Of a stretch of DNA of 64,000 nucleotides, positions 1-64,000 are shown piece after piece (position 1 is the stretch's first letter; each line of letters opens with the position of its first letter). The notes beneath the pieces were generated by a model, which saw nothing but the letters and a program-made list of their open reading frames with translations, searched no databases and was not told the origin of the DNA. The stretch comes from Paracoccaceae bacterium (GTDB taxonomy: Bacteria; Pseudomonadota; Alphaproteobacteria; Rhodobacterales; Rhodobacteraceae): contig JACVZW010000058.1 of the NCBI GenBank assembly GCA_014654775.1, positions 124,001 to 188,000 on the forward strand, read 5' to 3'. A program made the position numbers and the translations under genes.

Positions 1-1
1 G

Positions 2-685
2 GTGCTGGCCCAGCTTTTGACGACGATGAAGCCCGGCGCGACATGGATCGAGAATTCCACGCTGGGGCGCGAGGATATCCTGCGGCTGGCGGGGCTAGCC
101 CGGACCGGGGGCGTGCGGCTGCTGGAGGCACCCGTGACCGGGGGCGTCCATCTGGCGGCGCGGGGCGAGATCACCGTGCTGGTGGGCGGCGATGCGGATC
201 TGTTCGAACTGCACAAGCCCGCACTGCAGGTGATCGGCAAGCGTATTTTCCACATGGGGCCCTTGGGCAGCGCGGCGATCATCAAGGTGATCACCAATAT
301 GCTGGCCTTCATCCATCTGGTCGCGGATGGCGAGGCGCTGATGCTGGCCAAGCGCGGGGGGCTGGATCTGAAGACGTCGTGGGAGGCGATCACCGCCTCG
401 TCCGGCACAAGCTTCGTGCATGAGACGGAAGGCCAGCTGATCCTGAACGGGTCCTATGACATCGCCTTCACCATGGATCTGGCGCTGAAGGATCTGGGCT
501 TTGCCATGGGCTTCGGGAAAGAGTTCGGGGTGCCGCTGGACCTTGCCTCGCTGACCAACCAGACCTTCATGAAGGGCAAGGCGGTCTATGGCGGATCGGC
601 GCAATCGACGCAGATCGTGAAGCTCTTGGAAGAGGCGTTGGGGACGGACCTACGGGCGGAAGGCTTCCCCGCCCGGCTGGAGTAA
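2..685 (+). CDS. NAD(P)-dependent 3-hydroxyisobutyrate dehydrogenase-family oxidoreductase (5' truncated by window)
   Basis: This is the C-terminal three quarters of a beta-hydroxyacid dehydrogenase, which oxidises or reduces a short hydroxy acid with NAD(P). The N-terminal Rossmann GxGxxG is outside the window. The substrate-site signature is visible as APVTGG followed by ARGEITVLVGG, and the catalytic lysine lies in GSAAIIKVITNML (GxxxxK...N pattern). The all-alpha C-terminal domain is complete and ends in a TAA stop. The substrate cannot be told from the sequence; 3-hydroxyisobutyrate, tartronate semialdehyde or succinic semialdehyde are all known in the family. The first visible codon (GTG at 2) should not be read as the real start. 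Confidence 0.85.
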   Translation: MLAQLLTTMKPGATWIENSTLGREDILRLAGLARTGGVRLLEAPVTGGVHLAARGEITVLVGGDADLFELHKPALQVIGKRIFHMGPLGSAAIIKVITNMLAFIHLVADGEALMLAKRGGLDLKTSWEAITASSGTSFVHETEGQLILNGSYDIAFTMDLALKDLGFAMGFGKEFGVPLDLASLTNQTFMKGKAVYGGSAQSTQIVKLLEEALGTDLRAEGFPARLE

Positions 686-690
686 CCCTC

Positions 691-746
691 TTCATCTGTT
701 CTCAAATATCCCCGGGTGGGTCCGGGAGGGCAGGCAGCCCTCCCGG
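691..746 (-). repeat. Dispersed hairpin-plus-tail repeat, copy A
   Basis: On the minus strand this reads as a perfect 10-bp GC hairpin (722-746, loop of 5) followed by GGACCC and an AT-rich tail ending GGGATATTTGAG-AACAGATGAA (691-712). The same tail and the same hairpin-then-tail order recur at 46655-46706. It lies just after the stop of the preceding gene. The hairpin may also act as a weak terminator, but no U-tract follows it on the plus strand. Confidence 0.6.
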
Positions 747-824
747 GGGCACGGCGGGGCGCGACGCGGGCTTGCATCCGCCCCGTTGCCGGGGGAAGGA
801 TCGGCGCTGAAGGAGACCTGCGCC

Positions 825-1940
825 ATGACCGACCCCCTGGATGACGACCGCCGTTTTGCCGATCTGCTGCATCATCGCGCGGCCCGGTTGGAGCAGGGCG
901 ATCCGGTGACGCCGCCTTTGGTGAGTGCGGCGACCTATCATCTGCCGCGCAGCGATGTGGGCGGGTTCCTCTATGGCCGGATGGCGATGCCCACATGGGA
1001 AGAGGTGGAGGCACAGCTTGCTGTGCTGGAAGGCGCGCCTTGTGTGAGCTTTCCGTCGGGGATGGCCGCGATCTCGGCGGCGCTTTTTGCCGCCGTCACA
1101 CCGGGCAAGCGGGTGGTGCTGCCGTCGGACGGCTACTACACCGTGCGGCTTTTTGCCGAAGGGTTTCTGCGCCCCTTCGGCGTGACGCTGGATTATGTGC
1201 CGACGGTGGAGATGGCGCAGGCCGACTTTGCGGGGGCGGGGATCGTCTATTTGGAGACGCCCTCCAATCCGGGGCTGGAGGTCTGCGACATCGCCGCCGT
1301 GGCGGCACGGGCAAAGGCGGCGGGGGCCACGGTCATCGTGGACAACACCACGCTGACAGCGGTGCTGCAGCGGCCGCTGGAGCTTGGGGCGGACCTTGTG
1401 GTGGCGGCGGATACCAAGGCACCGGGGGGACATGCGGATGTGCTCTTCGGCCATGTGGCGGGGCGGGATGCGGGCCTGATGAGCCGGGTGCGGGACTGGC
1501 GCAAGCTGTCGGGCGCGGTGCCGGGGGCCTTTGAGGCTTGGCTCGTGCATCGGGGGATTGAGACGCTGGAACTGCGCATGGCGCGGATGTGCGCCAGCGC
1601 GCAGGTGATCGCGGAGCGGCTGCAGGGGCACCCGAAGGTGGGTGGTTTGCGCTATCCGGGGCTGACCTCGGACCCGTCCCATGCGGTGATGGCGCGGCAG
1701 GCGCGGGGCTTCGGCTTTCTGATCGGAATGGTGCTGGAGAGCGCCGAGGCAGCGGAGCGGTTTCTGGAAGCCTGCCCCTATATGGCGCGGACGACGAGCT
1801 TTGGGTCCACGCACAGCGCAGGAGAACGCCGCGCGCGCTGGGGCGATGCGGTGCCAGAAGGGTTCCTGCGTTTGTCGATCGGGGTGGAACCGGTCGAGGC
1901 GCTGTGGGCCGGGATCGAAGAGGGGCTGGCGGCGGTGTGA
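825..1940 (+). CDS. Cys/Met metabolism PLP-dependent enzyme (cystathionine beta-/gamma-lyase-like)
   Basis: A 371-residue fold-type I PLP enzyme of the trans-sulfuration family, which cleaves or forms C-S bonds in cystathionine-type substrates. SGMAA (about 78-82) is the phosphate-binding turn, D173 in VDNTT pairs with the pyridine nitrogen, and K198 in AADTKAPGGH is the expected Schiff-base lysine. The usual TKY after the lysine is changed to TKA. The start ATG at 825 has an AAGGAG Shine-Dalgarno at 810-815; an upstream in-frame ATG at 786 has none. Lyase, beta-lyase and gamma-synthase cannot be separated from this sequence alone, so no symbol is given. It ends 5 nt before a tandem palindrome array. 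Confidence 0.85.
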   Translation: MTDPLDDDRRFADLLHHRAARLEQGDPVTPPLVSAATYHLPRSDVGGFLYGRMAMPTWEEVEAQLAVLEGAPCVSFPSGMAAISAALFAAVTPGKRVVLPSDGYYTVRLFAEGFLRPFGVTLDYVPTVEMAQADFAGAGIVYLETPSNPGLEVCDIAAVAARAKAAGATVIVDNTTLTAVLQRPLELGADLVVAADTKAPGGHADVLFGHVAGRDAGLMSRVRDWRKLSGAVPGAFEAWLVHRGIETLELRMARMCASAQVIAERLQGHPKVGGLRYPGLTSDPSHAVMARQARGFGFLIGMVLESAEAAERFLEACPYMARTTSFGSTHSAGERRARWGDAVPEGFLRLSIGVEPVEALWAGIEEGLAAV

Positions 1941-1945
1941 GCGGC

Positions 1946-2046
1946 GAAAATTCTTCGACGAAGAATTTTCAGGAAGTGAAGATTTTTCGGAGAAAAATCT
2001 TCCGGGACTGCGGTGGGGCGAAAATTTTTCTGTGAAAAATTTTCGC
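1946..2046. repeat. Tandem AT-rich palindrome array 1 (three hairpins)
   Basis: Three consecutive perfect inverted repeats fill the gap between two convergent genes: 1946-1970 (12-bp arms GAAAATTCTTCG, 1-nt centre), 1978-2002 (11-bp arms, 3-nt loop) and 2018-2046 (13-bp arms, 3-nt loop). They start 5 nt after one stop codon and end 11 nt before the other. They are strikingly AT-rich for this genome. A bidirectional transcript end or mRNA 3'-end protection is the simplest role; that is inference. Confidence 0.85.
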
Positions 2047-2057
2047 AGCCTGCTGCG

Positions 2058-2792
2058 TCAGACGTTCGTCCAGCCGCCGTCGATGCTGATCGCCTGACCC
2101 GACAGGAAGGCGGACTCGTCCGAGGCTAGGTAGACGGCCAGATGGGCGATTTCCTCGGGGCGGCCGATGCGGCCCATGGGCTGGCGCGCGATGAAGGCGG
2201 CGCGGGCGGCATCGTAATCCCCTTGCGCGCGCATGCGCTGTTCCAGCGAGGGGGATTCCACCGTGGCTGGGCAGATCGCATTGCAGCGGATGCCCCGGGT
2301 CACGTAATCGGCGGCCACGGATTTGGTGATGCCGATGACGGCGGCCTTGGTCGCGCCATAGACGAAGCGGTTGGGGGCCGCGATGATCGAGGAGGCGACC
2401 GAGGCGATGTTGACGATCGACCCGCCGCCATGGTCCAGCATCGCGGGCAGGAAGGCGCGGGTGACGCGGTAGAGCGCCTTGACGTTCAACTCGACCGAGA
2501 AGTCGAAATCCTTCTCCTCGCAATCGAGGATGGTTCCGGCATGGACGAAGCCCGCGCAGTTGAAGAGGATGTCGACGGGGCCGACCCTTGTCGCCATGGC
2601 GGTGACGGCGGCGCCGTCGGTGACGTCGAGGCGATGCGCGTCGAAGCCTTCGGCGCGCAAGTCCTCGACCGCCTTGGTGCTGATGTCGGTGGCGATGACA
2701 TGGGCGCCTTCAGCCTTGAAGGCGCGCGCGGTGGCAAGGCCTATTCCGGCGCCGGAGGCGGTGCAGAAGGCGGTTTTTCCGGCAAGGCGCAT
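2058..2792 (-). CDS. SDR family oxidoreductase (DHRS6 / 2-keto-3-deoxy-L-fuconate dehydrogenase-like)
   Basis: A 244-residue classical short-chain dehydrogenase. The nucleotide loop is TASGAGIG (11-18), NNAG is present as NCAG (78-81), and the active site is S131 with Y145-GAT-K149. The stretch NIASVASS...NRFVY and the C-terminal DESAFLSGQ...DGGW closely resemble vertebrate DHRS6/BDH2 and the bacterial 2-keto-3-deoxy-L-fuconate dehydrogenases (known-family comparison from memory). It probably oxidises a hydroxy acid or sugar acid with NAD; the substrate is unproven. It converges with the PLP-enzyme gene, and a palindrome array separates the two. Confidence 0.85.
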   Translation of the reverse strand: MRLAGKTAFCTASGAGIGLATARAFKAEGAHVIATDISTKAVEDLRAEGFDAHRLDVTDGAAVTAMATRVGPVDILFNCAGFVHAGTILDCEEKDFDFSVELNVKALYRVTRAFLPAMLDHGGGSIVNIASVASSIIAAPNRFVYGATKAAVIGITKSVAADYVTRGIRCNAICPATVESPSLEQRMRAQGDYDAARAAFIARQPMGRIGRPEEIAHLAVYLASDESAFLSGQAISIDGGWTNV

Positions 2793-2873
2793 GGTTGGTT
2801 CTTTCCCTATCCCCTATGCCGCGCAGTCAAGCGGATGCGCGGGACAGGGGCAAGGGCAAACTGACATGTCAGT

Positions 2874-3536
2874 TCAGATCAGGTCGAGCAGGCGGCTGGC
2901 TTCGTTGCGGATATCGGCCAGCTTGGCGCGGTCCTCGCCGGGGTGGAAGCGGGCGCGGGTGGCGGTGGGCATGGGGGCGGGTTCGGCGATCAGGATGCGG
3001 GGGCCGTGCTTTGTGGCCTCTGCAGCCCATGACCGGGCAAGCGCCATCTGTGCGGCCTTGGTCGCGCCATAGGCGCCGTGGAACTTCTGGCCCGCCTTTG
3101 GATCGTCAGGGAAGAACGCGGTGCCGCCATCTGGGGCGGCGCGCAGCAGCGGTTCGATCATCGGGATCAAGAGGCCCGTGGCGCGGGTATTTGTGGCGAT
3201 GGACTTTTCCCAGTCCTTGGCATCGAGGCTGCCCATGGGCGCGAGGGGGGCGGCATGGATGGCGGTGTGGACCCAGAGGTCGAGATGGCCCCAGCGATCA
3301 TGCACCGAGCGGCATAGATGGCGCATCGCGTCATCGTTGGTGATGTCCATCGGCGCGAGGGTGAGGGCGCCTGCACCCGGCAGGCGGGCAGATTTCACGC
3401 GGTCGTCGAGATCCTCCAGTCCGCCCACGGTACGGGCGACGGCAACGACATGCCAGCCGCGCAGGGCGAGTTGTTCGGCCATGGCCGCGCCGAGGCCGCG
3501 CGAGGCGCCGGTGACGAGGGCGATCTTCTGGGTCAT
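2874..3536 (-). CDS. SDR family protein with altered active site
   Basis: A 220-residue SDR-fold protein. The NAD(P) loop TGASRGLG (9-16) and the YxxxK pair (Y156, K160) are intact. The NNAG motif is replaced by HTAI around 90-93. The catalytic Ser expected 13 residues before the Tyr is replaced: the local sequence is FFPDDPKAGQ, with Pro143 at that place. Many SDRs lacking this Ser are regulatory or have weak activity, so the enzymatic role is doubtful. It sits 111 nt downstream of purF on the same strand and may be read from the same transcript. Confidence 0.75.
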   Translation of the reverse strand: MTQKIALVTGASRGLGAAMAEQLALRGWHVVAVARTVGGLEDLDDRVKSARLPGAGALTLAPMDITNDDAMRHLCRSVHDRWGHLDLWVHTAIHAAPLAPMGSLDAKDWEKSIATNTRATGLLIPMIEPLLRAAPDGGTAFFPDDPKAGQKFHGAYGATKAAQMALARSWAAEATKHGPRILIAEPAPMPTATRARFHPGEDRAKLADIRNEASRLLDLI

Positions 3537-3564
3537 GCGTCAGGCTCCGTGGCTGGCCGGGCGT

Positions 3565-3586
3565 GAGTATTTTATCCAAGGTGAAG
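3565..3586 (+). repeat. Dispersed tail repeat, copy B (GAGTATTT...GTGAAG subtype)
   Basis: GAGTATTTTATCCAAG followed by GTGAAG, closely matching the copy at 27025-27046 and resembling the GGATATTTGAG...GATGAA copies. It lies in the 111-nt gap between purF and the downstream SDR. Confidence 0.45.
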
Positions 3587-3647
3587 GGGCAAGGGCGCGG
3601 CCTTGCGGTGGCTGGGCCGCCTGATGCGCCGGCGTCGCCGGGTGCGG

Positions 3648-5111
3648 CTATTGAGCGGCCTTCATCTGGAAACCCTCTTCGAGCTTGTCCGAGGGGGCGA
3701 CAGGGTAGTCGCCGGAGAAGCAGGCATCGCAATAGCGGGGGTTGGAGGCGTCGCGTCCCGCCGCCTCGCCCGCGGCGCGGTAGAGGCCGTCGAGCGAGAT
3801 GAATTTCAGGCTGTCGACCCCGATCCAGTCACGCATTTCGTCTTCCGACATGGTGGCGGCGAGGAGTTTTTCGCGTTCGGGCGTGTCCACGCCATAGAAG
3901 CAGGGCCAGGCGGTGGGGGGGGAGGCGATGCGGAAATGCACTTCGGCGGCACCTGCGTCGAGGATCATGTCCTTGATCTTGCGCGAGGTCGTGCCGCGCA
4001 CGACGGAGTCGTCGACGAGGATCACCCGCTTGCCCTTGATAAGCGCGCGATTGACGTTGAGCTTGAGCCGCACGCCCATGTTGCGGATCTGTTCGGTCGG
4101 TTCGATGAAGGTGCGGCCCATATACTGGTTGCGCGTGATGCCAAGGCCGAAGGGGATGCCGCTTTCGGCGGCAAAGCCGATGGCGGCGGGGGTGCCGCTG
4201 TCGGGCACGGGGCAGACGAGATCGGCCTCCACGGGCGCTTCGCGCGCGAGTTCCACGCCGATCTGGCGGCGGGTTTCATAGACCGAGCGGCCACCGAGGA
4301 TGGAATCGGGGCGCGAGAAATAGACATGTTCGAAGATGCAGAAGCGCGACTTGGCAGGCGAGAAGGGGCGGAAGCTTTCGACCTTGTTATTCTCGATCAC
4401 CACCATCTCGCCGGGGTCGATCTCGCGGATGAAATCGGCGCCGATGATGTCGAGCGCGCAGGTCTCCGATGAGAGCGCCCAGCCGTGATCACCGATGCGG
4501 CCGAGGACGAGGGGGCGCACGCCCAAGGGATCGCGCACGCCGATCAGTTTGGTGCGCGTCATGGCGACGACGGAGAAGGCGCCTTCGACGCGGCGCAGCG
4601 CATCCTTGATGCGTTCGGGGATCGTCTTCTGGATCGAGCGTGCCATCAGGTGGATGATGCATTCGCTGTCCGAGGAGGATTGGAAGATCGATCCGCGTTC
4701 GATGAGTTCGCGGCGCAGGGCCGAGGCATTGGTCAGGTTGCCATTATGGGCGATGGCGGCGCCGCCCATGGAAAACTCACCGAAGAAGGGCTGCACGTCG
4801 CGGATGGCGGTCGCGCCCTTGGAGCCTGCGGTGGAATAGCGCACATGGCCGATGGCCAGTTCGCCGGGCAGGGTGGCCATCACATCGGCCTTGGTGAAGT
4901 TGTCACGGACATAGCCAAAGCGGCGGGCGGAGTTGAAGCCGTGATCAGGGTCGTAAGAGACGATGCCCCCTGCCTCTTGTCCGCGATGCTGAAGCGCGTG
5001 CAGCCCGAGCGCCACGAAATTCGCCGCATCGGCCATGCCAATGACGCCGAACACGCCGCATTCCTCCTTCAGCTTGTCATCGTCGAAGGGGTGCGAAAGG
5101 AAGGGGCGCAT
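3648..5111 (-). CDS. purF: Amidophosphoribosyltransferase
   Basis: A 487-residue glutamine PRPP amidotransferase that makes 5-phosphoribosylamine, the first committed step of purine synthesis. The N-terminal nucleophile domain begins at C18 (EECGVFGV), so an N-terminal propeptide of about 17 residues must be removed. HHR/YST-type glutaminase motifs (QHRGQEAGG, GHVRYST) follow. The C-terminal phosphoribosyltransferase loop is VILVDDSVVRGTTS. Length and domain order match the family. It lies 94 nt downstream of cvpA, the classical cvpA-purF arrangement. Confidence 0.97.
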   Translation of the reverse strand: MRPFLSHPFDDDKLKEECGVFGVIGMADAANFVALGLHALQHRGQEAGGIVSYDPDHGFNSARRFGYVRDNFTKADVMATLPGELAIGHVRYSTAGSKGATAIRDVQPFFGEFSMGGAAIAHNGNLTNASALRRELIERGSIFQSSSDSECIIHLMARSIQKTIPERIKDALRRVEGAFSVVAMTRTKLIGVRDPLGVRPLVLGRIGDHGWALSSETCALDIIGADFIREIDPGEMVVIENNKVESFRPFSPAKSRFCIFEHVYFSRPDSILGGRSVYETRRQIGVELAREAPVEADLVCPVPDSGTPAAIGFAAESGIPFGLGITRNQYMGRTFIEPTEQIRNMGVRLKLNVNRALIKGKRVILVDDSVVRGTTSRKIKDMILDAGAAEVHFRIASPPTAWPCFYGVDTPEREKLLAATMSEDEMRDWIGVDSLKFISLDGLYRAAGEAAGRDASNPRYCDACFSGDYPVAPSDKLEEGFQMKAAQ

Positions 5112-5205
5112 GGGGCCTCCGAATCCGGGGAAGGGGATGGGAGTGATCTAGTGCTTTGTGACGGCGAAGTCACGCGCCTTTGCCGCGGCGCGGCGGGCGC
5201 TTCCG

Positions 5206-5799
5206 TCAGCCGGAGGTGGCGGGGGCAGCCTCGGCCGGGGCGGCGTCGCCGACGCAGACCTGCGTGAGGTCGTTGTAGCGGGCGACGATCCAGCCGGGGG
5301 CATCGGTCGGCACCTGCGCATCCAGATTGTCTTGGAAATGGGCGAAGACCTTGGCGGAGCGGCTGTCATCCACCATGGGGATGGCATTGGCGGCCACGGC
5401 GCGGTCATAGACGAGGAAGGCCACGGCGACGAGAAGGACGCCGCGCGCGACGCCGAAGAGGAAGCCCAAGCCCTGATCAAGGCCCCCCAGCGCGGTGCGG
5501 TGGATGGCCGAGGAGAGGAGCGGCGTGAAGAGCGAGGCGATGATGAGCGCGCCCGCGAAGACCACGGCGAAGGCCGCGATGATCGACAATTCGCAGCTGT
5601 CGCCCAAGAACTCGCCCACGACGGGCAGTTCCTTGACGAGAGGTTGCACAGGGGCGGCGAAGAGGAAGGCCACGAAGGCCGCGCCGATCCAGCCGACGAT
5701 GGCCATGGCTTCGCGCACGAAGCCCCGGGAATAGGCGAGGATCGCCGAGAGAACGATGATACCGGCCACCACGGCGTCGATCAGGGTGAAACCTTCCAT
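5206..5799 (-). CDS. cvpA: CvpA family membrane protein
   Basis: A 197-residue inner-membrane protein with four predicted membrane segments (starting near residues 6, 30, 65 and 104) and an Ala-rich C-terminal tail. The LIDAVVAGIIVLSAILAYSRGFVREA opening typical of CvpA is present in short form at the N-terminus (DAVVAG...SRGFVRE). CvpA is linked to colicin V production and envelope stress in other bacteria; its molecular function is unsettled. The start ATG at 5797-5799 has a CAGGAG/AGGAC signal upstream. It lies between radA (32 nt) and purF. Confidence 0.9.
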   Translation of the reverse strand: MEGFTLIDAVVAGIIVLSAILAYSRGFVREAMAIVGWIGAAFVAFLFAAPVQPLVKELPVVGEFLGDSCELSIIAAFAVVFAGALIIASLFTPLLSSAIHRTALGGLDQGLGFLFGVARGVLLVAVAFLVYDRAVAANAIPMVDDSRSAKVFAHFQDNLDAQVPTDAPGWIVARYNDLTQVCVGDAAPAEAAPATSG

Positions 5800-5831
5800 G
5801 TGCCGTCCTGCTCCTGTCCTGCCGGGGTCTG

Positions 5832-7190
5832 TCAGCCAGCCCCGAACATCTCGCCCACGAAGGCCGTGAGGTCGGGCATCTGACGCACCCGCATCCCCGT
5901 TTCCACCCCGATCTTGGAGCGGTCCGGCGCAATCGCCTGTGAGAAACCAAGTTTCGAAGCCTCTTTCAACCTGTTTTCCGTCTGACCGACTGGCCGCAGC
6001 GCCCCAGAGAGGGAGATTTCGCCGAAAAGGACCATGTCGGGGGGCAAAGCGACATCTTCGCGCGCCGAAAGGAGGGCTGCGGCGACCGCAAGGTCTGCGG
6101 CAGGTTCGGAGACGCGCATGCCGCCCGCGACGTTGAGAAAGACGTCGAGGCCTGCGAAGGGGATGCCGCAGCGGGCCTCGAGCACGGCGAGGATGGTGGA
6201 GAGGCGGCCGCTGTCGAGGCCGACGACGGTGCGCCGGGGCGTGCCGAGGTTGGAAGGCGCGACGAGGGCCTGAATTTCGGTCAGTACCGGCCGCGTGCCT
6301 TCGATCCCTGCGAAGACGGCGGAGCCGGGGGTGGTTTGCCCGCGATCCGACAGGAAGAGGGCGGAGGGGTTGGTGACTTGGGCAAGGCCGTCGCCCGTCA
6401 TTTCGAACACGCCGATCTCGTCCGCCGGGCCGAAGCGGTTCTTCACGGCGCGCAGGATGCGGAACTGGTGGCCGCGTTCGCCTTCGAAATAGAGGACGGT
6501 ATCGACCATATGTTCCACCACGCGGGGACCGGCGATCTGGCCTTCCTTCGTCACATGGCCGACGAGGATGATGGCCACGCCGCGCCGTTTGGCGAAGGTG
6601 ACAAGCTCGTGCGCGGCGGCGCGGACTTGGGAGACGGAGCCGGGGGCGGCCTCGACCGTGTCGAGCCACATGGTCTGGATGGAGTCGATGACGGCGAGTT
6701 GCGGGCGTTCGGCGTCGAGCGTGGTGAGGATGTCGCGCAGCGCGGTTTCGGCGCCGAGCGATACTGGCGCGTCCGAGAGGCCGAGGCGTTGGGCGCGCAT
6801 GCGGACCTGCGCCGAGGCCTCTTCGCCCGAGATGTAGAGGCATTTGAGGCCGCGCCGCGCGAAGCTGGCGGTGGCTTGCAGAAGAAGGGTGGACTTGCCG
6901 ATGCCTGGATCGCCGCCCACGAGGATGGCCGAGGCGGGGACGAGGCCGCCGCCGAGGACGCGGTCGAGTTCCTCCATCCCGGAAGCGGCGCGGGGGGGCG
7001 GGGCCTCTTCGGTGGCGAGGTCGGTGAGGGGGATGGTCTTGCCCTTGGCGCCAAGGGCCTTGGGGCCGGTGGAAAGCGGCGCCTCTTCGATGATGGAGTT
7101 CCACGCGCCGCAGGCATCGCATTTGCCCGCCCATTTGCGGTGGACGGCACCGCAGGCGGTGCAGGTGAAGGCGGGGGCGGATTTGCTCAT
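5832..7190 (-). CDS. radA: DNA repair protein RadA
   Basis: A 452-residue RadA/Sms ATPase that promotes branch migration in recombination. The N-terminal zinc finger has C10, C13, C24 and C27. Walker A GGDPGIGKST lies at about 92-101, and the RadA-specific KNRFG motif follows (AVKNRFGPADE). The C-terminal Lon-like domain is complete. ATG at 7188-7190 (MSKSAPAFTC) is chosen because the zinc finger follows it directly; the upstream in-frame extension encodes low-complexity sequence. It is 31 nt downstream of the PqiA-like gene. Confidence 0.96.
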   Translation of the reverse strand: MSKSAPAFTCTACGAVHRKWAGKCDACGAWNSIIEEAPLSTGPKALGAKGKTIPLTDLATEEAPPPRAASGMEELDRVLGGGLVPASAILVGGDPGIGKSTLLLQATASFARRGLKCLYISGEEASAQVRMRAQRLGLSDAPVSLGAETALRDILTTLDAERPQLAVIDSIQTMWLDTVEAAPGSVSQVRAAAHELVTFAKRRGVAIILVGHVTKEGQIAGPRVVEHMVDTVLYFEGERGHQFRILRAVKNRFGPADEIGVFEMTGDGLAQVTNPSALFLSDRGQTTPGSAVFAGIEGTRPVLTEIQALVAPSNLGTPRRTVVGLDSGRLSTILAVLEARCGIPFAGLDVFLNVAGGMRVSEPAADLAVAAALLSAREDVALPPDMVLFGEISLSGALRPVGQTENRLKEASKLGFSQAIAPDRSKIGVETGMRVRQMPDLTAFVGEMFGAG

Positions 7191-7221
7191 GCCCCTTGGG
7201 TAGCCGTTGGGGGGGAGGGGT

Positions 7222-7650
7222 TCAAGGGCGGTGACGGTGGGAGAGGAGGAGCGACAGACCCACGCAGGCGGTGAAGAGCCAGAGGCCCCATGCGGTTTCG
7301 ATGGTGCCGAGGCCCGCGCCTTTGGCCAGAACGATGTAGAGGGCGACAAGGAAGATGTCGGCCATGGCGAGGCGGCCCATCAAGCGCAGCACGGGCAGGG
7401 CGCGGCGCGACAGGAGGCCGAAGTCGATGAGGGCGAGGCCAACCACCTTGGCATAGGGGGCGAAGAGGGCGAGGAAGCTGACCAGCAGGGCGAGGGCGGG
7501 ATCGGTGGCCCAGAGCGATTGCAGGCCCGAAACGACGGAGATTTCCGACAGGCCGAAGAGCGGGAGGAGGCCCGCGCGCAGGAGCGGCGCGAACCATGCG
7601 ACGGGAAAGAGGATCAGGAGCGAGAGGTTGAGCAGGGGGGCCAAGCGCAT
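7222..7650 (-). CDS. Paraquat-inducible protein A domain membrane protein
   Basis: A 142-residue integral membrane protein with four hydrophobic segments (about 8-28, 48-70, 85-105 and 118-135), matching one PqiA domain. The LLLxFPxAWFAPLL opening and the central GLALIDFG/MADIF motifs fit that family. The N-terminal zinc-ribbon present in full-length PqiA is absent, as in many single-domain alphaproteobacterial homologues. PqiA proteins work with MCE lipid-transport proteins in the envelope; no MCE gene is adjacent here, although mlaE and mlaF lie 2 kb upstream. Confidence 0.75.
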   Translation of the reverse strand: MRLAPLLNLSLLILFPVAWFAPLLRAGLLPLFGLSEISVVSGLQSLWATDPALALLVSFLALFAPYAKVVGLALIDFGLLSRRALPVLRLMGRLAMADIFLVALYIVLAKGAGLGTIETAWGLWLFTACVGLSLLLSHRHRP

Positions 7651-7686
7651 GGGCGCATCTGGCCCCCGATGCGCCTGCGGTTCAAG

Positions 7687-8454
7687 TCATTTCCCCGGTT
7701 TGGGCAATTGGACGACGGTGGCGTCGCGGTTCTCTTCGGGCTCCATCGCATAGCCGATCTGGGGCAGGATTTCGCGCAGGTCGGCCTCTAGCCGCTTGAT
7801 CTGCGCCTCGGCCCCACGTTCCTCGACCTCGATATCGGTGAGCCAGCGGCGCAGTTCATCGACGGTCTGGCGGGCAAGGGTGATGCGGTCGGTGAGCGCC
7901 GTCACCTCTTCCTGACGCTGTTGCAGAAAGGCGCGGGCGCGGGCGACGCGGTCGTCGGAATAGGTGCGGGCGAGGTCGCGGGTCTGAAAGCTCATCTGTG
8001 CGGCGAGTTGCAGGAGTTCGGGTTCCAACTGGCCGAGATCGGGGTGGTTGCGCAGATGGGCGAGGCGCGCGCGCATGGATTCGAATTCACCGGAGAGGGC
8101 GAAGACCCCGGCGCGGTCAGCGGCATGGGCGAGGCGATAGGCATGGGCCACATCCTCGAGCCCCATGGCGAAGGAGCGGTGGCTGCGTTCCAGCCGGGCC
8201 ATGCGCAGATTGGCAGGCAGGAAGAGGCAGATGAGGCAGAGGAGCGCGGTGACCGCGATCTGCGCCCACATGCCGGAGTGCGTAAGCTCTGTCTCGCCAT
8301 AGCGCAGCGGCAGGTGAAGCCACGGCAGGTGGCCGAGGGCCGCCAAAAGGGCGGCGAAAATCGCCGCCAGCGTCACGAGAAGCAGCAGGCCATGCGACAG
8401 GCTTTGCGCGATGCGGAAGGCAGGCTGGAGCCTGCGGAAGGAGAGGGATGACAT
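7687..8454 (-). CDS. Two-TM coiled-coil membrane protein (annotated 'DNA repair protein' in relatives)
   Basis: A 255-residue protein with two membrane helices (about 17-40 and 63-83), then a long charged helical region (about 90-235) with heptad-like coiled-coil character. I recall this Rhodobacteraceae family being labelled 'DNA repair protein', but nothing in the sequence supports a repair activity: no nuclease, helicase or nucleotide-binding motif is visible. ATG at 8452-8454 (MSSLSFRRL) fits the membrane-protein N-terminus; an upstream start at 8517 would add 21 residues. It precedes the PqiA-like gene by 36 nt, suggesting an envelope role. Confidence 0.6.
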   Translation of the reverse strand: MSSLSFRRLQPAFRIAQSLSHGLLLLVTLAAIFAALLAALGHLPWLHLPLRYGETELTHSGMWAQIAVTALLCLICLFLPANLRMARLERSHRSFAMGLEDVAHAYRLAHAADRAGVFALSGEFESMRARLAHLRNHPDLGQLEPELLQLAAQMSFQTRDLARTYSDDRVARARAFLQQRQEEVTALTDRITLARQTVDELRRWLTDIEVEERGAEAQIKRLEADLREILPQIGYAMEPEENRDATVVQLPKPGK

Positions 8455-8592
8455 AGGCGATACCGGGACACTCTTTACCACTGCGACAGGAAAGGGCTTG
8501 CGGGGGAGATTCGGCAACGATTTTGTCTTGGGCGGGTCTGGCGCGGCGCTGATCGCGGAGGCGCGGCCGAATTGTTGCCGGATTGTAGACGG

Positions 8593-8967
8593 TTAACCGC
8601 GGATCAACAGAATGACGCCTGTCAGCGGCAGCACCCAGAGCAGGGTGCCCACAAGCCAATGGCCCCAGATCGGCGCGGGCCAATCGCCCAGCACATGCCG
8701 CGCCCAAGCCATGAGCAGCCAGAACCAGCAGAGGACGGACATCATGAGGCTGGCCTGCTGCAGTTCAAGATAGGCGAAGTCCCACGGGATGCCGAGCCAG
8801 AGGCAGGTGAGGATGCCGAAGATCGCGAGTTGCCCGGCCCCTTCTACCCTTTGCCGCCATCCGGCGATGGCGGCCACGGTGATGGCCACGGGCACCGCAA
8901 GGGCAAGACCGCGGAACAGGGCCGAAGCGACGAGCAGGGCCATTGCCTGATCGGCCCATGTCTCCAT
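8593..8967 (-). CDS. Small multi-pass membrane protein of unknown function
   Basis: A 124-residue protein with about four membrane helices (starting near residues 8, 42, 72 and 103) and a short basic tail. I do not recognise the family. Its ATG (8965-8967) shares one base with the stop codon of mlaF (TGATG), so it is probably translationally coupled to the lipid-transport genes alr-mlaE-mlaF upstream. No catalytic motif is visible. Confidence 0.65.
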   Translation of the reverse strand: METWADQAMALLVASALFRGLALAVPVAITVAAIAGWRQRVEGAGQLAIFGILTCLWLGIPWDFAYLELQQASLMMSVLCWFWLLMAWARHVLGDWPAPIWGHWLVGTLLWVLPLTGVILLIRG

Positions 8968-9713
8968 CAGCGCACAGCGGCGATGGGGCCGTTGGCGCGG
9001 CCATGGATGAATTGCTGGACGTAAGGGTCGGGCGTGGTGTCGAGGTCGGCGATGGGGCCTGTCCATTGGATCACGCCGTCATGCAGCATCGCCACGCGGT
9101 CGGCGATGGCGCGGACAGAGGTCATGTCATGGGTGATGGTCATGGCGGTGGCGCCCATCTCTGTCACGATCTCGCGGATCAGGTCATTGATGACGCCAGC
9201 CATGATCGGGTCAAGCCCGGTGGTGGGCTCGTCGAAAAAGATGATCTCGGGCTCTGCCGCAATGGCGCGGGCGAGGCCCACGCGTTTCTGCATGCCGCCG
9301 GACAGTTCGGCGGGAAAGAGATCGGCTGTTTCCGGCTTCAGGCCGACGCGGCGGAGTTTTTCTATGGCGATCTCGCGGGCTTCCTGTTTGGGCCGTTTGG
9401 CGGGGCCGCGCATCAGGCGGAAGGCGACGTTTTCCCAGACGCGAAGGCTGTCGAACAGCGCGCCGCCTTGGAAGAGCATGCCGAAGCGGGCGAGGAACGT
9501 GTCGCGGTCGGCTTTGGTCACGTCCTGCCCGTCAAGCGTGATGGTGCCTGTGTCATGGTGGACGAGGCCGAGGATGCATTTCAGAAGGACCGATTTCCCG
9601 GTGCCGGAGCCGCCGATGATCACCATGCTTTGTCCGGACGGGATGGTCAGGTCCACCCCGCGCAGGACGCGATTCTTGCCGAAGGTCTTGGTGACGCCGG
9701 TGAGGGTGATCAT
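8967..9713 (-). CDS. mlaF: Phospholipid-transport ABC ATPase MlaF-like
   Basis: A 248-residue ABC ATPase of the MCE/Mla lipid-transport type, which powers phospholipid movement between inner and outer membrane. Walker A is GGSGTGKS, the signature is LSGGMQKRV, and Walker B is EIIFFDEPTTGLDP. The LSGGMQKRVGLARA variant with Met-Gln-Lys is typical of MlaF/Ttg2A. The start ATG overlaps the mlaE stop (ATGA). No mlaD gene is in the window; it may lie elsewhere. Confidence 0.9.
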   Translation of the reverse strand: MITLTGVTKTFGKNRVLRGVDLTIPSGQSMVIIGGSGTGKSVLLKCILGLVHHDTGTITLDGQDVTKADRDTFLARFGMLFQGGALFDSLRVWENVAFRLMRGPAKRPKQEAREIAIEKLRRVGLKPETADLFPAELSGGMQKRVGLARAIAAEPEIIFFDEPTTGLDPIMAGVINDLIREIVTEMGATAMTITHDMTSVRAIADRVAMLHDGVIQWTGPIADLDTTPDPYVQQFIHGRANGPIAAVR

Positions 9714-10495
9714 GCGGAGAAGAACAGTTCGGTGAGGATGTAGTTGGCGGCGAGGATCAGGACGGAGGCGCCGACCACAGCGGATTTGGTGGCGGCGCCC
9801 ACGCCCTGTGCTCCGCGGCCGGAATTCATGCCGTGATAGCAGCCCATGAGGGCGACGATGAAGCCGAAGGCGGCCCCTTTCCAGAGGCCCGAGACGACAT
9901 CCCATGTCTCAAGGAAATCGACGGTGTTCTGCAGGTAGGTGGTGGAGTTGAAGCCGAGGCGGTTCACGCCGACGAGCCAGCCGCCCGCGATCCCGATCGC
10001 ATCGCCCACGGCCACCAGCACGGGAACGGCCAGCGTGGCGGCCAGAACGCGGGGCACGGCGAGGTATTTGATCGGGTTGGTGGAGAGGGTGACCAGCGCG
10101 TCGATCTGTTCGGTGACCTTCATCGTGCCGATTTCGGCCGCGATGGAGGAGGCGACGCGGGCCGCGACCATGAGGCCACCGAGCACGGGGCCAAGTTCGC
10201 GTACCATGCCGATGGCGACGATTGAAGGGACCACCGCCTCGGCGTTGAAGCGCGCGCCGCCGGAGTAGATCTGGAGTGCGAGCGCGCCGCCTGTGAAGAC
10301 GGCGGTCAGGCCGACGACGGGGAGCGAGAACCAGCCGATTTGCATCAGCGCCTGCAGGAATTCGCGCGGGTAGAAAGGCGGGCGGAAGATATGGCCGATC
10401 ACGGTGGCGGCGAAGAAGGCCACGCGCCCGATTGCGGCCAGGGCCGCCAGCACGGGCCGCCCGAGGGCGGCGAGCGGTGCCGTGAGCGCGGTCAC
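9710..10495 (-). CDS. mlaE: MlaE-family lipid-transport permease
   Basis: A 261-residue membrane permease with five or six helices, partner of the ATPase encoded immediately downstream. Conserved MlaE features are the FTGGALALQ segment, the [20 protein letters not shown]-type stretch (here around 100-120), and a C-terminal conserved loop [16 protein letters not shown]. Stop and start overlap with mlaF by ATGA, and its own start overlaps the alr stop the same way, so alr-mlaE-mlaF is one transcript. Confidence 0.92.
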
Positions 10496-11550
10496 GCCTG
10501 CCCCCCCTGACGCGTCACGTAGCGGCGGGCATAGCGGGGGCCGAGCGATGTGAGGATCTCGTATCCGATGGTGCCCGCGATGGCGGCGAGGTCGTCGACA
10601 CCCTGACGCGGGCCGATGATGTCCAGGCTGCGGGGAATTTCGGGCAGGTGGCCGATATCGGCTGTGATGAGGTCCATCGAGACGCGGCCGATCAGCGGGA
10701 CGGGCGTGTCGCCGTCCCAGAGATGGACCTTGTTCGAGAGCGTCCGGGGCAGGCCATCGGCATAGCCCGCAGAGAGCGTGGCGACGGTGGTGGGGCGGGT
10801 GGCGGTCCAGCTGTTGGCATAGCCCACGGTTTCGCCCGCATCCACCGCGCGCGTCTGGATGACGGGGAGGGAGAGGGTGACGGTGGGATGGGCCTCGGCA
10901 AAGGGTTGGCCGCCATAGAGGCCGATGCCGGGGCGGGTCAGGTCGAAATGGTAGTCGGGGCCGAGGAGGATGCCGCCCGTGGCGGCAAAGCTGCGCGGGA
11001 TGCCCAGCCCGTCGGTCATGCGGTGGAACTGCGCCAACTGGGCCGCGTTCATCGGGTGGTCCGGTTCATCCGCGCAGGCGAGGTGCGACATCAGGAAATC
11101 GGGGCCCGCCTTCAGCACGATGGGGGCGATGGCGCGCCATTCGGGTTCTTCGAGACCCAGACGGTTCATGCCCGTATCAAGCTGGATGCCGAAGGCATGG
11201 CCGGGCAGGGATTCAAGATGGCGGGTGACCTGCTGGACCGAGTTGAGCATCGGGGTCAGGTCGAGGTCATGGATCATCTCGGTATCCCCGGCCATATGGC
11301 CGCCGAGGATGCCGATCTGGGGGCCGGGGCCGAGAATCTGGCGCAGCCTTGCGCCTTCCTCGGCCACGGCAGTGAAGAAGCGCCGGGCACCCGCGCGGGC
11401 GAGTGCCGGGGCGATGCGGTCGATCCCGAGGCCATAGGCATCGGCCTTGACCACGGCGGCGGTCTGGGTGCCGGGGGCGGAAAGACGGTCGAGCGCGCGC
11501 CAATTGGCGGCAATGGCGTCGAGGTCGATGGTGAGGGTTGCTGTGGCCAT
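10492..11550 (-). CDS. alr: Alanine racemase
   Basis: A 352-residue PLP enzyme that interconverts L- and D-alanine for peptidoglycan. K35 in [12 protein letters not shown] is the PLP lysine. The catalytic Tyr of the C-terminal domain lies in the [10 protein letters not shown] region and is followed by the conserved [11 protein letters not shown]. Length fits biosynthetic Alr. It is the first gene of the coupled alr-mlaE-mlaF set. The 261-nt upstream region (11551-11811) holds a repeat copy and probably the promoter. Confidence 0.95.
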
Positions 11551-11751
11551 GGTCCGGGGGTTTTCGGCAGGGGACGGGTCGGGGTCAAGGGAATTCTAGT
11601 GGCGGGGGTGTGAGGTGGCGGAGGCGTGATCTTGCGGAGCGCTTCGCGCAAGTCTTTCCTGTCGCCTGCGCGCTGCCGCGCTTCGGCTCCGCGGTCAGGG
11701 GACGTTCCGTCCCCTCTGTCCGCGCGGTGCCCGCGCGGCCATTCACCCCTG

Positions 11752-11775
11752 GAGGATATTTGAAGACAGAAGATG
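11752..11775 (+). repeat. Dispersed tail repeat, copy C
   Basis: GAGGATATTTGAAGACAGAA followed by GATG, preceded by a GGGGAC-GTTCC-GTCCCC hairpin at about 11697-11713. It is the same AT-rich tail type as the copies at 691-712 and 46684-46706, with one extra base in the middle. It lies between the alr start and the end of the upstream SDR gene. Confidence 0.5.
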
Positions 11776-11811
11776 CAAGGCTGGGTCCGGGGCGGGGAGA
11801 GGGACGGCGGG

Positions 11812-14107
<2,296 letters not shown>

Positions 14108-14354
14108 GTCTGCCTCGGTTCTTGTTCTGCCGGGGTCGCATATGCCCCGGTTCGGCCTGCGGGAACAGGCGGGAACAACCCTGTGGAAAAGCGCGCGGCG
14201 AGTCGCGCCTTGGACGGCAAGCCTACCACATCTTGAGGGGCTTGTCTGGGGTCTCCCCTAGAAGGGGCCGATCCCTGCCGCTGTCCGGGTGAGTCCTGCA
14301 CAAACTGTCCACCGGGCATCCACAGGGACGCCCACAGGAAATCTAACGCTTTCT
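14108..14354. other. Intergenic region between pyrE end and dnaB start
   Basis: No ORF with coding character. It should hold the dnaB promoter and the pyrE transcript end. A CCCC-TTCTA-GGGG-type short hairpin lies near 14255-14270. Several TGTGG words on the minus strand (14310-14340) look superficially like DnaA-box halves, but none matches TTATCCACA well. Confidence 0.4.
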
Positions 14355-15035
14355 TCAGGATTTGGTGCGGGCGGCTTGCCAGGCACGGGGATCGGTGAGG
14401 AAGGTTTCGACCTCGGAAAGGGTTGCAGCGTCGAAGGCCGCGCTGGCGCGGGCTTCGGCCAGGACGTCCCACCAGGTGCAGAGGTGGTGCAGCGCGACGC
14501 CGTGGTCGGCGAGGCGCTGGGTCGTCTCGGGGAAGATGCCGTAGTAGAAGATCACGGCCGTATGGCCGCAGGTGGCACCCGTCTCGCGGATCGCGTCGAC
14601 GAAGGAGAGCTTGGAGCCGCCGTCGGTGGTGAGGTCTTCGACCAGAAGCACGCGCTGACCTTCGGTCATCGCGCCTTCGATGCGGGCGTTGCGGCCGTAG
14701 CCTTTGGGTTTCTTGCGGACATAGGTCATCGGCAAGGCAAGGCGCTCGGCCACCAGCGCGGCGAAGGGGATGCCTGCGGTTTCGCCGCCCGCGATGTTGT
14801 CGAAAGCCTCGAACCCCGCCTCGCGCATCACGGTGACGGAAAGGAAATCCATCAGGGTGGAGCGGATGCGCGGATAGCTGATCAGTTTGCGGCAGTCGAT
14901 ATAGGTGGGCGACGGCAGGCCGGAGGCGAGGGTGAAGGGCGTTTCGGCGTTGAAGTGGACGGCCTTGATCTCCAAGAGCGCGCGGGCGGTGAGGCGGGCG
15001 ATTTCATCCTTGGGAGGGAAAGCAGTGGGGATCAT
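14355..15035 (-). CDS. pyrE: Orotate phosphoribosyltransferase
   Basis: A 226-residue type I phosphoribosyltransferase that forms orotidine monophosphate from orotate and PRPP. The PRPP loop is [14 protein letters not shown], and the orotate-side residues lie in the FTLASG and [10 protein letters not shown] segments. Length fits the alphaproteobacterial form. It follows pyrC on the same strand, but a 105-nt array of three palindromes separates the two, so they may be separate transcripts. Confidence 0.95.
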
Positions 15036-15055
15036 GGGCGGTTCCTGTCGGCGGG

Positions 15056-15161
15056 CCCTGAAATCTTTCGTCGAAAGATTTCAGGGCAGGGGAGAAGAAT
15101 TTTCGCCGAAAATTCTTCGGCGCGGCGGCGGGGGCGAAAAATTTTCGGCGAAAATTTTTCG
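15056..15161. repeat. Tandem AT-rich palindrome array 2 (three hairpins)
   Basis: Three perfect inverted repeats between pyrC and pyrE: 15056-15086 (15-bp arms, 1-nt centre), 15094-15118 (12-bp arms GAAGAATTTTCG, 1-nt centre) and 15135-15161 (13-bp arms CGAAAAATTTTCG, 1-nt centre). The array starts 6 nt after the pyrC stop. The middle palindrome is the arm-swapped form of the first palindrome at 1946-1970. Confidence 0.85.
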
Positions 15162-15167
15162 GTGGCG

Positions 15168-16208
15168 TCAGGCTTCCACGTGCCAATGCACGGGGAAGCC
15201 GGGGTCGAAAACAGTGACGGGGCCGGCCTCGGTGAAGATCTTGCCCGGCCACTGGGCGGCGACGCCCTTGGTCAGGGTGATGTGGTCTTCGTTCGGGGGC
15301 AGGCGGTAGAAGCGGGGGCCGTTCAGGCTGCAGAAGGCCTCTAGCCGATCGAGCGCGCCCTCCTCCTCGAAGACATGGGCGAGAAGTTGCATCGTGTTGG
15401 TGGCCGTGAAGCAGCCCGCGCAGCCGCAGGAATGTTCCTTCAGCGCATCGACATGGGGCGCGCTGTCGGTGCCGAGGAAGAACCGCGGATCGCCCGAGGT
15501 CGCGGCGGCGCGGAGCGCAAGGCGGTGCTTTTCGCGCTTGGCCACAGGCAGGCAGTAGTAATGCGGTCTGATCCCGCCCGCGAGAATGTGGTTGCGGTTG
15601 AGGATCAGGTGATGGGTGGTGATCGTTGCACCAAGGTTTTCATTGCCCGCGCGGGCATAGGCCACGCCTTCCTCGGTCGTGATATGCTCCATCACTACGC
15701 GCAGTTCGGGCAGGCGGCGGCGCAGGGGGTCGAGCACGGTGTCGATGAAGACGGCCTCGCGGTCGAAGATGTCGACCTCGTGGGTGGTCACCTCGCCATG
15801 CAGGCAGAGGGGAAGGCCGATTTCGGCCATCCGTTCGAGGACGGGCATGACTTTGGCGATGTCGCGCACGCCGGAATGGGAATTGGTGGTGGCCCCCGCG
15901 GGGTAGAGCTTCACCGCCGTCACGATGCCCGCCGCCTGCGCGGCGGCGACGTCGTCGGGATCGGTTCCTTCGGTGAGGTAGAGCGTCATGAGCGGGGTGA
16001 ACTGCATCCCCTCCGGCAGCGCCGCGAGGATGCGGTCGCGATAGGCGGCGGCCTGAGCGCCCGTCACGACGGGCGGCACGAGGTTGGGCATGATGATCGC
16101 GCGGGCGAAATGGCGCGCGCTTTCGGGCAACACGCCCTTCAGCATCGCGCCGTCGCGCAGGTGGAGGTGCCAGTCGTCGGGGCGGCGGAGGGTGAGGCGC
16201 TGGGTCAT
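15168..16208 (-). CDS. pyrC: Dihydroorotase
   Basis: A 346-residue class II dihydroorotase that cyclises carbamoyl aspartate. Zn ligands H14 and H16 are in WHLHLRDG, the carboxylated-lysine segment is [12 protein letters not shown], and further His ligands lie in LCLHGEVT and MEHITT. The C-terminal active-site Asp is in GTDSAPH. Length matches the E. coli-type enzyme rather than the longer class I form. Confidence 0.96.
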
Positions 16209-16323
16209 GCCCCGCGCCTAGCGCAACTTGGCCCGCCTTTCCAGAGCGGAGTTCCGGCACCCCGCCGGATTAGGCCGGACCCTGCCCGGGTGACAGGCAT
16301 TCCGGCGCCTCAGGCGCGGCAGG

Positions 16324-17403
16324 TCATACCGGCCGGGCGTCGATCGTCTGGTCGGGGGTAGGGGCGTCGGTCGGCTTGGCCTCGATGAGGGCGGCGCTGG
16401 TCGCGGCCGAGGCGGCGGTGCCGTCCGGTCCGGCCAAGCTGTTGGTCTGGCCAAGGAGATGTTCCAGTTCGCGCTGGCGGCGGCGGAAGCGCGGGCCGCC
16501 CAGTCGCCGGGTGACGGAGCGGCAGACCCAGAGCGCGAGGAGGGGCCGCCCTGCCGTTTCCACCTTGCGCAGGATGGTCTTGAGATAGGGAAGGAACCGG
16601 CGGCGGATGCGCCAGAGCCGCGCGAAGGTCACAGGGGTCAGCCGGTCTTCGAAGATTGCGCGCAAGAGGTCTGGCAGGAGATCGGCCATTTCGATCGCCG
16701 TCTCGATCGTGTCGCCGAAATGGCGGGCGGGCAGCGGCGTGACCCAAGGCTTGCGGAACAGCGCGGCATGCATCGCGTTCTCGGGCAGGAGCGGGTCGTA
16801 GATCAGATAGACGCGCTCGGCGCCTTCCGTCATGTCGGGCGCAAAGCCGTAGCGCGAGATGAAGTCGAGACGGCGCGCAGAGGTGTTGCGGCGGTCCCAT
16901 CCGGCGAAGGCGGGGTCGAGCGTGGCGCGCGGGCTGACCGCCAGCACCGTCGCCCCCGGGGCGCAGACGGAATAGGCGCAGGCCGCGTAGCCGCAGGCCC
17001 CGGCGCCGAAAAAGAGGACGCGGTCGAAATCCTCGAAGAAGGCATCGTCGACGAGGCGGTCGAAATAGCCCCAGACGGCAGGATCGCGGAACCATGTCTC
17101 GCCTTCGCAGATCACGGTCAGATGCGACCAGCCATTGGCGAGGGCGATGCTGTGACCGAAGGGCATTTGCCCCTTGCGGGCAAGGATGCGTTCCAGCGGT
17201 TCAAAGGTCACCAAAAGCACCGGGCCGTCATCATGAAAGAAGGCGTGATGATGCGCCCCGAGCGGTTCGAAGTAACCTTCCTCCGCGCAGAGCCGGTCGA
17301 TCTTTTCGATCCATTCGTGGCGCTGCAGCGTGACCACGGGCGCGGCATCGCCGGGGGCGGCGTCATCGGGATCGGTCAGGTCGCCAGCGGCGCGGTCGGA
17401 CAT
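16324..17403 (-). CDS. Alpha/beta-hydrolase-like protein lacking the nucleophile; function unknown
   Basis: A 359-residue protein. Its centre (about 130-150) reads VLFFGAGACGYAACAYSV, which lines up with the GxSMGGYAA nucleophile elbow of alpha/beta-hydrolase-type proteins found with polysaccharide genes, but the Ser is replaced by Gly. Such genes are sometimes labelled PAPS reductase in related genomes; no PAPS-reductase motif is present. The C-terminal 120 residues are basic and helical. ATG at 17401-17403 has an AAGGGG signal upstream. It is downstream of, and co-oriented with, a glycosyltransferase gene, so a surface-sugar role is possible. Confidence 0.55.
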   Translation of the reverse strand: MSDRAAGDLTDPDDAAPGDAAPVVTLQRHEWIEKIDRLCAEEGYFEPLGAHHHAFFHDDGPVLLVTFEPLERILARKGQMPFGHSIALANGWSHLTVICEGETWFRDPAVWGYFDRLVDDAFFEDFDRVLFFGAGACGYAACAYSVCAPGATVLAVSPRATLDPAFAGWDRRNTSARRLDFISRYGFAPDMTEGAERVYLIYDPLLPENAMHAALFRKPWVTPLPARHFGDTIETAIEMADLLPDLLRAIFEDRLTPVTFARLWRIRRRFLPYLKTILRKVETAGRPLLALWVCRSVTRRLGGPRFRRRQRELEHLLGQTNSLAGPDGTAASAATSAALIEAKPTDAPTPDQTIDARPV

Positions 17404-17589
17404 GGGCGAGTGCCCCTTCTGCTCGGGTCTTGGTCGCGGGTGCGGTGCGGGGTCCCGTCCGCCCGGACTCATCTGTTTCAAACTTGCCTCAGGCTTAGGC
17501 GCTGCAAAGGGCAAGTTTATGGCGAATCTGCAGCGGATGCGGGCCTCGGCGCGATCCTTTGGTCGATCCGTCGCAGAGGGGACGGTGAG

Positions 17590-17612
17590 CCCCCATCCCT
17601 TGGGATGTGGGG
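17590..17612 (-). terminator. Hairpin downstream of the glycosyltransferase gene
   Basis: CCCCCATCCC-TT-GGGATGTGGGG forms a strong stem 16 nt beyond the glycosyltransferase stop (minus strand). No U-run follows, so it may be a pause site or Rho-type end rather than a classical intrinsic terminator. Confidence 0.4.
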
Positions 17613-17628
17613 CCGACAGGCGGGTCTG

Positions 17629-18654
17629 TCAATCGCGCGATTGGGGCATGCCGGGCAGCGCGTGGGTCCAGATCTGCCGCGCCTCTGCCGCGGTCAGGGC
17701 GCGGGTGGGGGGGCACATCATCAGCCGCCCGAACAGCGCGCGCCAGCCTTCCTCGCGCATCAGGTGCAAAAAGCGGTCGCGGCGCCAGTCGAAAGCCGCA
17801 CGGTGCAGGCGCGCAAGGATCGGGTCGGCGTGAAGCTCTGCCCGCAGGGTGCGGCTGGGCAGCGCAAGGAGCGAGCAGTCCTCGACATCGCAATGGTTGC
17901 GGTCCACCCAATAGCCCAGATCGAAGGCCGAAGCGTCGCGGTTCGCGCGGCCTCGATCGGCCTTGACGAGATAGCCTTCCATGCTGCCCAGCGCGTAGTG
18001 GTTGAGCTGCGCCAGCGCATAGTGTGGCTGGCCGAGCGGCGAGAAGATGCGCTGCGGCCCGCCCGGCAGGGGGCGGCCTGCGCTGTCGAACCAGCGCTGG
18101 CGGTCGGTCGCCTGCCCTTTGGGCCGATGGACGCCCGGTTGGCCGAAGCGGCCGTCATTGCGGTAGAGCGTCTTGAACATCACTGCGCGCCAAGGCCATT
18201 CCAACGGGTCAGGCGCCGCGCGCAGGAAGGTTTCGGTCACGGGCGCATCGGTCAGGCCCACCACGCCCGCATTGCCGAACATCCGCCATGTCAGGGTGAT
18301 GGCATCGGCCTCCGGAAGGGCCGCGAGCAGGGCGGGAATGGTGCGGTCGCCGACATGGATGTTCACGAATTCGTCGATGTCGAGGACAAGGATCCAATCG
18401 GCGGCCTTCGTCAGCGGATGAGAGGCAGCCGTCTTGAGCGCGTGCCATTGCGGACCCTTCTCATGCGGGCCGTCATTTCGGACATGGGTCAGCCAGCCCA
18501 TCGCCTGCAGCCGGTCGAGCATCAGGTCCGTGCCGTCGGTGCAGTCGTTGGAAAAGGCCAGCACATCGGTGATCCCCGCCGCGCGGTGATGGGCCAGCCA
18601 TTCCAGAAGGAAGCTGCCCTCGTTCCGCACCGTCAGGATCGCCAACACACGCAT
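17629..18654 (-). CDS. Glycosyltransferase family 2-like protein (GT-A fold)
   Basis: A 341-residue cytosolic glycosyltransferase of the Glyco_tranf_2_4 type. The N-terminus MRVLAILTVRNEGSFLLEWL and the SNDCTDGTD segment match the nucleotide-sugar-binding start of these enzymes. The metal-binding DxD motif is LDIDEF (about residues 92-97). ATG at 18652-18654 is the natural start, since the motif begins at once. Acceptor and sugar are unknown. It diverges from the MoxR ATPase gene. Confidence 0.85.
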   Translation of the reverse strand: MRVLAILTVRNEGSFLLEWLAHHRAAGITDVLAFSNDCTDGTDLMLDRLQAMGWLTHVRNDGPHEKGPQWHALKTAASHPLTKAADWILVLDIDEFVNIHVGDRTIPALLAALPEADAITLTWRMFGNAGVVGLTDAPVTETFLRAAPDPLEWPWRAVMFKTLYRNDGRFGQPGVHRPKGQATDRQRWFDSAGRPLPGGPQRIFSPLGQPHYALAQLNHYALGSMEGYLVKADRGRANRDASAFDLGYWVDRNHCDVEDCSLLALPSRTLRAELHADPILARLHRAAFDWRRDRFLHLMREEGWRALFGRLMMCPPTRALTAAEARQIWTHALPGMPQSRD

Positions 18655-18795
18655 GGGCCAAGGGTTGGCATGGGGGGGCACAGGTTGCAAGCCCGGGCGC
18701 GCCCCCCTCCATTGGTCGCATGCGCGCCTCTGGCGGCTTGACCCCTTGTCGGGCCGGGGCCAAGCATGGGGCACAAACGCAGGGAAGGGGAAACC

Positions 18796-19707
18796 ATGCA
18801 TCCGGTGCCTGCATCGATTGACGAGGTCATCACGGTTTTGTCTGGCGAGGGCTATGTCGCCTCGCGCGCACTGGCCACGGTTGTGTTCCTGTCGCTGCGT
18901 CTGGGGCGGCCCCTGTTCCTTGAGGGCGAAGCGGGGGTGGGCAAGACCGAGATCGCCAAGGTTCTGGCGCAGGCCCTTGGGCGGCGGCTGATCCGGCTGC
19001 AATGCCATGAGGGGCTGGATGCGGCCTCTGCGGTCTATGAATGGAACTTCGCCGCGCAGATGATCGCCATCCGCACGGCCGAGGCCGGGGGGGGCGCGGA
19101 CCGCGACTCGCTGCGGGCCGAACTGTTCACCGAGGACTATCTGGTGGAACGCTCCCTGCTCGCCGCGATGCGCCCGCAAGACGGGGGCGCGCCCGTGCTG
19201 CTGATCGACGAGATCGACCGGACGGACGAACCCTTTGAGGCCTTCCTTCTGGAGGCGCTGTCGGATTTTCAGGTGACGATCCCGGAACTCGGTACGGTGA
19301 AGGCACCCGAACCGCCCATCGTGATCCTCACATCGAACCGCACGCGCGAGGTGCATGATGCGCTGAAACGGCGCTGCCTGTATCATTGGGTGGATTATCC
19401 GGGCTTTGAGCGGGAGCTTGAGATCTTGCGCGCCCGCGCGCCCGAAGCTCAGGATCGGCTCAGCCGCGAGGTCGTGGCCTTCGTGCAGCGCCTGCGGTCG
19501 GAGGATCTGTTCAAGAAACCCGGCGTCGCGGAGACGATTGATTGGTGCAAATGCCTGCTTGCGCTGGATGTGATCCAGCTGTCACCCGAGGTGATTGCCG
19601 ATACGCTGGGGGCGATCCTGAAATATCAGGACGATATCCAGAAATTGCAGGGGTCCGAGGCGAAGAAGCTGCTTGATGAGGTGAAAAAGGGGTTGGTCTT
19701 CACGTGA
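18796..19707 (+). CDS. MoxR-family AAA ATPase, CoxD-like
   Basis: A 303-residue MoxR ATPase, a chaperone-type AAA+ protein that works with a VWA partner to insert metals or mature enzymes. Walker A GEAGVGKTE is at 44-52, Walker B VLLIDEIDR follows, and sensor 1 is ILTSNRT. The protein is most like CoxD of carbon-monoxide dehydrogenase clusters, and the next genes (CoxE-like VWA, XdhC) support that. ATG at 18796 has AGGGGAAACC upstream; an ATG at 18766 is possible but less likely. Confidence 0.88.
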   Translation: MHPVPASIDEVITVLSGEGYVASRALATVVFLSLRLGRPLFLEGEAGVGKTEIAKVLAQALGRRLIRLQCHEGLDAASAVYEWNFAAQMIAIRTAEAGGGADRDSLRAELFTEDYLVERSLLAAMRPQDGGAPVLLIDEIDRTDEPFEAFLLEALSDFQVTIPELGTVKAPEPPIVILTSNRTREVHDALKRRCLYHWVDYPGFERELEILRARAPEAQDRLSREVVAFVQRLRSEDLFKKPGVAETIDWCKCLLALDVIQLSPEVIADTLGAILKYQDDIQKLQGSEAKKLLDEVKKGLVFT

Positions 19708-19715
19708 ACCTGCCC

Positions 19716-19737
19716 CTTCATCTTGGCCCAAAACCTC
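19716..19737 (-). repeat. Dispersed tail repeat, copy F (degenerate)
   Basis: On the minus strand the sequence reads GAGGTTTTGGGCCAAGATGA then AG, matching the GAGTATTTAAGCCAAGATGAAG copy at 27025-27046 in 18 of 22 positions by eye. It lies 8 nt after the MoxR gene stop. Confidence 0.4.
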
Positions 19738-19837
19738 ATCTTTCCCGGCCCGCCAGTTGGTCGGACGCTAGGGGCTGGCGATGCGGGGGGTGCGGGGGGC
19801 CGGGTGCCAACCGCCCCGGCCGGGATGGGGCGTAAGG

Positions 19838-21103
19838 ATGGACGATCTGGCGCTGCTCGAAAACGGCAAGCTTTCGCACAACATCGCGCATTTTGCCCGC
19901 GCGCTGCGGCGGGCGGGGCTGCCGATCGGGCCGGGGCGGGTGATTGATGCGATTCGGGCGGTGGAGGCGGCAGGATTCACCGAGAAGGTGGATTTCTACT
20001 GGACGCTGCATGCCTGTTTCGTCAGCCGCCCGGAACAGCGCGCGGTCTATGATCAGGTCTTCCGATTGTATTGGCGCGATCCGCAATTCCTTGAGCACAT
20101 GATGACGCTGCTGCTGCCCGCCCTGCGCGGGGTGCAGGAGGATCGGCTGGCCGATGCGGCGGAAAAGCGGGCGGCCGAGGCGCTGTTGGATGGCAACGGG
20201 ATCGATCTGCCGGAACGTGAGAGCGAAGGGCAGGAGGACGAGGCGCAGATCGAGATCGATGCCTCTTCCACCATGTCGCATGAAGAGCGTCTGAAGACGC
20301 TGGACTTTGAACAGATGAGCATGGCCGAAGTGGCCGAGGCCAAGCGCATGCTGGCGCGGCTGGCATTGCCGGTGCGCCCGCTGGTCACGCGGCGAATGGT
20401 GGCCGATGTGGCGGGGCGGCGGATCGACGCGCGCCGCACGCTGCGCGCGGCCCTGCGGCAAGGCGGAGAGGTCACGCACCTGATGCGGCGCGCCCCGGCA
20501 GAGCGATGGCCGAACCTTGTGGTGCTGTGCGATATCTCCGGCTCCATGAGCCAGTATTCGCGGCTGGTGCTGCATTTCGTCCATGCGGTGGCCAACCGCA
20601 AGGGGCAGGGCTGGGCGCGCGTGCATGCCTTCACCTTCGGCACGCGGCTGACGAACATCACGCGGCATCTGAAGAACCGCGATGTCGATGCGGCGCTCAA
20701 GGCGGCGGGGGCGGAGGCACAGGACTGGTCTGGCGGCACGCGGATCGGCACCTGCCTGCGCGGTTTCAACCGCGACTGGTCGCGGCGGGTGCTGGGGCAG
20801 GGGGCGGTGGTGCTGTTGATCACCGACGGGTTGGACCGCGATGATACCGGCGCGCTGGCCACCGAGATGGAGCGGCTGCACCTATCCTGCCGTCGCCTTA
20901 TCTGGCTGAACCCGCTTTTGCGCTGGGACGGATTCGCGCCCCGGGCCACCGGCATCCGCGCGATGCTGCCGCATGTGGACAGTTTCCGTGCCGGCCATTC
21001 CATCGCGTCGCTGGAGGCCTTGGGACGCGCGATTTCGCAGGCGCAGGATACGGGCGAGAAGACGCGGTTGATGGCGCTGATGGGGCTGGACGCGCTAGTC
21101 TGA
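19838..21103 (+). CDS. VWA-domain protein, CoxE-like
   Basis: A 421-residue CoxE-type protein, partner of MoxR/CoxD ATPases in molybdo-enzyme maturation. The von Willebrand A domain occupies the C-terminal half with the MIDAS motif DISGSMS at about 232-238 and the later DGLDRDD. The N-terminal region is helical with an acidic linker (about 120-145). ATG at 19838 has TAAGG five bases upstream. It follows the ATPase by 130 nt. Confidence 0.87.
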   Translation: MDDLALLENGKLSHNIAHFARALRRAGLPIGPGRVIDAIRAVEAAGFTEKVDFYWTLHACFVSRPEQRAVYDQVFRLYWRDPQFLEHMMTLLLPALRGVQEDRLADAAEKRAAEALLDGNGIDLPERESEGQEDEAQIEIDASSTMSHEERLKTLDFEQMSMAEVAEAKRMLARLALPVRPLVTRRMVADVAGRRIDARRTLRAALRQGGEVTHLMRRAPAERWPNLVVLCDISGSMSQYSRLVLHFVHAVANRKGQGWARVHAFTFGTRLTNITRHLKNRDVDAALKAAGAEAQDWSGGTRIGTCLRGFNRDWSRRVLGQGAVVLLITDGLDRDDTGALATEMERLHLSCRRLIWLNPLLRWDGFAPRATGIRAMLPHVDSFRAGHSIASLEALGRAISQAQDTGEKTRLMALMGLDALV

Positions 21104-21161
21104 CGCAGCCTTTTCCGCAAAAGCTAAGCGGGCGGCTGCCGATGTCATCGCGAAACTGACC

Positions 21162-21180
21162 CGTGATATCGCATATCACG
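21162..21180. promoter_or_regulatory. Palindrome upstream of the OmpA-family gene
   Basis: CGTGATAT-CGC-ATATCACG is a perfect 8-bp inverted repeat with a 3-nt centre, 70 nt before the ATG of the OmpA-family gene. Size and symmetry suit a dimeric repressor or activator. No matching regulator is adjacent. Confidence 0.45.
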
Positions 21181-21249
21181 CTGGATGCTGCACATTGGGC
21201 GGCAAGGCGCGGTCCGGTCAGGCCGCGTGGCAAGGAAAGGATCTTTTGG

Positions 21250-23289
21250 ATGAGACGGTTTCTGATCTCGACCACGGCTTTGTCGGTGGCGCTGACGCAG
21301 GTGGCACCGATGCCCTTGATGGCGCAGACCTTGACGGAGGATGGCAGCGTGATCGCCGAGGACGGGCGGGTGCTGTGCGAGGGCTCGGCGGATGCGCCCT
21401 GCGACCTGAACGCCGTGCTGGAGCAGTTGGCCGCTGAAGCAGCGGCCGCAGAGGCGGCGGCGGCAGAGGCGGCGGCGGCAGAGGCCGAGGCGGCAGCGGC
21501 AGCAGCGGCACAGGCACAGGCGGAGGCCGAGGCGGCAGCGGCGGCACAGGCGCAGGCAGAGGCCGAGGCGGCAGCAGCGGCACAGGCGCAGGCGGAGGCC
21601 GAGGCGGCAGCGGCGGCACAGGCACAAGCGGAGGCCGAGGCGGCAGCAGCGGCACAGGCACAGGCAGAGGCCGAGGCGGCCGCAGCGGCGCAGGCGCAGG
21701 CGGAGGCCGATGCGGCAGCGGCGGCGGCGGCAGAGGCGGCGGAGGGGACCGAGGAGCAGAGCCTTGGCGAGGCCTTGGAAGATATCGTGACCGAGGAAGC
21801 CCCCCCCGAGGAAGCCCCTGCTGAGGTTCCGCCTGAAGCGCCTGCAGCCGAGACGGAAGAGGCCCCAGAAGAGGCTCCGGTCGCAGAGGAAGTGCCAGCA
21901 ACAGAGGCCGCCCCTGCCGAGACGGCGGCGGAAGAGACTGCCCCGGCAGAGGCCGTGACGGAAGGGGCGACCCCCGAAGCCACCCCCGAAGCCACCCCCG
22001 ACGTCAGCCCGGAAGCCGCGACCGAGGAAACGAACGCAGCCCCGGCAGAGGCCCCCACCGATGTGCCCGTTGTCGAGGCGGTTACGGACCCGGCGGTGCT
22101 GGTCGATCCGGCGGCCCCTGAGGCCCCGACGACCGAGGCGGTGGAGACGCTGAGCGAACTTCTGGCACAGCCTGAGGGGGTGGATGCGGCAGCCCTTGGC
22201 GCTGCGGCGACCCTTGCCCCGGTGGTGGTAACGGAAGGCCAGCCGGTGGAGATCGCTCCGTCCACGACGGCGACGGACGTGGTGGTGCAGGAGATCACCG
22301 AGGCGGCAACACGAACCTCGGCGCAGGATTTCACGGCACCTGCTTCGGCCTCGCTGGCGACGGCGGCGGCGGCGTCGAACGATGACGGCGGGCTGACCGA
22401 TCTGCAGAAATTTGGGCTGGTCGCGCTGGGTGCGCTGGCTGTGGGCGCGATCATCAACGCGAACCGCGATCAGGTCGTGTCGAATACCGGTGACCGCGTT
22501 GTCGTGCAGCGCGGTGATGGCAACTATTACATCTACAAGGATGACGACACGCTGTTGCGCCGCCCGGGCAGCACAGTGCGGACCGAAAGTTTCCGCGACG
22601 GATCGACCCGGACGATCGTAGAGCGCGCCGATGGCACGCAGGTGGTGACGATCCGCGACGCGACGGGCCGGGTGCTGCGCCGCGCGACCTATGATGGTCT
22701 GGGCCGCGAGATCGTGCTGATCGACGATCTGTATCCCGAAGAGCGGATCGATGTGACCCGCCTGCCCAAGCCGCGCGAGCGGATGATCAGCCTGTCCACC
22801 TCGGAGGAGGATGCGCTGCTGCGCGCCCGTCTGGCGGCGCTGGATGCCGAGGAACTGGGACGCAGCTTCAGTCTGCGCCAAGTGCGCGAGATCCCGCAGG
22901 TGCGGCGGCTGGCGGCGACGGTGGATGTGAACAACATAACTTTCGACACCGGATCGGCGGCGATCAAGGCAGCGCAGGCCGAATCGCTGGCGGCGCTGGG
23001 GCGGCTGATGACGTCGATGATCGAAGAGAACCCGAACGAGATCTTCCTGATCGAGGGGCATACCGATGCGGTGGGGTCTGCCTCGTTGAACCTGACGCTG
23101 TCGGATCGGCGGGCGGAGAGTGTCGCGTTGGCGCTGACCGAATACTTCGACGTCCCGCCTGAGAACATGGTGGTGCAGGGCTATGGCGAATCGGATCTGC
23201 GCGTGAACACGCAGGATGCCGAGCGGCAGAACCGCCGCGTGGCCGTGCGGATCATCACGCCGCTGCTGCGGCAGGCATCGCTGCAGTGA
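21250..23289 (+). CDS. OmpA-family outer-membrane protein with Ala-rich repeat and acidic stalk
   Basis: A 679-residue exported protein. A 26-residue signal peptide (MRRFLISTTALS...LMAQ) is followed at about 79-157 by five near-identical 12-residue units of type AEAAAAAQAQAE plus partial copies; the DNA unit is exactly 36 nt from 21526 to 21705. A Pro/Glu/Ala-rich acidic region (about 170-330) comes next, then a hydrophobic segment near residue 390 and a C-terminal OmpA peptidoglycan-binding domain (about 560-679; ITFDTGSAAI, EGHTDAVGSA, DRRAESV, NRRVAVRI). It probably spans the periplasm. ATG at 21250 has AAGGAAAGGA upstream. It interrupts the Cox-type maturation genes. Confidence 0.88.
   Translation: MRRFLISTTALSVALTQVAPMPLMAQTLTEDGSVIAEDGRVLCEGSADAPCDLNAVLEQLAAEAAAAEAAAAEAAAAEAEAAAAAAAQAQAEAEAAAAAQAQAEAEAAAAAQAQAEAEAAAAAQAQAEAEAAAAAQAQAEAEAAAAAQAQAEADAAAAAAAEAAEGTEEQSLGEALEDIVTEEAPPEEAPAEVPPEAPAAETEEAPEEAPVAEEVPATEAAPAETAAEETAPAEAVTEGATPEATPEATPDVSPEAATEETNAAPAEAPTDVPVVEAVTDPAVLVDPAAPEAPTTEAVETLSELLAQPEGVDAAALGAAATLAPVVVTEGQPVEIAPSTTATDVVVQEITEAATRTSAQDFTAPASASLATAAAASNDDGGLTDLQKFGLVALGALAVGAIINANRDQVVSNTGDRVVVQRGDGNYYIYKDDDTLLRRPGSTVRTESFRDGSTRTIVERADGTQVVTIRDATGRVLRRATYDGLGREIVLIDDLYPEERIDVTRLPKPRERMISLSTSEEDALLRARLAALDAEELGRSFSLRQVREIPQVRRLAATVDVNNITFDTGSAAIKAAQAESLAALGRLMTSMIEENPNEIFLIEGHTDAVGSASLNLTLSDRRAESVALALTEYFDVPPENMVVQGYGESDLRVNTQDAERQNRRVAVRIITPLLRQASLQ
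21526..21705 (+). repeat. Five 36-bp in-frame tandem repeats in the OmpA-family gene
   Basis: Units start at 21526, 21562, 21598, 21634 and 21670, each opening GCCGAGGCGGC and encoding a 12-residue Ala/Gln/Glu unit; partial units flank them (from 21484 and 21706). Units differ only at silent or Ala/Gln-neutral positions. Copy number is likely to vary between strains. Confidence 0.9.
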
Positions 23290-23332
23290 TTTGACTTAGG
23301 TCAAAGCCGGGGCCGGGCGGTCGGGGTAGAAG
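23290..23332 (+). promoter_or_regulatory. FNR/NNR-type box and -10 element of the candidate small-RNA promoter
   Basis: TTTGAC-TTAG-GTCAAA (23290-23305) matches the TTGAC-N4-GTCAA form of Crp/FNR-family sites. The hexamer TAGAAG at 23327-23332 lies exactly where a -10 should be if the box is centred at -41.5 (class II activation), giving a start at about 23339. The box begins directly after the stop codon of the OmpA-family gene. Confidence 0.55.
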
Positions 23333-23338
23333 AGGCTT

Positions 23339-23444
23339 ATCGGGTGGCCCAACTCCCTTGCACTGCCCGGTCGCGTGCCGCTTCCTCCCTGTTCGGCACT
23401 GCTTTTGCGCCGCGGGTTTCCCAACCCGCGGCGTTTTCTTTTCC
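23339..23444 (+). ncRNA. Candidate FNR-controlled small RNA with anti-Shine-Dalgarno loops
   Basis: A stretch of about 105 nt without coding character between the OmpA-family gene and the xdhC-like gene. It folds into three stem-loops: 23341-23369 (7-bp stem with two G-U pairs, loop containing AACUCCC), 23375-23399 (6-bp GUGCCG/CGGCAC stem with loop CUUCCUCCCUGUU), and a perfect 11-bp terminator stem 23408-23433 followed by UUUUCUUUU. Exposed CUCCC/CCUCCC loops are the hallmark of alphaproteobacterial sRNAs such as CcsR in Rhodobacter and NfeR1/alpha-r14 in rhizobia, which block ribosome binding sites. A long 5' leader of the downstream gene is the main alternative, but the terminator argues against it. 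Confidence 0.5.
23408..23444 (+). terminator. Strong intrinsic terminator
   Basis: An 11-bp perfect stem CGCCGCGGGTT/AACCCGCGGCG with a TCCC loop, followed by TTTTCTTTT. It ends the candidate small RNA and also isolates the OmpA-family gene from the xdhC-like gene. Confidence 0.85.
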
Positions 23445-23539
23445 GCGCTTTGCCAGCCTGATCTTCCACCATTTGGCAGTGGCGCGCCCCGGAAGGGCGG
23501 CGCATGATCGGCACGGAACCTCGTGGGGGATAGACCGGG

Positions 23540-24532
23540 ATGACGGAACGCGCGGCGCATGACAGCCTGCCCGAGATCGCGCTGGACTGGCACAGGGCCG
23601 GGCGCGGGGCGGCGCTGGCCACGGTGATGGAAACCTGGGGTTCGGCGCCGCGGCAGGCGGGCAGCCAATTGGCCATCTCGGGCGAGGGCGAAATCATGGG
23701 GTCGGTTTCGGGCGGTTGCGTCGAGGGCGCGGTGGTGACCGAGGCCTTGGCGGCGCTGCAGGATCGGCGGTCGCGGGTGCTGACCTTTGGCGTGAGTGAC
23801 GAGACGGCCTTTGCCGTGGGGCTGGCCTGTGGCGGCACGATCCGGGTTCTGGTGGAACCGGTGGGCGAGGGGGCGGAGGCGCTGCCCGAGGCGATGCTGG
23901 AGGGGCTTGTCGCAGCGCGGGCGGCGCGGCGGCCCGTGGCGATGGCGGTGACACCGGAAGGGTGGCAGCGGGCGCTGCTGGCCCCCGGGGCGGAGGCGAC
24001 GGTCGATGCGCGGTTCCGGTCGGACAAGTCGGGGATGGAAGAGGATGGGCGGTTCATCGCCGTGCATAACCCACCGTTGCGCCTGATCGTGGTGGGGGCG
24101 GTGCATATCGCGCAGCCGCTTTTGCAGATGGCGCGGCTCTGTGGCTATGACGGGACGCTGATCGACCCGCGGTCGGCCTTTGGTTCCGCGGCGCGGTTTC
24201 CGGGCGAGGTGATCGTCGAGGATTGGCCCGACGAGGCGTTGGAGGCGCTGGCCCCGGACGGGCGGACGGCCATCGTGACGCTGACCCATGATCCGAAGCT
24301 GGACGATCCGGCGATCCGGGTCGCGCTGCGGTCGGGGGGGTTCTACCTTGGCTGTCTGGGGTCCACGCGGACCCATGCCAAACGGGTGGAGCGGTTGCGG
24401 GCCGAAGGGTTCACGGACGGTGAGATCGCGCGGATCCACGCGCCGGTGGGGATGGATATCGGGGCCAAGACCCCGGCAGAGATCGCGGTATCGGTGATGG
24501 CCCAGATCACCGCCGTCCTGCGGAAGGGTTAG
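23540..24532 (+). CDS. XdhC/CoxI-family molybdenum-cofactor insertion protein
   Basis: A 330-residue XdhC-family protein, which binds sulfurated molybdenum cofactor and delivers it to xanthine- or CO-dehydrogenase-type enzymes. The N-terminal XdhC domain shows TWGSAPRQAG, SVSGGCVEGAV and the conserved Cys of GLACGG. The C-terminal Rossmann domain carries VVGAVHIAQPL, FGSAARFPG, TLTHDPKLDDPAI and the GSTRTHAKR / IHAPVGMDIGAKTPAEIAVS block. The start is the ATG at 23540. It joins the next gene with a 4-nt gap. Confidence 0.93.
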   Translation: MTERAAHDSLPEIALDWHRAGRGAALATVMETWGSAPRQAGSQLAISGEGEIMGSVSGGCVEGAVVTEALAALQDRRSRVLTFGVSDETAFAVGLACGGTIRVLVEPVGEGAEALPEAMLEGLVAARAARRPVAMAVTPEGWQRALLAPGAEATVDARFRSDKSGMEEDGRFIAVHNPPLRLIVVGAVHIAQPLLQMARLCGYDGTLIDPRSAFGSAARFPGEVIVEDWPDEALEALAPDGRTAIVTLTHDPKLDDPAIRVALRSGGFYLGCLGSTRTHAKRVERLRAEGFTDGEIARIHAPVGMDIGAKTPAEIAVSVMAQITAVLRKG

Positions 24533-24536
24533 GACG

Positions 24537-25538
24537 GTGTTCTTCGGTGAAGTCGCGCTGGAGGCGGCGGAGGGGGCGATCCTTGCCCATTCTGAAGCCG
24601 TGCCCGGCGGGCGGCTGCGCAAGGGGCTTGTGCTGGGCGGGGCCGAGATCGCGGCGCTTCGGGCGGCGGGGCTGACCCGCGTGACAGTGGCGCGGCTGGG
24701 CCCCGGTGATGTGGGCGAGGATCAGGCGGCAGCGCGGCTGGCGGCGGCGCTGGTGCCCGATCCCGTGGCGCAGGGGCTGCGGCCCGGCGAGGCCTTTACG
24801 GGGCGGGTGAACCTGAATGCGGTCGGGCCGGGGATCGTGGAACTGGACGCGGCGGCGATCCACCGGCTGAACCTTGTCCATCCCGCGATCACGCTGGCGA
24901 CGCTTGCGCCCCTGCAGCGGGTGGTGGCGGGCACGCTGGTGGGGACGGTGAAGATCATCGCCTACGGGGTGGAGGAGGCGGCGCTGGCGGCGGCCTGCGC
25001 GGCGGCGCGGGCGGCGATCCGGGTGCGCCCTGTGGCCCTGCGGTCGGCGGCTTTGGTGATGACCGATGCGCCGGGGTTGGAGGCGAAGATCGCGGCCAAG
25101 GGGCGGCGGTCGATAGAGGGGCGGCTGCGGGCGCTGGGCATGCGGCTGGCGGGGGTAGAAAGCGTGCCGCATGAGGCGGGCGCCTTGACGCAGGCGCTGG
25201 CCCGCGCACCGGGGGAGATGGTGCTGATCCTGACGGGAAGCGCCACCTCGGACCTTGAGGACACGGCCCCGGCGGCGCTGCGCGCGGCGGGGGGACGGGT
25301 GGCCCGCTTCGGGATGCCGGTCGATCCGGGGAACCTGCTGTTTCTGGGCGATTTGGGGGGGCGGCCGGTCATCGGCCTGCCGGGATGCGCGCGCAGCCCG
25401 GCGCTAAACGGCGCGGATTGGGTGCTGGAGCGGCTGGCCTGCGGGCTGGCGGTGGGCGATGCAGAGATCGCAGCGATGGGGGTGGGGGGGCTTTTGAAGG
25501 AGATTCCCTTGCGGCCCCAGTTACGGGAACCGGAATAG
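24537..25538 (+). CDS. Molybdopterin-binding (MoCF-domain) protein
   Basis: A 333-residue protein with a molybdopterin-binding MoeA/MogA-type domain in its C-terminal half (ILTGSATSDLEDTAPAAL, GMPVDPGNLLFLGDLGG, GLPGCARSP). Proteins of this layout sit next to XdhC-type genes and are thought to hand over cofactor precursors. The start is GTG at 24537, 4 nt after the XdhC stop; no in-frame ATG near the 5' end gives a better fit. No catalytic molybdo-enzyme subunits follow. Confidence 0.8.
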   Translation: MFFGEVALEAAEGAILAHSEAVPGGRLRKGLVLGGAEIAALRAAGLTRVTVARLGPGDVGEDQAAARLAAALVPDPVAQGLRPGEAFTGRVNLNAVGPGIVELDAAAIHRLNLVHPAITLATLAPLQRVVAGTLVGTVKIIAYGVEEAALAAACAAARAAIRVRPVALRSAALVMTDAPGLEAKIAAKGRRSIEGRLRALGMRLAGVESVPHEAGALTQALARAPGEMVLILTGSATSDLEDTAPAALRAAGGRVARFGMPVDPGNLLFLGDLGGRPVIGLPGCARSPALNGADWVLERLACGLAVGDAEIAAMGVGGLLKEIPLRPQLREPE

Positions 25539-25560
25539 ACGGTCTTTCGGGGTGCCGAAT

Positions 25561-25590
25561 GCAAAAGGCCGCTCCGGCGGGAGCGGCCCT
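25561..25590 (-). terminator. Intrinsic terminator of infC
   Basis: GGCCGCTCC-GGCG-GGAGCGGCC (25567-25588) is a perfect 9-bp stem; on the minus strand it is followed by TTTTGC. It lies 22 nt beyond the infC stop and may also end the plus-strand transcript. Confidence 0.8.
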
Positions 25591-25610
25591 GCGGTCAAGT
25601 CAGTCGCGCC

Positions 25611-26150
25611 TTACTTCGGCGCGATCATCATCACCATCTGGCGGCCTTCGAGGCGGGGCATGGATTCCACCTTGCCATTCTCGCCCACATCGGCGGCCAC
25701 GCGGTTGAGCAGGTCAAGGCCAAGTTCTTGGTGCGCCATCTCGCGGCCGCGGAAGCGGAGGGTGACCTTCACCTTGTCGCCCTCTTCGAGGAACTTCAGG
25801 ACCGAGCGCATCTTGACCTGATAATCATGGGTATCGGTCCCGGGGCGGAACTTGATTTCCTTGATCTCGATGATCTTCTGCTTTTTGCGCGCCTCGGCCT
25901 CGCGCTTCTGCTGTTCGTATTTGAACTTGCCGAAGTCCATGATCTTGCAGACCGGGGGTTCCGCATTCGGGCTGATCTCGACGAGGTCGAGGCCCGCCTC
26001 TTCGGCCAGCGCCATCGCGCGGGCGGGTGTCACGACCCCGATATTTTCCCCGTCGGCGCCGATCAGGCGGATCTCGGGGGAGCGGATGCGTTCGTTCACA
26101 CGGGGGCCCGTCTCGCGTTGCGGAGGGGCGTTGTGGGGTCTGCGGGCTAT
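25611..26150 (-). CDS. infC: Translation initiation factor IF-3 (ATA start codon)
   Basis: A 179-residue IF-3, which binds the 30S subunit and controls start-codon selection. The N-domain carries [22 protein letters not shown], and the helical linker and C-domain ([33 protein letters not shown]) are complete. The natural start is an ATA codon at 26148-26150: it opens [11 protein letters not shown] at the position where homologues begin and has an AGAAGGA Shine-Dalgarno 8 nt upstream. The only upstream in-frame ATG (26237) adds 29 residues unlike IF-3. Non-AUG infC starts, which IF-3 itself discriminates against, are known in other bacteria. Confidence 0.93.
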
Positions 26151-26385
26151 GGTGGTGGTCCTTCTGCGGTTTCCGTTCGGCGCGCGCAATCTAGTCGGCC
26201 ATGGGGGCGGTTTCAACGGGAATCGCTTGGTGCGCAAGGGGAAAGCGCGGCGAGGTGCAGGTCGTTCGCAGGGCGGAAAGCCGCCCGTGGAGCGGGGGGA
26301 TGTCGGTTCCGGGGTTCAATTCGGGGACAAGTCGGCCCATATGGGCGGCACAAACGGCGCGATCGCCGGAATCGGGAGAATTCGG
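26151..26385. other. Divergent intergenic region infC / Ala-rich gene
   Basis: No gene seen. It must hold the infC promoter and leader and the promoter of the Ala-rich gene. A short GGGCGG-AAAG-CCGCCC hairpin lies near 26270-26290. No clear sigma-70 pair stands out. Confidence 0.35.
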
Positions 26386-26937
26386 ATGAACAAGACCCTA
26401 CTCATCGTTCTGGCCGTGGCCCTGGCGGGGATTGGCTATTACCAGTTCAGCTATGTGCCTGCGCAGCGTGCGGCAGAGGAAGCAGCAGCGGCGGCGGCTG
26501 CGGCGGCAGCCGAGGCGGAGGCGGCGGCTGCGGCAGAGGCGGAAGCTGCGGCGGCGGCTGCGGCCGAAGCTGCGGCAGCGGCGGCGGCTGAGGCCGAAGC
26601 GGCCGCTGCTGCGGCGGCGGAACAGGCGGCGCAGGCCGTGGAGGACACGGCAGCAGCGGCGGGTGAGGCTGCCGGGGCAGCGGTTGACGCCACGACGGAA
26701 GCAGCGGGCGAAGCGGCGGCGGCCGTGGCCGATGCGGCGACCGATGTGCAGGCCGAGGCGGCAGCCGCGCTTGATCCCGCGAATTTCGATGCGGCGCGCA
26801 TCTCGGCGTTGATCGATGCGTCGCAGTTGGATGCCTTGAGCAAGACCACGCTGAAGGCGGCGGTCGAGGCGGCGGCGACGAACCCGGCGCTGATGCAGAC
26901 GGCGGTGGATCAGGTCCGTTCGGCGCTGGGGCTTTGA
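26386..26937 (+). CDS. N-terminally anchored Ala-rich helical protein
   Basis: A 183-residue protein: one N-terminal membrane helix (about 4-19, MNKTLLIVLAVALAGIGYYQ), then an almost uninterrupted Ala/Glu region (about 27-125) expected to form a long helix or coiled coil, and a short C-terminal module (about 130-183, FDAARISALIDASQLDALSK). I do not recognise a function. The composition echoes the OmpA-family protein 4 kb upstream, but the repeat unit differs. ATG at 26386 has GGGAGA upstream. A strong hairpin (26948-26971) follows the stop. Confidence 0.7.
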   Translation: MNKTLLIVLAVALAGIGYYQFSYVPAQRAAEEAAAAAAAAAAEAEAAAAAEAEAAAAAAAEAAAAAAAEAEAAAAAAAEQAAQAVEDTAAAAGEAAGAAVDATTEAAGEAAAAVADAATDVQAEAAAALDPANFDAARISALIDASQLDALSKTTLKAAVEAAATNPALMQTAVDQVRSALGL

Positions 26938-26947
26938 CCGGCGGACC

Positions 26948-26971
26948 CCGGGGGGAAGGACTTCCCCCCGG
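26948..26971 (+). terminator. Hairpin after the Ala-rich gene
   Basis: CCGGGGGGAAG-GA-CTTCCCCCCGG, an 11-bp perfect stem 11 nt beyond the stop, followed by ACCCCCCTTGG. It has no U-tract. The hairpin and following GGACCCC resemble the head of the dispersed repeat at 46655-46706. Confidence 0.5.
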
Positions 26972-27024
26972 ACCCCCCTTGGATCCAGATGCCGTTAGGT
27001 GCTGTCCGGCTTCGGCGTTTTATT

Positions 27025-27046
27025 GAGTATTTAAGCCAAGATGAAG
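27025..27046 (+). repeat. Dispersed tail repeat, copy D (GAGTATTT subtype)
   Basis: GAGTATTTAAGCCAAGATGA followed by AG; close to copies B (3565-3586) and F (19716-19737). It lies beside the fpr terminator, about 55 nt from the GC hairpin at 26948-26971. Confidence 0.5.
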
Positions 27047-27049
27047 CAA

Positions 27050-27081
27050 AAGGCCGCGCAGGAGGGTTCCGGCGCGGCCTT
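27050..27081 (-). terminator. Intrinsic terminator of the sulfur-assimilation operon
   Basis: AAGGCCGCGC / GCGCGGCCTT, a 10-bp perfect stem with a 12-nt loop. On the minus strand the stem continues into TTTTGC. It lies 23 nt beyond the stop of fpr, the last gene of the operon. Confidence 0.75.
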
Positions 27082-27104
27082 ATCTTATTGAACGGGTGAG
27101 GGCG

Positions 27105-27920
27105 TCAGATGCCGTCGCCGACAAAAGCCTTTTCGACCACGAATTGCTGGGGATCGGAATTCGCGCCTTCGGTGAGGCCGAAATCTTCGAGAATCTTCTT
27201 CACGTCCACGTTGAAGGCGAGGGAGCCGCAGACCATGGCGCGGTCTTCCGCAGGGTTCATCTTCGGCAGGCCGAGATCGGCGAAGACCTTGCCGGAGGTG
27301 AGGTTGTCGGTGACGCGGCCCATCTGATGGAACGTCTCGCGCGTGGTGGTGGGGTAGTAGCGCAGCTTGTCGCCCACCAATTCGCCGATCAGGGGGTCAT
27401 CCTTCAGGCTTTCGACCAGTTGGCGGCCATATTCAAGCTCGGCCACCTCGCGGCAGGTGTGCATCATGATGACCTGATCGTATTTCTCGTAGGTCTCGGG
27501 TTCGCGCATGAGCGAGGCGAAGGGCGCAAGGCCCGTGCCGGTGGCGAGGAACCAGAGCCGCTTGCCGGGAAGAAGCGCGTCATGCACGAGCGTGCCCACG
27601 GGCTTGGGGCGCAGGATGATCTCATCCCCCGGCTGGATATGCTGCAGCTTTGACGTCAGGGGGCCGTCGGGCACCTTGATCGAGTAGAATTCCAGCTCCT
27701 CATCCCATGCCGGGGAGGCGATGGAATAGGCGCGCAGGAGCGGTTTGCCGTTATCGCCCAGAAGGCCGATCATCACAAACTCGCCCGAGCGGAAGCGCAG
27801 CGATTGGGGCCGGGTGACGCGGAAGGAGAAGAGACGGTCCGTCCAATGCGTGACCTGCGTCACGGTCTGCGCGTCAGGCAGGTGCGGCTTGGCCGTTTCG
27901 GTTCTGGCGGGGGCGTCCAT
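27105..27920 (-). CDS. fpr: Ferredoxin--NADP+ reductase
   Basis: A 271-residue FAD enzyme that passes electrons between NADPH and ferredoxin, here most likely to feed the ferredoxin-dependent sulfite reductase of the same operon. RAYSIASP is the FAD-binding motif, ATGTGLAPF the NADP-binding motif, and the C-terminus ends near FVGDGI, a short extension beyond the usual aromatic. MDAPARTE (ATG 27918-27920) has AAGGTG five bases upstream and is preferred over an ATG at 27941 with no good signal. It is last in the operon. Confidence 0.93.
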   Translation of the reverse strand: MDAPARTETAKPHLPDAQTVTQVTHWTDRLFSFRVTRPQSLRFRSGEFVMIGLLGDNGKPLLRAYSIASPAWDEELEFYSIKVPDGPLTSKLQHIQPGDEIILRPKPVGTLVHDALLPGKRLWFLATGTGLAPFASLMREPETYEKYDQVIMMHTCREVAELEYGRQLVESLKDDPLIGELVGDKLRYYPTTTRETFHQMGRVTDNLTSGKVFADLGLPKMNPAEDRAMVCGSLAFNVDVKKILEDFGLTEGANSDPQQFVVEKAFVGDGI

Positions 27921-28015
27921 CGTGGCACCTTGTTCGGTCATCGGTTTCGGGTCCGGGCATAAAGCAGGATGCGCTGCGCCGCTAGGGCGTGGGGCGTCGC
28001 AGGGGGAGGGGGCGG

Positions 28016-28423
28016 TCAGGCGCGCAGGCGGGCTTGATAGTGGTGGTCCTGCCAGTTGGCGCGGAAGGCCCATTGTTCGGCAGGCTGGCGGGCGGCGAGG
28101 TCGTCGGAGATTTCCACCTCGTCAAAGCCCACGCGGCGGATCATCGCGTATTGGTCGGCGATGACATGGCCCACAGCCCGCAGGCGGCCCGTGTAGCCCA
28201 GCATCCGCAGGCGGCGCGCGATGGTGAAGGCGCGGCCATCGTTGAAGGCGGGGAAGGCCACGCGGATCAGGCGGAGGTCCGCAAGATGCGGTTGCAGCGC
28301 GGTCGGGTCGTCGGTGTTCGACAGGTCCACCGCGCCCTGATGGGTGGCGAGGTCGGCCAGTGCCACGATGGGCGCGGTCCAGTCTTCGGGCGCGAAGCCA
28401 GTATCGGTGACGATCACGGTCAT
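28016..28423 (-). CDS. DUF934 protein of the sulfate-assimilation operon
   Basis: A 135-residue DUF934 protein. Family signatures include the TGRLRAVGHVIADQYAMIRRVGFDEVE stretch (shown here only in outline, about residues 77-103). The biochemical role is not established, but the gene is nearly always beside cysH and nirA, so it belongs to sulfite or APS reduction. ATG overlaps the cysH stop by ATGA, giving translational coupling. Confidence 0.9.
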   Translation of the reverse strand: MTVIVTDTGFAPEDWTAPIVALADLATHQGAVDLSNTDDPTALQPHLADLRLIRVAFPAFNDGRAFTIARRLRMLGYTGRLRAVGHVIADQYAMIRRVGFDEVEISDDLAARQPAEQWAFRANWQDHHYQARLRA

Positions 28424-29178
28424 GCCGCGTTCTCCTTCGTCGTGGTGCGGACGGGCTTGCCGTCGATGAAATGGATGCCGCATTCGGTCTTTTCGCTGCC
28501 GCGCCAGCGGCCCGCGCGCGGGTCCTCGCCGGGTTTCACCGGGCTGGTGCAGGGGGCGCAGCCGATCGACGGATAGCCCTTGGCCACCAGCGGGTGGCGG
28601 GGCAGGCGGTTTTCGACCATGTATTCCTCGAGATCCTCGCGCCCCCAATGGGCGAGGGGATTGACCTTGATGCGGGTTTCGCCCTCGGCTTCGAAGAACT
28701 CCACCTGATCGCGGGTCGCGCCCTGATAGCGTTTGCGCCCGGTGATCCAGCCGTCGAAATCGGCCAGCGCGCGTTCGAGCGGTTCGATCTTGCGCACCGC
28801 GCAGCAGGCATCGGTGTTGAACTGGTGGAGCGTGCCGTCCGGGTCTTCGAACGCGACCTTGCCGGGATGGGCGCGGATCGTGCGGATGTCGCAGAGCGCG
28901 AGTTTTTCGGCCAATTCGCGTTGGTAGTCGAGCGTTTCGGGGAAGAGCATCCGCGTGTCGATGAAGAGGACGGGCGTTTCCGGTGCGATGACCGAGACGA
29001 GGTGCAGAAGCACCACGGATTCCGCCCCGAAGGAGGACACCAGCGCCACCTTGCCCAGATCGGCGTCCTTGAGCGCATGTTCCAAGACCGCGGTCGCGCC
29101 GTGGTGCTTGTAGCGTGCGTTCAAGAGGGCGACGCGGTTGGCGACATTGCCCTCCGGGGTGGAGGTGTCACGCGGCAT
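28420..29178 (-). CDS. cysH: Assimilatory adenylyl-sulfate (APS) reductase, CysH family
   Basis: A 252-residue thioredoxin-dependent reductase that turns APS into sulfite. The PP-loop is SSFGAESVVLLH. The presence of both CC (DACCAVRK) and CxxC (IGCAPCTSP) indicates a [4Fe-4S]-bearing APS-type enzyme rather than the iron-free PAPS form. The catalytic Cys is in ECGIHF near the C-terminus. The start ATG (29176-29178) lies 11 nt inside the 3' end of the sulfite reductase gene. Confidence 0.94.
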   Translation of the reverse strand: MPRDTSTPEGNVANRVALLNARYKHHGATAVLEHALKDADLGKVALVSSFGAESVVLLHLVSVIAPETPVLFIDTRMLFPETLDYQRELAEKLALCDIRTIRAHPGKVAFEDPDGTLHQFNTDACCAVRKIEPLERALADFDGWITGRKRYQGATRDQVEFFEAEGETRIKVNPLAHWGREDLEEYMVENRLPRHPLVAKGYPSIGCAPCTSPVKPGEDPRAGRWRGSEKTECGIHFIDGKPVRTTTKENAA

Positions 29179-30838
29179 CCTTTTCGCCTTCCTCGCCGTA
29201 GAGCGCGGCCTTGAACGGGGCGATGCCAGTGCGGCGGAAGGTGTCGAGGAAGGTTTCCTCGGGGGTTTCCCGCACCTCCAGATAGGCGCGCACGATGCGT
29301 TCGATGGCCGGGACGATTTCGTCATAGGCAAAGCCCGGACCCGTCTTTTCCCCGATGGCCGCCGTTTCGGTGCCGTCGCCGCCCAGCGTGATCTGGTAAT
29401 TCTCCACCCCGGCGCGGTCGAGGCCGAGAATGCCGATATGGCCCACGTGGTGATGGCCACAGGCGTTGATGCAGCCCGAGATCTTGATCTTCAGGGGGCC
29501 GATCTCATGCTCTAGATTCAGCGCGTCAAAGCGGGTGGCGATCTCTTGCGCGATCGGGATGGAGCGGGCGGTGGCAAGCGAGCAGTAATCCATCCCCGGA
29601 CAGGCGATGATGTCGGAGATGAGGCCCACATTGGCGGTGCCGAGCCCCGCCTGCACCAGCGCGGCATGCACTGCGGGCAGGTCCGATTTGTGGACATGGG
29701 GCAGGATGACATTCTGTTCGTGGCTGATCCGAAGCTCCGAATGGCCATAGCGTTCGGCCAGATCGGCCATCAGGCGCATCTGGTCGGCGGTGGCGTCGCC
29801 GGGGGTTTCGCCGTGGGCCTTCAGGCTGATGGTGACGATGGCGTATTGGGCGTTGCGATGGGTGGCGAGGTTTGTGTCGGCCCAAGACCGGAAGGTCGGG
29901 TCGGCGCTGTAGAAGGCGTCATAGGCATCGGTCGGCGCGTTGCGGAAGGCGGGCGGGGCGAAGGCCTCTTCGATCTCGGCCAGCAGCTTTTGGTCGTTGC
30001 CGCCGAAGAGGGGGCGCAGCTCGGCAAAGCGGTCTTCGATCAGGCGGGTGATCTCTTCCTTGCCGGTTTCGTGCACGGTGATCTTGATGCGCGCCTTGTA
30101 CTTGTTGTCGCGGCGGCCAAGCGTGTTGTAGACGCTGAGCACCGCTTCGACATAGGGCAGCAGGTCGGCCTTGGGCAGAAACTCCCGCACCGTGTGGCCG
30201 ATCATGGGCGTGCGGCCAAGGCCACCGCCGACGATCACTTCGAAGCCCGGCTGTCCTGCCGCATTGCGGACCATGCGCAGGCCGATGTCATGGGCGCGGG
30301 TCACGGCGCGGTCATTGGGCGACCCGGTGATGGCGATCTTGAACTTGCGGGGCAGGAACTGGAATTCCGGGTGGTCGGTCGACCATTGGCGCAGAAGCTC
30401 GGCCACGGGGCGGGGATCTTCGATCTCATCTGCGGCGGCGCCAGCGAAATGGTCAGCAGTCACGTTGCGGACGCAGTTGCCGGATGTCTGGATGGCATGC
30501 ATGCCGACATCGGCCAAGGCCTGCAGCATCTTCGGAACGTCTTCCAGTTTCGGCCAGTTGTACTGGATGTTCTGGCGGGTGGTGAAATGGCCATAGCCCT
30601 TGTCCCATGTCTGGGCGATATGGGCCAGTAGGCGCATCTGACGGGGGTTGAGCGTGCCATAGGGAATGGCCACGCGCAGCATGTAGGCATGCAGTTGCAG
30701 ATAGAGCCCGTTCATCAGGCGCAGGGGGCGGAATTCCTCTTCGGTCAGCGAGCCGTCGAGGCGGCGTTCCACTTGGCTTGTGAATTGCGCGACGCGTTCA
30801 CGGACGAAGGCTTCGTCGAATTCGGAGTAGCTGTACAT
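29168..30838 (-). CDS. Ferredoxin-type nitrite/sulfite reductase (assimilatory sulfite reductase)
   Basis: A 556-residue sirohaem and [4Fe-4S] reductase that makes sulfide from sulfite (or ammonia from nitrite). The cluster-binding cysteines are in GMDYCSLATA and SGCINACGHHHVGH. Two ferredoxin-like half-domains (about 60-125 and 330-400) are seen. Context (cobA, cysH, DUF934, fpr) shows that sulfite is the likely substrate. It starts at ATG 30838 and is read in the minus-strand operon. Confidence 0.93.
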   Translation of the reverse strand: MYSYSEFDEAFVRERVAQFTSQVERRLDGSLTEEEFRPLRLMNGLYLQLHAYMLRVAIPYGTLNPRQMRLLAHIAQTWDKGYGHFTTRQNIQYNWPKLEDVPKMLQALADVGMHAIQTSGNCVRNVTADHFAGAAADEIEDPRPVAELLRQWSTDHPEFQFLPRKFKIAITGSPNDRAVTRAHDIGLRMVRNAAGQPGFEVIVGGGLGRTPMIGHTVREFLPKADLLPYVEAVLSVYNTLGRRDNKYKARIKITVHETGKEEITRLIEDRFAELRPLFGGNDQKLLAEIEEAFAPPAFRNAPTDAYDAFYSADPTFRSWADTNLATHRNAQYAIVTISLKAHGETPGDATADQMRLMADLAERYGHSELRISHEQNVILPHVHKSDLPAVHAALVQAGLGTANVGLISDIIACPGMDYCSLATARSIPIAQEIATRFDALNLEHEIGPLKIKISGCINACGHHHVGHIGILGLDRAGVENYQITLGGDGTETAAIGEKTGPGFAYDEIVPAIERIVRAYLEVRETPEETFLDTFRRTGIAPFKAALYGEEGEKDAA

Positions 30839-30934
30839 CTGCGCGGCCTCTGGGTTCTGTCATCGGGCGGGGTCTTTGCCCCGGGCGGTGTGGCGTGGCG
30901 TAGGGTGGGGTGGGGTTCAACCCCTTCGCACCGG

Positions 30935-31237
30935 TCAGGCGTAGTCGGCCTGCTTGCCGTGGTTGTAGTTCGAGGGGCCGCGGGTGCGGAATTCCTCGCG
31001 GAAATGGGTGGGCTCGGGGCCGTTGGGGCCGGGCTTGGCATCGGCCAGATAGACCCCGACGACCAGCAGCTTCTGCGCGCTGGCATGCAGGAGGCGCATC
31101 TGGGCATGGGCCTCGTCCTCGATCAACTCGGCCTCGTGGTGGAAGGGCGACCATCGGTCGTCGGCGGTCAGATAGACCACATCGCCTTCGCGCAGACGGT
31201 TGGCGGTGACGATCTTGGGCGTGAAGCGGCGGCTCAT
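30935..31237 (-). CDS. DUF2849 protein
   Basis: A 100-residue DUF2849 protein, a small soluble family seen next to nirA/cysI in alphaproteobacteria. The opening FTPKIVTANRLREGDVVYLT and the C-terminal FREEFRTRGPSNYNHGKQADYA (in outline) are typical. Function is unknown; the strict linkage suggests a helper of sulfite reductase or its sirohaem. The ATG overlaps the cobA stop by ATGA. Confidence 0.9.
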   Translation of the reverse strand: MSRRFTPKIVTANRLREGDVVYLTADDRWSPFHHEAELIEDEAHAQMRLLHASAQKLLVVGVYLADAKPGPNGPEPTHFREEFRTRGPSNYNHGKQADYA

Positions 31238-32022
31238 GCGGTGGCTTCCTTAAGCTCGGTCAGCGCCGAGGCGGCGCGACGGGGTTCGATGCCGTAGAGG
31301 AGTACGGCGGGGCCTGCGGTCAAGGCCACGGCGTCGGGCAGGGTGGCAAGTGTGGCGGGCAGGACGCGCTGATCGGGGCGCGAGACGTTTTCCACCACGG
31401 TGACGGGCGTGTCGGGGGCCGCGCCATGCATCATCAGGCGACCTTGCAGGAAGCGGGCGGTCTTCTTGCCCATGTAGATCGCGGCCACCTCGCCAGGGCG
31501 TGCCATGCCGCGCCAATCCTGTTCGGCAAAGCCGTCCATGGCATGGCCCGTCACGATGCGCAGCGCACGGTTGCGGCCACGTTTCGTCAGGCCCTGACCG
31601 ATGGCAGCGGCGGCAACGGTGGCGGAGGTGAGGCCGGGCAGGATGGCGTAGGTCAGACCCGCTGCCTCCACCGCCTCGATCTCTTCGTCCAGACGGCCGA
31701 AGATGCCGCAATCCCCACCCTTGAGGCGGACCACCCGCGCGCCGGTGAGGGCTTGGGTCACGATGGCCGCGTTTATGGCGGATTGCGCGGCGGAGGGGCC
31801 GAAACCTTCCTTGCCCATGTCGAGGCGGGTGACATGGGGCGGGATGAGGGCCATGACCTCATCCCCCACGAGACGGTCATGGATCACGACATCGGCGGCC
31901 TGCAGCGCGCGGAAGGCGCCCAGCGTCAGATGCGCGGCGGCGCCGGGGCCTGCCCCCACGAAGGTGACGGCGGCGGAGAGGGGCGCGAAGACAGGTGGCG
32001 CAAAGACGGGCAGGTCGGTCAT
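31234..32022 (-). CDS. cobA: Uroporphyrinogen-III C-methyltransferase (sirohaem branch)
   Basis: A 262-residue SAM-dependent methyltransferase that makes precorrin-2, the precursor of the sirohaem used by sulfite reductase. VTFVGAGPGAAAHLT is the N-terminal motif, VVRLKGGDCGIFGR the SAM-site motif, and LPGLTSATVAAAA follows. It lacks the CysG oxidase/ferrochelatase half. It is the first gene of the operon and diverges from the Lrp-family gene. Confidence 0.93.
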   Translation of the reverse strand: MTDLPVFAPPVFAPLSAAVTFVGAGPGAAAHLTLGAFRALQAADVVIHDRLVGDEVMALIPPHVTRLDMGKEGFGPSAAQSAINAAIVTQALTGARVVRLKGGDCGIFGRLDEEIEAVEAAGLTYAILPGLTSATVAAAAIGQGLTKRGRNRALRIVTGHAMDGFAEQDWRGMARPGEVAAIYMGKKTARFLQGRLMMHGAAPDTPVTVVENVSRPDQRVLPATLATLPDAVALTAGPAVLLYGIEPRRAASALTELKEATA

Positions 32023-32160
32023 GGCAGGGTTCCGCTGTTGGTGCCGTGGAATATAGGATATTTTCCCTGTTTCCGGCCATACGCCCTTGCAGATAAGGAT
32101 GATTGTTCCGATATTGCCCTGCACGGGAACAGGTTTCCGCAAAAAAGGGGGATTTGGCGA
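32023..32160. promoter_or_regulatory. Divergent control region between cobA and the Lrp-family gene
   Basis: A 138-nt AT-richer region. Two dyads are visible: TGTTCC (32104-32109) with GGAACA (32126-32131), separated by 16 nt, and an imperfect GGAATAT-AGG-ATATTTTCC near 32050-32070. Both are suitable for Lrp/AsnC-type dimers. A site for the adjacent regulator would explain control of the sulfur operon; this is inference. Confidence 0.5.
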
Positions 32161-32622
32161 ATGGCGGTCCGGCTGGACGAGATGGACAGGAAAATCCTTG
32201 CCGAGTTGCAGGTGGATGCCGAGCAGTCGCTGGACGAGATTGCGCGCAAAGTGGGGTCTTCGAAGACGCCCGTCTGGAACCGCATCCGGCGGATGAAGGA
32301 GGCGGGCGTTATCACCCGACAGACGGCCATCCTCGACCCCGAGGCCTTGGGGCTGGAGGCGTGTTTCTTCGTGCTGATCCGCACCAGCGAGCATGAGGCG
32401 GAATGGCAGCGCAAGTTCCTGAAGGCGCTACGCGAGCGGCCCGAAGTGCTTGAGGCGCATCGGCTGGCGGGGGATATCGACTATATCCTGAAGGTGCGGG
32501 TGAAGAATGCCCGGGCCTATGACACCTTCTATCAGGCGCTGATTTCCGAAGTGCGGATTTACAACGTGACCGCGCTGCTGAGCATGGAAGAGATCAAGGC
32601 GACGACGATGCTGCCCGTCTGA
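32161..32622 (+). CDS. Lrp/AsnC-family transcriptional regulator
   Basis: A 153-residue Lrp-type regulator: N-terminal winged HTH (LDEMDRKILAELQVDAEQSL; recognition helix SSKTPVWNRIRRMKEAG) and a C-terminal RAM/ligand domain (about 70-150). It starts at ATG 32161 and diverges from the sulfate-assimilation operon, so it probably controls that operon and itself. The effector is unknown; sulfur amino acids are a reasonable guess. Confidence 0.92.
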   Translation: MAVRLDEMDRKILAELQVDAEQSLDEIARKVGSSKTPVWNRIRRMKEAGVITRQTAILDPEALGLEACFFVLIRTSEHEAEWQRKFLKALRERPEVLEAHRLAGDIDYILKVRVKNARAYDTFYQALISEVRIYNVTALLSMEEIKATTMLPV

Positions 32623-32634
32623 TGGCGGGCAGGT

Positions 32635-32895
32635 CTAGAAGGCCACGAGCATCATCAGGATCACCACGAGTTCCAGCCCATGCTTGGCCAGTTCGAAGGA
32701 CAGGCCATACCATTCCTCCAAGCCGAAAAGATCCTTTGAGACGAGGTGCATCAGAAAGATCAGCCCGGCGCCCAAAAGCGTGAGGCCCAGATCGACGGAC
32801 AGGTATCGGGGCAGGCGCAGGACGCGCCGGACGCCGATCAGCAGGGCACCCATCCCGAGGCTGATGATAATCGTCGACAGGAAGGATAAGAGCAT
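32635..32895 (-). CDS. Small multi-pass membrane protein of unknown function
   Basis: An 86-residue hydrophobic protein with three membrane segments (about 3-25, 36-52 and 66-86). I do not recognise it. ATG at 32893-32895 has AAGG six bases upstream; an upstream start at 32955 would add 20 polar residues. It converges with the Lrp-type gene, with only 12 nt between stop codons. Confidence 0.55.
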   Translation of the reverse strand: MLLSFLSTIIISLGMGALLIGVRRVLRLPRYLSVDLGLTLLGAGLIFLMHLVSKDLFGLEEWYGLSFELAKHGLELVVILMMLVAF

Positions 32896-33003
32896 GGCGA
32901 ACCTTGGCCAGAGGACGGTCTGACCGACAGTTGTTCGTCCGGATACGGAGGGCAATCCGGCCCTTGGTCAGAAAACTGTTCTAAAGTATCGGTTTCACAC
33001 TGC

Positions 33004-34188
33004 TCAGCCCTGCCGCAGCGGCAGCGCGGTCAGGCCGTGGAAGTGGTAGACATCGGCATAGCGCGGTTTTGCCGCAAGCTGCAGGTCGGGCAGGCGGGCA
33101 AAAAGGATCGGCAGGGCGATCTGCAGTTCCAGTCGCGCCAAAGGGGCGCCGACGCAGAAATGCAGCCCTGCGCCGAAGCTGGCATTGGGTTTCGCGATAC
33201 GACCGGGCAGAAACTGCGCCGGCCTTTCCCAGACTCCGGGGTCGCGGTTCGCGGCGGCCAGCAAGAGCCCGACCTGATCGCCGCGACGGAAGGTCTGGCC
33301 CATGACCTCGGCCTCTTCATAGCACCAGCGGGTGAAGAGATGGAGCGCGGGGTCGAAGCGCAGGATTTCCTCGACCGTCGCCTCCACATGTTCGGGGGAT
33401 AGGGCGCTGGCGGGGGTCTTCGTCTCTAGCAGCGTCTTCACCCCGTTGCCGAGGGTGTGAACCGTCGCTTCGTGCCCTGCGTTCAGCAGCAGGATGCAGG
33501 TGGTGATGAGTTCGTCGGTCGTCAGACGGTCGCCTTCCATCTCTGCCGCGATGAGATGGGTGATGAGGTCGTCGCGCGGATCGCTGCGGCGGGCCTCGAC
33601 ATAGCCGCGCAGGAAGGCGACGAAGTCTTGCGTCGCGGCAACGGCGCGGTCTTCGGTCATGCGGGTGCGCCCGGCCATATACATGCCCACCATCGCGTTG
33701 GACCAGCGCAGCAGGTCATCGGCCATGGTTTCGGGTACGCCGAGCAGGCGGGCGATGATGATGACGGGGAGTTTCTGGGCGAAATGCGGCAGGAGATCGA
33801 AGTCGCCCTGCGGCAGGGCGTCGATCAGGTCATGGGACAGTTGGGTGATTTCGGGGGCGAGGGCGGCGATGCGGCGCGAGGTGAAGGCGCGCAGGACGAG
33901 GGCGCGCAGGCGGGTGTGGCGCGGCGGCTCCAGTTCCAGCATGGAATGCGCCTCGACGGCGTAGAAGGGGCGCAGGTGATCGGGGATGGCGGGGGCGCAT
34001 TCGGGGGGTGCTTCGCGGCCGAAGCGGCGATCGCGCAGGATGGCATTCACGGCGGCGGCGGATGGGGTGCAGGTCAGGCCATAGTCCTGCCAGTGGAAGA
34101 AGGGGCCGGTGGCGCGGGCGCGGTCGTAGAACGGATAGGGGTTCTGGACGAAGGCGGGGTCGGTGGGGGATTGGGTCAGGGTCTGCAT
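33004..34188 (-). CDS. Cytochrome P450
   Basis: A 394-residue soluble bacterial P450 mono-oxygenase. The haem loop is FGAGLHFCVGAPLARLE with the axial Cys. The I-helix oxygen-activation motif is LLNAGHEATVHTLGNG, and the ExxR lies about 45 residues further on. The N-terminus is soluble, so it needs separate ferredoxin-type redox partners; none is adjacent. Substrate unknown. The gene starts 8 nt after the DMT transporter gene, so the two share a transcript. Confidence 0.93.
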   Translation of the reverse strand: MQTLTQSPTDPAFVQNPYPFYDRARATGPFFHWQDYGLTCTPSAAAVNAILRDRRFGREAPPECAPAIPDHLRPFYAVEAHSMLELEPPRHTRLRALVLRAFTSRRIAALAPEITQLSHDLIDALPQGDFDLLPHFAQKLPVIIIARLLGVPETMADDLLRWSNAMVGMYMAGRTRMTEDRAVAATQDFVAFLRGYVEARRSDPRDDLITHLIAAEMEGDRLTTDELITTCILLLNAGHEATVHTLGNGVKTLLETKTPASALSPEHVEATVEEILRFDPALHLFTRWCYEEAEVMGQTFRRGDQVGLLLAAANRDPGVWERPAQFLPGRIAKPNASFGAGLHFCVGAPLARLELQIALPILFARLPDLQLAAKPRYADVYHFHGLTALPLRQG

Positions 34189-34196
34189 CGGCGGGA

Positions 34197-35117
34197 TCAG
34201 CGGCGGGAGAGGGGGATAAGCCCTTGGGCGACAAGGACGCCGATGGCTACGAGGGCTGCGCCGAGGGCTTGCACCCAGCTCCAGTCCCCGCCCAGCGCCA
34301 GCATGAAGACCATCACGTAAAAGGGCGTGAGGTTGATGTGCAGCGCCGACATGGCGATGCCGAGGCTGCCCACGGCGATGATCCAGAGAAGCTGGCTGAT
34401 GGCGAGGCCGCCGATGCCGTAGATGGCCAGCGCCGAGAACTCGGTCAGGCCGAAGACCGAGAGATTGGGGCCGGGAAAGCCGAAGGCGAGGCTGATCACG
34501 CCGAAGGTCGTGCCCGCAACGGCCGCGCCGCAGACGGTCAGGCTGGTGGAGCCGAGGGGCGACAGGCCGGGTAGGGCAGTGACAGTCCAGCGCGAGGCGA
34601 GGGTGAATGTGATGACGGATCCAAGGCAGAGAAGCGCCCCGATGCCAAAGCCCAGACCGCCGTCGAAATTGCCCGCAGCAAGGATGCCGCCCACGATCGA
34701 GAGGAGCAGGCCCAGGACGATGCCCAGCGTAAGCTTGCGGCCGTCAAGGAGAATTTCCAGCGTCATCCCGATCAGCGGCATGGCCGAGGACACCACGGCG
34801 GCCATGACTGCTGAGGTGCGCGTCTGACCGAACACAAGAAGCAGCGCGCCCAACGCAAGGAGCGAACCCACCATGATGCCCCGCCCCCAGTTGGCGTGGC
34901 GCAAGGCCTGCGTGCCTTCGACCAACCACCAGACAGGCAGCAGGAAGGCTGCGGCCAGCACCATGCGGGCAGCGTTCAGAAGGATCGGCGGCAGGGGCTG
35001 GGGGTCGGCGCGGATCAGGACTTCGGCAGCGGGGAGGGCGGCGGCCCAGATCAGCATGGACCCCATGCAGATAAGGTTGGCCGAGAGGGGAGAGCGGGCG
35101 GGGGAAAGGGCGGTCAT
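34197..35117 (-). CDS. DMT-family (EamA) transporter
   Basis: A 306-residue inner-membrane protein with ten predicted helices arranged as two EamA repeats, the layout of drug/metabolite exporters (RhaT/YdcZ-like). LIWAAALPAAEVLIR and the second-repeat ALHINLTPFYVMVFMLALGG (about 260-279) are the two repeat signatures. Linked to the downstream P450 gene, it may move the P450 product or substrate; that is inference. ATG at 35115-35117 is used. Confidence 0.87.
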   Translation of the reverse strand: MTALSPARSPLSANLICMGSMLIWAAALPAAEVLIRADPQPLPPILLNAARMVLAAAFLLPVWWLVEGTQALRHANWGRGIMVGSLLALGALLLVFGQTRTSAVMAAVVSSAMPLIGMTLEILLDGRKLTLGIVLGLLLSIVGGILAAGNFDGGLGFGIGALLCLGSVITFTLASRWTVTALPGLSPLGSTSLTVCGAAVAGTTFGVISLAFGFPGPNLSVFGLTEFSALAIYGIGGLAISQLLWIIAVGSLGIAMSALHINLTPFYVMVFMLALGGDWSWVQALGAALVAIGVLVAQGLIPLSRR

Positions 35118-35196
35118 GGAATGTCCTGAATCACCCTTGCACCTTCCCCCGGCGCAGGGGGCGGGGCTGTTCCGGGGGCGACGTGAAAGGGCGCGA

Positions 35197-35940
35197 TCAG
35201 GCGGCGGAGAGGGCCGAAACGATGGCGCCGAAGTCGGCGGCCTTGAGACTGGCGCCCCCCACGAGCGCCCCATCCACATGTGGGACGGCGAAGATTTCCG
35301 TTGCGTTGGAAGGCTTTACAGAACCTCCGTAAAGCAGCGGAACATCGGCTGCGGCAGTGCCGATGCGGGCGGTGAGGCGGGCGCGGAGGAAGGCGTGGAC
35401 CTCGGCGATTTCGGCGATGGTCGGGGTGCGCCCGGTGCCGATGGCCCAGACCGGTTCATAGGCGATCACCAGATTGGCGGCGGTGGCATGGGCGGGGACG
35501 GAGCCGTGAAGCTGGGTTCCCACCACGTCGAGGGTGCGGCCAGCATCCCGCTCGGCCTCGGTTTCGCCGATGCAGACGATGGCGGTCAGGCCTGCCTTGA
35601 TCGCGGCTTCGGCCTTTGCGAGCACCTGCGCATCGGTTTCGCCATGGTCCGTGCGGCGTTCGGAATGGCCGAGGATCACGTGCGAAGCCCCTGAATCCAC
35701 GAGCATTTCTGCTGAGATGTCACCCGTGTGGGCGCCGGAGGTTTTGGCGTGGCAATCCTGCCCGCCGACCTTGATCGCGGTGCCCTTGGCCACGTCGGCC
35801 ATACGGGCGATGAGGGTGGCGGGGGGGCAGAGCAGGACGTCGCAGCGGGGCGCGGGATGGGCCTCAGCCAGCGCCGAAACCTCGGCCAAGGCGGCGGCGG
35901 TGCCGTTCATCTTCCAGTTTCCGGCGGCGAGTTTGCGCAT
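35197..35940 (-). CDS. tpiA: Triosephosphate isomerase
   Basis: A 247-residue TIM-barrel enzyme of glycolysis and gluconeogenesis. K11 region GNWKMNG, catalytic His in LGHSERR, catalytic Glu in [11 protein letters not shown], and the phosphate-binding [11 protein letters not shown] are all present. ATG at 35938-35940 ([13 protein letters not shown]) is chosen; an ATG nine codons upstream is possible. Its upstream region holds four 12-bp direct repeats and palindrome array 3. Confidence 0.97.
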
Positions 35941-36003
35941 CTGTCCCCTCCCGTGGTGCGAGCGCAAACAGCGTTACGGGGAAAGGGGTTGCAGGAAAAG
36001 GGG

Positions 36004-36051
36004 TGTGCCGCGTTTTGTGCCGCAAACTGTGCAGCAAACCGTGCATACAAA
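36004..36051. repeat. Four 12-bp direct repeats upstream of tpiA
   Basis: TGTGCCGCGTTT, TGTGCCGCAAAC, TGTGCAGCAAAC and CGTGCATACAAA follow each other without gaps, from 64 to 111 nt before the tpiA start. The exact 12-nt period places sites on nearly the same DNA face and suggests a row of protein-binding sites. Confidence 0.6.
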
Positions 36052-36105
36052 TTTGCGCAGAGAACTGCGACATGGAAGGAGTTTTGTGCGTCCGTGCAGA
36101 GACGT

Positions 36106-36149
36106 CAAAAATCTTCGAAGATTTTTGCAAATTTCTTCGAAGAAATTTG
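36106..36149. repeat. Tandem AT-rich palindrome array 3 (two abutting palindromes)
   Basis: 36106-36127 (CAAAAATCTTC/GAAGATTTTTG) and 36128-36149 (CAAATTTCTTC/GAAGAAATTTG) are two perfect 22-nt palindromes with no spacer between them. They lie 7 nt after the stop of the IscA-type gene, in the same relative position as arrays 1 and 2. Confidence 0.85.
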
Positions 36150-36156
36150 GGCTGAT

Positions 36157-36516
36157 TTAGGCGGCGGGCTGGTCCTTGAACTTGATGGACTCGCCGCAGC
36201 CGCAGGCCTCGGCCACATTGGGGTTGTTGAAGCGGAAGCCGGATTCGAGGAGCGAAGTCTGATAGTCGATCTCGGTCCCGAAGAGGAACATCTGCGCCAT
36301 CGGGGCGATCATCACCCGCGCGCCGTCCTGTTCCACCACCTCATCCATCGGGTTCACGTCGGCGACATAGTCCATCGTGTATTCCATGCCCGCGCAGCCG
36401 CCCTTCTTGACGCCGATGCGCAGCCCTGCGCTGCCCTGCTTTTCCATCAGGCGCGCGATCTGGCGGATGGCGGCGGGGGTAAGGGTGACAGCCTGTTTGC
36501 CGGGAATGCCGAACAT
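36157..36516 (-). CDS. HesB/IscA-family Fe-S cluster carrier (SufA/ErpA-like)
   Basis: A 119-residue A-type carrier that receives and hands over Fe-S clusters. The three conserved cysteines are present in GGCAGMEY and ACGCGES. ATG at 36514-36516 has AAGGAG six bases upstream. In related genomes this gene tends to follow the SufT-type gene; here the DUF3307/cyclase-like pair lies between them, a change noted in the findings. Confidence 0.92.
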   Translation of the reverse strand: MFGIPGKQAVTLTPAAIRQIARLMEKQGSAGLRIGVKKGGCAGMEYTMDYVADVNPMDEVVEQDGARVMIAPMAQMFLFGTEIDYQTSLLESGFRFNNPNVAEACGCGESIKFKDQPAA

Positions 36517-36542
36517 GGGGGTTCTCCTTCGTCACGCTTAAC

Positions 36543-37259
36543 TTAAGGCGGAAAGGCAGGAATTCCAAGCGGGGGCAGGGAGGCCATCAGCGCCAGCGTC
36601 GCCCAGGCCGAAACGAGGGCCCAAGCGAAGGAGGCGAGCGTGCCGATGATGACATATTCCGACAGCTTCGCCTCTTCCCGCACGGTGCCGAAGCGGAGGA
36701 CGGATTTCGCGGCGATGAGGAAGCCGATGCCTTCGGGCAGGCCGCCGAGGATCATCAGAAAGATCAGCCCGCGTTCCAGCTGGCCGATGGCGCGGCCACC
36801 ATTGGGCAGGCCGTCCAGCGTGATGATGGCGGCCCAAGGGGCCATGAGATGGCCGATGGCGAAGCCGCCCGCGCGGACGGTCCAGATCGCGCCTGCGGCG
36901 AGGGCCATGGCGGCAGGCAAGCCGGTGAGGCCGCCCCAGAGGCCGGAGGCGAAGAGGCCGGGGAAGAGAGCGGCGGTCAGGGCGATGGTGGCGAGATGGG
37001 CCGCCTGATCCAGCGCGAAGGCTGTGGCGTCGCTGCGACGGGAGGCGAGCTTTGCCCCGTCGATGGCGGCATGGGCGGCGGCGAGGGCGAAAAGGGCGGG
37101 GTGCAGGCTGCCCGTGGCGGCGATGGCGGTGCCGAGGACGAGGGCGATGTGGAGGGCGAACCAGAGGGGCTTGCGCTTCTCGGCGACCATGCGGTCGGGT
37201 TGCAGCAGGAAATCGGCGGCGACATGGGCGAGGAGGAGGGCGGCGAGGGTTTCAGTCAT
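36543..37259 (-). CDS. DUF3307 multi-pass membrane protein
   Basis: A 238-residue membrane protein opening with the DUF3307 signature LLLAHVAADFLLQPDRMVAEK (residues about 7-27; key residues H11, D15, Q19, D21). About six or seven hydrophobic segments follow, with a charged cytoplasmic loop near 185-200 (FGTVREEAKLSEYV). Function is not established. Its start overlaps the end of the cyclase-like gene by 8 nt, so the two are translationally coupled. DUF3307 and SatD genes are often adjacent (from memory), which supports a working pair. Confidence 0.8.
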   Translation of the reverse strand: MTETLAALLLAHVAADFLLQPDRMVAEKRKPLWFALHIALVLGTAIAATGSLHPALFALAAAHAAIDGAKLASRRSDATAFALDQAAHLATIALTAALFPGLFASGLWGGLTGLPAAMALAAGAIWTVRAGGFAIGHLMAPWAAIITLDGLPNGGRAIGQLERGLIFLMILGGLPEGIGFLIAAKSVLRFGTVREEAKLSEYVIIGTLASFAWALVSAWATLALMASLPPLGIPAFPP

Positions 37260-37893
37260 CGGTCACGCCGTCCCCTTGCCACTGGTCCCACATCTGCAAG
37301 GCAGCCGTCCAAGCCGCTATCCCTGACCCGTCGAAGCGCGCCTTCCAGGCCTGACGGGTTAGGCCCATCCGGGAGGCCCATTCTTCCTGTGTCCGGTCCA
37401 CGGGATCAAGCCATTCCGCGACGACGGCGGCCTGACCGGCGGTCCAGCGGGCAGACTGCCATTCCGCAAGGGCGAGGGTGGCGGGAATCCAAGCCGGAAG
37501 GGTGGGGCCGCCCGCCACAGCCCAGCGCGTGTTGCGTGGCATGTGGTCAAGCGCGCGGCCCGAGCGGGTGAAGGCGGTTCCCGTCGCGCCGGACAGATCA
37601 CCTGCCCGCAGGCCGGCCACCGTTCCGAAGCCGATGGCGAGCCGGGTGGTGAGGCCCGTATCGGCGGCGGCGAGGGCGGCGGTCATGTAGAGGGCGATGC
37701 GGAGGGCGGATTGCGGCTGTTCCAGCAGGATCTGCCAGCCATCACCCCGGAAGCGCGTGAAGTGGAGGTTGCCCTGCCAGCGACGCGCGGCGTGCTCGAG
37801 AGCGGAGATGGCGGCATCGGCCTGCTGCGGCGGCAGTCTTGTGGAGCGGATCAGATCGCCGGTGAGGACGGCATGGATGTGGTCTTGGGGCAT
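37252..37893 (-). CDS. SatD-like protein with class III nucleotidyl-cyclase-like fold
   Basis: A 213-residue protein. LTGDLIRSTRL (10-20) and FRGDGWQILL (48-57) line up with the two metal-binding blocks of class III adenylyl/guanylyl cyclases (DIxGST and GDG), giving D13 and D51 as candidate metal ligands. A later block TRLAIGFGTV...GTAFTRSGRALDHM (about 87-123) resembles the cyclase third block. The C-terminus (about 165-200, TQEEWASRMGLTRQAWKAR) looks like a helix-turn-helix. I place it with the SatD family; enzymatic activity is unproven. The start is ATG 37893, just outside a hairpin; a TTG two codons upstream is possible. Confidence 0.6.
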   Translation of the reverse strand: MPQDHIHAVLTGDLIRSTRLPPQQADAAISALEHAARRWQGNLHFTRFRGDGWQILLEQPQSALRIALYMTAALAAADTGLTTRLAIGFGTVAGLRAGDLSGATGTAFTRSGRALDHMPRNTRWAVAGGPTLPAWIPATLALAEWQSARWTAGQAAVVAEWLDPVDRTQEEWASRMGLTRQAWKARFDGSGIAAWTAALQMWDQWQGDGVTDD

Positions 37894-37895
37894 GC

Positions 37896-37971
37896 GCAAA
37901 GAAAAACCTTTGCATCAGGAAAATGCAAGGGAAAAGCTTTGCACTCAGGAAATGCAAGGGAAAACCCTTGC
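37896..37971. repeat. Tandem hairpin array 4 (GCAAGG...CCTTGC type)
   Basis: Three hairpins in about 29-nt steps: 37896-37913 (GCAAAG/CTTTGC), about 37924-37942 (GCAAGG/CTTTGC with one G-U) and 37954-37971 (GCAAGGG-AAAA-CCCTTGC). Linkers repeat CAGGAAA. It starts 7 nt after the SufT-type stop, like arrays 1-3 after their genes, but the sequence family is different. Confidence 0.75.
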
Positions 37972-37978
37972 GTTTTGG

Positions 37979-38338
37979 TCACATGAAGCCGAGTTCGAGA
38001 CGCGCCTCGTCGGACATCATGTCCATGCCCCATGGGGGATCGAAGGTCATCTTCACGTTGACGGATTTGACGCCCGCCAAGGGTTCCACAGCATCGGCGA
38101 CCCAGCCCGGCATTTCGCCCGCGACGGGGCAACCGGGGGCGGTGAGGGTCATGGTGATGTCCACCTCGTTCTCGGCCGAGATGTCGACGGTGTAGACGAG
38201 GCCGAGGTCGAAGATGTTCACCGGGATTTCCGGGTCATAGACGGTGCGGCACGCCTCGACGACGCTGTCGTAAAGCGGGTGGTCGGTGGTGGAAGGGGCG
38301 ATGAGGGGCGCGCCTTCGATCTTGTCCGCAGTGGTCAT
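37979..38338 (-). CDS. SufT / MIP18 (DUF59) Fe-S assembly protein
   Basis: A 119-residue DUF59 protein, the SufT/PaaD/MIP18 family that helps mature Fe-S proteins. The conserved VYDPEIPVNIFDLGLVY block and the reactive Cys of LTAPGCPVAGEMPGW are present, and the WGMDMMS segment completes the fold. ATG at 38336-38338 is used. No sufB, sufC, sufD or sufS is in the window, so this may be the downstream end of a suf operon or a separate locus. Confidence 0.9.
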   Translation of the reverse strand: MTTADKIEGAPLIAPSTTDHPLYDSVVEACRTVYDPEIPVNIFDLGLVYTVDISAENEVDITMTLTAPGCPVAGEMPGWVADAVEPLAGVKSVNVKMTFDPPWGMDMMSDEARLELGFM

Positions 38339-38408
38339 GGCAATCCCGGTCGGTTGTTGAGTGAATATATAGGGATTACGCGGAGCGAGGTCCAGCCGTC
38401 TGAACGGA

Positions 38409-39992
38409 TCAGTTTGCGGGCAGGGGGATGGGCTCTGCCCCCGGTTCCAGCCGCCATGTGCCGTTGGCGGCAAGGGTCTGCCAGTCGCCCGTGGTGCCGT
38501 CGGGCCAGAGGATGCGGATTTCGGCGCTGGTCGCCGTGCCGAGGCCGAAATGGTGGGGGACGAGGATGCCGCCGACATGGCCGCCGCCGACTTGCACCTC
38601 GCGTTGCATGACCTTGCCGTCGGGGCGGCGCAGTTCGATCCATGCGCCGATGGCGTTGCGGTTGGGGCCCGGCAGAACGAGGTCGAGCGCGATCCAGTTG
38701 CCAAGGCCGGTGCCGGTGTTGCGCCAGAGTTGGGAGGGTTCGTTGCGATTGATGGCGATCATGTCGAGCAGGCCGTCGGCGTTGAGGTCGACCAGCGCGC
38801 CGCCGCGCCCTTGGGCCATGGACGCGACCCCGGCCTTGTCGCCGGATTCGAGGAAGGTGCCGTCAGCGCGGCCAAGGAGGAGGTTGTTGGGATCATCCTC
38901 GGCGAAGTCGGGCATGGCCCAGACGTTGCCCTTCACGACATAGAGGTCGGACAGGCCGTCATTGTTCACATCGCCGAATTGCGCGTGCCAAGCGGTGGAG
39001 GGGCGCAGGTCGCCGCCCGTGTAGGGGCGGTGGGCGGTCACGCCGGATTTCAGCGCGATGTCGCGGTAGCGGGGCAGGGGCGGGTCGTCGGCGGGGATCT
39101 CGGCCAGCGTTTGCAGTTTGTTGTCGGCCATGGAGGTGAGGAAGAATTCGGGGAAGCCGTCGAAGTTGAGGTCTTCCTGCGCGATGCCCATGCCCCAGAT
39201 GCGCAGGCGCTGCCAGCCTTCGGCCTCGGTGAACAGGCGGGGGGGCTGGCCGGGTTCGACATGCCAGAGCTGTTCCTGCCCGCCCTTGTAGTACTCGCGG
39301 TCGTTGGAGACGCGCAGATCGGGGGTGCCTTGCCTGTCCCAGTCGGTGAAGAGGATGGAGAGGGCGCAATGGCCGGGTTCGAGGGGAAGGGGGGCGTCGT
39401 AGCCGGTGCCTTGGGCGTTGGGGCGGTAGAGGTGGTTGGGGGTGCAATTGCCCCAAGGGAAGGCCTCTTGCGTGCGGTCGATATAGGTGCCGATGGCGAG
39501 GGTGGGCAGCGTCGCGCCTTTCTCCCATGTCGCGGCGAAGGCGGTGGACCAGAGATCGAGCCCGTCAAAGCCCCATTGGGCGGAGGCATCTTCGAATTGG
39601 CAGTCGCCAAGCCCGCGCATCAGCCGGTCGGGGCCGACGCGGAGAAGGGCGAGGTCGAGCGTGCCGTCACCGTCGATGTCGAGCGGGTAGGCGCCGGAAA
39701 CGGAGGTTTCTTCCAGACCCGCCTCTGTACGGGTGAAGGCGAGGGGGCCTGCGGGGGCGCTGGCATTGACGAAGAGCACGGCGGGATTGGTGCCGCCTGC
39801 GGCGAAGATGTCGGGGCGGGCATCGCCGTTGCAGTCGAAGACGGCGGTGCCGCCGCCCACCATGAATTCCCATTCGCCCATGAAGCTGTGGGCAAAGCCC
39901 GCGCTTGCGGTTTCTTCGGTGAAGGGGGCGATGGCGGGGTCCTGCGCCAATGCGGGGAGCGGCAGAAGTGTCAGGAGGAGGGCGGCGCGCAT
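38409..39992 (-). CDS. CRTAC1-family exported protein (FG-GAP/VCBS and ASPIC/UnbV)
   Basis: A 527-residue exported protein. A signal peptide of about 16 residues (MRAALLLTLLPLPALA) is followed by FG-GAP/VCBS repeats with Ca-binding DxNxDG-type loops (DCNGDARPD, DIDGDGTLD, DLNADGLLD, DVNNDGLSD), giving a likely beta-propeller. The C-terminus has the ASPIC/UnbV domain (about 435-510: IGAWIELRRPDG, HFGLG, ILWPDG). Exact ligand unknown; CRTAC1 proteins often bind or carry surface partners. It is 4 nt from the haloperoxidase gene. Confidence 0.88.
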   Translation of the reverse strand: MRAALLLTLLPLPALAQDPAIAPFTEETASAGFAHSFMGEWEFMVGGGTAVFDCNGDARPDIFAAGGTNPAVLFVNASAPAGPLAFTRTEAGLEETSVSGAYPLDIDGDGTLDLALLRVGPDRLMRGLGDCQFEDASAQWGFDGLDLWSTAFAATWEKGATLPTLAIGTYIDRTQEAFPWGNCTPNHLYRPNAQGTGYDAPLPLEPGHCALSILFTDWDRQGTPDLRVSNDREYYKGGQEQLWHVEPGQPPRLFTEAEGWQRLRIWGMGIAQEDLNFDGFPEFFLTSMADNKLQTLAEIPADDPPLPRYRDIALKSGVTAHRPYTGGDLRPSTAWHAQFGDVNNDGLSDLYVVKGNVWAMPDFAEDDPNNLLLGRADGTFLESGDKAGVASMAQGRGGALVDLNADGLLDMIAINRNEPSQLWRNTGTGLGNWIALDLVLPGPNRNAIGAWIELRRPDGKVMQREVQVGGGHVGGILVPHHFGLGTATSAEIRILWPDGTTGDWQTLAANGTWRLEPGAEPIPLPAN

Positions 39993-39996
39993 GGGG

Positions 39997-41307
39997 TTAC
40001 TTCCAGGTCTGGAGGGCGTTGACGAAATCGCCCACGCAGGCGCCCTGCGACAGGCCGAGGTCGATGGCGGCGCGGAAATGGATCCCGCCGTAGAGGCGGG
40101 AAATGCCCGCCTCATTCGCCGCGGTCCAGAAATCGGGGAAGTCGCGGGGGGCGAGGCCGTCATCGACATGGGTGCTGTCGGTGAAGGCGAAGGGTTCGCC
40201 GAAGACGGCGGTGAGCACCTGCGCCGCCGCGCCCGATTGGGTGGAATGGCCGGAGGGGTATTCGGGGAAGGGGGGCGTGTTCAGGATCGGCTCCCATTTC
40301 GGGTCGATCACGCGGCGGATATAAGTGACGGGACGCAACAGGTCGTATTTGTACTTGTCACGCCAGTTGACGATGAAGCCATCCGAGACGGCCATGCCGA
40401 GGCGGACGAGGGCGTTCACCTGGTCCTCGATCGGCATCCGGTCGCGTTCGGCGATCTGGAAGATGATCGCCACCCAATGGCCGGGGGGCGTGGGCGAGAG
40501 CATCGGATCATCCGACCAGAAGCGGGCGATGGTCTTTTGTTCGTCGGTCAGGGACTTGGACACCTCGTAGACCTCCATCGCCTCTTTGTAGAAGGGGCTG
40601 GACGGGTCTTCGGAATAGGCGGGGGGCGGGGGCAGGGGGCAAGCCTCGCCATCGGGCAGGGTGAGGGGGCGGTTCTTGCCCCATGCGGGCAGGAGCGGGG
40701 CCTGCTGCAACTGGATGAGGTTGGTGGGCACCCAATCCTGCGGTTCGCCCCCAAGCGTGTAGGTCATGGGAAAGCCCATGTTCTCGATCACCGCGCCGCC
40801 ATCGGTGGTTGAGGCAGCGATGATCGTTTCGGCCAGCGCGATGCCGTAAGCCTGCGACCGGGCGAGGGTGTCGGGGTCCACCCCTTCGGCAGTCAGCGTG
40901 CCGAGCTGCTTGGCGAGCGCGGCCTTGGCGCGCTGTCCGGTGGGGCCGGTATTGGCGAAATAGACCTCGACCGCGAGGCCGAGGGCGGCGTTGAGGACCA
41001 CATCCTCGTCATAGGTCGCGCCTGCCTCGCGGGGCGGGGCGGGGGGCAGGCCGTTGACCTGACCGGCGAGGGTCTGGAGGCGGTCGCTGCCCGACGCCGT
41101 CGCCTCATAGGCGATGAGGGCGGTATAGGCGAAGGAGCGGCTGGCAACGGGCGGGGTCTGCGTGGGCGTGTGGCGGACAAGTTCGAGGATCATCCGGTAC
41201 CAGGTGCCCAGCACCTGCGTGCGGTCGTCACTGGCCTGCGCGGGAAGGGGTGCGAACAGGCAAAGCGCTATCGTAAGAGTTGCAGAAAACCCTTTGAATA
41301 TGTTCAT
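39997..41307 (-). CDS. Vanadium-dependent haloperoxidase / PAP2-type phosphatase, exported
   Basis: A 436-residue protein with a 25-residue signal peptide (ending AQA). It carries the complete acid-phosphatase/vanadate motif: K318-x6-R325-P, P351-S-G-H354 and S403-R404-x5-H410, with spacings inside the family limits. Such enzymes use hydrogen peroxide and halide to make hypohalous acid, or act as phosphatases; the sequence does not say which. The halide-binding residues of marine enzymes cannot be judged here. It is the upstream partner of the CRTAC1 gene. Confidence 0.9.
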   Translation of the reverse strand: MNIFKGFSATLTIALCLFAPLPAQASDDRTQVLGTWYRMILELVRHTPTQTPPVASRSFAYTALIAYEATASGSDRLQTLAGQVNGLPPAPPREAGATYDEDVVLNAALGLAVEVYFANTGPTGQRAKAALAKQLGTLTAEGVDPDTLARSQAYGIALAETIIAASTTDGGAVIENMGFPMTYTLGGEPQDWVPTNLIQLQQAPLLPAWGKNRPLTLPDGEACPLPPPPAYSEDPSSPFYKEAMEVYEVSKSLTDEQKTIARFWSDDPMLSPTPPGHWVAIIFQIAERDRMPIEDQVNALVRLGMAVSDGFIVNWRDKYKYDLLRPVTYIRRVIDPKWEPILNTPPFPEYPSGHSTQSGAAAQVLTAVFGEPFAFTDSTHVDDGLAPRDFPDFWTAANEAGISRLYGGIHFRAAIDLGLSQGACVGDFVNALQTWK

Positions 41308-41406
41308 TATTCCCCCCGAGGCATGGGCCTTTGCGGCCTCTGGCGCGGAGGGAAGCACGGCGCGGGTTCCCGTGCAAGGAAAACCCGCGGCATGGTGTCG
41401 GGGCGA

Positions 41407-41943
41407 TCAGAAGGGGATTTCGTCGTCCATGTCGGAGCGGCCGCCGCCGCCCATGCCGCCGCCGCCGCCGCTGCGGGCGCTGCCGCCGCCGCCTGCGCCG
41501 CCACCGGCGTAGCCGCCACCGCCACCGCCCTGATAGTCGTCATAACCGCCGCGGTCATCCATCCCGCCGCCGCCGCCGCCACCGCCTTCGCCGCGACCGC
41601 CGAGGAGCGTCAGGTTGCCATTGTAGGGGCGCAGGACGATTTCGGTGGTGTAGCGGTCCTGTCCCGACTGGTCCTGCCATTTGCGGGTTTCAAGCGCGCC
41701 CTCGATATAGACGGTGGAACCTTTGCGCAGATACTGCTCGGCGATCTTGGCGAGGGGTTCGTTGAAGATCGCCACCGAATGCCATTCGGTGCGTTCCTTG
41801 CGTTCGCCGGAGGTCCGGTCGCGCCAGGTTTCGGAAGTGGCGATGCGGAGGTTCACCACCTTACCGCCGTTCTGGAAGCTGCGCACCTCGGGGTCGCGCC
41901 CCAGATTGCCGATGATGATCACTTTGTTGACCGAACCTGCCAT
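41407..41943 (-). CDS. ssb: Single-stranded DNA-binding protein
   Basis: A 178-residue SSB. The OB fold occupies about 1-110 ([35 protein letters not shown]). A flexible Gly-rich linker (about 116-170) leads to the acidic C-terminal tip DDEIPF that recruits partner proteins. The linker's repetitive GGC/GCC codons give a long open frame on the other strand that is not a gene. ATG at 41941-41943 has AAGGAC upstream. Confidence 0.97.
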
Positions 41944-42298
41944 GACGTCCTTCCCCCGAATCTGTCTTTCCCGCGGACCTTACGCCCGTGGTGGTTAATG
42001 AAATCCTATAGCCGTCCGGGCGGGAGCCCGCAATGCGCGGGGGTTCCCATGGCGCCTGTGGGATGGCGGGACGGGCGCGATCTGCCGGTTGCGTGGCGCG
42101 GCCTGCCACTTCGGTTGCAGGGGGCGGGGTCGGCAGTCCGACCGGGGCGGGGCCGGTCTGCAACCCGCGATGCAGGTGCAGCATGTCCACCGCGGGTTGA
42201 ATGGTGGCGGCAGGGAAACGGGGGCAGGTCTGGGTCATCCGGTGCCGAGGGGCCATGTGCCCTGCCCGGAGGATGCAGTTCATACAGGAGTTTGTTCG
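41944..42298. other. 355-nt intergenic region ssb / PepSY operon
   Basis: No coding ORF is convincing. Contents: ssb promoter side (AT-rich stretch at 41995-42015), a CGGGC-GGGA-GCCCG hairpin near 42020-42033, and a long dyad CAACCCGCG (42161-42169) with CGCGGGTTG (42191-42199). The Shine-Dalgarno ACAGGAG of the PepSY gene is at 42284-42290. I see no RNA gene. Confidence 0.5.
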
Positions 42299-42559
42299 AT
42301 GATCCGCAAGATGACGCTGGCCGTGCTGGCCGCAACCGCCTTGGCCGCGCCGATGGCCTTTGCCTCGGAAGGGGCGGTGGATGCCGCGGTGCAAGAGAAG
42401 CTGACCGCGCAACTGGTGGCCGAAGGCTATGACGTGCGGCAGTTCAAGGCCGAGGACGGGCTGATCGAGGTCTATGTCGTCAAGGACGGCAAGATGGAAG
42501 AGCTGTGGTTCACGGCCGAGCTGAAGCAGGTCGCGCATGAGGAAGGCGAGGACGAGTGA
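42299..42559 (+). CDS. PepSY-domain periplasmic protein
   Basis: An 86-residue exported protein: a 23-residue signal peptide (ending AFA) followed by a single PepSY-type domain with VAEGYDVRQFKAEDGLIEVYV (about 42-62) and an acidic tail. PepSY domains modulate peptidases or redox partners. Start ATG at 42299 has ACAGGAG eight bases upstream. It opens a probable operon with a cytochrome b gene (66 nt downstream). Confidence 0.82.
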   Translation: MIRKMTLAVLAATALAAPMAFASEGAVDAAVQEKLTAQLVAEGYDVRQFKAEDGLIEVYVVKDGKMEELWFTAELKQVAHEEGEDE

Positions 42560-42624
42560 GCCTTGCCGAGGGCGGGGGCGGCCTTGGCCGCCCTTGCCCG
42601 TTTCGCAAAGAGCAGGAGGATGGG

Positions 42625-43140
42625 ATGCGCGTAAAGGTCTGGGACCCGCTGGTGCGGCTGTTTCATTGGGTGCTGGTGGGGGCCTTTCTGGCCAATGTCT
42701 TTCTGACGCAACCCGGCAAGCTGGCGCATCAATGGATGGGCTATGTGGTGGCGGGTTTGATCGCGCTGCGCGTGGTCTGGGGGTTCATCGGCACGCGGCA
42801 TGCGCGGTTTGCCGACTTCCTGCCGTCGCCCGGGGCGGTGATGGGGCAGGTGCAGGACATGGCCACGGGGCGGCGGCGGTTGCATGAGGGCCATTCGCCG
42901 CTGGGCGCGCTGATGATCTTCAACCTGCTGTTCACCATGGCGGCGCTGGCCGGGTCGGGCTATGCGATGACGACGGTGACCTTCTTCGGCGTGGAATGGG
43001 TCGAGGAGTTGCATGAGCTGCTGGTGGTCTGGGCCGAGATTTCGGTCGTGGTGCATGTTGTGGCGGTGGTGGTGGAAAGCCGACGGCTTGGCGTCAACCT
43101 TCCGAAATCGATGGTGACGGGATACAAGACCCTGCGGTGA
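42625..43140 (+). CDS. Cytochrome b561 / b-type cytochrome membrane protein
   Basis: A 171-residue membrane protein with four helices, beginning KVWDPLVRLFHW. Candidate haem histidines are H17 of LFHW, H38 of AHQWMGY and the C-terminal pair HELLVVWAEISVVVH. It fits the Ni-hydrogenase-type/b561 cytochromes that pass electrons from the quinone pool. ATG at 42625 has AGGAGG upstream. Partner PepSY, b561 and regulator genes are usually seen together in PepSY/b561 redox modules. Confidence 0.88.
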   Translation: MRVKVWDPLVRLFHWVLVGAFLANVFLTQPGKLAHQWMGYVVAGLIALRVVWGFIGTRHARFADFLPSPGAVMGQVQDMATGRRRLHEGHSPLGALMIFNLLFTMAALAGSGYAMTTVTFFGVEWVEELHELLVVWAEISVVVHVVAVVVESRRLGVNLPKSMVTGYKTLR

Positions 43141-43160
43141 CGTGATTTTGCGAGGCTGAT

Positions 43161-43712
43161 TTGACCCAGACCGACTCCGACGCTTCGACGCGGCATGCGC
43201 CGCGCCCGGTGCCGCGCAGGCCGGCATCGCTGGTGGCGCTGATTTTGTTCCAGACGCTGTGTTCGGCCTTTTTCGTCTTTGACGTGATCGAGGATTTAAG
43301 GCGGGGCGATGTGGGACTGGTCCATATGCTGCCCGAGATCGGGGCGACGATCGGGCTGTTTGTGGGGATCGTCTTTGAGGGGCGGTCGCTCTTGGCGCTG
43401 CTCAGGCGGCAGGCGCATATGGAGAAGTCGCTGGGCGTGGCGGCGGGCGCGCTGGCCGAGCTGATGGAGGACTACTTTCGCCAATGGGCGCTGACGCCGT
43501 CGGAGGCGGATGTGGCGGCGTTTACCATCAAGGGCTATTCCATCGCCGAGATCGCGACCTTGCGCGGATCGGCGGAGGGCACGGTGAAGACCCATCTGAA
43601 CGCGATCTACCGCAAGGCGGGTGTGCAGGGGCGGGGGCAGTTGGTGAGCCTGCTGATCGAGGATCTGCTGAATGCGCCGCTCGTGCCGAAGGCGGGCGCG
43701 GCGGGGACTTAG
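43161..43712 (+). CDS. Membrane-tethered LuxR-type HTH regulator (TTG start)
   Basis: A 183-residue protein: N-terminal basic region, two membrane helices (about 23-42 and 58-73), a linker helix, and a C-terminal LuxR/GerE HTH (about 110-165; [22 protein letters not shown] and [15 protein letters not shown] in outline). It lacks the receiver domain of ordinary response regulators, so it may sense at the membrane. Start is TTG at 43161 with GAGG five bases upstream; no ATG lies nearby in frame. It follows the cytochrome gene by 20 nt. Confidence 0.75.
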
Positions 43713-43813
43713 GTCGGAAGGGCCGTGAAGGCACTGGCCAAATGCGGGTCAGTCTGTGTAGTGTCGCGGCGGTTGGCTGCCTTTGGGCGGCCTGTGCGGG
43801 TTGGGGCGGAGCG

Positions 43814-44413
43814 ATGCGGGCGTTTGTCTTTGGGTCACTGCTGGCGCTGATCGGGATGGGGCCGGGGACGGCGTCTTTTGCCGAAGGGCTGACGCTGTCG
43901 GGATCTGGGACATCGCGCATGGCGATCTTTGAGCGGCAGATGGACCTGCTGGATGGGCGTCTGGCCAAGCAGTATTCCGGGTCGGAACGGCTGAAGCCCA
44001 AGCGGGAGGGCGATGAGGCCGATGGGCCGCTGCCCGCCTTCCGGGGGAATTACAGGGGCGAGTTCCTTGAGGTCGCCAAGGCGGCGGCGCGCAAGCATGA
44101 CATCCCCGAAGACCTGTTCCTGCGGCTGGTGCAGCAGGAGAGCGGCTGGAATGTGGGTGCCGTCAGCCCCAAGGGCGCGACCGGGCTGGCGCAGCTGATG
44201 CCTGACACGGCGCGGTTGCTGCGGGTGGATATCAACGACCCGGTGCAGAACCTTGAGGGCGGTGCGCGCTATCTGCGGATGATGTATGACCGCTTTGGAT
44301 CGTGGCGGCTGGCGCTGGCGGCCTATAATGCCGGGCCGGGCGCGGTGGAAGAGCATGACGGCATTCCGCCCTATGCCGAGACCGAGAATTACGTGAAGGC
44401 GATCCTCGGTTAG
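43814..44413 (+). CDS. Lytic transglycosylase (SLT domain)
   Basis: A 199-residue exported murein-cleaving enzyme. A signal peptide ([16 protein letters not shown]...ASFA) is followed by a short linker and the SLT domain: [26 protein letters not shown] with catalytic Glu, then [28 protein letters not shown]. The start may instead be ATG 43742, which adds 24 residues with another hydrophobic N-terminus; neither has an ideal Shine-Dalgarno. It follows the regulator gene and is followed by a hairpin at 44416-44439. Confidence 0.88.
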
Positions 44414-44415
44414 GG

Positions 44416-44439
44416 AGGGTGCGTGCGAGCACGCACCCT
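44416..44439 (+). terminator. Hairpin after the transglycosylase gene
   Basis: AGGGTGCGTGC-GA-GCACGCACCCT, a perfect 11-bp stem starting 2 nt after the stop. No U-run follows, so it may stabilise the mRNA end or act with the convergent transporter operon. Confidence 0.55.
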
Positions 44440-44534
44440 ACGGATGGGCAGACGATGTCCACAGGGGAAAATCGAGGCGGCCTTGGACGCGATTTGCGGG
44501 CGCGGTCAAGGCTTTGGTCAAGCCCAGATGGTGC

Positions 44535-46622
44535 CTATTCCGCCGCGATCTTGATGACCGGTTCCATCTTCGCCAGCACCTCGTCGGACAGGTGGCACTT
44601 GATCTGATGCCCGCCGTCCAGCGTGCGGACGGGTGGCACCTCGCGGTCGCAGAGCCCGCCGGGGACTTGCGCCTTCCAGCGGCAGCGCGTTTGGAAGGGG
44701 CAGCCGGGCGGCGGGTTCACGGCCGAGGGAATGTCGCCTTCCAGCACGATGCGCTGTTTCTGCACGCGTGTGTCCGCGATGGGGACGGCGGACAGCAGCG
44801 CCTCGGTATAGGGGTGGTAGGGGGGCGCGAAGACCTGATCGGTCGTGCCCATCTCGACCACATGGCCGAGATACATGACCATCACCCGGTCTGACAGATA
44901 GCGCACGATCGACAGGTCATGGCTGATGAAGAGAAGCGTGGTCTTGTTCTTCCTTTGGATATCCATGAGCAGGTCGGTCACGGCGGCCTGCACTGAGACG
45001 TCAAGCGCCGAGACAGGTTCATCCGCCACCACCACCTTGGCCCCGCCCGCAAAGGCTCGCGCGATGCCGACGCGCTGCTTCTGCCCACCGGACAGTTGGC
45101 GCGGCATGCGGTCGGCGAAGGCGCGGGGGAGTTTCACCAGATCGAGGAGTTCGAGCATGCGCGCCTCACGCTCGGCGTCGGAGGTGCCGTAGTCGAAGAT
45201 TTCCAGCGCGCGGATGATCTGGCGGCCCACCGTGGAGGAGGGGTTCAGCGTGTCGAAGGGGTTCTGGAAGACCATCTGCAATTTCGAGATCGTGCCAGTG
45301 CCGCGCATCTGGATGGGCGTCGACTGGACGTTCTCGTCGAACAGCATGATCTGGCCAGAGGTGGCGGTTTCCAGCCCCATCAGCACCTTGGCGAAGGTGG
45401 ATTTGCCGCAGCCGGATTCGCCCACGATGGCAAGGGTTTCGCCTTCGCGCGCCTCGAAGGAGAGGGTCTCGTTGGCCTTGACGACCTTCTTCATGCCGCC
45501 GCCGAAGGCGGAGGAGCCAACGGAGTAGTATTTCTTCAGATCTTCGAGCTTGAGCACCACCTTGCCAATCGCCGTCTTCTCGACCGTCTTGCCTGCGGCA
45601 GGCGGGGCGGACCAGTCGATTTCGGCAAAGCGCAGGCAACGGCTTTCGTGGCGGTGGCCGTCGGGCACATCGGCCATCGGTATGTCGAGCGCGTTGCAGC
45701 GGCCTTCGACGAAGTAGTTGCAGCGGGGGCCGAAATTGCAGCCCTTCGGGCGTTCATGCGGCAGGGGGAAGTTGCCGGGGATCGCCACCAGCGGGCGGGA
45801 GTTCTTGTCGGCGCCGGGCAGGGGGATGGAGCGGAAGAGCGCCTGCGTATAGGGGTGGCGCATCTTGTCGAAGACCTCTTCGACATTGCCGGTTTCCACC
45901 GCCTCGCCGGAATACATCACGCAGAGCCGGTCGCAGACATCCAGCACGAGCCCGAGATTGTGCGAGATGAACAGCATCGAAGTGCCGTATTTCTCGCCCA
46001 GCGCCTTGACCAGATCGACGATGCCCGCCTCGACCGTGACGTCAAGCGCGGTGGTGGGTTCGTCGAGGATCAGGAGCGCAGGTTTGGACATCAGCGCCAT
46101 GGCGATGACGATGCGCTGCTGCTGGCCGCCCGAGAGTTGGTGCGGGTAGGAGTTTAGGATGCGGTCGGGGTCAGGCAGGCGGACATCGGCCACGATCTGG
46201 CGCGCGAGTTTCCACGCATCGTCCCGCGCCATGCCCTGATGGATCATCGGCACTTCGGCCAGTTGCGCGCCGATCTTCATGGCCGGGTTAAGCGAGGCCA
46301 TGGGTTCCTGATAGATCATCGCGATTTCAGAGCCGCGGATGTGGCGGAGTTCCTCTTCCGTCATATGGGTCAGGTCGCGACCCTTGAACTTGATCGAGCC
46401 GCCGACGATGCGGCCATTTTTCCCGAGGTCGCGCATGACGGCGAGGGCCACGGTGGATTTGCCGCAGCCGGATTCGCCCACGAGCCCCATCGCCTCGCCC
46501 GCCATGACGGTGCAGGAGAAATCCATGACGGCGGGGATTTCGCGCAGCCGGGTGAAGAAGGAGATCGAGAGGTTCTCGATCTCCAGAATGGGTTTGGACG
46601 GATCCCAGGTGGTGTCGGACAT
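44535..46622 (-). CDS. Fused double ATPase of a peptide ABC transporter (DppD-DppF fusion)
   Basis: A 695-residue protein carrying two oligopeptide-type ABC ATPases in one chain. First domain: GESGCGKST, LSGGQQQR, LLILDEPTTALDV; second: GESGCGKST, LSGGQKQR, VVVADEPVSALDV. Each ends with the OppD/OppF C-terminal Cys block (CNFGPRCNYF...C, CPFQTRC...C) that can bind an Fe-S or Zn centre. ATG at 46620-46622 has GAGG upstream. It is last in the transporter operon; the gap to the permease gene carries a repeat copy. Confidence 0.95.
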   Translation of the reverse strand: MSDTTWDPSKPILEIENLSISFFTRLREIPAVMDFSCTVMAGEAMGLVGESGCGKSTVALAVMRDLGKNGRIVGGSIKFKGRDLTHMTEEELRHIRGSEIAMIYQEPMASLNPAMKIGAQLAEVPMIHQGMARDDAWKLARQIVADVRLPDPDRILNSYPHQLSGGQQQRIVIAMALMSKPALLILDEPTTALDVTVEAGIVDLVKALGEKYGTSMLFISHNLGLVLDVCDRLCVMYSGEAVETGNVEEVFDKMRHPYTQALFRSIPLPGADKNSRPLVAIPGNFPLPHERPKGCNFGPRCNYFVEGRCNALDIPMADVPDGHRHESRCLRFAEIDWSAPPAAGKTVEKTAIGKVVLKLEDLKKYYSVGSSAFGGGMKKVVKANETLSFEAREGETLAIVGESGCGKSTFAKVLMGLETATSGQIMLFDENVQSTPIQMRGTGTISKLQMVFQNPFDTLNPSSTVGRQIIRALEIFDYGTSDAEREARMLELLDLVKLPRAFADRMPRQLSGGQKQRVGIARAFAGGAKVVVADEPVSALDVSVQAAVTDLLMDIQRKNKTTLLFISHDLSIVRYLSDRVMVMYLGHVVEMGTTDQVFAPPYHPYTEALLSAVPIADTRVQKQRIVLEGDIPSAVNPPPGCPFQTRCRWKAQVPGGLCDREVPPVRTLDGGHQIKCHLSDEVLAKMEPVIKIAAE

Positions 46623-46654
46623 AGTGGCCTCGCGCGGGGTGGCTGGCTGCGGGA

Positions 46655-46706
46655 CCGGGGGTTTCACACCCCCGGACCCCCGTGGGATATTTGAGAACAG
46701 ATGAAA
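46655..46706 (+). repeat. Dispersed hairpin-plus-tail repeat, copy E (best copy)
   Basis: CCGGGGGT-TTCAC-ACCCCCGG hairpin (46655-46675), then ACCCCCGT and a GGGATATTTGAG...AACAGATGAA tail (46684-46705). The tail is identical over 22 nt to the one at 691-712, 46 kb away, and the order of hairpin and tail is the same. It lies inside a transporter operon, between the permease and ATPase genes. Confidence 0.75.
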
Positions 46707-46725
46707 GGCAGAGGATGCGCCATGG

Positions 46726-47892
46726 TCAGTCCTTCATGCTTTCCTCGCGCAGACCATCGGCCAGAAGGTTGAGGCCGAGGACGAGCGACATGAGGGCGAC
46801 GGCGGGGACGACCGCGGGGTGGGGGGCGATGGCCAGAAGGCGGCGACCGTAGTTGATCGTGCTGCCCCAGTCGGGGGATTCGGGCGTCACGCCAAGGCCG
46901 AAGAAGCCGAGCGTGCCCAGAAGGATCGTCGTGTAGCCGATGCGGAGGCAGAAATCGACGATCAGGGGCCCGCGGGCGTTGGGCAGAATCTCCCACAGCA
47001 TGATGTACCATGGGCCTTCGCCGCGGGTCTGGCCGGCGGCCACGTAATCGCGGGTCTTGATGTCCATGACCATGCCGCGAACGATGCGGAAGACGCCGGG
47101 CGAGTTCACGAAGACGACCGACACGAAGACGTTGAGCATGTTGGGGTCCATCGACCAGACGCCCAAGGGATCGGCGTTGAAGGCGAGGCCGGAATAGGCC
47201 CAGAGGCCGAACAGCAAGGTGAGGCCGACATAGAGATTGCGTTTCGCCGGATTGGTGAAGAAGCGCGAATTGAACAGGATGGTCAGGAAGATCACAGGGA
47301 AGATGAAAAGGAGGGCGGCCAAGACGATGGGGATGCCCGTCACGCGAATCTCGGGCGTCACCAAGAGGTAGAAGAGCAGGATGACCGGGAAGGCGAGGAC
47401 GAGGTTCGACAGGAAGCTGAGGGAACTGTCGAGCTTGCCGCCGAAATAGCCTGCCGGAAGGCCCAGCGTGATGCCCACCATGAAGGCCACGACGGTAGCG
47501 GCGGGGGCGATCTTCAGCACCTCGCGCGCGCCCATGACGACGCGGGAGAAGACGTCGCGGGCAAGGTGGTCGCCGCCCAGCAGGTAATAGGGATAGGCGC
47601 CTTCGACCGGGTCAGCGAGCGGTGAGCCGGGGACGATGTTCTTCATCCCCGAAAGCTGTCCCAGCGGGTCGTGGGTGATGATCCAGTCGGCGAAGATCGC
47701 GGTGAAGACCCAGAACATGACGAGGCCGAAGCCTGTCATGCCCACGGGGCTGTCGAAGATGCGGCCGTACAGGCCGAGGCGGCGCTTGAACTGGATCGAG
47801 AGCGCGAAGACCGCGATCAGGCCCACCCAGACGGGCAGAAGCTGGGCGGCGATGCGGGCGAGGATGGAGCCCCAGGAGAGTGCGTCTTCCAT
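46726..47892 (-). CDS. Peptide ABC transporter permease (DppC/OppC-like) with insertion
   Basis: A 388-residue permease, about 90 residues longer than usual DppC. It has the GGDHLARDVFSRVVMGARE start of the core, AGYFGG, and the EAA-type loop RDYVAAGQTRGEG...LPN. A region around 165-255 adds two or three hydrophobic segments and a soluble loop absent from DppC. ATG at 47890-47892. It lies 9 nt from the DppB-type gene. Confidence 0.9.
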   Translation of the reverse strand: MEDALSWGSILARIAAQLLPVWVGLIAVFALSIQFKRRLGLYGRIFDSPVGMTGFGLVMFWVFTAIFADWIITHDPLGQLSGMKNIVPGSPLADPVEGAYPYYLLGGDHLARDVFSRVVMGAREVLKIAPAATVVAFMVGITLGLPAGYFGGKLDSSLSFLSNLVLAFPVILLFYLLVTPEIRVTGIPIVLAALLFIFPVIFLTILFNSRFFTNPAKRNLYVGLTLLFGLWAYSGLAFNADPLGVWSMDPNMLNVFVSVVFVNSPGVFRIVRGMVMDIKTRDYVAAGQTRGEGPWYIMLWEILPNARGPLIVDFCLRIGYTTILLGTLGFFGLGVTPESPDWGSTINYGRRLLAIAPHPAVVPAVALMSLVLGLNLLADGLREESMKD

Positions 47893-47901
47893 GCGAGGTC
47901 C

Positions 47902-48987
47902 TTACGCGAGCCGGATGCGGGGGTTCAGGAAGACGTAGCCGATATCCGAGATCAGCTGCGTGACCAGCACGACGAAGACGGCGACGACCGAGCAGGCGAG
48001 CAGCGTGTCGATGTCGTTGTTGCCTGCGGCCTGCACGAGCGTCCAGCCGAAGCCCTTGTAGTTGAAGAGCGTCTCGACGATCACCACGCCGTTCAGAAGC
48101 CACGGGAATTGGAGCATGATCACCGTGAAGGGGGCGATCAGGGCGTTTCTCAGCGCGTGTTTCATGACCACGTCGCGGAAGGCCACGCCCTTGAGGCGGG
48201 CGGTGCGGATGTATTGCTGCGTCATCACCTCGGTCATCGAGGCGCGGGTCATGCGGGCGATATAGCCGATGCCGTAGAGGGCGATGGTCATCACGGGCAG
48301 GAAGAAGTTCCAGAAGGTGATGTCGTCCATGGCGGAGGTGGCCGTACCGGGGAAAAGCGTCTTGCCTTCGATCCAGCCCGCCTCGGCCAGAATGGGCGAG
48401 ATGCCGGCCGTGGCGGATGCCAGCAGGGCGATCAGGATCACGCCCGAGACATATTCCGGCGTGGCGGTGGTTGTGATGGCGAAGGTGGAGAGGACGCGGT
48501 CGGTGCGGCTGCCTTCGCGCATGCCCGAAAGCACGCCGAGCAGGAGCGAAGAGGGCACCATCACGATCATCACCCAGAGCATCAGCCAGCCCGTCGCGCC
48601 GAGCGAGCGGGCGAGGACGTCGGAAACCGTGGCCTTGAAGACGGTGGAATAGCCCCAGTTGCCTTGCAGGATGCCGCAGCGGGTGGGAGCGGCGGCCGGA
48701 TCCATGCCGTCTTCGATGCAGCGGCCAGTGACCTTGCCGTCCTCGGCTGTGAGCGTCCAGCCGGGCAGGAGGCCCAGCCATTCGCCATAGCGCATGAGCA
48801 CGGGGCCGGTATGGCCGTTCTCGGCCAGCCAGCTTGCCACGGCATCGTCATCCATCCTGACCGAGGCCTCGGATTTCGCGAGTTTCTCTAGGTTGGGCGG
48901 CAGGTTCGTCATGTAGAACACGACGAAGGTGAGCGCGAAGGCGGTCAGGATCATGACGCCGATGCGCCGCAGCACGAACGAGAGCAT
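47902..48987 (-). CDS. Peptide ABC transporter permease (DppB/OppB-like)
   Basis: A 361-residue permease opening with the DppB signature RRIGVMILTAFALTFVVFYM. It has a long periplasmic loop (about 30-125, containing a CIEDG...RCG Cys pair) before the core. Helices and the EAA loop LKGVAFRDVVMKHALRNALI follow; the C-terminal LISDIGYVFLNPRIR is typical. It forms the membrane channel with the next gene. Confidence 0.92.
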   Translation of the reverse strand: MLSFVLRRIGVMILTAFALTFVVFYMTNLPPNLEKLAKSEASVRMDDDAVASWLAENGHTGPVLMRYGEWLGLLPGWTLTAEDGKVTGRCIEDGMDPAAAPTRCGILQGNWGYSTVFKATVSDVLARSLGATGWLMLWVMIVMVPSSLLLGVLSGMREGSRTDRVLSTFAITTTATPEYVSGVILIALLASATAGISPILAEAGWIEGKTLFPGTATSAMDDITFWNFFLPVMTIALYGIGYIARMTRASMTEVMTQQYIRTARLKGVAFRDVVMKHALRNALIAPFTVIMLQFPWLLNGVVIVETLFNYKGFGWTLVQAAGNNDIDTLLACSVVAVFVVLVTQLISDIGYVFLNPRIRLA

Positions 48988-49118
48988 GGCTCATCCTTTC
49001 CCGGTCAGGGGATTTCGGGCGCGGGGACGCTGGGACAGCGTGGTCCCGACGGTACCGATGACAGTGGTGGAGGATGCGCGGGGGGCAGGCCCCCGCGCAT
49101 CGGATCAGAACCTGCAGA

Positions 49119-50765
49119 TCAGGCGGAGATCGACCACTTGTAGTGGTGGTGTTCGAAGGTCGCGTGCATGTCGGCCCCCTTCACCTTGGGATCGAAGTGG
49201 CGGTAGATGGAGCGCCAGTAGGGCTGCACCATCACGCCTTGCTCCTGCATGATCTCTTCCAGACGCTTCATCACTTCGGACCGCGCCTTGGCGTCGTTGA
49301 TCGACAGCGCCTTGGCGAGTTCGGCATCGAATTCCGCGTTGGAGAAGGCGGATTCGTTCCATGCCTCGCCCGAGCGGTAGGCCAGCGCGAGAATCTGGAC
49401 GCCGAGCGGACGCATGTTCCATTCGGTGGCCGAGAACGGGTACTTGAGCCAGTCGTTCCAGAAGGTCGAACCCGGCAGCACGGTGCGCTTGATGTTGATG
49501 CCCGCGTCGCGGATCTGCGCGGCGATGGCGTCGCAGGTCGCGGCCTGCCAGCTGTCGTCGAGCGAGATCAGTTCGAATTCGAAGTCGCCCTTGCCCGCGT
49601 CGACGACCATCTGCTTGCCGGCGGCCGGATCGGGCGACAGCGGGGGCAGGGCGTAGTATTCGGGATGGATCGGGCAGACATGGTGGTTTTCGGCCACGGT
49701 CCCGAGGTTCGAATAGCCGAGTTCGAGGACGACAGCGTTGTCCACGCACTTGATCAGGCCGTTGCGGACGTTGGCATCCGTGTACTCTTCCGCCAGCTGG
49801 TTGAAGCGGACGGCGAGGGTTGCGGCGGTGACGGCTTCGGACTTCGTCCAGCCCAGAGCGTCGAACTGTTCGATGAATTCGCCGGTGGACTGGTAGGTGA
49901 CGTCGATCTCACCTGCCGCGGCGGCGTTCACCTCTGCCGAGGGGTCGGTGCCGAGGTCGGTGTATTCGATCCGGTCCAGATACGGGCCGCCATAGACGGC
50001 CGTGCCCCACCAGGTGTGGTTGGTGTTCTTGACCATATGGGCCTTCACGCCGACTTCCACGGTTTCCGGCAGGAAGGGCCCGGTGCCGGGGGTCTGGGTC
50101 GGATCGCCGTTCTCGTAGGATTTGTGGACAACAGCAGCCGGATAATCGGCAAGGCCGGCCATCAGCGAGACGTCGGGGGCCGACAGCGTGAGCTTCACGG
50201 TCAGCGGGTCGACGACGGTGACGGCGCCATCGCGCAGCGCCTTCTTCTCGGCATCCACCAGCATGGTGATGCGGCCCGGCATCGAGTTGCCCTCGACATT
50301 GCCATCGCCCCAGCGCGCGAAGTTATGCGCCACGTCATCAGCGGTGAAGTCGTCGCCATTGTTCCACTTCACGCCCGAGCGGACCTTCAGCGTGTATTCG
50401 GTGGCGTCGGCATTGGCTTCCCAGCCTTCCAGCAGCATGCCGCGGATGGACCCGTCGTTGTTGTATTCGACGAGATATTCCAGCCAGCCCCGGGTGACGT
50501 TGGCGATCTGCGACCAGTCGGCGGTGCGCGGGTCTTTCAGCGCCTTGATTTCCATCGACATCCGCAGCGTGCCGCCAGCCGTCGGCGCGTCCTGCGCGGC
50601 GGCGGGGGCGTCCATGCCGATCAGGGCATAGGCCGCGGCGGCAGAGATGCCGAGCGCGGTGGTCCGGGTCAGGAATTCGCGGCGGGACAGCGCCCCGTCA
50701 CGGGTTTCCTGTGCATACATGAGGGCCGCCGGATGCAGCTTGGCGGTCTCGATAGTGTCTTTCAT
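49119..50765 (-). CDS. Peptide ABC transporter substrate-binding protein, Tat-exported
   Basis: A 548-residue family-5 solute-binding protein (DppA/OppA type) in the periplasm. The N-terminus carries a twin-arginine signal: SRREFLTRT followed by a hydrophobic stretch ending near PAAAQ (about residue 60). Domain motifs include [30 protein letters not shown] and the C-terminal [15 protein letters not shown] at 50763-50765 has GGGAGA six bases upstream. It is the first gene of the transporter operon; the exact peptide is unknown. Confidence 0.92.
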
Positions 50766-51009
50766 CTTGGTCTCCCTGAACAGGCAGTGGCTGCACTTGT
50801 TGTTATGTCGGGTCACGCTGCTGGACCGATGCAGGCCATCCGGCACGCCCCGCAGCCTGCGGGGATCATGCCTGTGATGTGCCAGCGGCGGGCGCGCGCT
50901 TGCCTCCGTTATAGCGCACCTTTTTCCGCCATCCGTCAACGCTTGGATTCGTCGGTTGGTGGTCTGATTGCGACAGATTGTTGACGCTAACGTCAGGCGG
51001 GGGGCGGAG
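50766..51009. promoter_or_regulatory. Region upstream of the peptide transporter operon
   Basis: 244 nt without a gene. It must hold the transporter promoter and the 3' end of the AraC gene. A dyad TGACG-CTAA-CGTCA (50982-50995) lies 15 nt beyond the AraC stop and may bind the AraC or another regulator. A TTGACG with TATAAC on the minus strand has an unfavourable 20-nt spacer, so no firm promoter is called. Confidence 0.35.
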
Positions 51010-51867
51010 TCAGACCGAACGACGGAATTCCGTGGGGGATTTTCCGGTCAGATGCTGGAAGGCGCGGGTGAAATAGGCCGCGGATGTAAAGCCCAAGCTG
51101 GCGCCGATTTCGCCGACGGGAAGCTTGGTTTCGGCCAGAAGGCGGCGCGCCTCGAAGATGCGGCGGTCCTGCAGGAGCGAGATGGCAGAGCGACCGCAGG
51201 CCTGACGGCAGCAGCGCGACAGATGGGTGGGCGTGACGCCGAGGGCTGCGGCGAATTCGCCCACGCCCGCGCCGGTGCGGAAATCGCGTTCAAGAAGCGC
51301 GGTGTAGCGGGCGACGAGCCGCTTGGCAGCGTCGGGTTTTGCCTGTTCCGGAGCGGCCTTGGTGGCCTGCCGTTCCAGCCAGACGCCGAGAAGGCCGAGA
51401 TAGTGCCGAGTCGCGCGTTCATGCGCTGGGCTGTCGGAATTCATCTCGCGCAGGATCATGTCGAGGATGACGTTGACTTCCTGCTGGGCATGCACCTCGC
51501 GGATCCGGAGGATCTGGGGCGTGGCGGGCAGGGGGATGGTGCAATCCTTGCCAAAGAAGACGGCGGTGCCGAAGACCTGTGGGCCAACCTCAAAGCCGTG
51601 CATCACGCCTGCGGGGATGAAGACAGCGTTGTTGGCGGTGTAGCCACGGGTGATCCCGGCAAGGGTGATGCGGCCTTGCCCCTTGGTGAACCAGAGCAGT
51701 TGCGGTTCGGAGACGGAGCGCATCGCCTCGACCCGCCAACGGCCGCCGGCGGCCAGGCGCGGAATCGCGACCAGACGGGCTTGCCCGCCCGTCGCGCCCG
51801 ACGCGGCTGCTTGCTGGTTCTGGTCTGACATCTCGGGCACTTCCACGCAGGTCGTTGTTCGAATCAT
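51010..51867 (-). CDS. AraC-family transcriptional regulator with cupin N-terminus
   Basis: A 285-residue regulator: cupin-type sensing domain (about 40-120; [20 protein letters not shown]) and a C-terminal double HTH (about 190-285; [42 protein letters not shown]). Start ATG 51865-51867 has AGAGG five bases upstream; ATG 51831 is an alternative that gives 273 residues. It lies directly upstream of, and in line with, the peptide transporter genes, which it probably controls. Confidence 0.88.
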
Positions 51868-51982
51868 ACAAGCCTCTTCGCAAGCAACCCAAGCAAAAAG
51901 ATGGCAAAGCGGGCTGAGCGACGGGGTTATCCACAAGGCAATGAGCTGCCTGTTGATAAGCCGGGACGCAACCAGCGGATGT

Positions 51983-52855
51983 TCAGGGCAGGTCGAGGCG
52001 TCGCCATGCGCCCATGCGTGAACGGAACCATGTGCGCTGGCGTTTGGCGTATTGGTGGGAGGCGGTCTTGGCGGCGGCGATGGCTGCGGGCAGATCGCAT
52101 TGCCCGCGCAGATAGGCGATGAGTTCGGGCGCGCCGATGGCACGGGCCGAGGGGCGGGCCGGATCCCAGTGGGGAAGTTCGGCCCGCACCTCGTCGAGCG
52201 CGCCGTTGGCGATCATCGCGTCGAAGCGGCGGTCGATGCGGGCGTTGAGCCAGCCGGGATCGGGGGCGAGGACAAGTGCCTGCGCCTGATCGAGGGGCAG
52301 CAGCGGGGGGCCGGTCTCGGCCTGCCAATCGGCAAGGCCGCGTCCGGTGGCGTGCAGCACCTCCCAGGCGCGTTGGATACGGGCGGGGTTCAGCCTGTCG
52401 ATCCGGGCGGCAGTGGCGGGGTCGAGCGCGGAAAGGAGGGCAGCGGGGCCTTCGGTGACGCGGATACGGTCGGCCTCGGCCCGGATGGCGGGGGGCGTGG
52501 GGGGAATGTCGGCCAGCCCTTCGGTGAGGGCGGTGAAATAGAGCCCGGTGCCGCCCACGATCACAACGGGGCGGGACAGGAGGGGGGCCACCTCGCGCAG
52601 CCAATGGCCGACGGAGTAAGGCGCGTCGCGGGCAATGTGGCCGTAGAGCGTGTGGGGGGCGGCGGCTTCGTCCTGCGCGCTGGGGCGGGCGGTGAGGAGG
52701 TGCCAGCAGCCATAGACCTGCAGCGCGTCGGCATTGACCACCATGCGCCCGTCGCGGGCGGCAAGGTCTAGCGCGAGGGCCGACTTGCCGCTGGCGGTGG
52801 GGCCCGCGATCAGGATCGGGGCCTCGCGCGAGAGGGAGGAAAGGATGTCGGTCAT
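51983..52855 (-). CDS. miaA: tRNA dimethylallyltransferase
   Basis: A 290-residue enzyme that adds a dimethylallyl group to A37 of tRNAs reading UNN codons. The P-loop is GPTASGKSA, with NADALQVYG and [10 protein letters not shown] following; the C-terminal [10 protein letters not shown] is the tRNA-binding end. ATG at 52853-52855 is used; a longer ORF to 53056 lacks family sequence. It diverges from pyrH. Confidence 0.95.
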
Positions 52856-53031
52856 GCGCGGCACGGGGCTGTTTCGCGGTATTCTGCAACCGGTTGCGGT
52901 GGGCGGGTGGCCCCGTTGCGGCAGCCCGTCGCCAGAGCGGCGGCGGGGCTGGCGTTCCCGGTTGAACCCGCCGCCGTTTTCATACATTTTGCGGCGCAGT
53001 CCAACTGATATAACGAAAAGCGGGGTTTCCC

Positions 53032-53766
53032 ATGTCCAAACCGGGTCTTGATGCATCGGTCACCTATCGGCGCGTGATGCTCAAGATCTCTGGCGAGGCG
53101 TTGATGGGGGATCAGGGGTTCGGCCTGCATCCACCCACCGTCCAGCGCATCGCGCGGGAGGTGAAGTCGGTTCATGATCTGGGCGTCGAGATCTGTATGG
53201 TGATCGGCGGTGGCAACATCTTCCGCGGGCTGGCCGGATCGGCGCAGGGGATGGAGCGGACAACGGCGGATTACATGGGGATGCTGGCCACGGTGATGAA
53301 CGCTCTGGCGATGCAGTCGGCGCTCGAATCGCTGGGGGTGTTCACGCGGGTGATCAGCGCCATTCCAATGGATCAGGTCTGCGAACCCTATATCCGCCGC
53401 CGCGCGGTGCGGCATCTGGAGAAGAAGCGGGTCTGCATCTTTGCCGCCGGAACCGGCAACCCCTATTTCACCACCGACACGGCCGCCACGCTGCGCGCCA
53501 ATGAGATGGCCTGTCAGGCGATCTTCAAGGGCACGAAGGTGGATGGGGTCTATGACAAGGACCCCAAGAAGCATGCCGATGCGAAACGCTACGAGACGGT
53601 CACCTATGACGAGTGTCTGGCCAAGCATCTGGGGGTGATGGATGCCTCGGCCATCGCCCTTGCGCGGGACAACAACCTGCCGATTATCGTCTTCTCTCTG
53701 GACGAACCCGGCGGCTTCCGCGGCATCCTGCGGGGCGAGGGCACCTATACGCGGGTGCAAGGGTAG
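53032..53766 (+). CDS. pyrH: UMP kinase
   Basis: A 244-residue UMP kinase (amino-acid kinase fold, not the eukaryotic type) making [36 protein letters not shown] and the Asp of [11 protein letters not shown] are all visible. Start ATG 53032. It heads the row leading to frr and the lipid/lipid A genes, 106 nt before frr. Confidence 0.97.
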
Positions 53767-53872
53767 GGATGGCAGGGGCGAACCCAACCCTAACCCTGTT
53801 CCGTTATCGTGACGCTCTGCTATAGAGCAAGAAAACGGCTCCGGAGCGGGCCGACGCATGAAGGAAGAGCAC

Positions 53873-54439
53873 ATGTCGGCTGACGACCTCGAGATCGATC
53901 TTGATGCCATCCAGCGGCGCATGGATGGCGCGATGGCGGCGTTGAAGCAGGAATTTGCGTCGTTGCGGACGGGGCGGGCCTCGGCCCAGATTCTGGACCC
54001 GATTCAGGTGGATGCCTATGGCCAGATGACCCCGATCAACCAACTGGGAACGGTGAACGTGCCCGAGCCGCGCATGGTGGTGATCAATGTCTGGGACAAG
54101 GGCATGATCAGCAAGGTGGAGAAGGCGATCCGCGAAAGCGGGCTGGGGATCAACCCGGTGACCGACGGGCCGTTGATCCGCCTGCCGATCCCGGAACTGA
54201 ACGAGCAGCGGCGCAAGGAACTGGCCAAGGTCGCCTCGCAATATGCCGAGAGCGCGAAGATCGCCATCCGCAACGTGCGGCGCGACGGGATGGACCAGAT
54301 CAAGAAGGCCAAATCGGCGGGCATGTCTGAGGATGACCAGAAGATGTGGGCCGATGAGGTGCAGGATCTGACGGACAAGGCCATCGCGTCGGTGGATAAG
54401 GCGCTGGAGGCCAAGCAGGCCGAGATCATGCAGGTCTGA
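53873..54439 (+). CDS. frr: Ribosome recycling factor
   Basis: A 188-residue RRF that, with EF-G, splits post-termination ribosomes. [20 protein letters not shown] and the C-terminal helix region [20 protein letters not shown] match the family. ATG at 53873 follows the strong AAGGAAGAG signal (53861-53869); an ATG five codons upstream sits inside that signal and is less likely. Confidence 0.97.
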
Positions 54440-54503
54440 GGCAGGCGCTTGGGCGTGGGCCCGGCACCGGTGGGCGGTGGCGGGTATTGGGGGGAGAGCG
54501 GGA

Positions 54504-55247
54504 TTGGGCAGAGCTGAAAGCACGGAGCCGTCGCGCCCGCCCCGGCCTGCGGAGCATGTCGCCATCATCATGGACGGCAATGGTCGCTGGGCAACATCAC
54601 GCGGCTGGCCCCGGCTGGTGGGACATCGGCGTGGTGCGGAACGGGTGCGCGAGATCGTGCGGGCTTGCCCGGACCTCGGCATCCGCTGGCTGACGGTCTA
54701 TGCCTTTTCCACCGAGAACTGGAAGCGATCTACCGAAGAGGTGCTGGGCCTGATGGCGATCTTCGCCCGCTATATCGAGCGTGAGGCGGATCGGCTGGCG
54801 GTCGAAGGCGTGCGGCTGCGCTTTATCGGCGACCGGACGCGGCTGGACCCCAAGTTGCAGGCGATGATGGCGGGGATCGAGGCGCGCACCGCGCCGGGGA
54901 CACAGTTGAACCTGACCGTGGCGATCAATTACGGCGGGCGCGACGAGATCGCGCGGGCGGCGCGCGCTGTCGCACGTGCCGTGGCGGCAGGGCATCTTGC
55001 GCCCGAGGCGGTGACCGAGGCCACATTCGCCGCGCATCTGGACACGGCCGATCTGCCCGACCCGGACCTTGTGATCCGCACCAGCGGGGAGACGCGCACC
55101 TCGAACTTCCTGCCGTGGCAGGCGGCCTATGCGGAATATGAATTCACCTCCACGCTCTGGCCGGATTTCACGGCGGCGGAACTGGCGGCCATCGTTGCGC
55201 GGTTTGGCAATCGCGAGCGGCGCTTTGGCGGGGTGGTCCGCGCATGA
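54504..55247 (+). CDS. uppS: Undecaprenyl diphosphate synthase (TTG start likely)
   Basis: A 247-residue cis-prenyltransferase making the C55 carrier lipid. HVAIIMDGNGRWA holds the catalytic Asp; AFSTENWKRS and VIRTSGETRTSNFLPWQ are further family motifs. The start is taken as TTG at 54504, with GGAGAG five bases upstream; GTG at 54477 is an alternative adding nine residues with a poorer signal. It overlaps cdsA by ATGA. Confidence 0.95.
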   Translation: MGRAESTEPSRPPRPAEHVAIIMDGNGRWATSRGWPRLVGHRRGAERVREIVRACPDLGIRWLTVYAFSTENWKRSTEEVLGLMAIFARYIEREADRLAVEGVRLRFIGDRTRLDPKLQAMMAGIEARTAPGTQLNLTVAINYGGRDEIARAARAVARAVAAGHLAPEAVTEATFAAHLDTADLPDPDLVIRTSGETRTSNFLPWQAAYAEYEFTSTLWPDFTAAELAAIVARFGNRERRFGGVVRA

Positions 55248-56059
55248 CCGGGGCAGAGGGCGGCGGCGGACCCGCGCCTGCGGGGCGGTGGAATGATCTG
55301 CGGCCGAGGGTGATCTCGGCGGTGGTGATGATCGCGGTGGGCGCGGCGGAGATTTGGCTGGGCGGGCCGTCCTTTGCCGTGTTGGTGATCCTGCTGACGG
55401 CCGGGATGATCTGGGAACTGGCGGTGATGACCGCGCCGGTGCAGAAGAACCGCCCGCTGCTGATGGCGGGGATCGCGGCGGCGGCGCTGGCGGCGGCGCT
55501 GGTCCTGCGGTCGGATCTGGCGGCGGCGATGGTTCTGGTGCCGTCGCTGGCGCTGGCGCTGAGTCCGCGCCGGGACCGGCGGCTGGCGGCGGCCTATGCG
55601 GCGGCGATCATGGTGGCGGGTTACGGCCTTGTGGAATTGCGCGACACCATTGGGACGACGGGCATCCTGTGGCTGGTGACGGTTGTGGTGATGTCGGATG
55701 TGGCGGGCTATTTCGCAGGGCGGACGATCGGAGGGCCGAAGTTCTGGCCCAAGGTCAGCCCGAAGAAGACATGGTCGGGCACAGTGGCGGGCTGGATTGG
55801 GGCGGCGGCAGTGGGCGCAGGCTTTGTTCTGGCAGGGATGGGCGGGTGGCTTTTGGTGCTGCTGTCGCCCATCGTGGCCTTTGCCGGGCAGTTGGGCGAC
55901 ATCTGGGAAAGCTGGATGAAGCGGCGGGCGGGGATCAAGGATTCCTCGCATCTGATCCCCGGCCATGGCGGGCTGCTGGATCGGTTCGACGCATTGATCG
56001 GGGCGACGGTTCTGGTGATGCTGCTGGGGCTGTTCTTCAAGACTCTACCGATCGGCTGA
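55244..56059 (+). CDS. cdsA: Phosphatidate cytidylyltransferase
   Basis: A 271-residue membrane enzyme with about eight helices that makes CDP-diacylglycerol. The C-terminal signature SLIPGHGGLLDRFD-type block (SHLIPGHGGLLDRFDALIGA here) and SPKKTWSGTVAGWIG are complete. Start ATG overlaps the uppS stop. It is 4 nt ahead of dxr. Confidence 0.96.
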   Translation: MTGAEGGGGPAPAGRWNDLRPRVISAVVMIAVGAAEIWLGGPSFAVLVILLTAGMIWELAVMTAPVQKNRPLLMAGIAAAALAAALVLRSDLAAAMVLVPSLALALSPRRDRRLAAAYAAAIMVAGYGLVELRDTIGTTGILWLVTVVVMSDVAGYFAGRTIGGPKFWPKVSPKKTWSGTVAGWIGAAAVGAGFVLAGMGGWLLVLLSPIVAFAGQLGDIWESWMKRRAGIKDSSHLIPGHGGLLDRFDALIGATVLVMLLGLFFKTLPIG

Positions 56060-56063
56060 GGGA

Positions 56064-57245
56064 ATGCGGTCCATTTCGATCTTCGGGGCCACCGGCTCCA
56101 TCGGGCAGAGCACGTTCGACCTGATCCGGCGGGCGGGCGGGGCGGAGGCCTATCGCACCGTGGCCCTGACGGGCGCGCGCAACGTGACGCTGCTGGCCGA
56201 GATGGCGCGCGAGTTGCGCGCCGAGGTGGCGGTGGTGGCGCATGAGGAGGAGCTGCCCGCGCTGCGGGAGGCGCTGGCCGGATCGGGGGTCGAGGTTGCG
56301 GCGGGCGAAGCGGCGATTGCCGAGGCGGCGGATCGTCCGGCTGATTGGGTGATGAGCGGGATCGTCGGCGCGGCCGGGCTGGTGCCGGGGATGCGGGCGC
56401 TACGGCATGGGGGGATGCTGGCGCTGGCCAACAAGGAAAGCCTTGTGACAGCGGGCTCCTTGCTTTTGGAGACGGCACGGGCGCATGGGGCGACGATCCT
56501 GCCGGTGGACAGCGAACATTCGGCGGTGTTTCAGGCCCTGACGGGCGAAGATGCGGGCGCGGTGGAGCGGGTGATCATCACCGCTTCGGGCGGGCCGTTC
56601 CGGACATGGCCCTTGGAGAAGCTAGCCCGGGCGACGGTGGCCGAGGCTAAGGCGCATCCGAATTGGTCGATGGGCAGCCGGATCAGCATCGACAGCGCGT
56701 CGATGTTCAACAAGGCGCTGGAATTGATCGAGACGCGCGAATTCTTCGGTTTTCCGCCGGAGATGATCGAGGTTCTGGTCCATCCGCAAAGCATCGTGCA
56801 TGCTTTGGTGGGGTTTAGGGACGGGGGGGTGATGGCGCATCTTGGGCCTGCGGACATGCGCCATGCGATCGGCTTTGCGCTGCATTGGCCCGCGCGGGGC
56901 GATGTGCCGGTGGAGCGGTTGGATCTGGCGCGGTTGGGCAGCCTGAGCTTCGAAGCGCCCGATCCTGAGCGATTCCCTGCGCTGCGTCTGGCGCGCGAGG
57001 TGATGCGGGTGCGGGGGCTGGCCGGGGCGGCCTTCAACGCGGCGAAGGAGGTCGCTCTCGACAATTTCATGGCAGGACGTCTTGGATTTCTGGGGATGGC
57101 AACCGTAGTTGAGGAGACGCTTGCCGTTCTTTCGGCCGAGACGGGCCTTGGAAAAGCCCCGACCGGATTGGAAGAAGTGCTGGCCATGGATCGTTATGCA
57201 CGGGTGAAGGCTGCGGAATGCGCAGCCGGGATGAGAGAGGACTGA
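56064..57245 (+). CDS. dxr: 1-deoxy-D-xylulose 5-phosphate reductoisomerase
   Basis: A 393-residue NADPH enzyme of the MEP isoprenoid route, feeding the undecaprenyl synthase encoded nearby. The nucleotide loop is GATGSIGQST (about 6-15); LANKESLV, DSEHSAVFQ, ITASGGPF and HPNWSMGSRISIDSA are active-site segments. Length is typical. It lies 6 nt before rseP. Confidence 0.97.
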   Translation: MRSISIFGATGSIGQSTFDLIRRAGGAEAYRTVALTGARNVTLLAEMARELRAEVAVVAHEEELPALREALAGSGVEVAAGEAAIAEAADRPADWVMSGIVGAAGLVPGMRALRHGGMLALANKESLVTAGSLLLETARAHGATILPVDSEHSAVFQALTGEDAGAVERVIITASGGPFRTWPLEKLARATVAEAKAHPNWSMGSRISIDSASMFNKALELIETREFFGFPPEMIEVLVHPQSIVHALVGFRDGGVMAHLGPADMRHAIGFALHWPARGDVPVERLDLARLGSLSFEAPDPERFPALRLAREVMRVRGLAGAAFNAAKEVALDNFMAGRLGFLGMATVVEETLAVLSAETGLGKAPTGLEEVLAMDRYARVKAAECAAGMRED

Positions 57246-57251
57246 GTCAGG

Positions 57252-58589
57252 GTGGAAGTCATCAATCTGATCCCGAGTTTCGGCGGACTGGCCTATACAG
57301 TGCTGGCCTTCGTCGCCGCGCTGATCGTGATCGTCTTCGTGCATGAATACGGCCACTATATCGTGGGCCGCTGGTCGGGCATCCATGCCGAGGTCTTTTC
57401 CATCGGTTTCGGCCCCGTGCTGTGGTCGGGGCTGGACAAGCGCGGGACGCGCTGGCAGGTCGCCGCGCTGCCTTTGGGCGGCTATGTGCGGTTCATGGGG
57501 GACGCCAATGCCTCATCCGTCGGTCAGTCGGTTGGGGCGGAGGAACTGACCGCCGAACAGAGGCGCGCGACCATGCATGGCGCGCCGCTCTGGGCGCGGA
57601 CGGCGACGGTGGCGGCGGGGCCTGTGTTCAACTTCGTGCTCTCTATCGCGATCTTCGCGGCGATTTTCCTTTGGAACGGCGTGGCGACGGATGCGCCGAC
57701 GGTGGGCAGCCTGCGCAGCCTGCCCGCGCAGACGTCGGAATTGCAGCCCGGCGACCGGATCGAGGCGCTGGGCGGGATCGAGACGCCAGATTTCGCGGCC
57801 TTCATGCAGGCTGCGGGCGATCTGCCGAACGCGGCGGTGGTGGAGTACCGGGTCGACCGGGGAGGGGCAGATGTCTCTCTGAGTGACAGCCATCCGATGC
57901 CGCCGCTGGTGGAGACGGTTCAGCCGGATTCGGCAGCGCGCGAGGCGGGGCTGATGCCCGGCGACCTGATCGTCGCGGTCAACGGAGAGCCGGTCGTGAC
58001 CTTTCCGCAATTGCGCGAGGTCGTCGGGGCCTCGGGCGGCGAGCCGCTGACGCTGCGCCTTTTGCGCGATGGCGCGGAACTGGACCTGACGCTGACGCCG
58101 CGCCGGGTGGATCTGCCGCGCGCGGAGGGCGGGTTCGAGACGCGCTGGCTGATCGGGCTGACCGGGGCACTGTCCTTCGAGCCCGAAACGCGGCGACCGG
58201 GGGTTCTGGAAAGCGTCGGTCTTGCGGCCACTCAGACTTGGGAGATCGCCACGACGTCTTTGTCGGGGCTGTGGCACATGGTGACGGGGGCGATTTCGTC
58301 CTGCAACCTGCGCGGGCCGATCGGGATCGCTGAAACCTCGGGCGCGGCGGCGAGCGCGGGTGTGACCAGCTTCATCTGGTTCATCGCCATGCTGTCGACG
58401 GCGGTCGGTCTGATGAACCTCTTTCCGGTGCCGGTTCTGGACGGTGGGCATCTGGTCTTTTACGCCTATGAGGGTGTGACAGGGAAACCGCCTTCGGCGC
58501 GCGCGCTGCGGGTTCTTATGGCAGTGGGCCTGACGGTGATTCTGACGCTGATGGTCTTTGCGCTGTCCAACGATCTGTTCTGCCCCTGA
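57252..58589 (+). CDS. rseP: Site-2 protease RseP
   Basis: A 445-residue membrane metalloprotease that cuts anti-sigma factors or leftover signal peptides. The zinc motif H31-E-x-x-H35 lies in the first membrane helix; the second metal-side motif is NLFPVPVLDGGH. Two PDZ-like domains sit between them (about 125-290). The start is GTG at 57252, 6 nt after the dxr stop; an ATG near residue 90 would lose the active site. Confidence 0.95.
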   Translation: MEVINLIPSFGGLAYTVLAFVAALIVIVFVHEYGHYIVGRWSGIHAEVFSIGFGPVLWSGLDKRGTRWQVAALPLGGYVRFMGDANASSVGQSVGAEELTAEQRRATMHGAPLWARTATVAAGPVFNFVLSIAIFAAIFLWNGVATDAPTVGSLRSLPAQTSELQPGDRIEALGGIETPDFAAFMQAAGDLPNAAVVEYRVDRGGADVSLSDSHPMPPLVETVQPDSAAREAGLMPGDLIVAVNGEPVVTFPQLREVVGASGGEPLTLRLLRDGAELDLTLTPRRVDLPRAEGGFETRWLIGLTGALSFEPETRRPGVLESVGLAATQTWEIATTSLSGLWHMVTGAISSCNLRGPIGIAETSGAAASAGVTSFIWFIAMLSTAVGLMNLFPVPVLDGGHLVFYAYEGVTGKPPSARALRVLMAVGLTVILTLMVFALSNDLFCP

Positions 58590-58740
58590 TCCCTGTCGCC
58601 CCGCGCGCTGCATGGCATGAGCCTTGCAGAGCGTGGCAGAGGACCTTGCTTCCTGTGTCGCGAAAGCGCCGGGAGGGAGCCAAACTCGCGCCACAATCGG
58701 GGCCTATCCGTCTCCTGACAACAGGATCGGAGAGGTCAAC

Positions 58741-58878
58741 ATGAGCAGCATCACCAAAGGTTATCGCGGCCTTTCCATCATCATGGTGGTGAATGCGGAT
58801 CGCATCTTCACGCTTGCGACGATGGCGGCGGGCCTTTTGGCCGGGGCCTTTCTGGGCGCGCAACTTCTGGGCCACTAA
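58741..58878 (+). CDS. Small membrane protein, 45 residues
   Basis: A 45-residue ORF with an excellent ribosome site (AGAGG five bases before ATG 58741) and a single hydrophobic segment (about 24-43, FTLATMAAGLLAGAFLGAQL). It lies between rseP and bamA, so it may be an envelope component. No homologue is recognised from memory. Confidence 0.6.
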   Translation: MSSITKGYRGLSIIMVVNADRIFTLATMAAGLLAGAFLGAQLLGH

Positions 58879-58902
58879 GGCCGGGAAAGCGACCACAGCC
58901 TT

Positions 58903-58931
58903 TTGACAATCCCTGCTCTTCAGGCTAGTGA
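58903..58931 (+). promoter_or_regulatory. Possible promoter of the bamA transcript
   Basis: TTGACA (58903-58908), a 17-nt spacer and TAGTGA (58926-58931) form a sigma-70-like pair 35 nt before the bamA ATG. A CTAGTG-AAGA-CACTAG dyad overlaps the -10 side (58925-58940). The -10 match is weak. Confidence 0.4.
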
Positions 58932-58965
58932 AGACACTAGAATTTGTTAAGGCGGGGCGGGATCC

Positions 58966-61320
58966 ATGCGGAAGAGGACAGGCGTGTTCGATACGTCGGT
59001 GCGGTCGAGCACGGGGATGTTCCGGCCGGCAATGACGGCGATTTTCCTTTCGACATCCGCCCTTACGCTTGCCCCCGCCGCGCCTGCCTTGGCACAGAGC
59101 TACAGCTTTTCTGCGGTCACCGTCGAAGGCAACCAGGCCATCGAGCCGCAGACGATCATCGCCTATGCCGGAATCGGGCGCGGCGAGACGGTCAGCGCCG
59201 CGCGTCTGAACGACGCCTATCAGAATATCGTCAATTCCGGTCTCTTTGAATCTGTCGAGTTGATTCCGCAGGGCGGGACGCTGCTGATCCGGGTCGTGGA
59301 ATACCCGATGGTCAACATCGTAAACTTTGAGGGCAATGCCCGGCTGAAGGACGAGGAACTGGCCGAGATCGCCAAGTCGAAGGGGCGGCTGGTCTATTCG
59401 CCGTCGCAGGCGGAAGAGGATGCCGCCGCCATCGCCGAGGCTTATCGCGTGCGCGGCCGGATCGCTGCGACGGTTGATCCGCGCATCATCCGGCGCGACG
59501 GCAACCGCGTGGACCTTGTCTTTGAAATCACCGAAGGCCGCGTGGCCGAGATCGAGCGTCTGTCCTTCGTGGGCAACCGCGCCTTCACCGACCGCCGCCT
59601 GCGGCAGGTGCTGGAAACCAAGCAGGCCGGTCTGCTGCGCCAGATCATCCAGGGCGACACCTTCGTGGCCGAGCGGCTGGAGCTGGACAAGCAGCTTCTG
59701 CGCGACTTCTATCTGGCGCGCGGCTATGCCGATGTGCAGGTGTTGGACGCGACGTCGGACGTATCGCGCGAGCGGGACGCCTTCTTCGTGACCATCACGA
59801 TCCGCGAGGGGCAGCAGTTCCGGATCGGCGAAATCTCCACCGTGTCGGAGATCGAGGGGCTGGACGCGGCGGAATTCGCGGGTGTGCAGCGCATCCGAAC
59901 GGGCGAGGTTTGGTCACCCGCCCTGATCGAGAACAACATCGCGCGGATGGAGAATCTGGCGCTGCGCAAGGGTCTGACCTTCGTGCGCGTCGATCCGCGC
60001 ATCACCCGCGACGAGCGGGGCGGGATTCTGGATGTGGAATTCGCCATCGTCCGGGGCGAGCGCATCTTCGTCGAGCGTATCGACATCGAGGGCAACACCA
60101 CGACGTTGGATCAGGTGGTGCGCCGCCAGTTCCGCACGGTGGAAGGCGATCCGCTGAACGCGCGGGAAATCCGGCAGGCGGCGGAACGCATCCGAGCGCT
60201 GGGCTTCTTTGCCGATGCGCAGGTGAATGCCGAGCCGGGCAGCAGCCCGGACCAGGTGGTGGTGAATGTCGATGTGGAAGAGCAGCCGACCGGTTCGCTG
60301 AACTTCGGCGCGAGCTATGGCGTGTCGACGGGCGTCGGGTTCAACATTGGCCTGACTGAGCAGAACTTCCTTGGTCGCGGTCAGGGGCTGAGTGCCTCGA
60401 TCACCACGGGCACGGATACGGCGGAAGGGTCCTTCGGCTTTGTGGAGCCAGCCTTCCTTGGGCGGGATGTGGCGCTGAAATTCTCGGTCTCCTACCGGGA
60501 GTCGGACAACGAGAATTCCAGCACCTATGACACCCGGGTGGGACGTCTCTCGCCCGCGCTGGAGTTTCCGCTGGGCGAGCTGAGCCGTCTGGAAGTGCGC
60601 TATACCTACAAGGATGCCAAGATTTCGGATGTGCCTGCAGGGGCGTCCAACATCATCGCGCAGGAAGCCGCGCTGGGCGCGCAGGTGACCAGCTCTATCG
60701 GCTATACCTACAGCTATGACTCGCGCATCAGCGGGTTGAACCCGAAGGGTGGTGTGCTGCTGCGCTTTGGTCAGGACATCGCGGGTCTGGGCGGCGATAC
60801 GGAATATATCATGACCACCGCGCTGGCGCTGGCCGAGACGAAGGTCGCGCAGGAAGAGGTGACGCTGCGCGCCATTTTCGAAGGCGGGATGATCAACAGC
60901 CTTGGTGGCACGAACAGCCAGATCACCGACCGGTTCTTTGGCGGCGGCAAGATCCGTGGCTTTGAACCCGGCGGGATCGGGCCGCGCGACCTGAATGCGC
61001 TGAACGATGCGCTGGGCGGCAACATGTTCGCCGTGGCGCGGTTCGAGGCCGATTTCCCGGTGGGCCTGCCTGAAGAATATGGGATCACCGGCGGTGTATT
61101 CTTTGATGTCGGGTCGGTCTGGAGCCTTGATAACATCAATGGCGGGGCGGGTGGTGCCAATCCGGTGGACGACTCGATGAACCTGCGGTCGGCCATCGGG
61201 GTGTCGATCTTCTGGGAGACGCCGGTCGGTCCGCTGCGCCTGAACTTCGCGAAGCCGGTGGTGAAGGAAGCCTACGACCGCGAGCAGACCTTCGACCTGA
61301 CGGTTTCGACGCGCTTCTGA
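58966..61320 (+). CDS. bamA: Outer-membrane protein assembly factor BamA
   Basis: A 784-residue outer-membrane insertase. A signal peptide ending PALAQ (about residue 45) is followed by five POTRA domains (about 47-440) and a C-terminal 16-strand barrel. Barrel marks include the lid-loop motif KIRGFEPGGIGPRD, a VRF/I-like block, and a terminal Phe (STRF). ATG 58966 is followed by a long n-region; an ATG 17 or 22 codons later is possible. It sits 3' of rseP and shares a stop/start base with the ompH-like gene. Confidence 0.97.
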   Translation: MRKRTGVFDTSVRSSTGMFRPAMTAIFLSTSALTLAPAAPALAQSYSFSAVTVEGNQAIEPQTIIAYAGIGRGETVSAARLNDAYQNIVNSGLFESVELIPQGGTLLIRVVEYPMVNIVNFEGNARLKDEELAEIAKSKGRLVYSPSQAEEDAAAIAEAYRVRGRIAATVDPRIIRRDGNRVDLVFEITEGRVAEIERLSFVGNRAFTDRRLRQVLETKQAGLLRQIIQGDTFVAERLELDKQLLRDFYLARGYADVQVLDATSDVSRERDAFFVTITIREGQQFRIGEISTVSEIEGLDAAEFAGVQRIRTGEVWSPALIENNIARMENLALRKGLTFVRVDPRITRDERGGILDVEFAIVRGERIFVERIDIEGNTTTLDQVVRRQFRTVEGDPLNAREIRQAAERIRALGFFADAQVNAEPGSSPDQVVVNVDVEEQPTGSLNFGASYGVSTGVGFNIGLTEQNFLGRGQGLSASITTGTDTAEGSFGFVEPAFLGRDVALKFSVSYRESDNENSSTYDTRVGRLSPALEFPLGELSRLEVRYTYKDAKISDVPAGASNIIAQEAALGAQVTSSIGYTYSYDSRISGLNPKGGVLLRFGQDIAGLGGDTEYIMTTALALAETKVAQEEVTLRAIFEGGMINSLGGTNSQITDRFFGGGKIRGFEPGGIGPRDLNALNDALGGNMFAVARFEADFPVGLPEEYGITGGVFFDVGSVWSLDNINGGAGGANPVDDSMNLRSAIGVSIFWETPVGPLRLNFAKPVVKEAYDREQTFDLTVSTRF

Positions 61321-61985
61321 TGGCAGGCCGTCGGCAGGCAGTGATGCGGGCGGCGCTGGCGGCGCTGCTGCTGCTGGCGGGTGGGTCGGCCATGGCGCAA
61401 CAGGCGCAGTCCGGGGCTGCTGTGCCGCAGGCTCCGATCCTGACGCTGGACCGCGAGAGGCTTTTGGTCGAGACCCGGTTCGGACAGGCGGTTGAAGCGC
61501 AGTTCCAGAAGGACAGCGAGACGCTGATCGCCGAGAATGTGCGTCTGGAGCAGGCGCTTGAGGCCGAGGAGCGCGCGCTGACCGATCAGCGTCCCACGCT
61601 GCCGTCCGAGGAATTCCGCACGCTGGCCGAGGAATTCGACACGAAGACCGAAGCGATCCGGGCCGCGCAGGATGCGAAGTCGCGGGCCATCACCTCGCGC
61701 CGGGATGCGGAGCGGCAGCGGTTCCTGCAGGCGGCGATCCCCGTGCTGGCCGATCTGATGCGCGAAAGCGGGGCGGTGGCAATCTTTGACAAGGAGATGG
61801 TGATCCTGTCCCTGCGCGGGGTGGACATCACCGATGAGGCCATAGCGCGGATCGATGCCGTGCTGGGTGATGGCGCGACATTGCCCGAGGCGGGGGGCGC
61901 GACCGGGAATGCTGCGGCGGATGATGCGGCGGGCGGGCAGGCACCCGCGCCGATGCCCGAGACGGAAGATGCGCCCGCGCCCTGA
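61320..61985 (+). CDS. OmpH/Skp-family periplasmic chaperone
   Basis: A 221-residue periplasmic protein with a signal peptide ([12 protein letters not shown], about 16-27) and a long alpha-helical hairpin (about 50-150) typical of Skp/OmpH, which holds unfolded outer-membrane proteins for BamA. A Pro/Ala-rich tail (about 185-221) extends it. Its start ATG shares the last base of the bamA stop (TGATG). Confidence 0.9.
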
Positions 61986-62071
61986 ATGCCGGATGCTTGT
62001 TTCGGCCCCGTCAAGTTGCTAGTCACGTCCCGGTGGCCCGTCGTGGCGGGCCGCGGAAGAAGGAGAATCCG

Positions 62072-62545
62072 ATGACCGAGGCCACCGGCAGCGGCGCCGT
62101 CCTGAGCGCCGATCTTGATCTGATCCAGCGGATCATTCCGCACCGCTATCCCTTTCTTTTGGTGGACAAGGTGCGCGACATCGTCATCAACGAAAGCTGC
62201 GTGGGCATCAAGAACGTCACAATCAACGAGCCGCAGTTCACCGGGCATTTCCCCGGCATGCCGATCTTTCCGGGCGTGATGATCATCGAGGCGATGGCGC
62301 AGACGAGCGGCATTCTGGTCGGCCTGTCGATGGATCTGGTGGACAAGCAGGCGAAGGTCTTCTTCATGGGCGTGGACGGGGTGAAGTTCCGCCGCAAGGT
62401 GGTACCCGGCGATGTGCTGGAATTGCATGTGAAGGCGCTGCGCGGCGGCGGTCGCGTGTGGAAATTCGAGGGCCGCGCCATCGTCGACGGGGAGTTGGCC
62501 TGCGAGGCCACCTTCATGGCCATGTTCGACGTGCCGAAGGCCTGA
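62072..62545 (+). CDS. fabZ: 3-hydroxyacyl-ACP dehydratase FabZ
   Basis: A 157-residue hot-dog dehydratase of fatty-acid synthesis. The catalytic His is in [20 protein letters not shown], with the conserved Glu in the same block. ATG 62072 follows AAGAAGGAG. It lies 2 nt before lpxA, so acyl supply and lipid A synthesis are read together. Confidence 0.97.
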
Positions 62546-62547
62546 AC

Positions 62548-63345
62548 ATGAGCATTCATCCCGAGGCGCGCATCCACCCTTCCGCCGTGGTCGAGACGGG
62601 CGCCGTGATCGGCGCGGGCTGCGACATCGGCCCCTTTTCGGTGATCGGGCCGGAGGTCGTGCTGAAGGACCGGGTGGTGGTGAAGAGCCATGCCGTTGTC
62701 ACCGGCTGGACCGAGGTGGGGGAGGAGTCGGTGATCTTCCCCTTTGCCACGGTGGGCGAGGTACCGCAGGACCTGAAATACAAGGGCGAGAAGACGCGGC
62801 TGGTCATCGGGCGGCGTTGCCGCATCCGCGAGGCGGCGACGCTGAACGTGGGTACCGAGGGCGGCGGTGGCGTGACGCGGCTGGGCGACGACGTGCTGGT
62901 GATGACCGGCGCGCATGTGGGCCATGACGCGCAGATCGGCAATCGCGTGATCCTTGTGAACCATGTGGCCATCGCGGGCCATTGCGTGCTGGGCGATGAC
63001 GTGATCGTGGGCGGGTTGTCGGGCGTGCACCAATTCGTTCGGATCGGGCAGGGCGCGATCATCGGCGCGGTGACCATGGTGACAAATGACGTGATCCCCT
63101 ACGGCCTTGTGCAGGCCCCGCGCGGGGAGTTGGACGGGCTGAACCTTGTGGGCCTGAAGCGGCGCGGGGTGGAGCGTGGCGAGATCACCGCGTTGCGGGC
63201 GGCCTATCAAATGCTGGCGCAGGGGGAGGGGACCTTCCTCGACCGGGCGAGGAAGCTGGCTGACGAGACCGACAGCGCCTATGTGCGCGAGGTGACGGAA
63301 TTCATCCTGTCGGCCTCGGACCGGTCCTTCCTGACGCCGAAATGA
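62548..63345 (+). CDS. lpxA: UDP-N-acetylglucosamine acyltransferase
   Basis: A 265-residue left-handed beta-helix acyltransferase, the first step of lipid A synthesis. Hexapeptide repeats fill about 8-190 (IHPSAVVETGAVIGAGCDIG and on). Catalytic His is in GAHVGHDAQIGN. ATG at 62548 is used. The stop overlaps the next start by ATGA. Confidence 0.96.
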   Translation: MSIHPEARIHPSAVVETGAVIGAGCDIGPFSVIGPEVVLKDRVVVKSHAVVTGWTEVGEESVIFPFATVGEVPQDLKYKGEKTRLVIGRRCRIREAATLNVGTEGGGGVTRLGDDVLVMTGAHVGHDAQIGNRVILVNHVAIAGHCVLGDDVIVGGLSGVHQFVRIGQGAIIGAVTMVTNDVIPYGLVQAPRGELDGLNLVGLKRRGVERGEITALRAAYQMLAQGEGTFLDRARKLADETDSAYVREVTEFILSASDRSFLTPK

Positions 63346-64000
63346 CTCGGACGGCGATCATCGCGGGGGCGGGTGGCCTGCCTGCGGCGGTGATGGCCGC
63401 GATGGCCGAGCGGCCCTTAGTGGCGGCGCTGGAGGGGTTCGCGCCTGCGGGCGTGGAGCCTGACCTGCGGTTCCGGGTGGAGCGGCTGGTGCCTTTCTTG
63501 CGGGCACTGGAGGATGCGGGCGTCACCCGCGTCTGTTTTGCAGGCGCGGTGCAGCGGCCTAGGCTGGACCCGGCGCTGTTCGATCCCGACACCGCGACGA
63601 TGGTGCCGCGTTTGCTGGCCGCGATGGGGCAGGGGGATGATGCCACCCTGCGCGAGGTGCTGGCGATATTCGAAGAGTCGGGTTTCGCGCTGGTCGGTGT
63701 GCAGGAGATCGCGCCCGCGCTGGTGCCGGGGGCCGGGGTTCTGTGCGGTGCGGTGAACGAGCGGGACCGCACGGATGCGGCGCGGGCAGCCGCCATAGTG
63801 GCGGCGCTGGGGCGCGTCGATGTGGGGCAGGGGGCGGTGGTGCAGCAGGGCCTCTGCCTTGCCGTCGAGGCGCTGCCCGGGACGGATGCGATGCTGGCCG
63901 GGGTTGCATCTATTCCTGCGGGCTTGCGCCCGGCAGGGGCGAAGGGCGTGTTCTACAAGGCGCCGAAGCCCCTGCAGGACCGTCGGATCGACCTGCCCGC
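63342..64000 (+). CDS. lpxI: UDP-2,3-diacylglucosamine diphosphatase LpxI (3' truncated by window)
   Basis: The 5' 219 codons of an LpxI (DUF1009) gene, the alphaproteobacterial alternative to LpxH, which makes lipid X. The N-terminal AIIAGAGGLP, ITRVCFAGAVQRPRL-like block (VTRVCFAGAVQRP) and later DVGQGAVVQQGLCLAVEALPGTD fit the family. The start ATG overlaps the lpxA stop. lpxB is expected just beyond the window. Confidence 0.9.
   Translation, partial: MTRTAIIAGAGGLPAAVMAAMAERPLVAALEGFAPAGVEPDLRFRVERLVPFLRALEDAGVTRVCFAGAVQRPRLDPALFDPDTATMVPRLLAAMGQGDDATLREVLAIFEESGFALVGVQEIAPALVPGAGVLCGAVNERDRTDAARAAAIVAALGRVDVGQGAVVQQGLCLAVEALPGTDAMLAGVASIPAGLRPAGAKGVFYKAPKPLQDRRIDLP

Follow-up and report, generated by a model that had tools for sequence, protein, structure and literature searches.

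FnrL governs the transition of Rhodobacter to an anaerobic and photosynthetic life. In R. capsulatus, FnrL affects 807 genes, of which 42 are direct, so that its effects are mostly indirect, and 34 of 82 ChIP peaks have no responding neighbor gene (PMC4634722). Two small RNAs of R. sphaeroides, RSs0019 and RSs2461, have FnrL sites by ChIP-seq (PMC4263372). These RNAs, Pos19 and SorX respectively, and PcrZ are low-oxygen- or FnrL-linked RNAs of Rhodobacteraceae, and FnrS of Escherichia coli shows a similar control logic, in which a small RNA has an FNR site in an activating position (PMC4263372, PMC8139620). DenR (sRNA-29) of Paracoccus is likewise a Rhodobacteraceae small RNA linked to anaerobic metabolism (PMC6686037). 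The cuckoo RNAs, which include CcsR1-4 (RF02791) of R. sphaeroides and alpha-r14/NfeR1 (RF02344) of Sinorhizobium, have two to four hairpins, each with a CCUCCUCCC loop (PMC3927594, PMC10746234).

Here, we describe a candidate small RNA in a 64-kb stretch of DNA (the window). It is akin to FnrS in its predicted control, and it shares with the cuckoo RNAs putative anti-Shine-Dalgarno hairpins, diverged stems, and an alphaproteobacterial host. It differs from each of them, however. PcrZ has a PrrA site (PMC8139620), whereas the window RNA has an FNR box. SorX is a 3' end product of an ompR-like mRNA and depends on RpoHI/HII, and Pos19 depends on RpoE (PMC5036791, PMC3320616); hence, neither is obviously of the same family. 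The available portions of PMC8139620, PMC5036791, and PMC3320616 describe no CUCCC-loop layout for PcrZ, SorX, or Pos19. DenR is antisense to Pden_0526 and is highest under aerobic conditions (PMC6686037). CcsR is controlled by RpoHI/HII (PMC10253847) and NfeR1 by LsrB/NtrC (PMC10746234), whereas the promoter of the window RNA is of the FNR type. A literature search found no description of the window RNA, though R. capsulatus small RNA lists may include it; it did not appear in the available portions of PMC6348098, PMC8307010, PMC6515984, PMC9603517, and PMC9603854.

RESULTS

A predicted small RNA gene between ompA and xdhC

A gap of 250 nt separates an OmpA-family gene from an xdhC-like gene and contains a box, a -10 element, hairpins, and a terminator. 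The features, in window positions, are as follows.

21163..23289, + strand: OmpA-family protein gene (PF00691), ending immediately 5' of the FNR box and positioned so that it could share the RNA's terminator
23291..23304, + strand: FNR-type box TTGAC-TTAG-GTCAA, centered at -41.5 from the predicted start
23327..23332, + strand: -10 element TAGAAG, at class II spacing to the box
23339..23442 (folded as 23339-23445), + strand: predicted small RNA of about 104 to 107 nt, its start deduced from class II spacing
23339..23371, + strand: stem-loop 1 (SL1), with CUCCC at 23353-23357 in the loop (fold and covariation)
23373..23402, + strand: stem-loop 2 (SL2), with loop CUUCCUCCCUGUU and UUCCUCCC at 23382-23389 (fold and covariation)
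23407..23444, + strand: intrinsic terminator, a 12-pair stem at 23407-23434 and a U-rich tail (fold and covariation)
23540..24532, + strand: xdhC-like gene (PF13478, PF02625)
24537..25538, + strand: gene for a molybdopterin-binding-domain protein (MoCF; PF00994)
25611..26237, - strand: infC, translation initiation factor IF-3 (PF00707, PF05198), the family's syntenic anchor

The neighbors with Pfam matches are OmpA, XdhC, MoCF, IF3, and VWA_CoxE. The N-terminal half of the OmpA-family protein has a long alanine/glutamate/glutamine-rich repeat region. Just 5' of xdhC, at 23466-23509, lies a block, CCACCATTTGGCAGTGGC ... GCATGATC, that is similar in congeners without the small RNA and is probably the xdhC promoter region.

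A first-pass annotation had proposed an FNR-controlled small RNA, responsive to oxygen or NO, with two anti-Shine-Dalgarno loops in this gap. Both promoter elements that it named, the TTGAC-N4-GTCAA box and TAGAAG at class II spacing, are present, and their positions predict a class II start at about 23339. The pattern TTGAYN4RTCAA occurs a single time in the window, against 0.06 expected, and at least once in 5 of 100 shuffles. Is the gap also free of reading frames, as had been claimed? Only loosely: mechanical ORFs of 72 and 49 amino acids span it, yet in loop 2 relatives differ by a single-base indel, which changes the frame, and we rejected a coding reading of the RNA. High GC content keeps frames within the RNA open in many relatives.

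Folding of 23339-23445 gave SL1, SL2, and the terminator at a minimum free energy (MFE) of -46.8 kcal/mol (z = -5.06), a value equally low in 0 of 200 shuffles; the loops are AACUCCCUUG (loop 1) and CUUCCUCCCUGUU (loop 2). Both of the claimed stem-loops are thus there with CUCCC in their loops, but the A's of AACUCCC in SL1 are not simply loop-exposed: they lie within a short inner helix of the MFE structure that is outside the six-species consensus. The terminator and its U-run also stand, though the stem has 12 pairs and a 4-nt loop instead of the 11 bp first described. Judged from its sequence, the gap very likely holds a small RNA gene under FNR-type control.

Loops are invariant and stems covary among congeners

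A DNA search of 101 genomes gave matches in three congeners beside the own genome, with identities of 84, 83, and 76%, and two weak matches confined to the terminator end of the query. Among 19 congeneric genomes, own genome included, three (G004, G011, and G017) are without a close xdhC match; we examined 16 congeneric loci (L007-L022) 5' of xdhC. The box, two CUCCC loops, and a terminator occupy the ompA-xdhC gap in 6 of the 19 genomes, again counting our own (L007, L008, L009, L011, L012, and L016). Half-sites of the box vary among these six orthologs between TTGAC and TTGAT and between GTCAA and ATCAA, which is the type of variation that FNR sites allow. In the remaining ten loci, the 450 nt next to xdhC contain no TTGA-N6-TCAA. 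Four of them (L010, L013, L014, and L015) have a different gene upstream, L019-L021 have a different sequence 3' of ompA, and L017, L018, and L022, by reading of the sequence, have a terminator-like hairpin directly 3' of ompA.

The first-pass annotation had set stem covariation in relatives as a test, and we found it. In a sequence-only alignment of the six orthologs, the loops are invariant (CUCCCUU and UCCUCCCUG) while the stems vary. Pairing holds in 98.7% of 156 cells, and both partners have changed in 9 of 26 pairs; 0 of 500 shuffles matched either measure, while the count of further pair types was unremarkable (53 of 500 shuffles). When the alignment was slid out of register, pairing fell to 36-53%. 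Double changes affect four of eight pairs in SL1, two of eight in SL2, which is 100% paired, and three of ten in the terminator.

Covariance models recover relatives in other genera

A covariance search of Rhodobacteraceae genomes had also been called for, and it found relatives in other genera. Model R1 was built from the six congeneric orthologs with the promoter left out and was run on 198 family genomes, of which 9 had matches at E <= 0.01. Two of these are of the window type. Five others (G034, G171, G104, G042, and G030) combine an upstream FNR box with CUCCC in three places, namely two hairpins and the terminator loop (GGGC(U)CUCCCUCCC), a three-loop form. The matches in G115 and G218 are without an FNR box.

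Model R2 was built only from the five three-loop sequences. Run on the 19 congeners, it gave some match at E <= 0.1 in 12, and its three best matches were the window locus in the own genome (6.5e-9), G002 (7.8e-9), and G006 (3.5e-7). The filtered genome search with R2 missed the window-type locus in three of six genomes (G009, G012, and G014); in named records, R2 scores those three loci at 39.4 (L090), 31.9 (L135), and 32.0 (L068) bits. No second copy was found in the own genome with R2 at E up to 0.1. R1 and R2, each made from one half of the family, therefore recover the other half. We define the family by its FNR box, CUCCC loops, and infC/ompA/xdhC neighborhood, and for the window RNA we found both this reciprocal match and a conserved neighborhood.

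We scanned named genomes with the pattern TTGAYN4RTCAA-N44-52-CTCCCT-N20-50-CTCCCT and obtained 73 stretches, 41 of which we assigned to the family. R2 matched 38 of these at E <= 1e-4 at the pattern position; L105 (R2, 1.1e-4) and L098 and L112 (no match at E <= 0.01) were added on their loops and ompA neighborhood. Named members include Rhodobacter capsulatus (L107, L129), R. viridis, R. aestuarii, R. maris, and R. amnigenus, as well as Thioclava, Phaeovulum, Sinirhodobacter, Defluviimonas, Frigidibacter, Gemmobacter, and Tabrizicola. Two members, L125 and L138, come from one metagenome-assembled genome titled Sphingomonadales, perhaps through a binning error. The other 32 stretches, mostly from unrelated phyla, look like chance; among them, L077 (titled Albidovulum) has no R2 match, and L120 and L132 are possible distant relatives. 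Among 295 family genomes, 10 carry the same pattern, the own genome and G002 being two of them; with the reversed control, the count is 0.

Model R3, made from 38 sequences and promoter-free, had matches at E <= 0.001 in 35 of 394 family genomes. The family is patchy, with strong R3 matches in 12 of the 394 sampled genomes and the locus in 6 of 19 congeners. Weak model matches are partly terminators only (L043, L044, L045, L048, L052, and L154-L160). With 38 sequences fitted to R2, an alignment biased toward its own model structure, 93.3% of 1,148 cells were paired versus 77.0% in shuffles, and 25 of 32 pairs had double changes versus 15.8. A sequence-only alignment of 27 relatives kept the inner part of SL2 and the terminator and lost the SL1 stem. 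In single-sequence folds of relatives, by our reading, the first CUCCC usually lies in a 5' hairpin, though not in L120.

Several divergent loci have CUCCC or CCUCCC in hairpin or terminator loops and an FNR-type box 5' of the model match, at 43 to 54 nt in L194, L195, L199, L200, L201, and L207 and at 145 nt in L198. All seven are possible further subfamilies. L192 has three consecutive hairpins with CCUCCC loops 3' of a gene and no FNR box, and it is a candidate for another anti-Shine-Dalgarno-type RNA.

Synteny and the neighboring genes

We searched the 41 named loci for the window's neighbor genes by tblastn; the length of flanking DNA varies among them. infC lies downstream on the opposite strand in 26, ompA lies upstream in 12, and infC and/or ompA is nearby in 34. 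Six of the seven members with neither cover at most 1.4 kb of downstream DNA, one of which (L096) has infC 3.3 kb upstream instead; the seventh, L140, covers 3.9 kb and still has no infC. The full window order ompA-RNA-xdhC-MoCF-infC occurs in four loci (L068, L090, L097, and L135), and in Frigidibacter (L080, L119) an RNA of the capsulatus form sits between ompA and xdhC. These loci join the two RNA forms and tie both to one ancestral locus.

Could the locus mainly be where the ompA-like transcript ends, a 3' untranslated region with its terminator from which an RNA might be processed, and the box a secondary promoter or nothing? The box begins immediately 3' of the ompA stop codon, and three congeners without the RNA have a terminator-like hairpin at just that place. 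In R. sphaeroides, both SorX and CcsR arise by processing of longer transcripts (PMC5036791, PMC3320616, PMC10253847). Between ompA and the RNA, we found no terminator before the RNA's own, and transcription reading through from ompA may therefore supply part of the RNA. However, the distance of the box and the -10 element are conserved, covariation extends to SL1 and SL2 and is not confined to the terminator, and R. capsulatus and Thioclava have the same RNA and box with no ompA match in the upstream DNA examined. We consider this explanation quite unlikely.

The RNA is also upstream of xdhC on the same strand, as a cis-acting leader or attenuator of that gene would be. Yet a strong terminator stands between the two, the conserved block adjoining xdhC is found in congeners without the RNA as well, and only 8 of the 41 named members have an xdhC match in the DNA examined. 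On this last count, we rejected the leader reading, which we hold to be highly improbable. Since the neighbors differ between genera, the RNA is not simply an xdhC leader or an ompA 3' end, and a separate small RNA gene remains our preferred reading.

The promoter and its putative regulator

A TTGA-N6-TCAA box lies at -48 to -50 in each of the 12 R3 matches with E <= 1e-9. The R3 training set, which was chosen by the box-containing pattern or by R1, already contained 11 of the 12, or close copies of them; L184 was the exception. Of the 18 weaker R3 matches that we examined, a TTGA-N6-TCA(A/G) box lies between -20 and -75 in 7, and in six of those it is at -43 to -54; the others have no box, and several are terminators only. 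In 42 nonredundant family promoters, the -10 element has T at its first position in 32 and A at its second in 37; the box itself is a given here, as 42 promoters (of 43) were picked by the box-containing pattern.

A search of the own genome for HTH_Crp gave 20 places, 11 of them above the cutoff. Among the ten of these that were translated, one protein, L161, matches the NCBIfam FnrL equivalog at 470 bits (cutoff, 300) and has an N-terminal cysteine cluster; by this match, the genome encodes FnrL. L164 and L166 also have N-terminal cysteines, with FnrL matches far under the cutoff. The window box fits the R. capsulatus FnrL ChIP-seq consensus, (T/C/A)TGA-N6-TCAA (PMC4634722), and the exact R. 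capsulatus box, TTGACCTATGTCAA, is absent from the main text of that paper. What marks an FNR-activated small RNA, a class II FNR site on its 5' side, was found here relative to the predicted start.

Comparison with known RNA families

The first-pass annotation knew of no named RNA with such a layout, and this holds by Rfam, where no family reached threshold. At E up to 1, the search of window positions 20 to 27 kb returned only anti-hemB of Burkholderia (RF02837), to which SL2 and the terminator align at 27.7 bits; we rejected this identity because the score is below the gathering score of 49.5 and hemB is not among the Pfam-named neighbors. FnrS was not among the Rfam matches at the window locus, and we know of no multi-loop CUCCC layout for it. 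Nine relatives gave no match at gathering score. In L049, ar14 reached 25.3 bits against a threshold of 58.8. As a positive control, the own genome's CcsR array scored 99.7 bits.

Membership in the cuckoo family was rejected. The loops are CUCCC(U), not CCUCCUCCC; neither RF02791 nor RF02344 matched at gathering score; and no DUF1127 gene (the CIN1 locus) lies beside the window RNA, its neighbors being ompA, xdhC, and infC. A three-CTCCCT pattern in congeners finds CcsR-like arrays elsewhere, apart from the window RNA, and we rejected CcsR membership for the latter.

The CcsR array of the own genome (L056; G000:C18, about 25.0-25.6 kb, reverse strand) is a long tandem array of CCUCCUCCC-type hairpins, separate from the window RNA. 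It matches Rfam CcsR1, has nine CTCCCT in 3.1 kb, and appears to exceed the four CcsR of R. sphaeroides in size.

Within the scope of our searches, the RNA family is new, and it is of a known general kind.

Candidate targets

The loop 2 complement (ACAGGGAGG) occurs before start codons 11, 13, and 9 times in three genomes, versus 4, 1, and 4 times for the reversed pattern; two own-genome sites are counted twice, and some excess is expected because AGGGAGG is itself Shine-Dalgarno-like. Several of these complements precede long open frames, and many others precede only short ones. Judged from translations, the genes that follow include TRAP/ABC substrate-binding proteins and secB (G000, G002). 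Loop 1 complements at start codons showed no excess in the three genomes (10 versus 9 in the reversed control); of those ten, L217 is just the RNA locus read on its other strand. Hence, we rejected loop 1 targets.

In an own-genome sample (464 kb; 369 genes called by a simple script), the longest match was 12 nt and lies before a TRAP-type binding protein gene that was already among the pattern finds. A test for enrichment of substrate-binding proteins in this sample was set aside as circular, since its queries came from pattern hits. Among nine independently found SBP_bac_5 (PF00496) genes, three had at least 8 nt of complementarity versus 16 of 369 in the sample (p = 0.0075); this test improves on the circular one but is small, three of the nine genes also count in its background, and its start-picking script favors Shine-Dalgarno pairing (the L274 start looks wrong). 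Duplex energies of the SBP_bac_5 genes did not differ from the sample (p = 0.27), and pairing of the nine with 16S rRNA was no stronger than in the sample. The data are only suggestive that loop 2 pairs with ribosome sites of some substrate-binding-protein genes. The sequence AACAGGGAG recurs at ribosome sites of substrate-binding proteins in the own-genome sample (L249-L268 and the window).

Perhaps the RNA is a sponge or another kind of RNA whose CUCCC loops bind, for example, a regulator or another small RNA rather than ribosome sites? Invariant loops on variable stems fit this as well, and loop 1 shows no ribosome-site excess. On the other hand, anti-Shine-Dalgarno loops have alphaproteobacterial precedent (PMC10746234, PMC3927594), and several loop 2 complements do sit before long open frames. 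We think binding of this kind unlikely and an anti-Shine-Dalgarno mode of action, argued from sequence and analogy, likely.

DISCUSSION

The distance of the box, stem covariation, the invariant loops, the terminator, the presence of FnrL, and the negative Rfam result agree in supporting the reading of an FNR-controlled anti-Shine-Dalgarno small RNA. With good confidence, we propose an orthologous, FnrL-activated, trans-acting small RNA family of Rhodobacteraceae that carries anti-Shine-Dalgarno loops and is distinct from cuckoo/CcsR/ar14.

In the absence of oxygen, FnrL would be present as dimers whose iron-sulfur cluster is intact; by binding the box centered at -41.5, these would switch on a class II promoter, as the site, its spacing, and the presence of FnrL suggest. 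The transcript, about 105 nt, would end at the intrinsic terminator. Its hairpins would keep CUCCC(U) single-stranded, and pairing with AGGGAG-type ribosome sites would block translation in trans; this step is suggested by the conserved loops and by analogy with NfeR1 and CcsR. Among its plausible targets are mRNAs for ABC/TRAP substrate-binding proteins, and oxygen-dependent silencing of transporters is a guess. More tentatively still, and with somewhat less than even confidence, the family may be an undescribed counterpart of FnrS in which a fall in oxygen shuts translation of high-affinity uptake systems (ABC/TRAP substrate-binding proteins) via AGGGAG sites; at a single ancestral locus near infC, each lineage would have tuned its own number of loops (two, three, or more).

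Membership of R. capsulatus makes the family testable in a genetically tractable strain. If our reading is true, anti-Shine-Dalgarno loop RNAs would have a branch tied to oxygen sensing, distinct from the stress-controlled CcsR, and an FnrL-driven small RNA in R. capsulatus would provide a concrete route for part of the indirect effects of FnrL.
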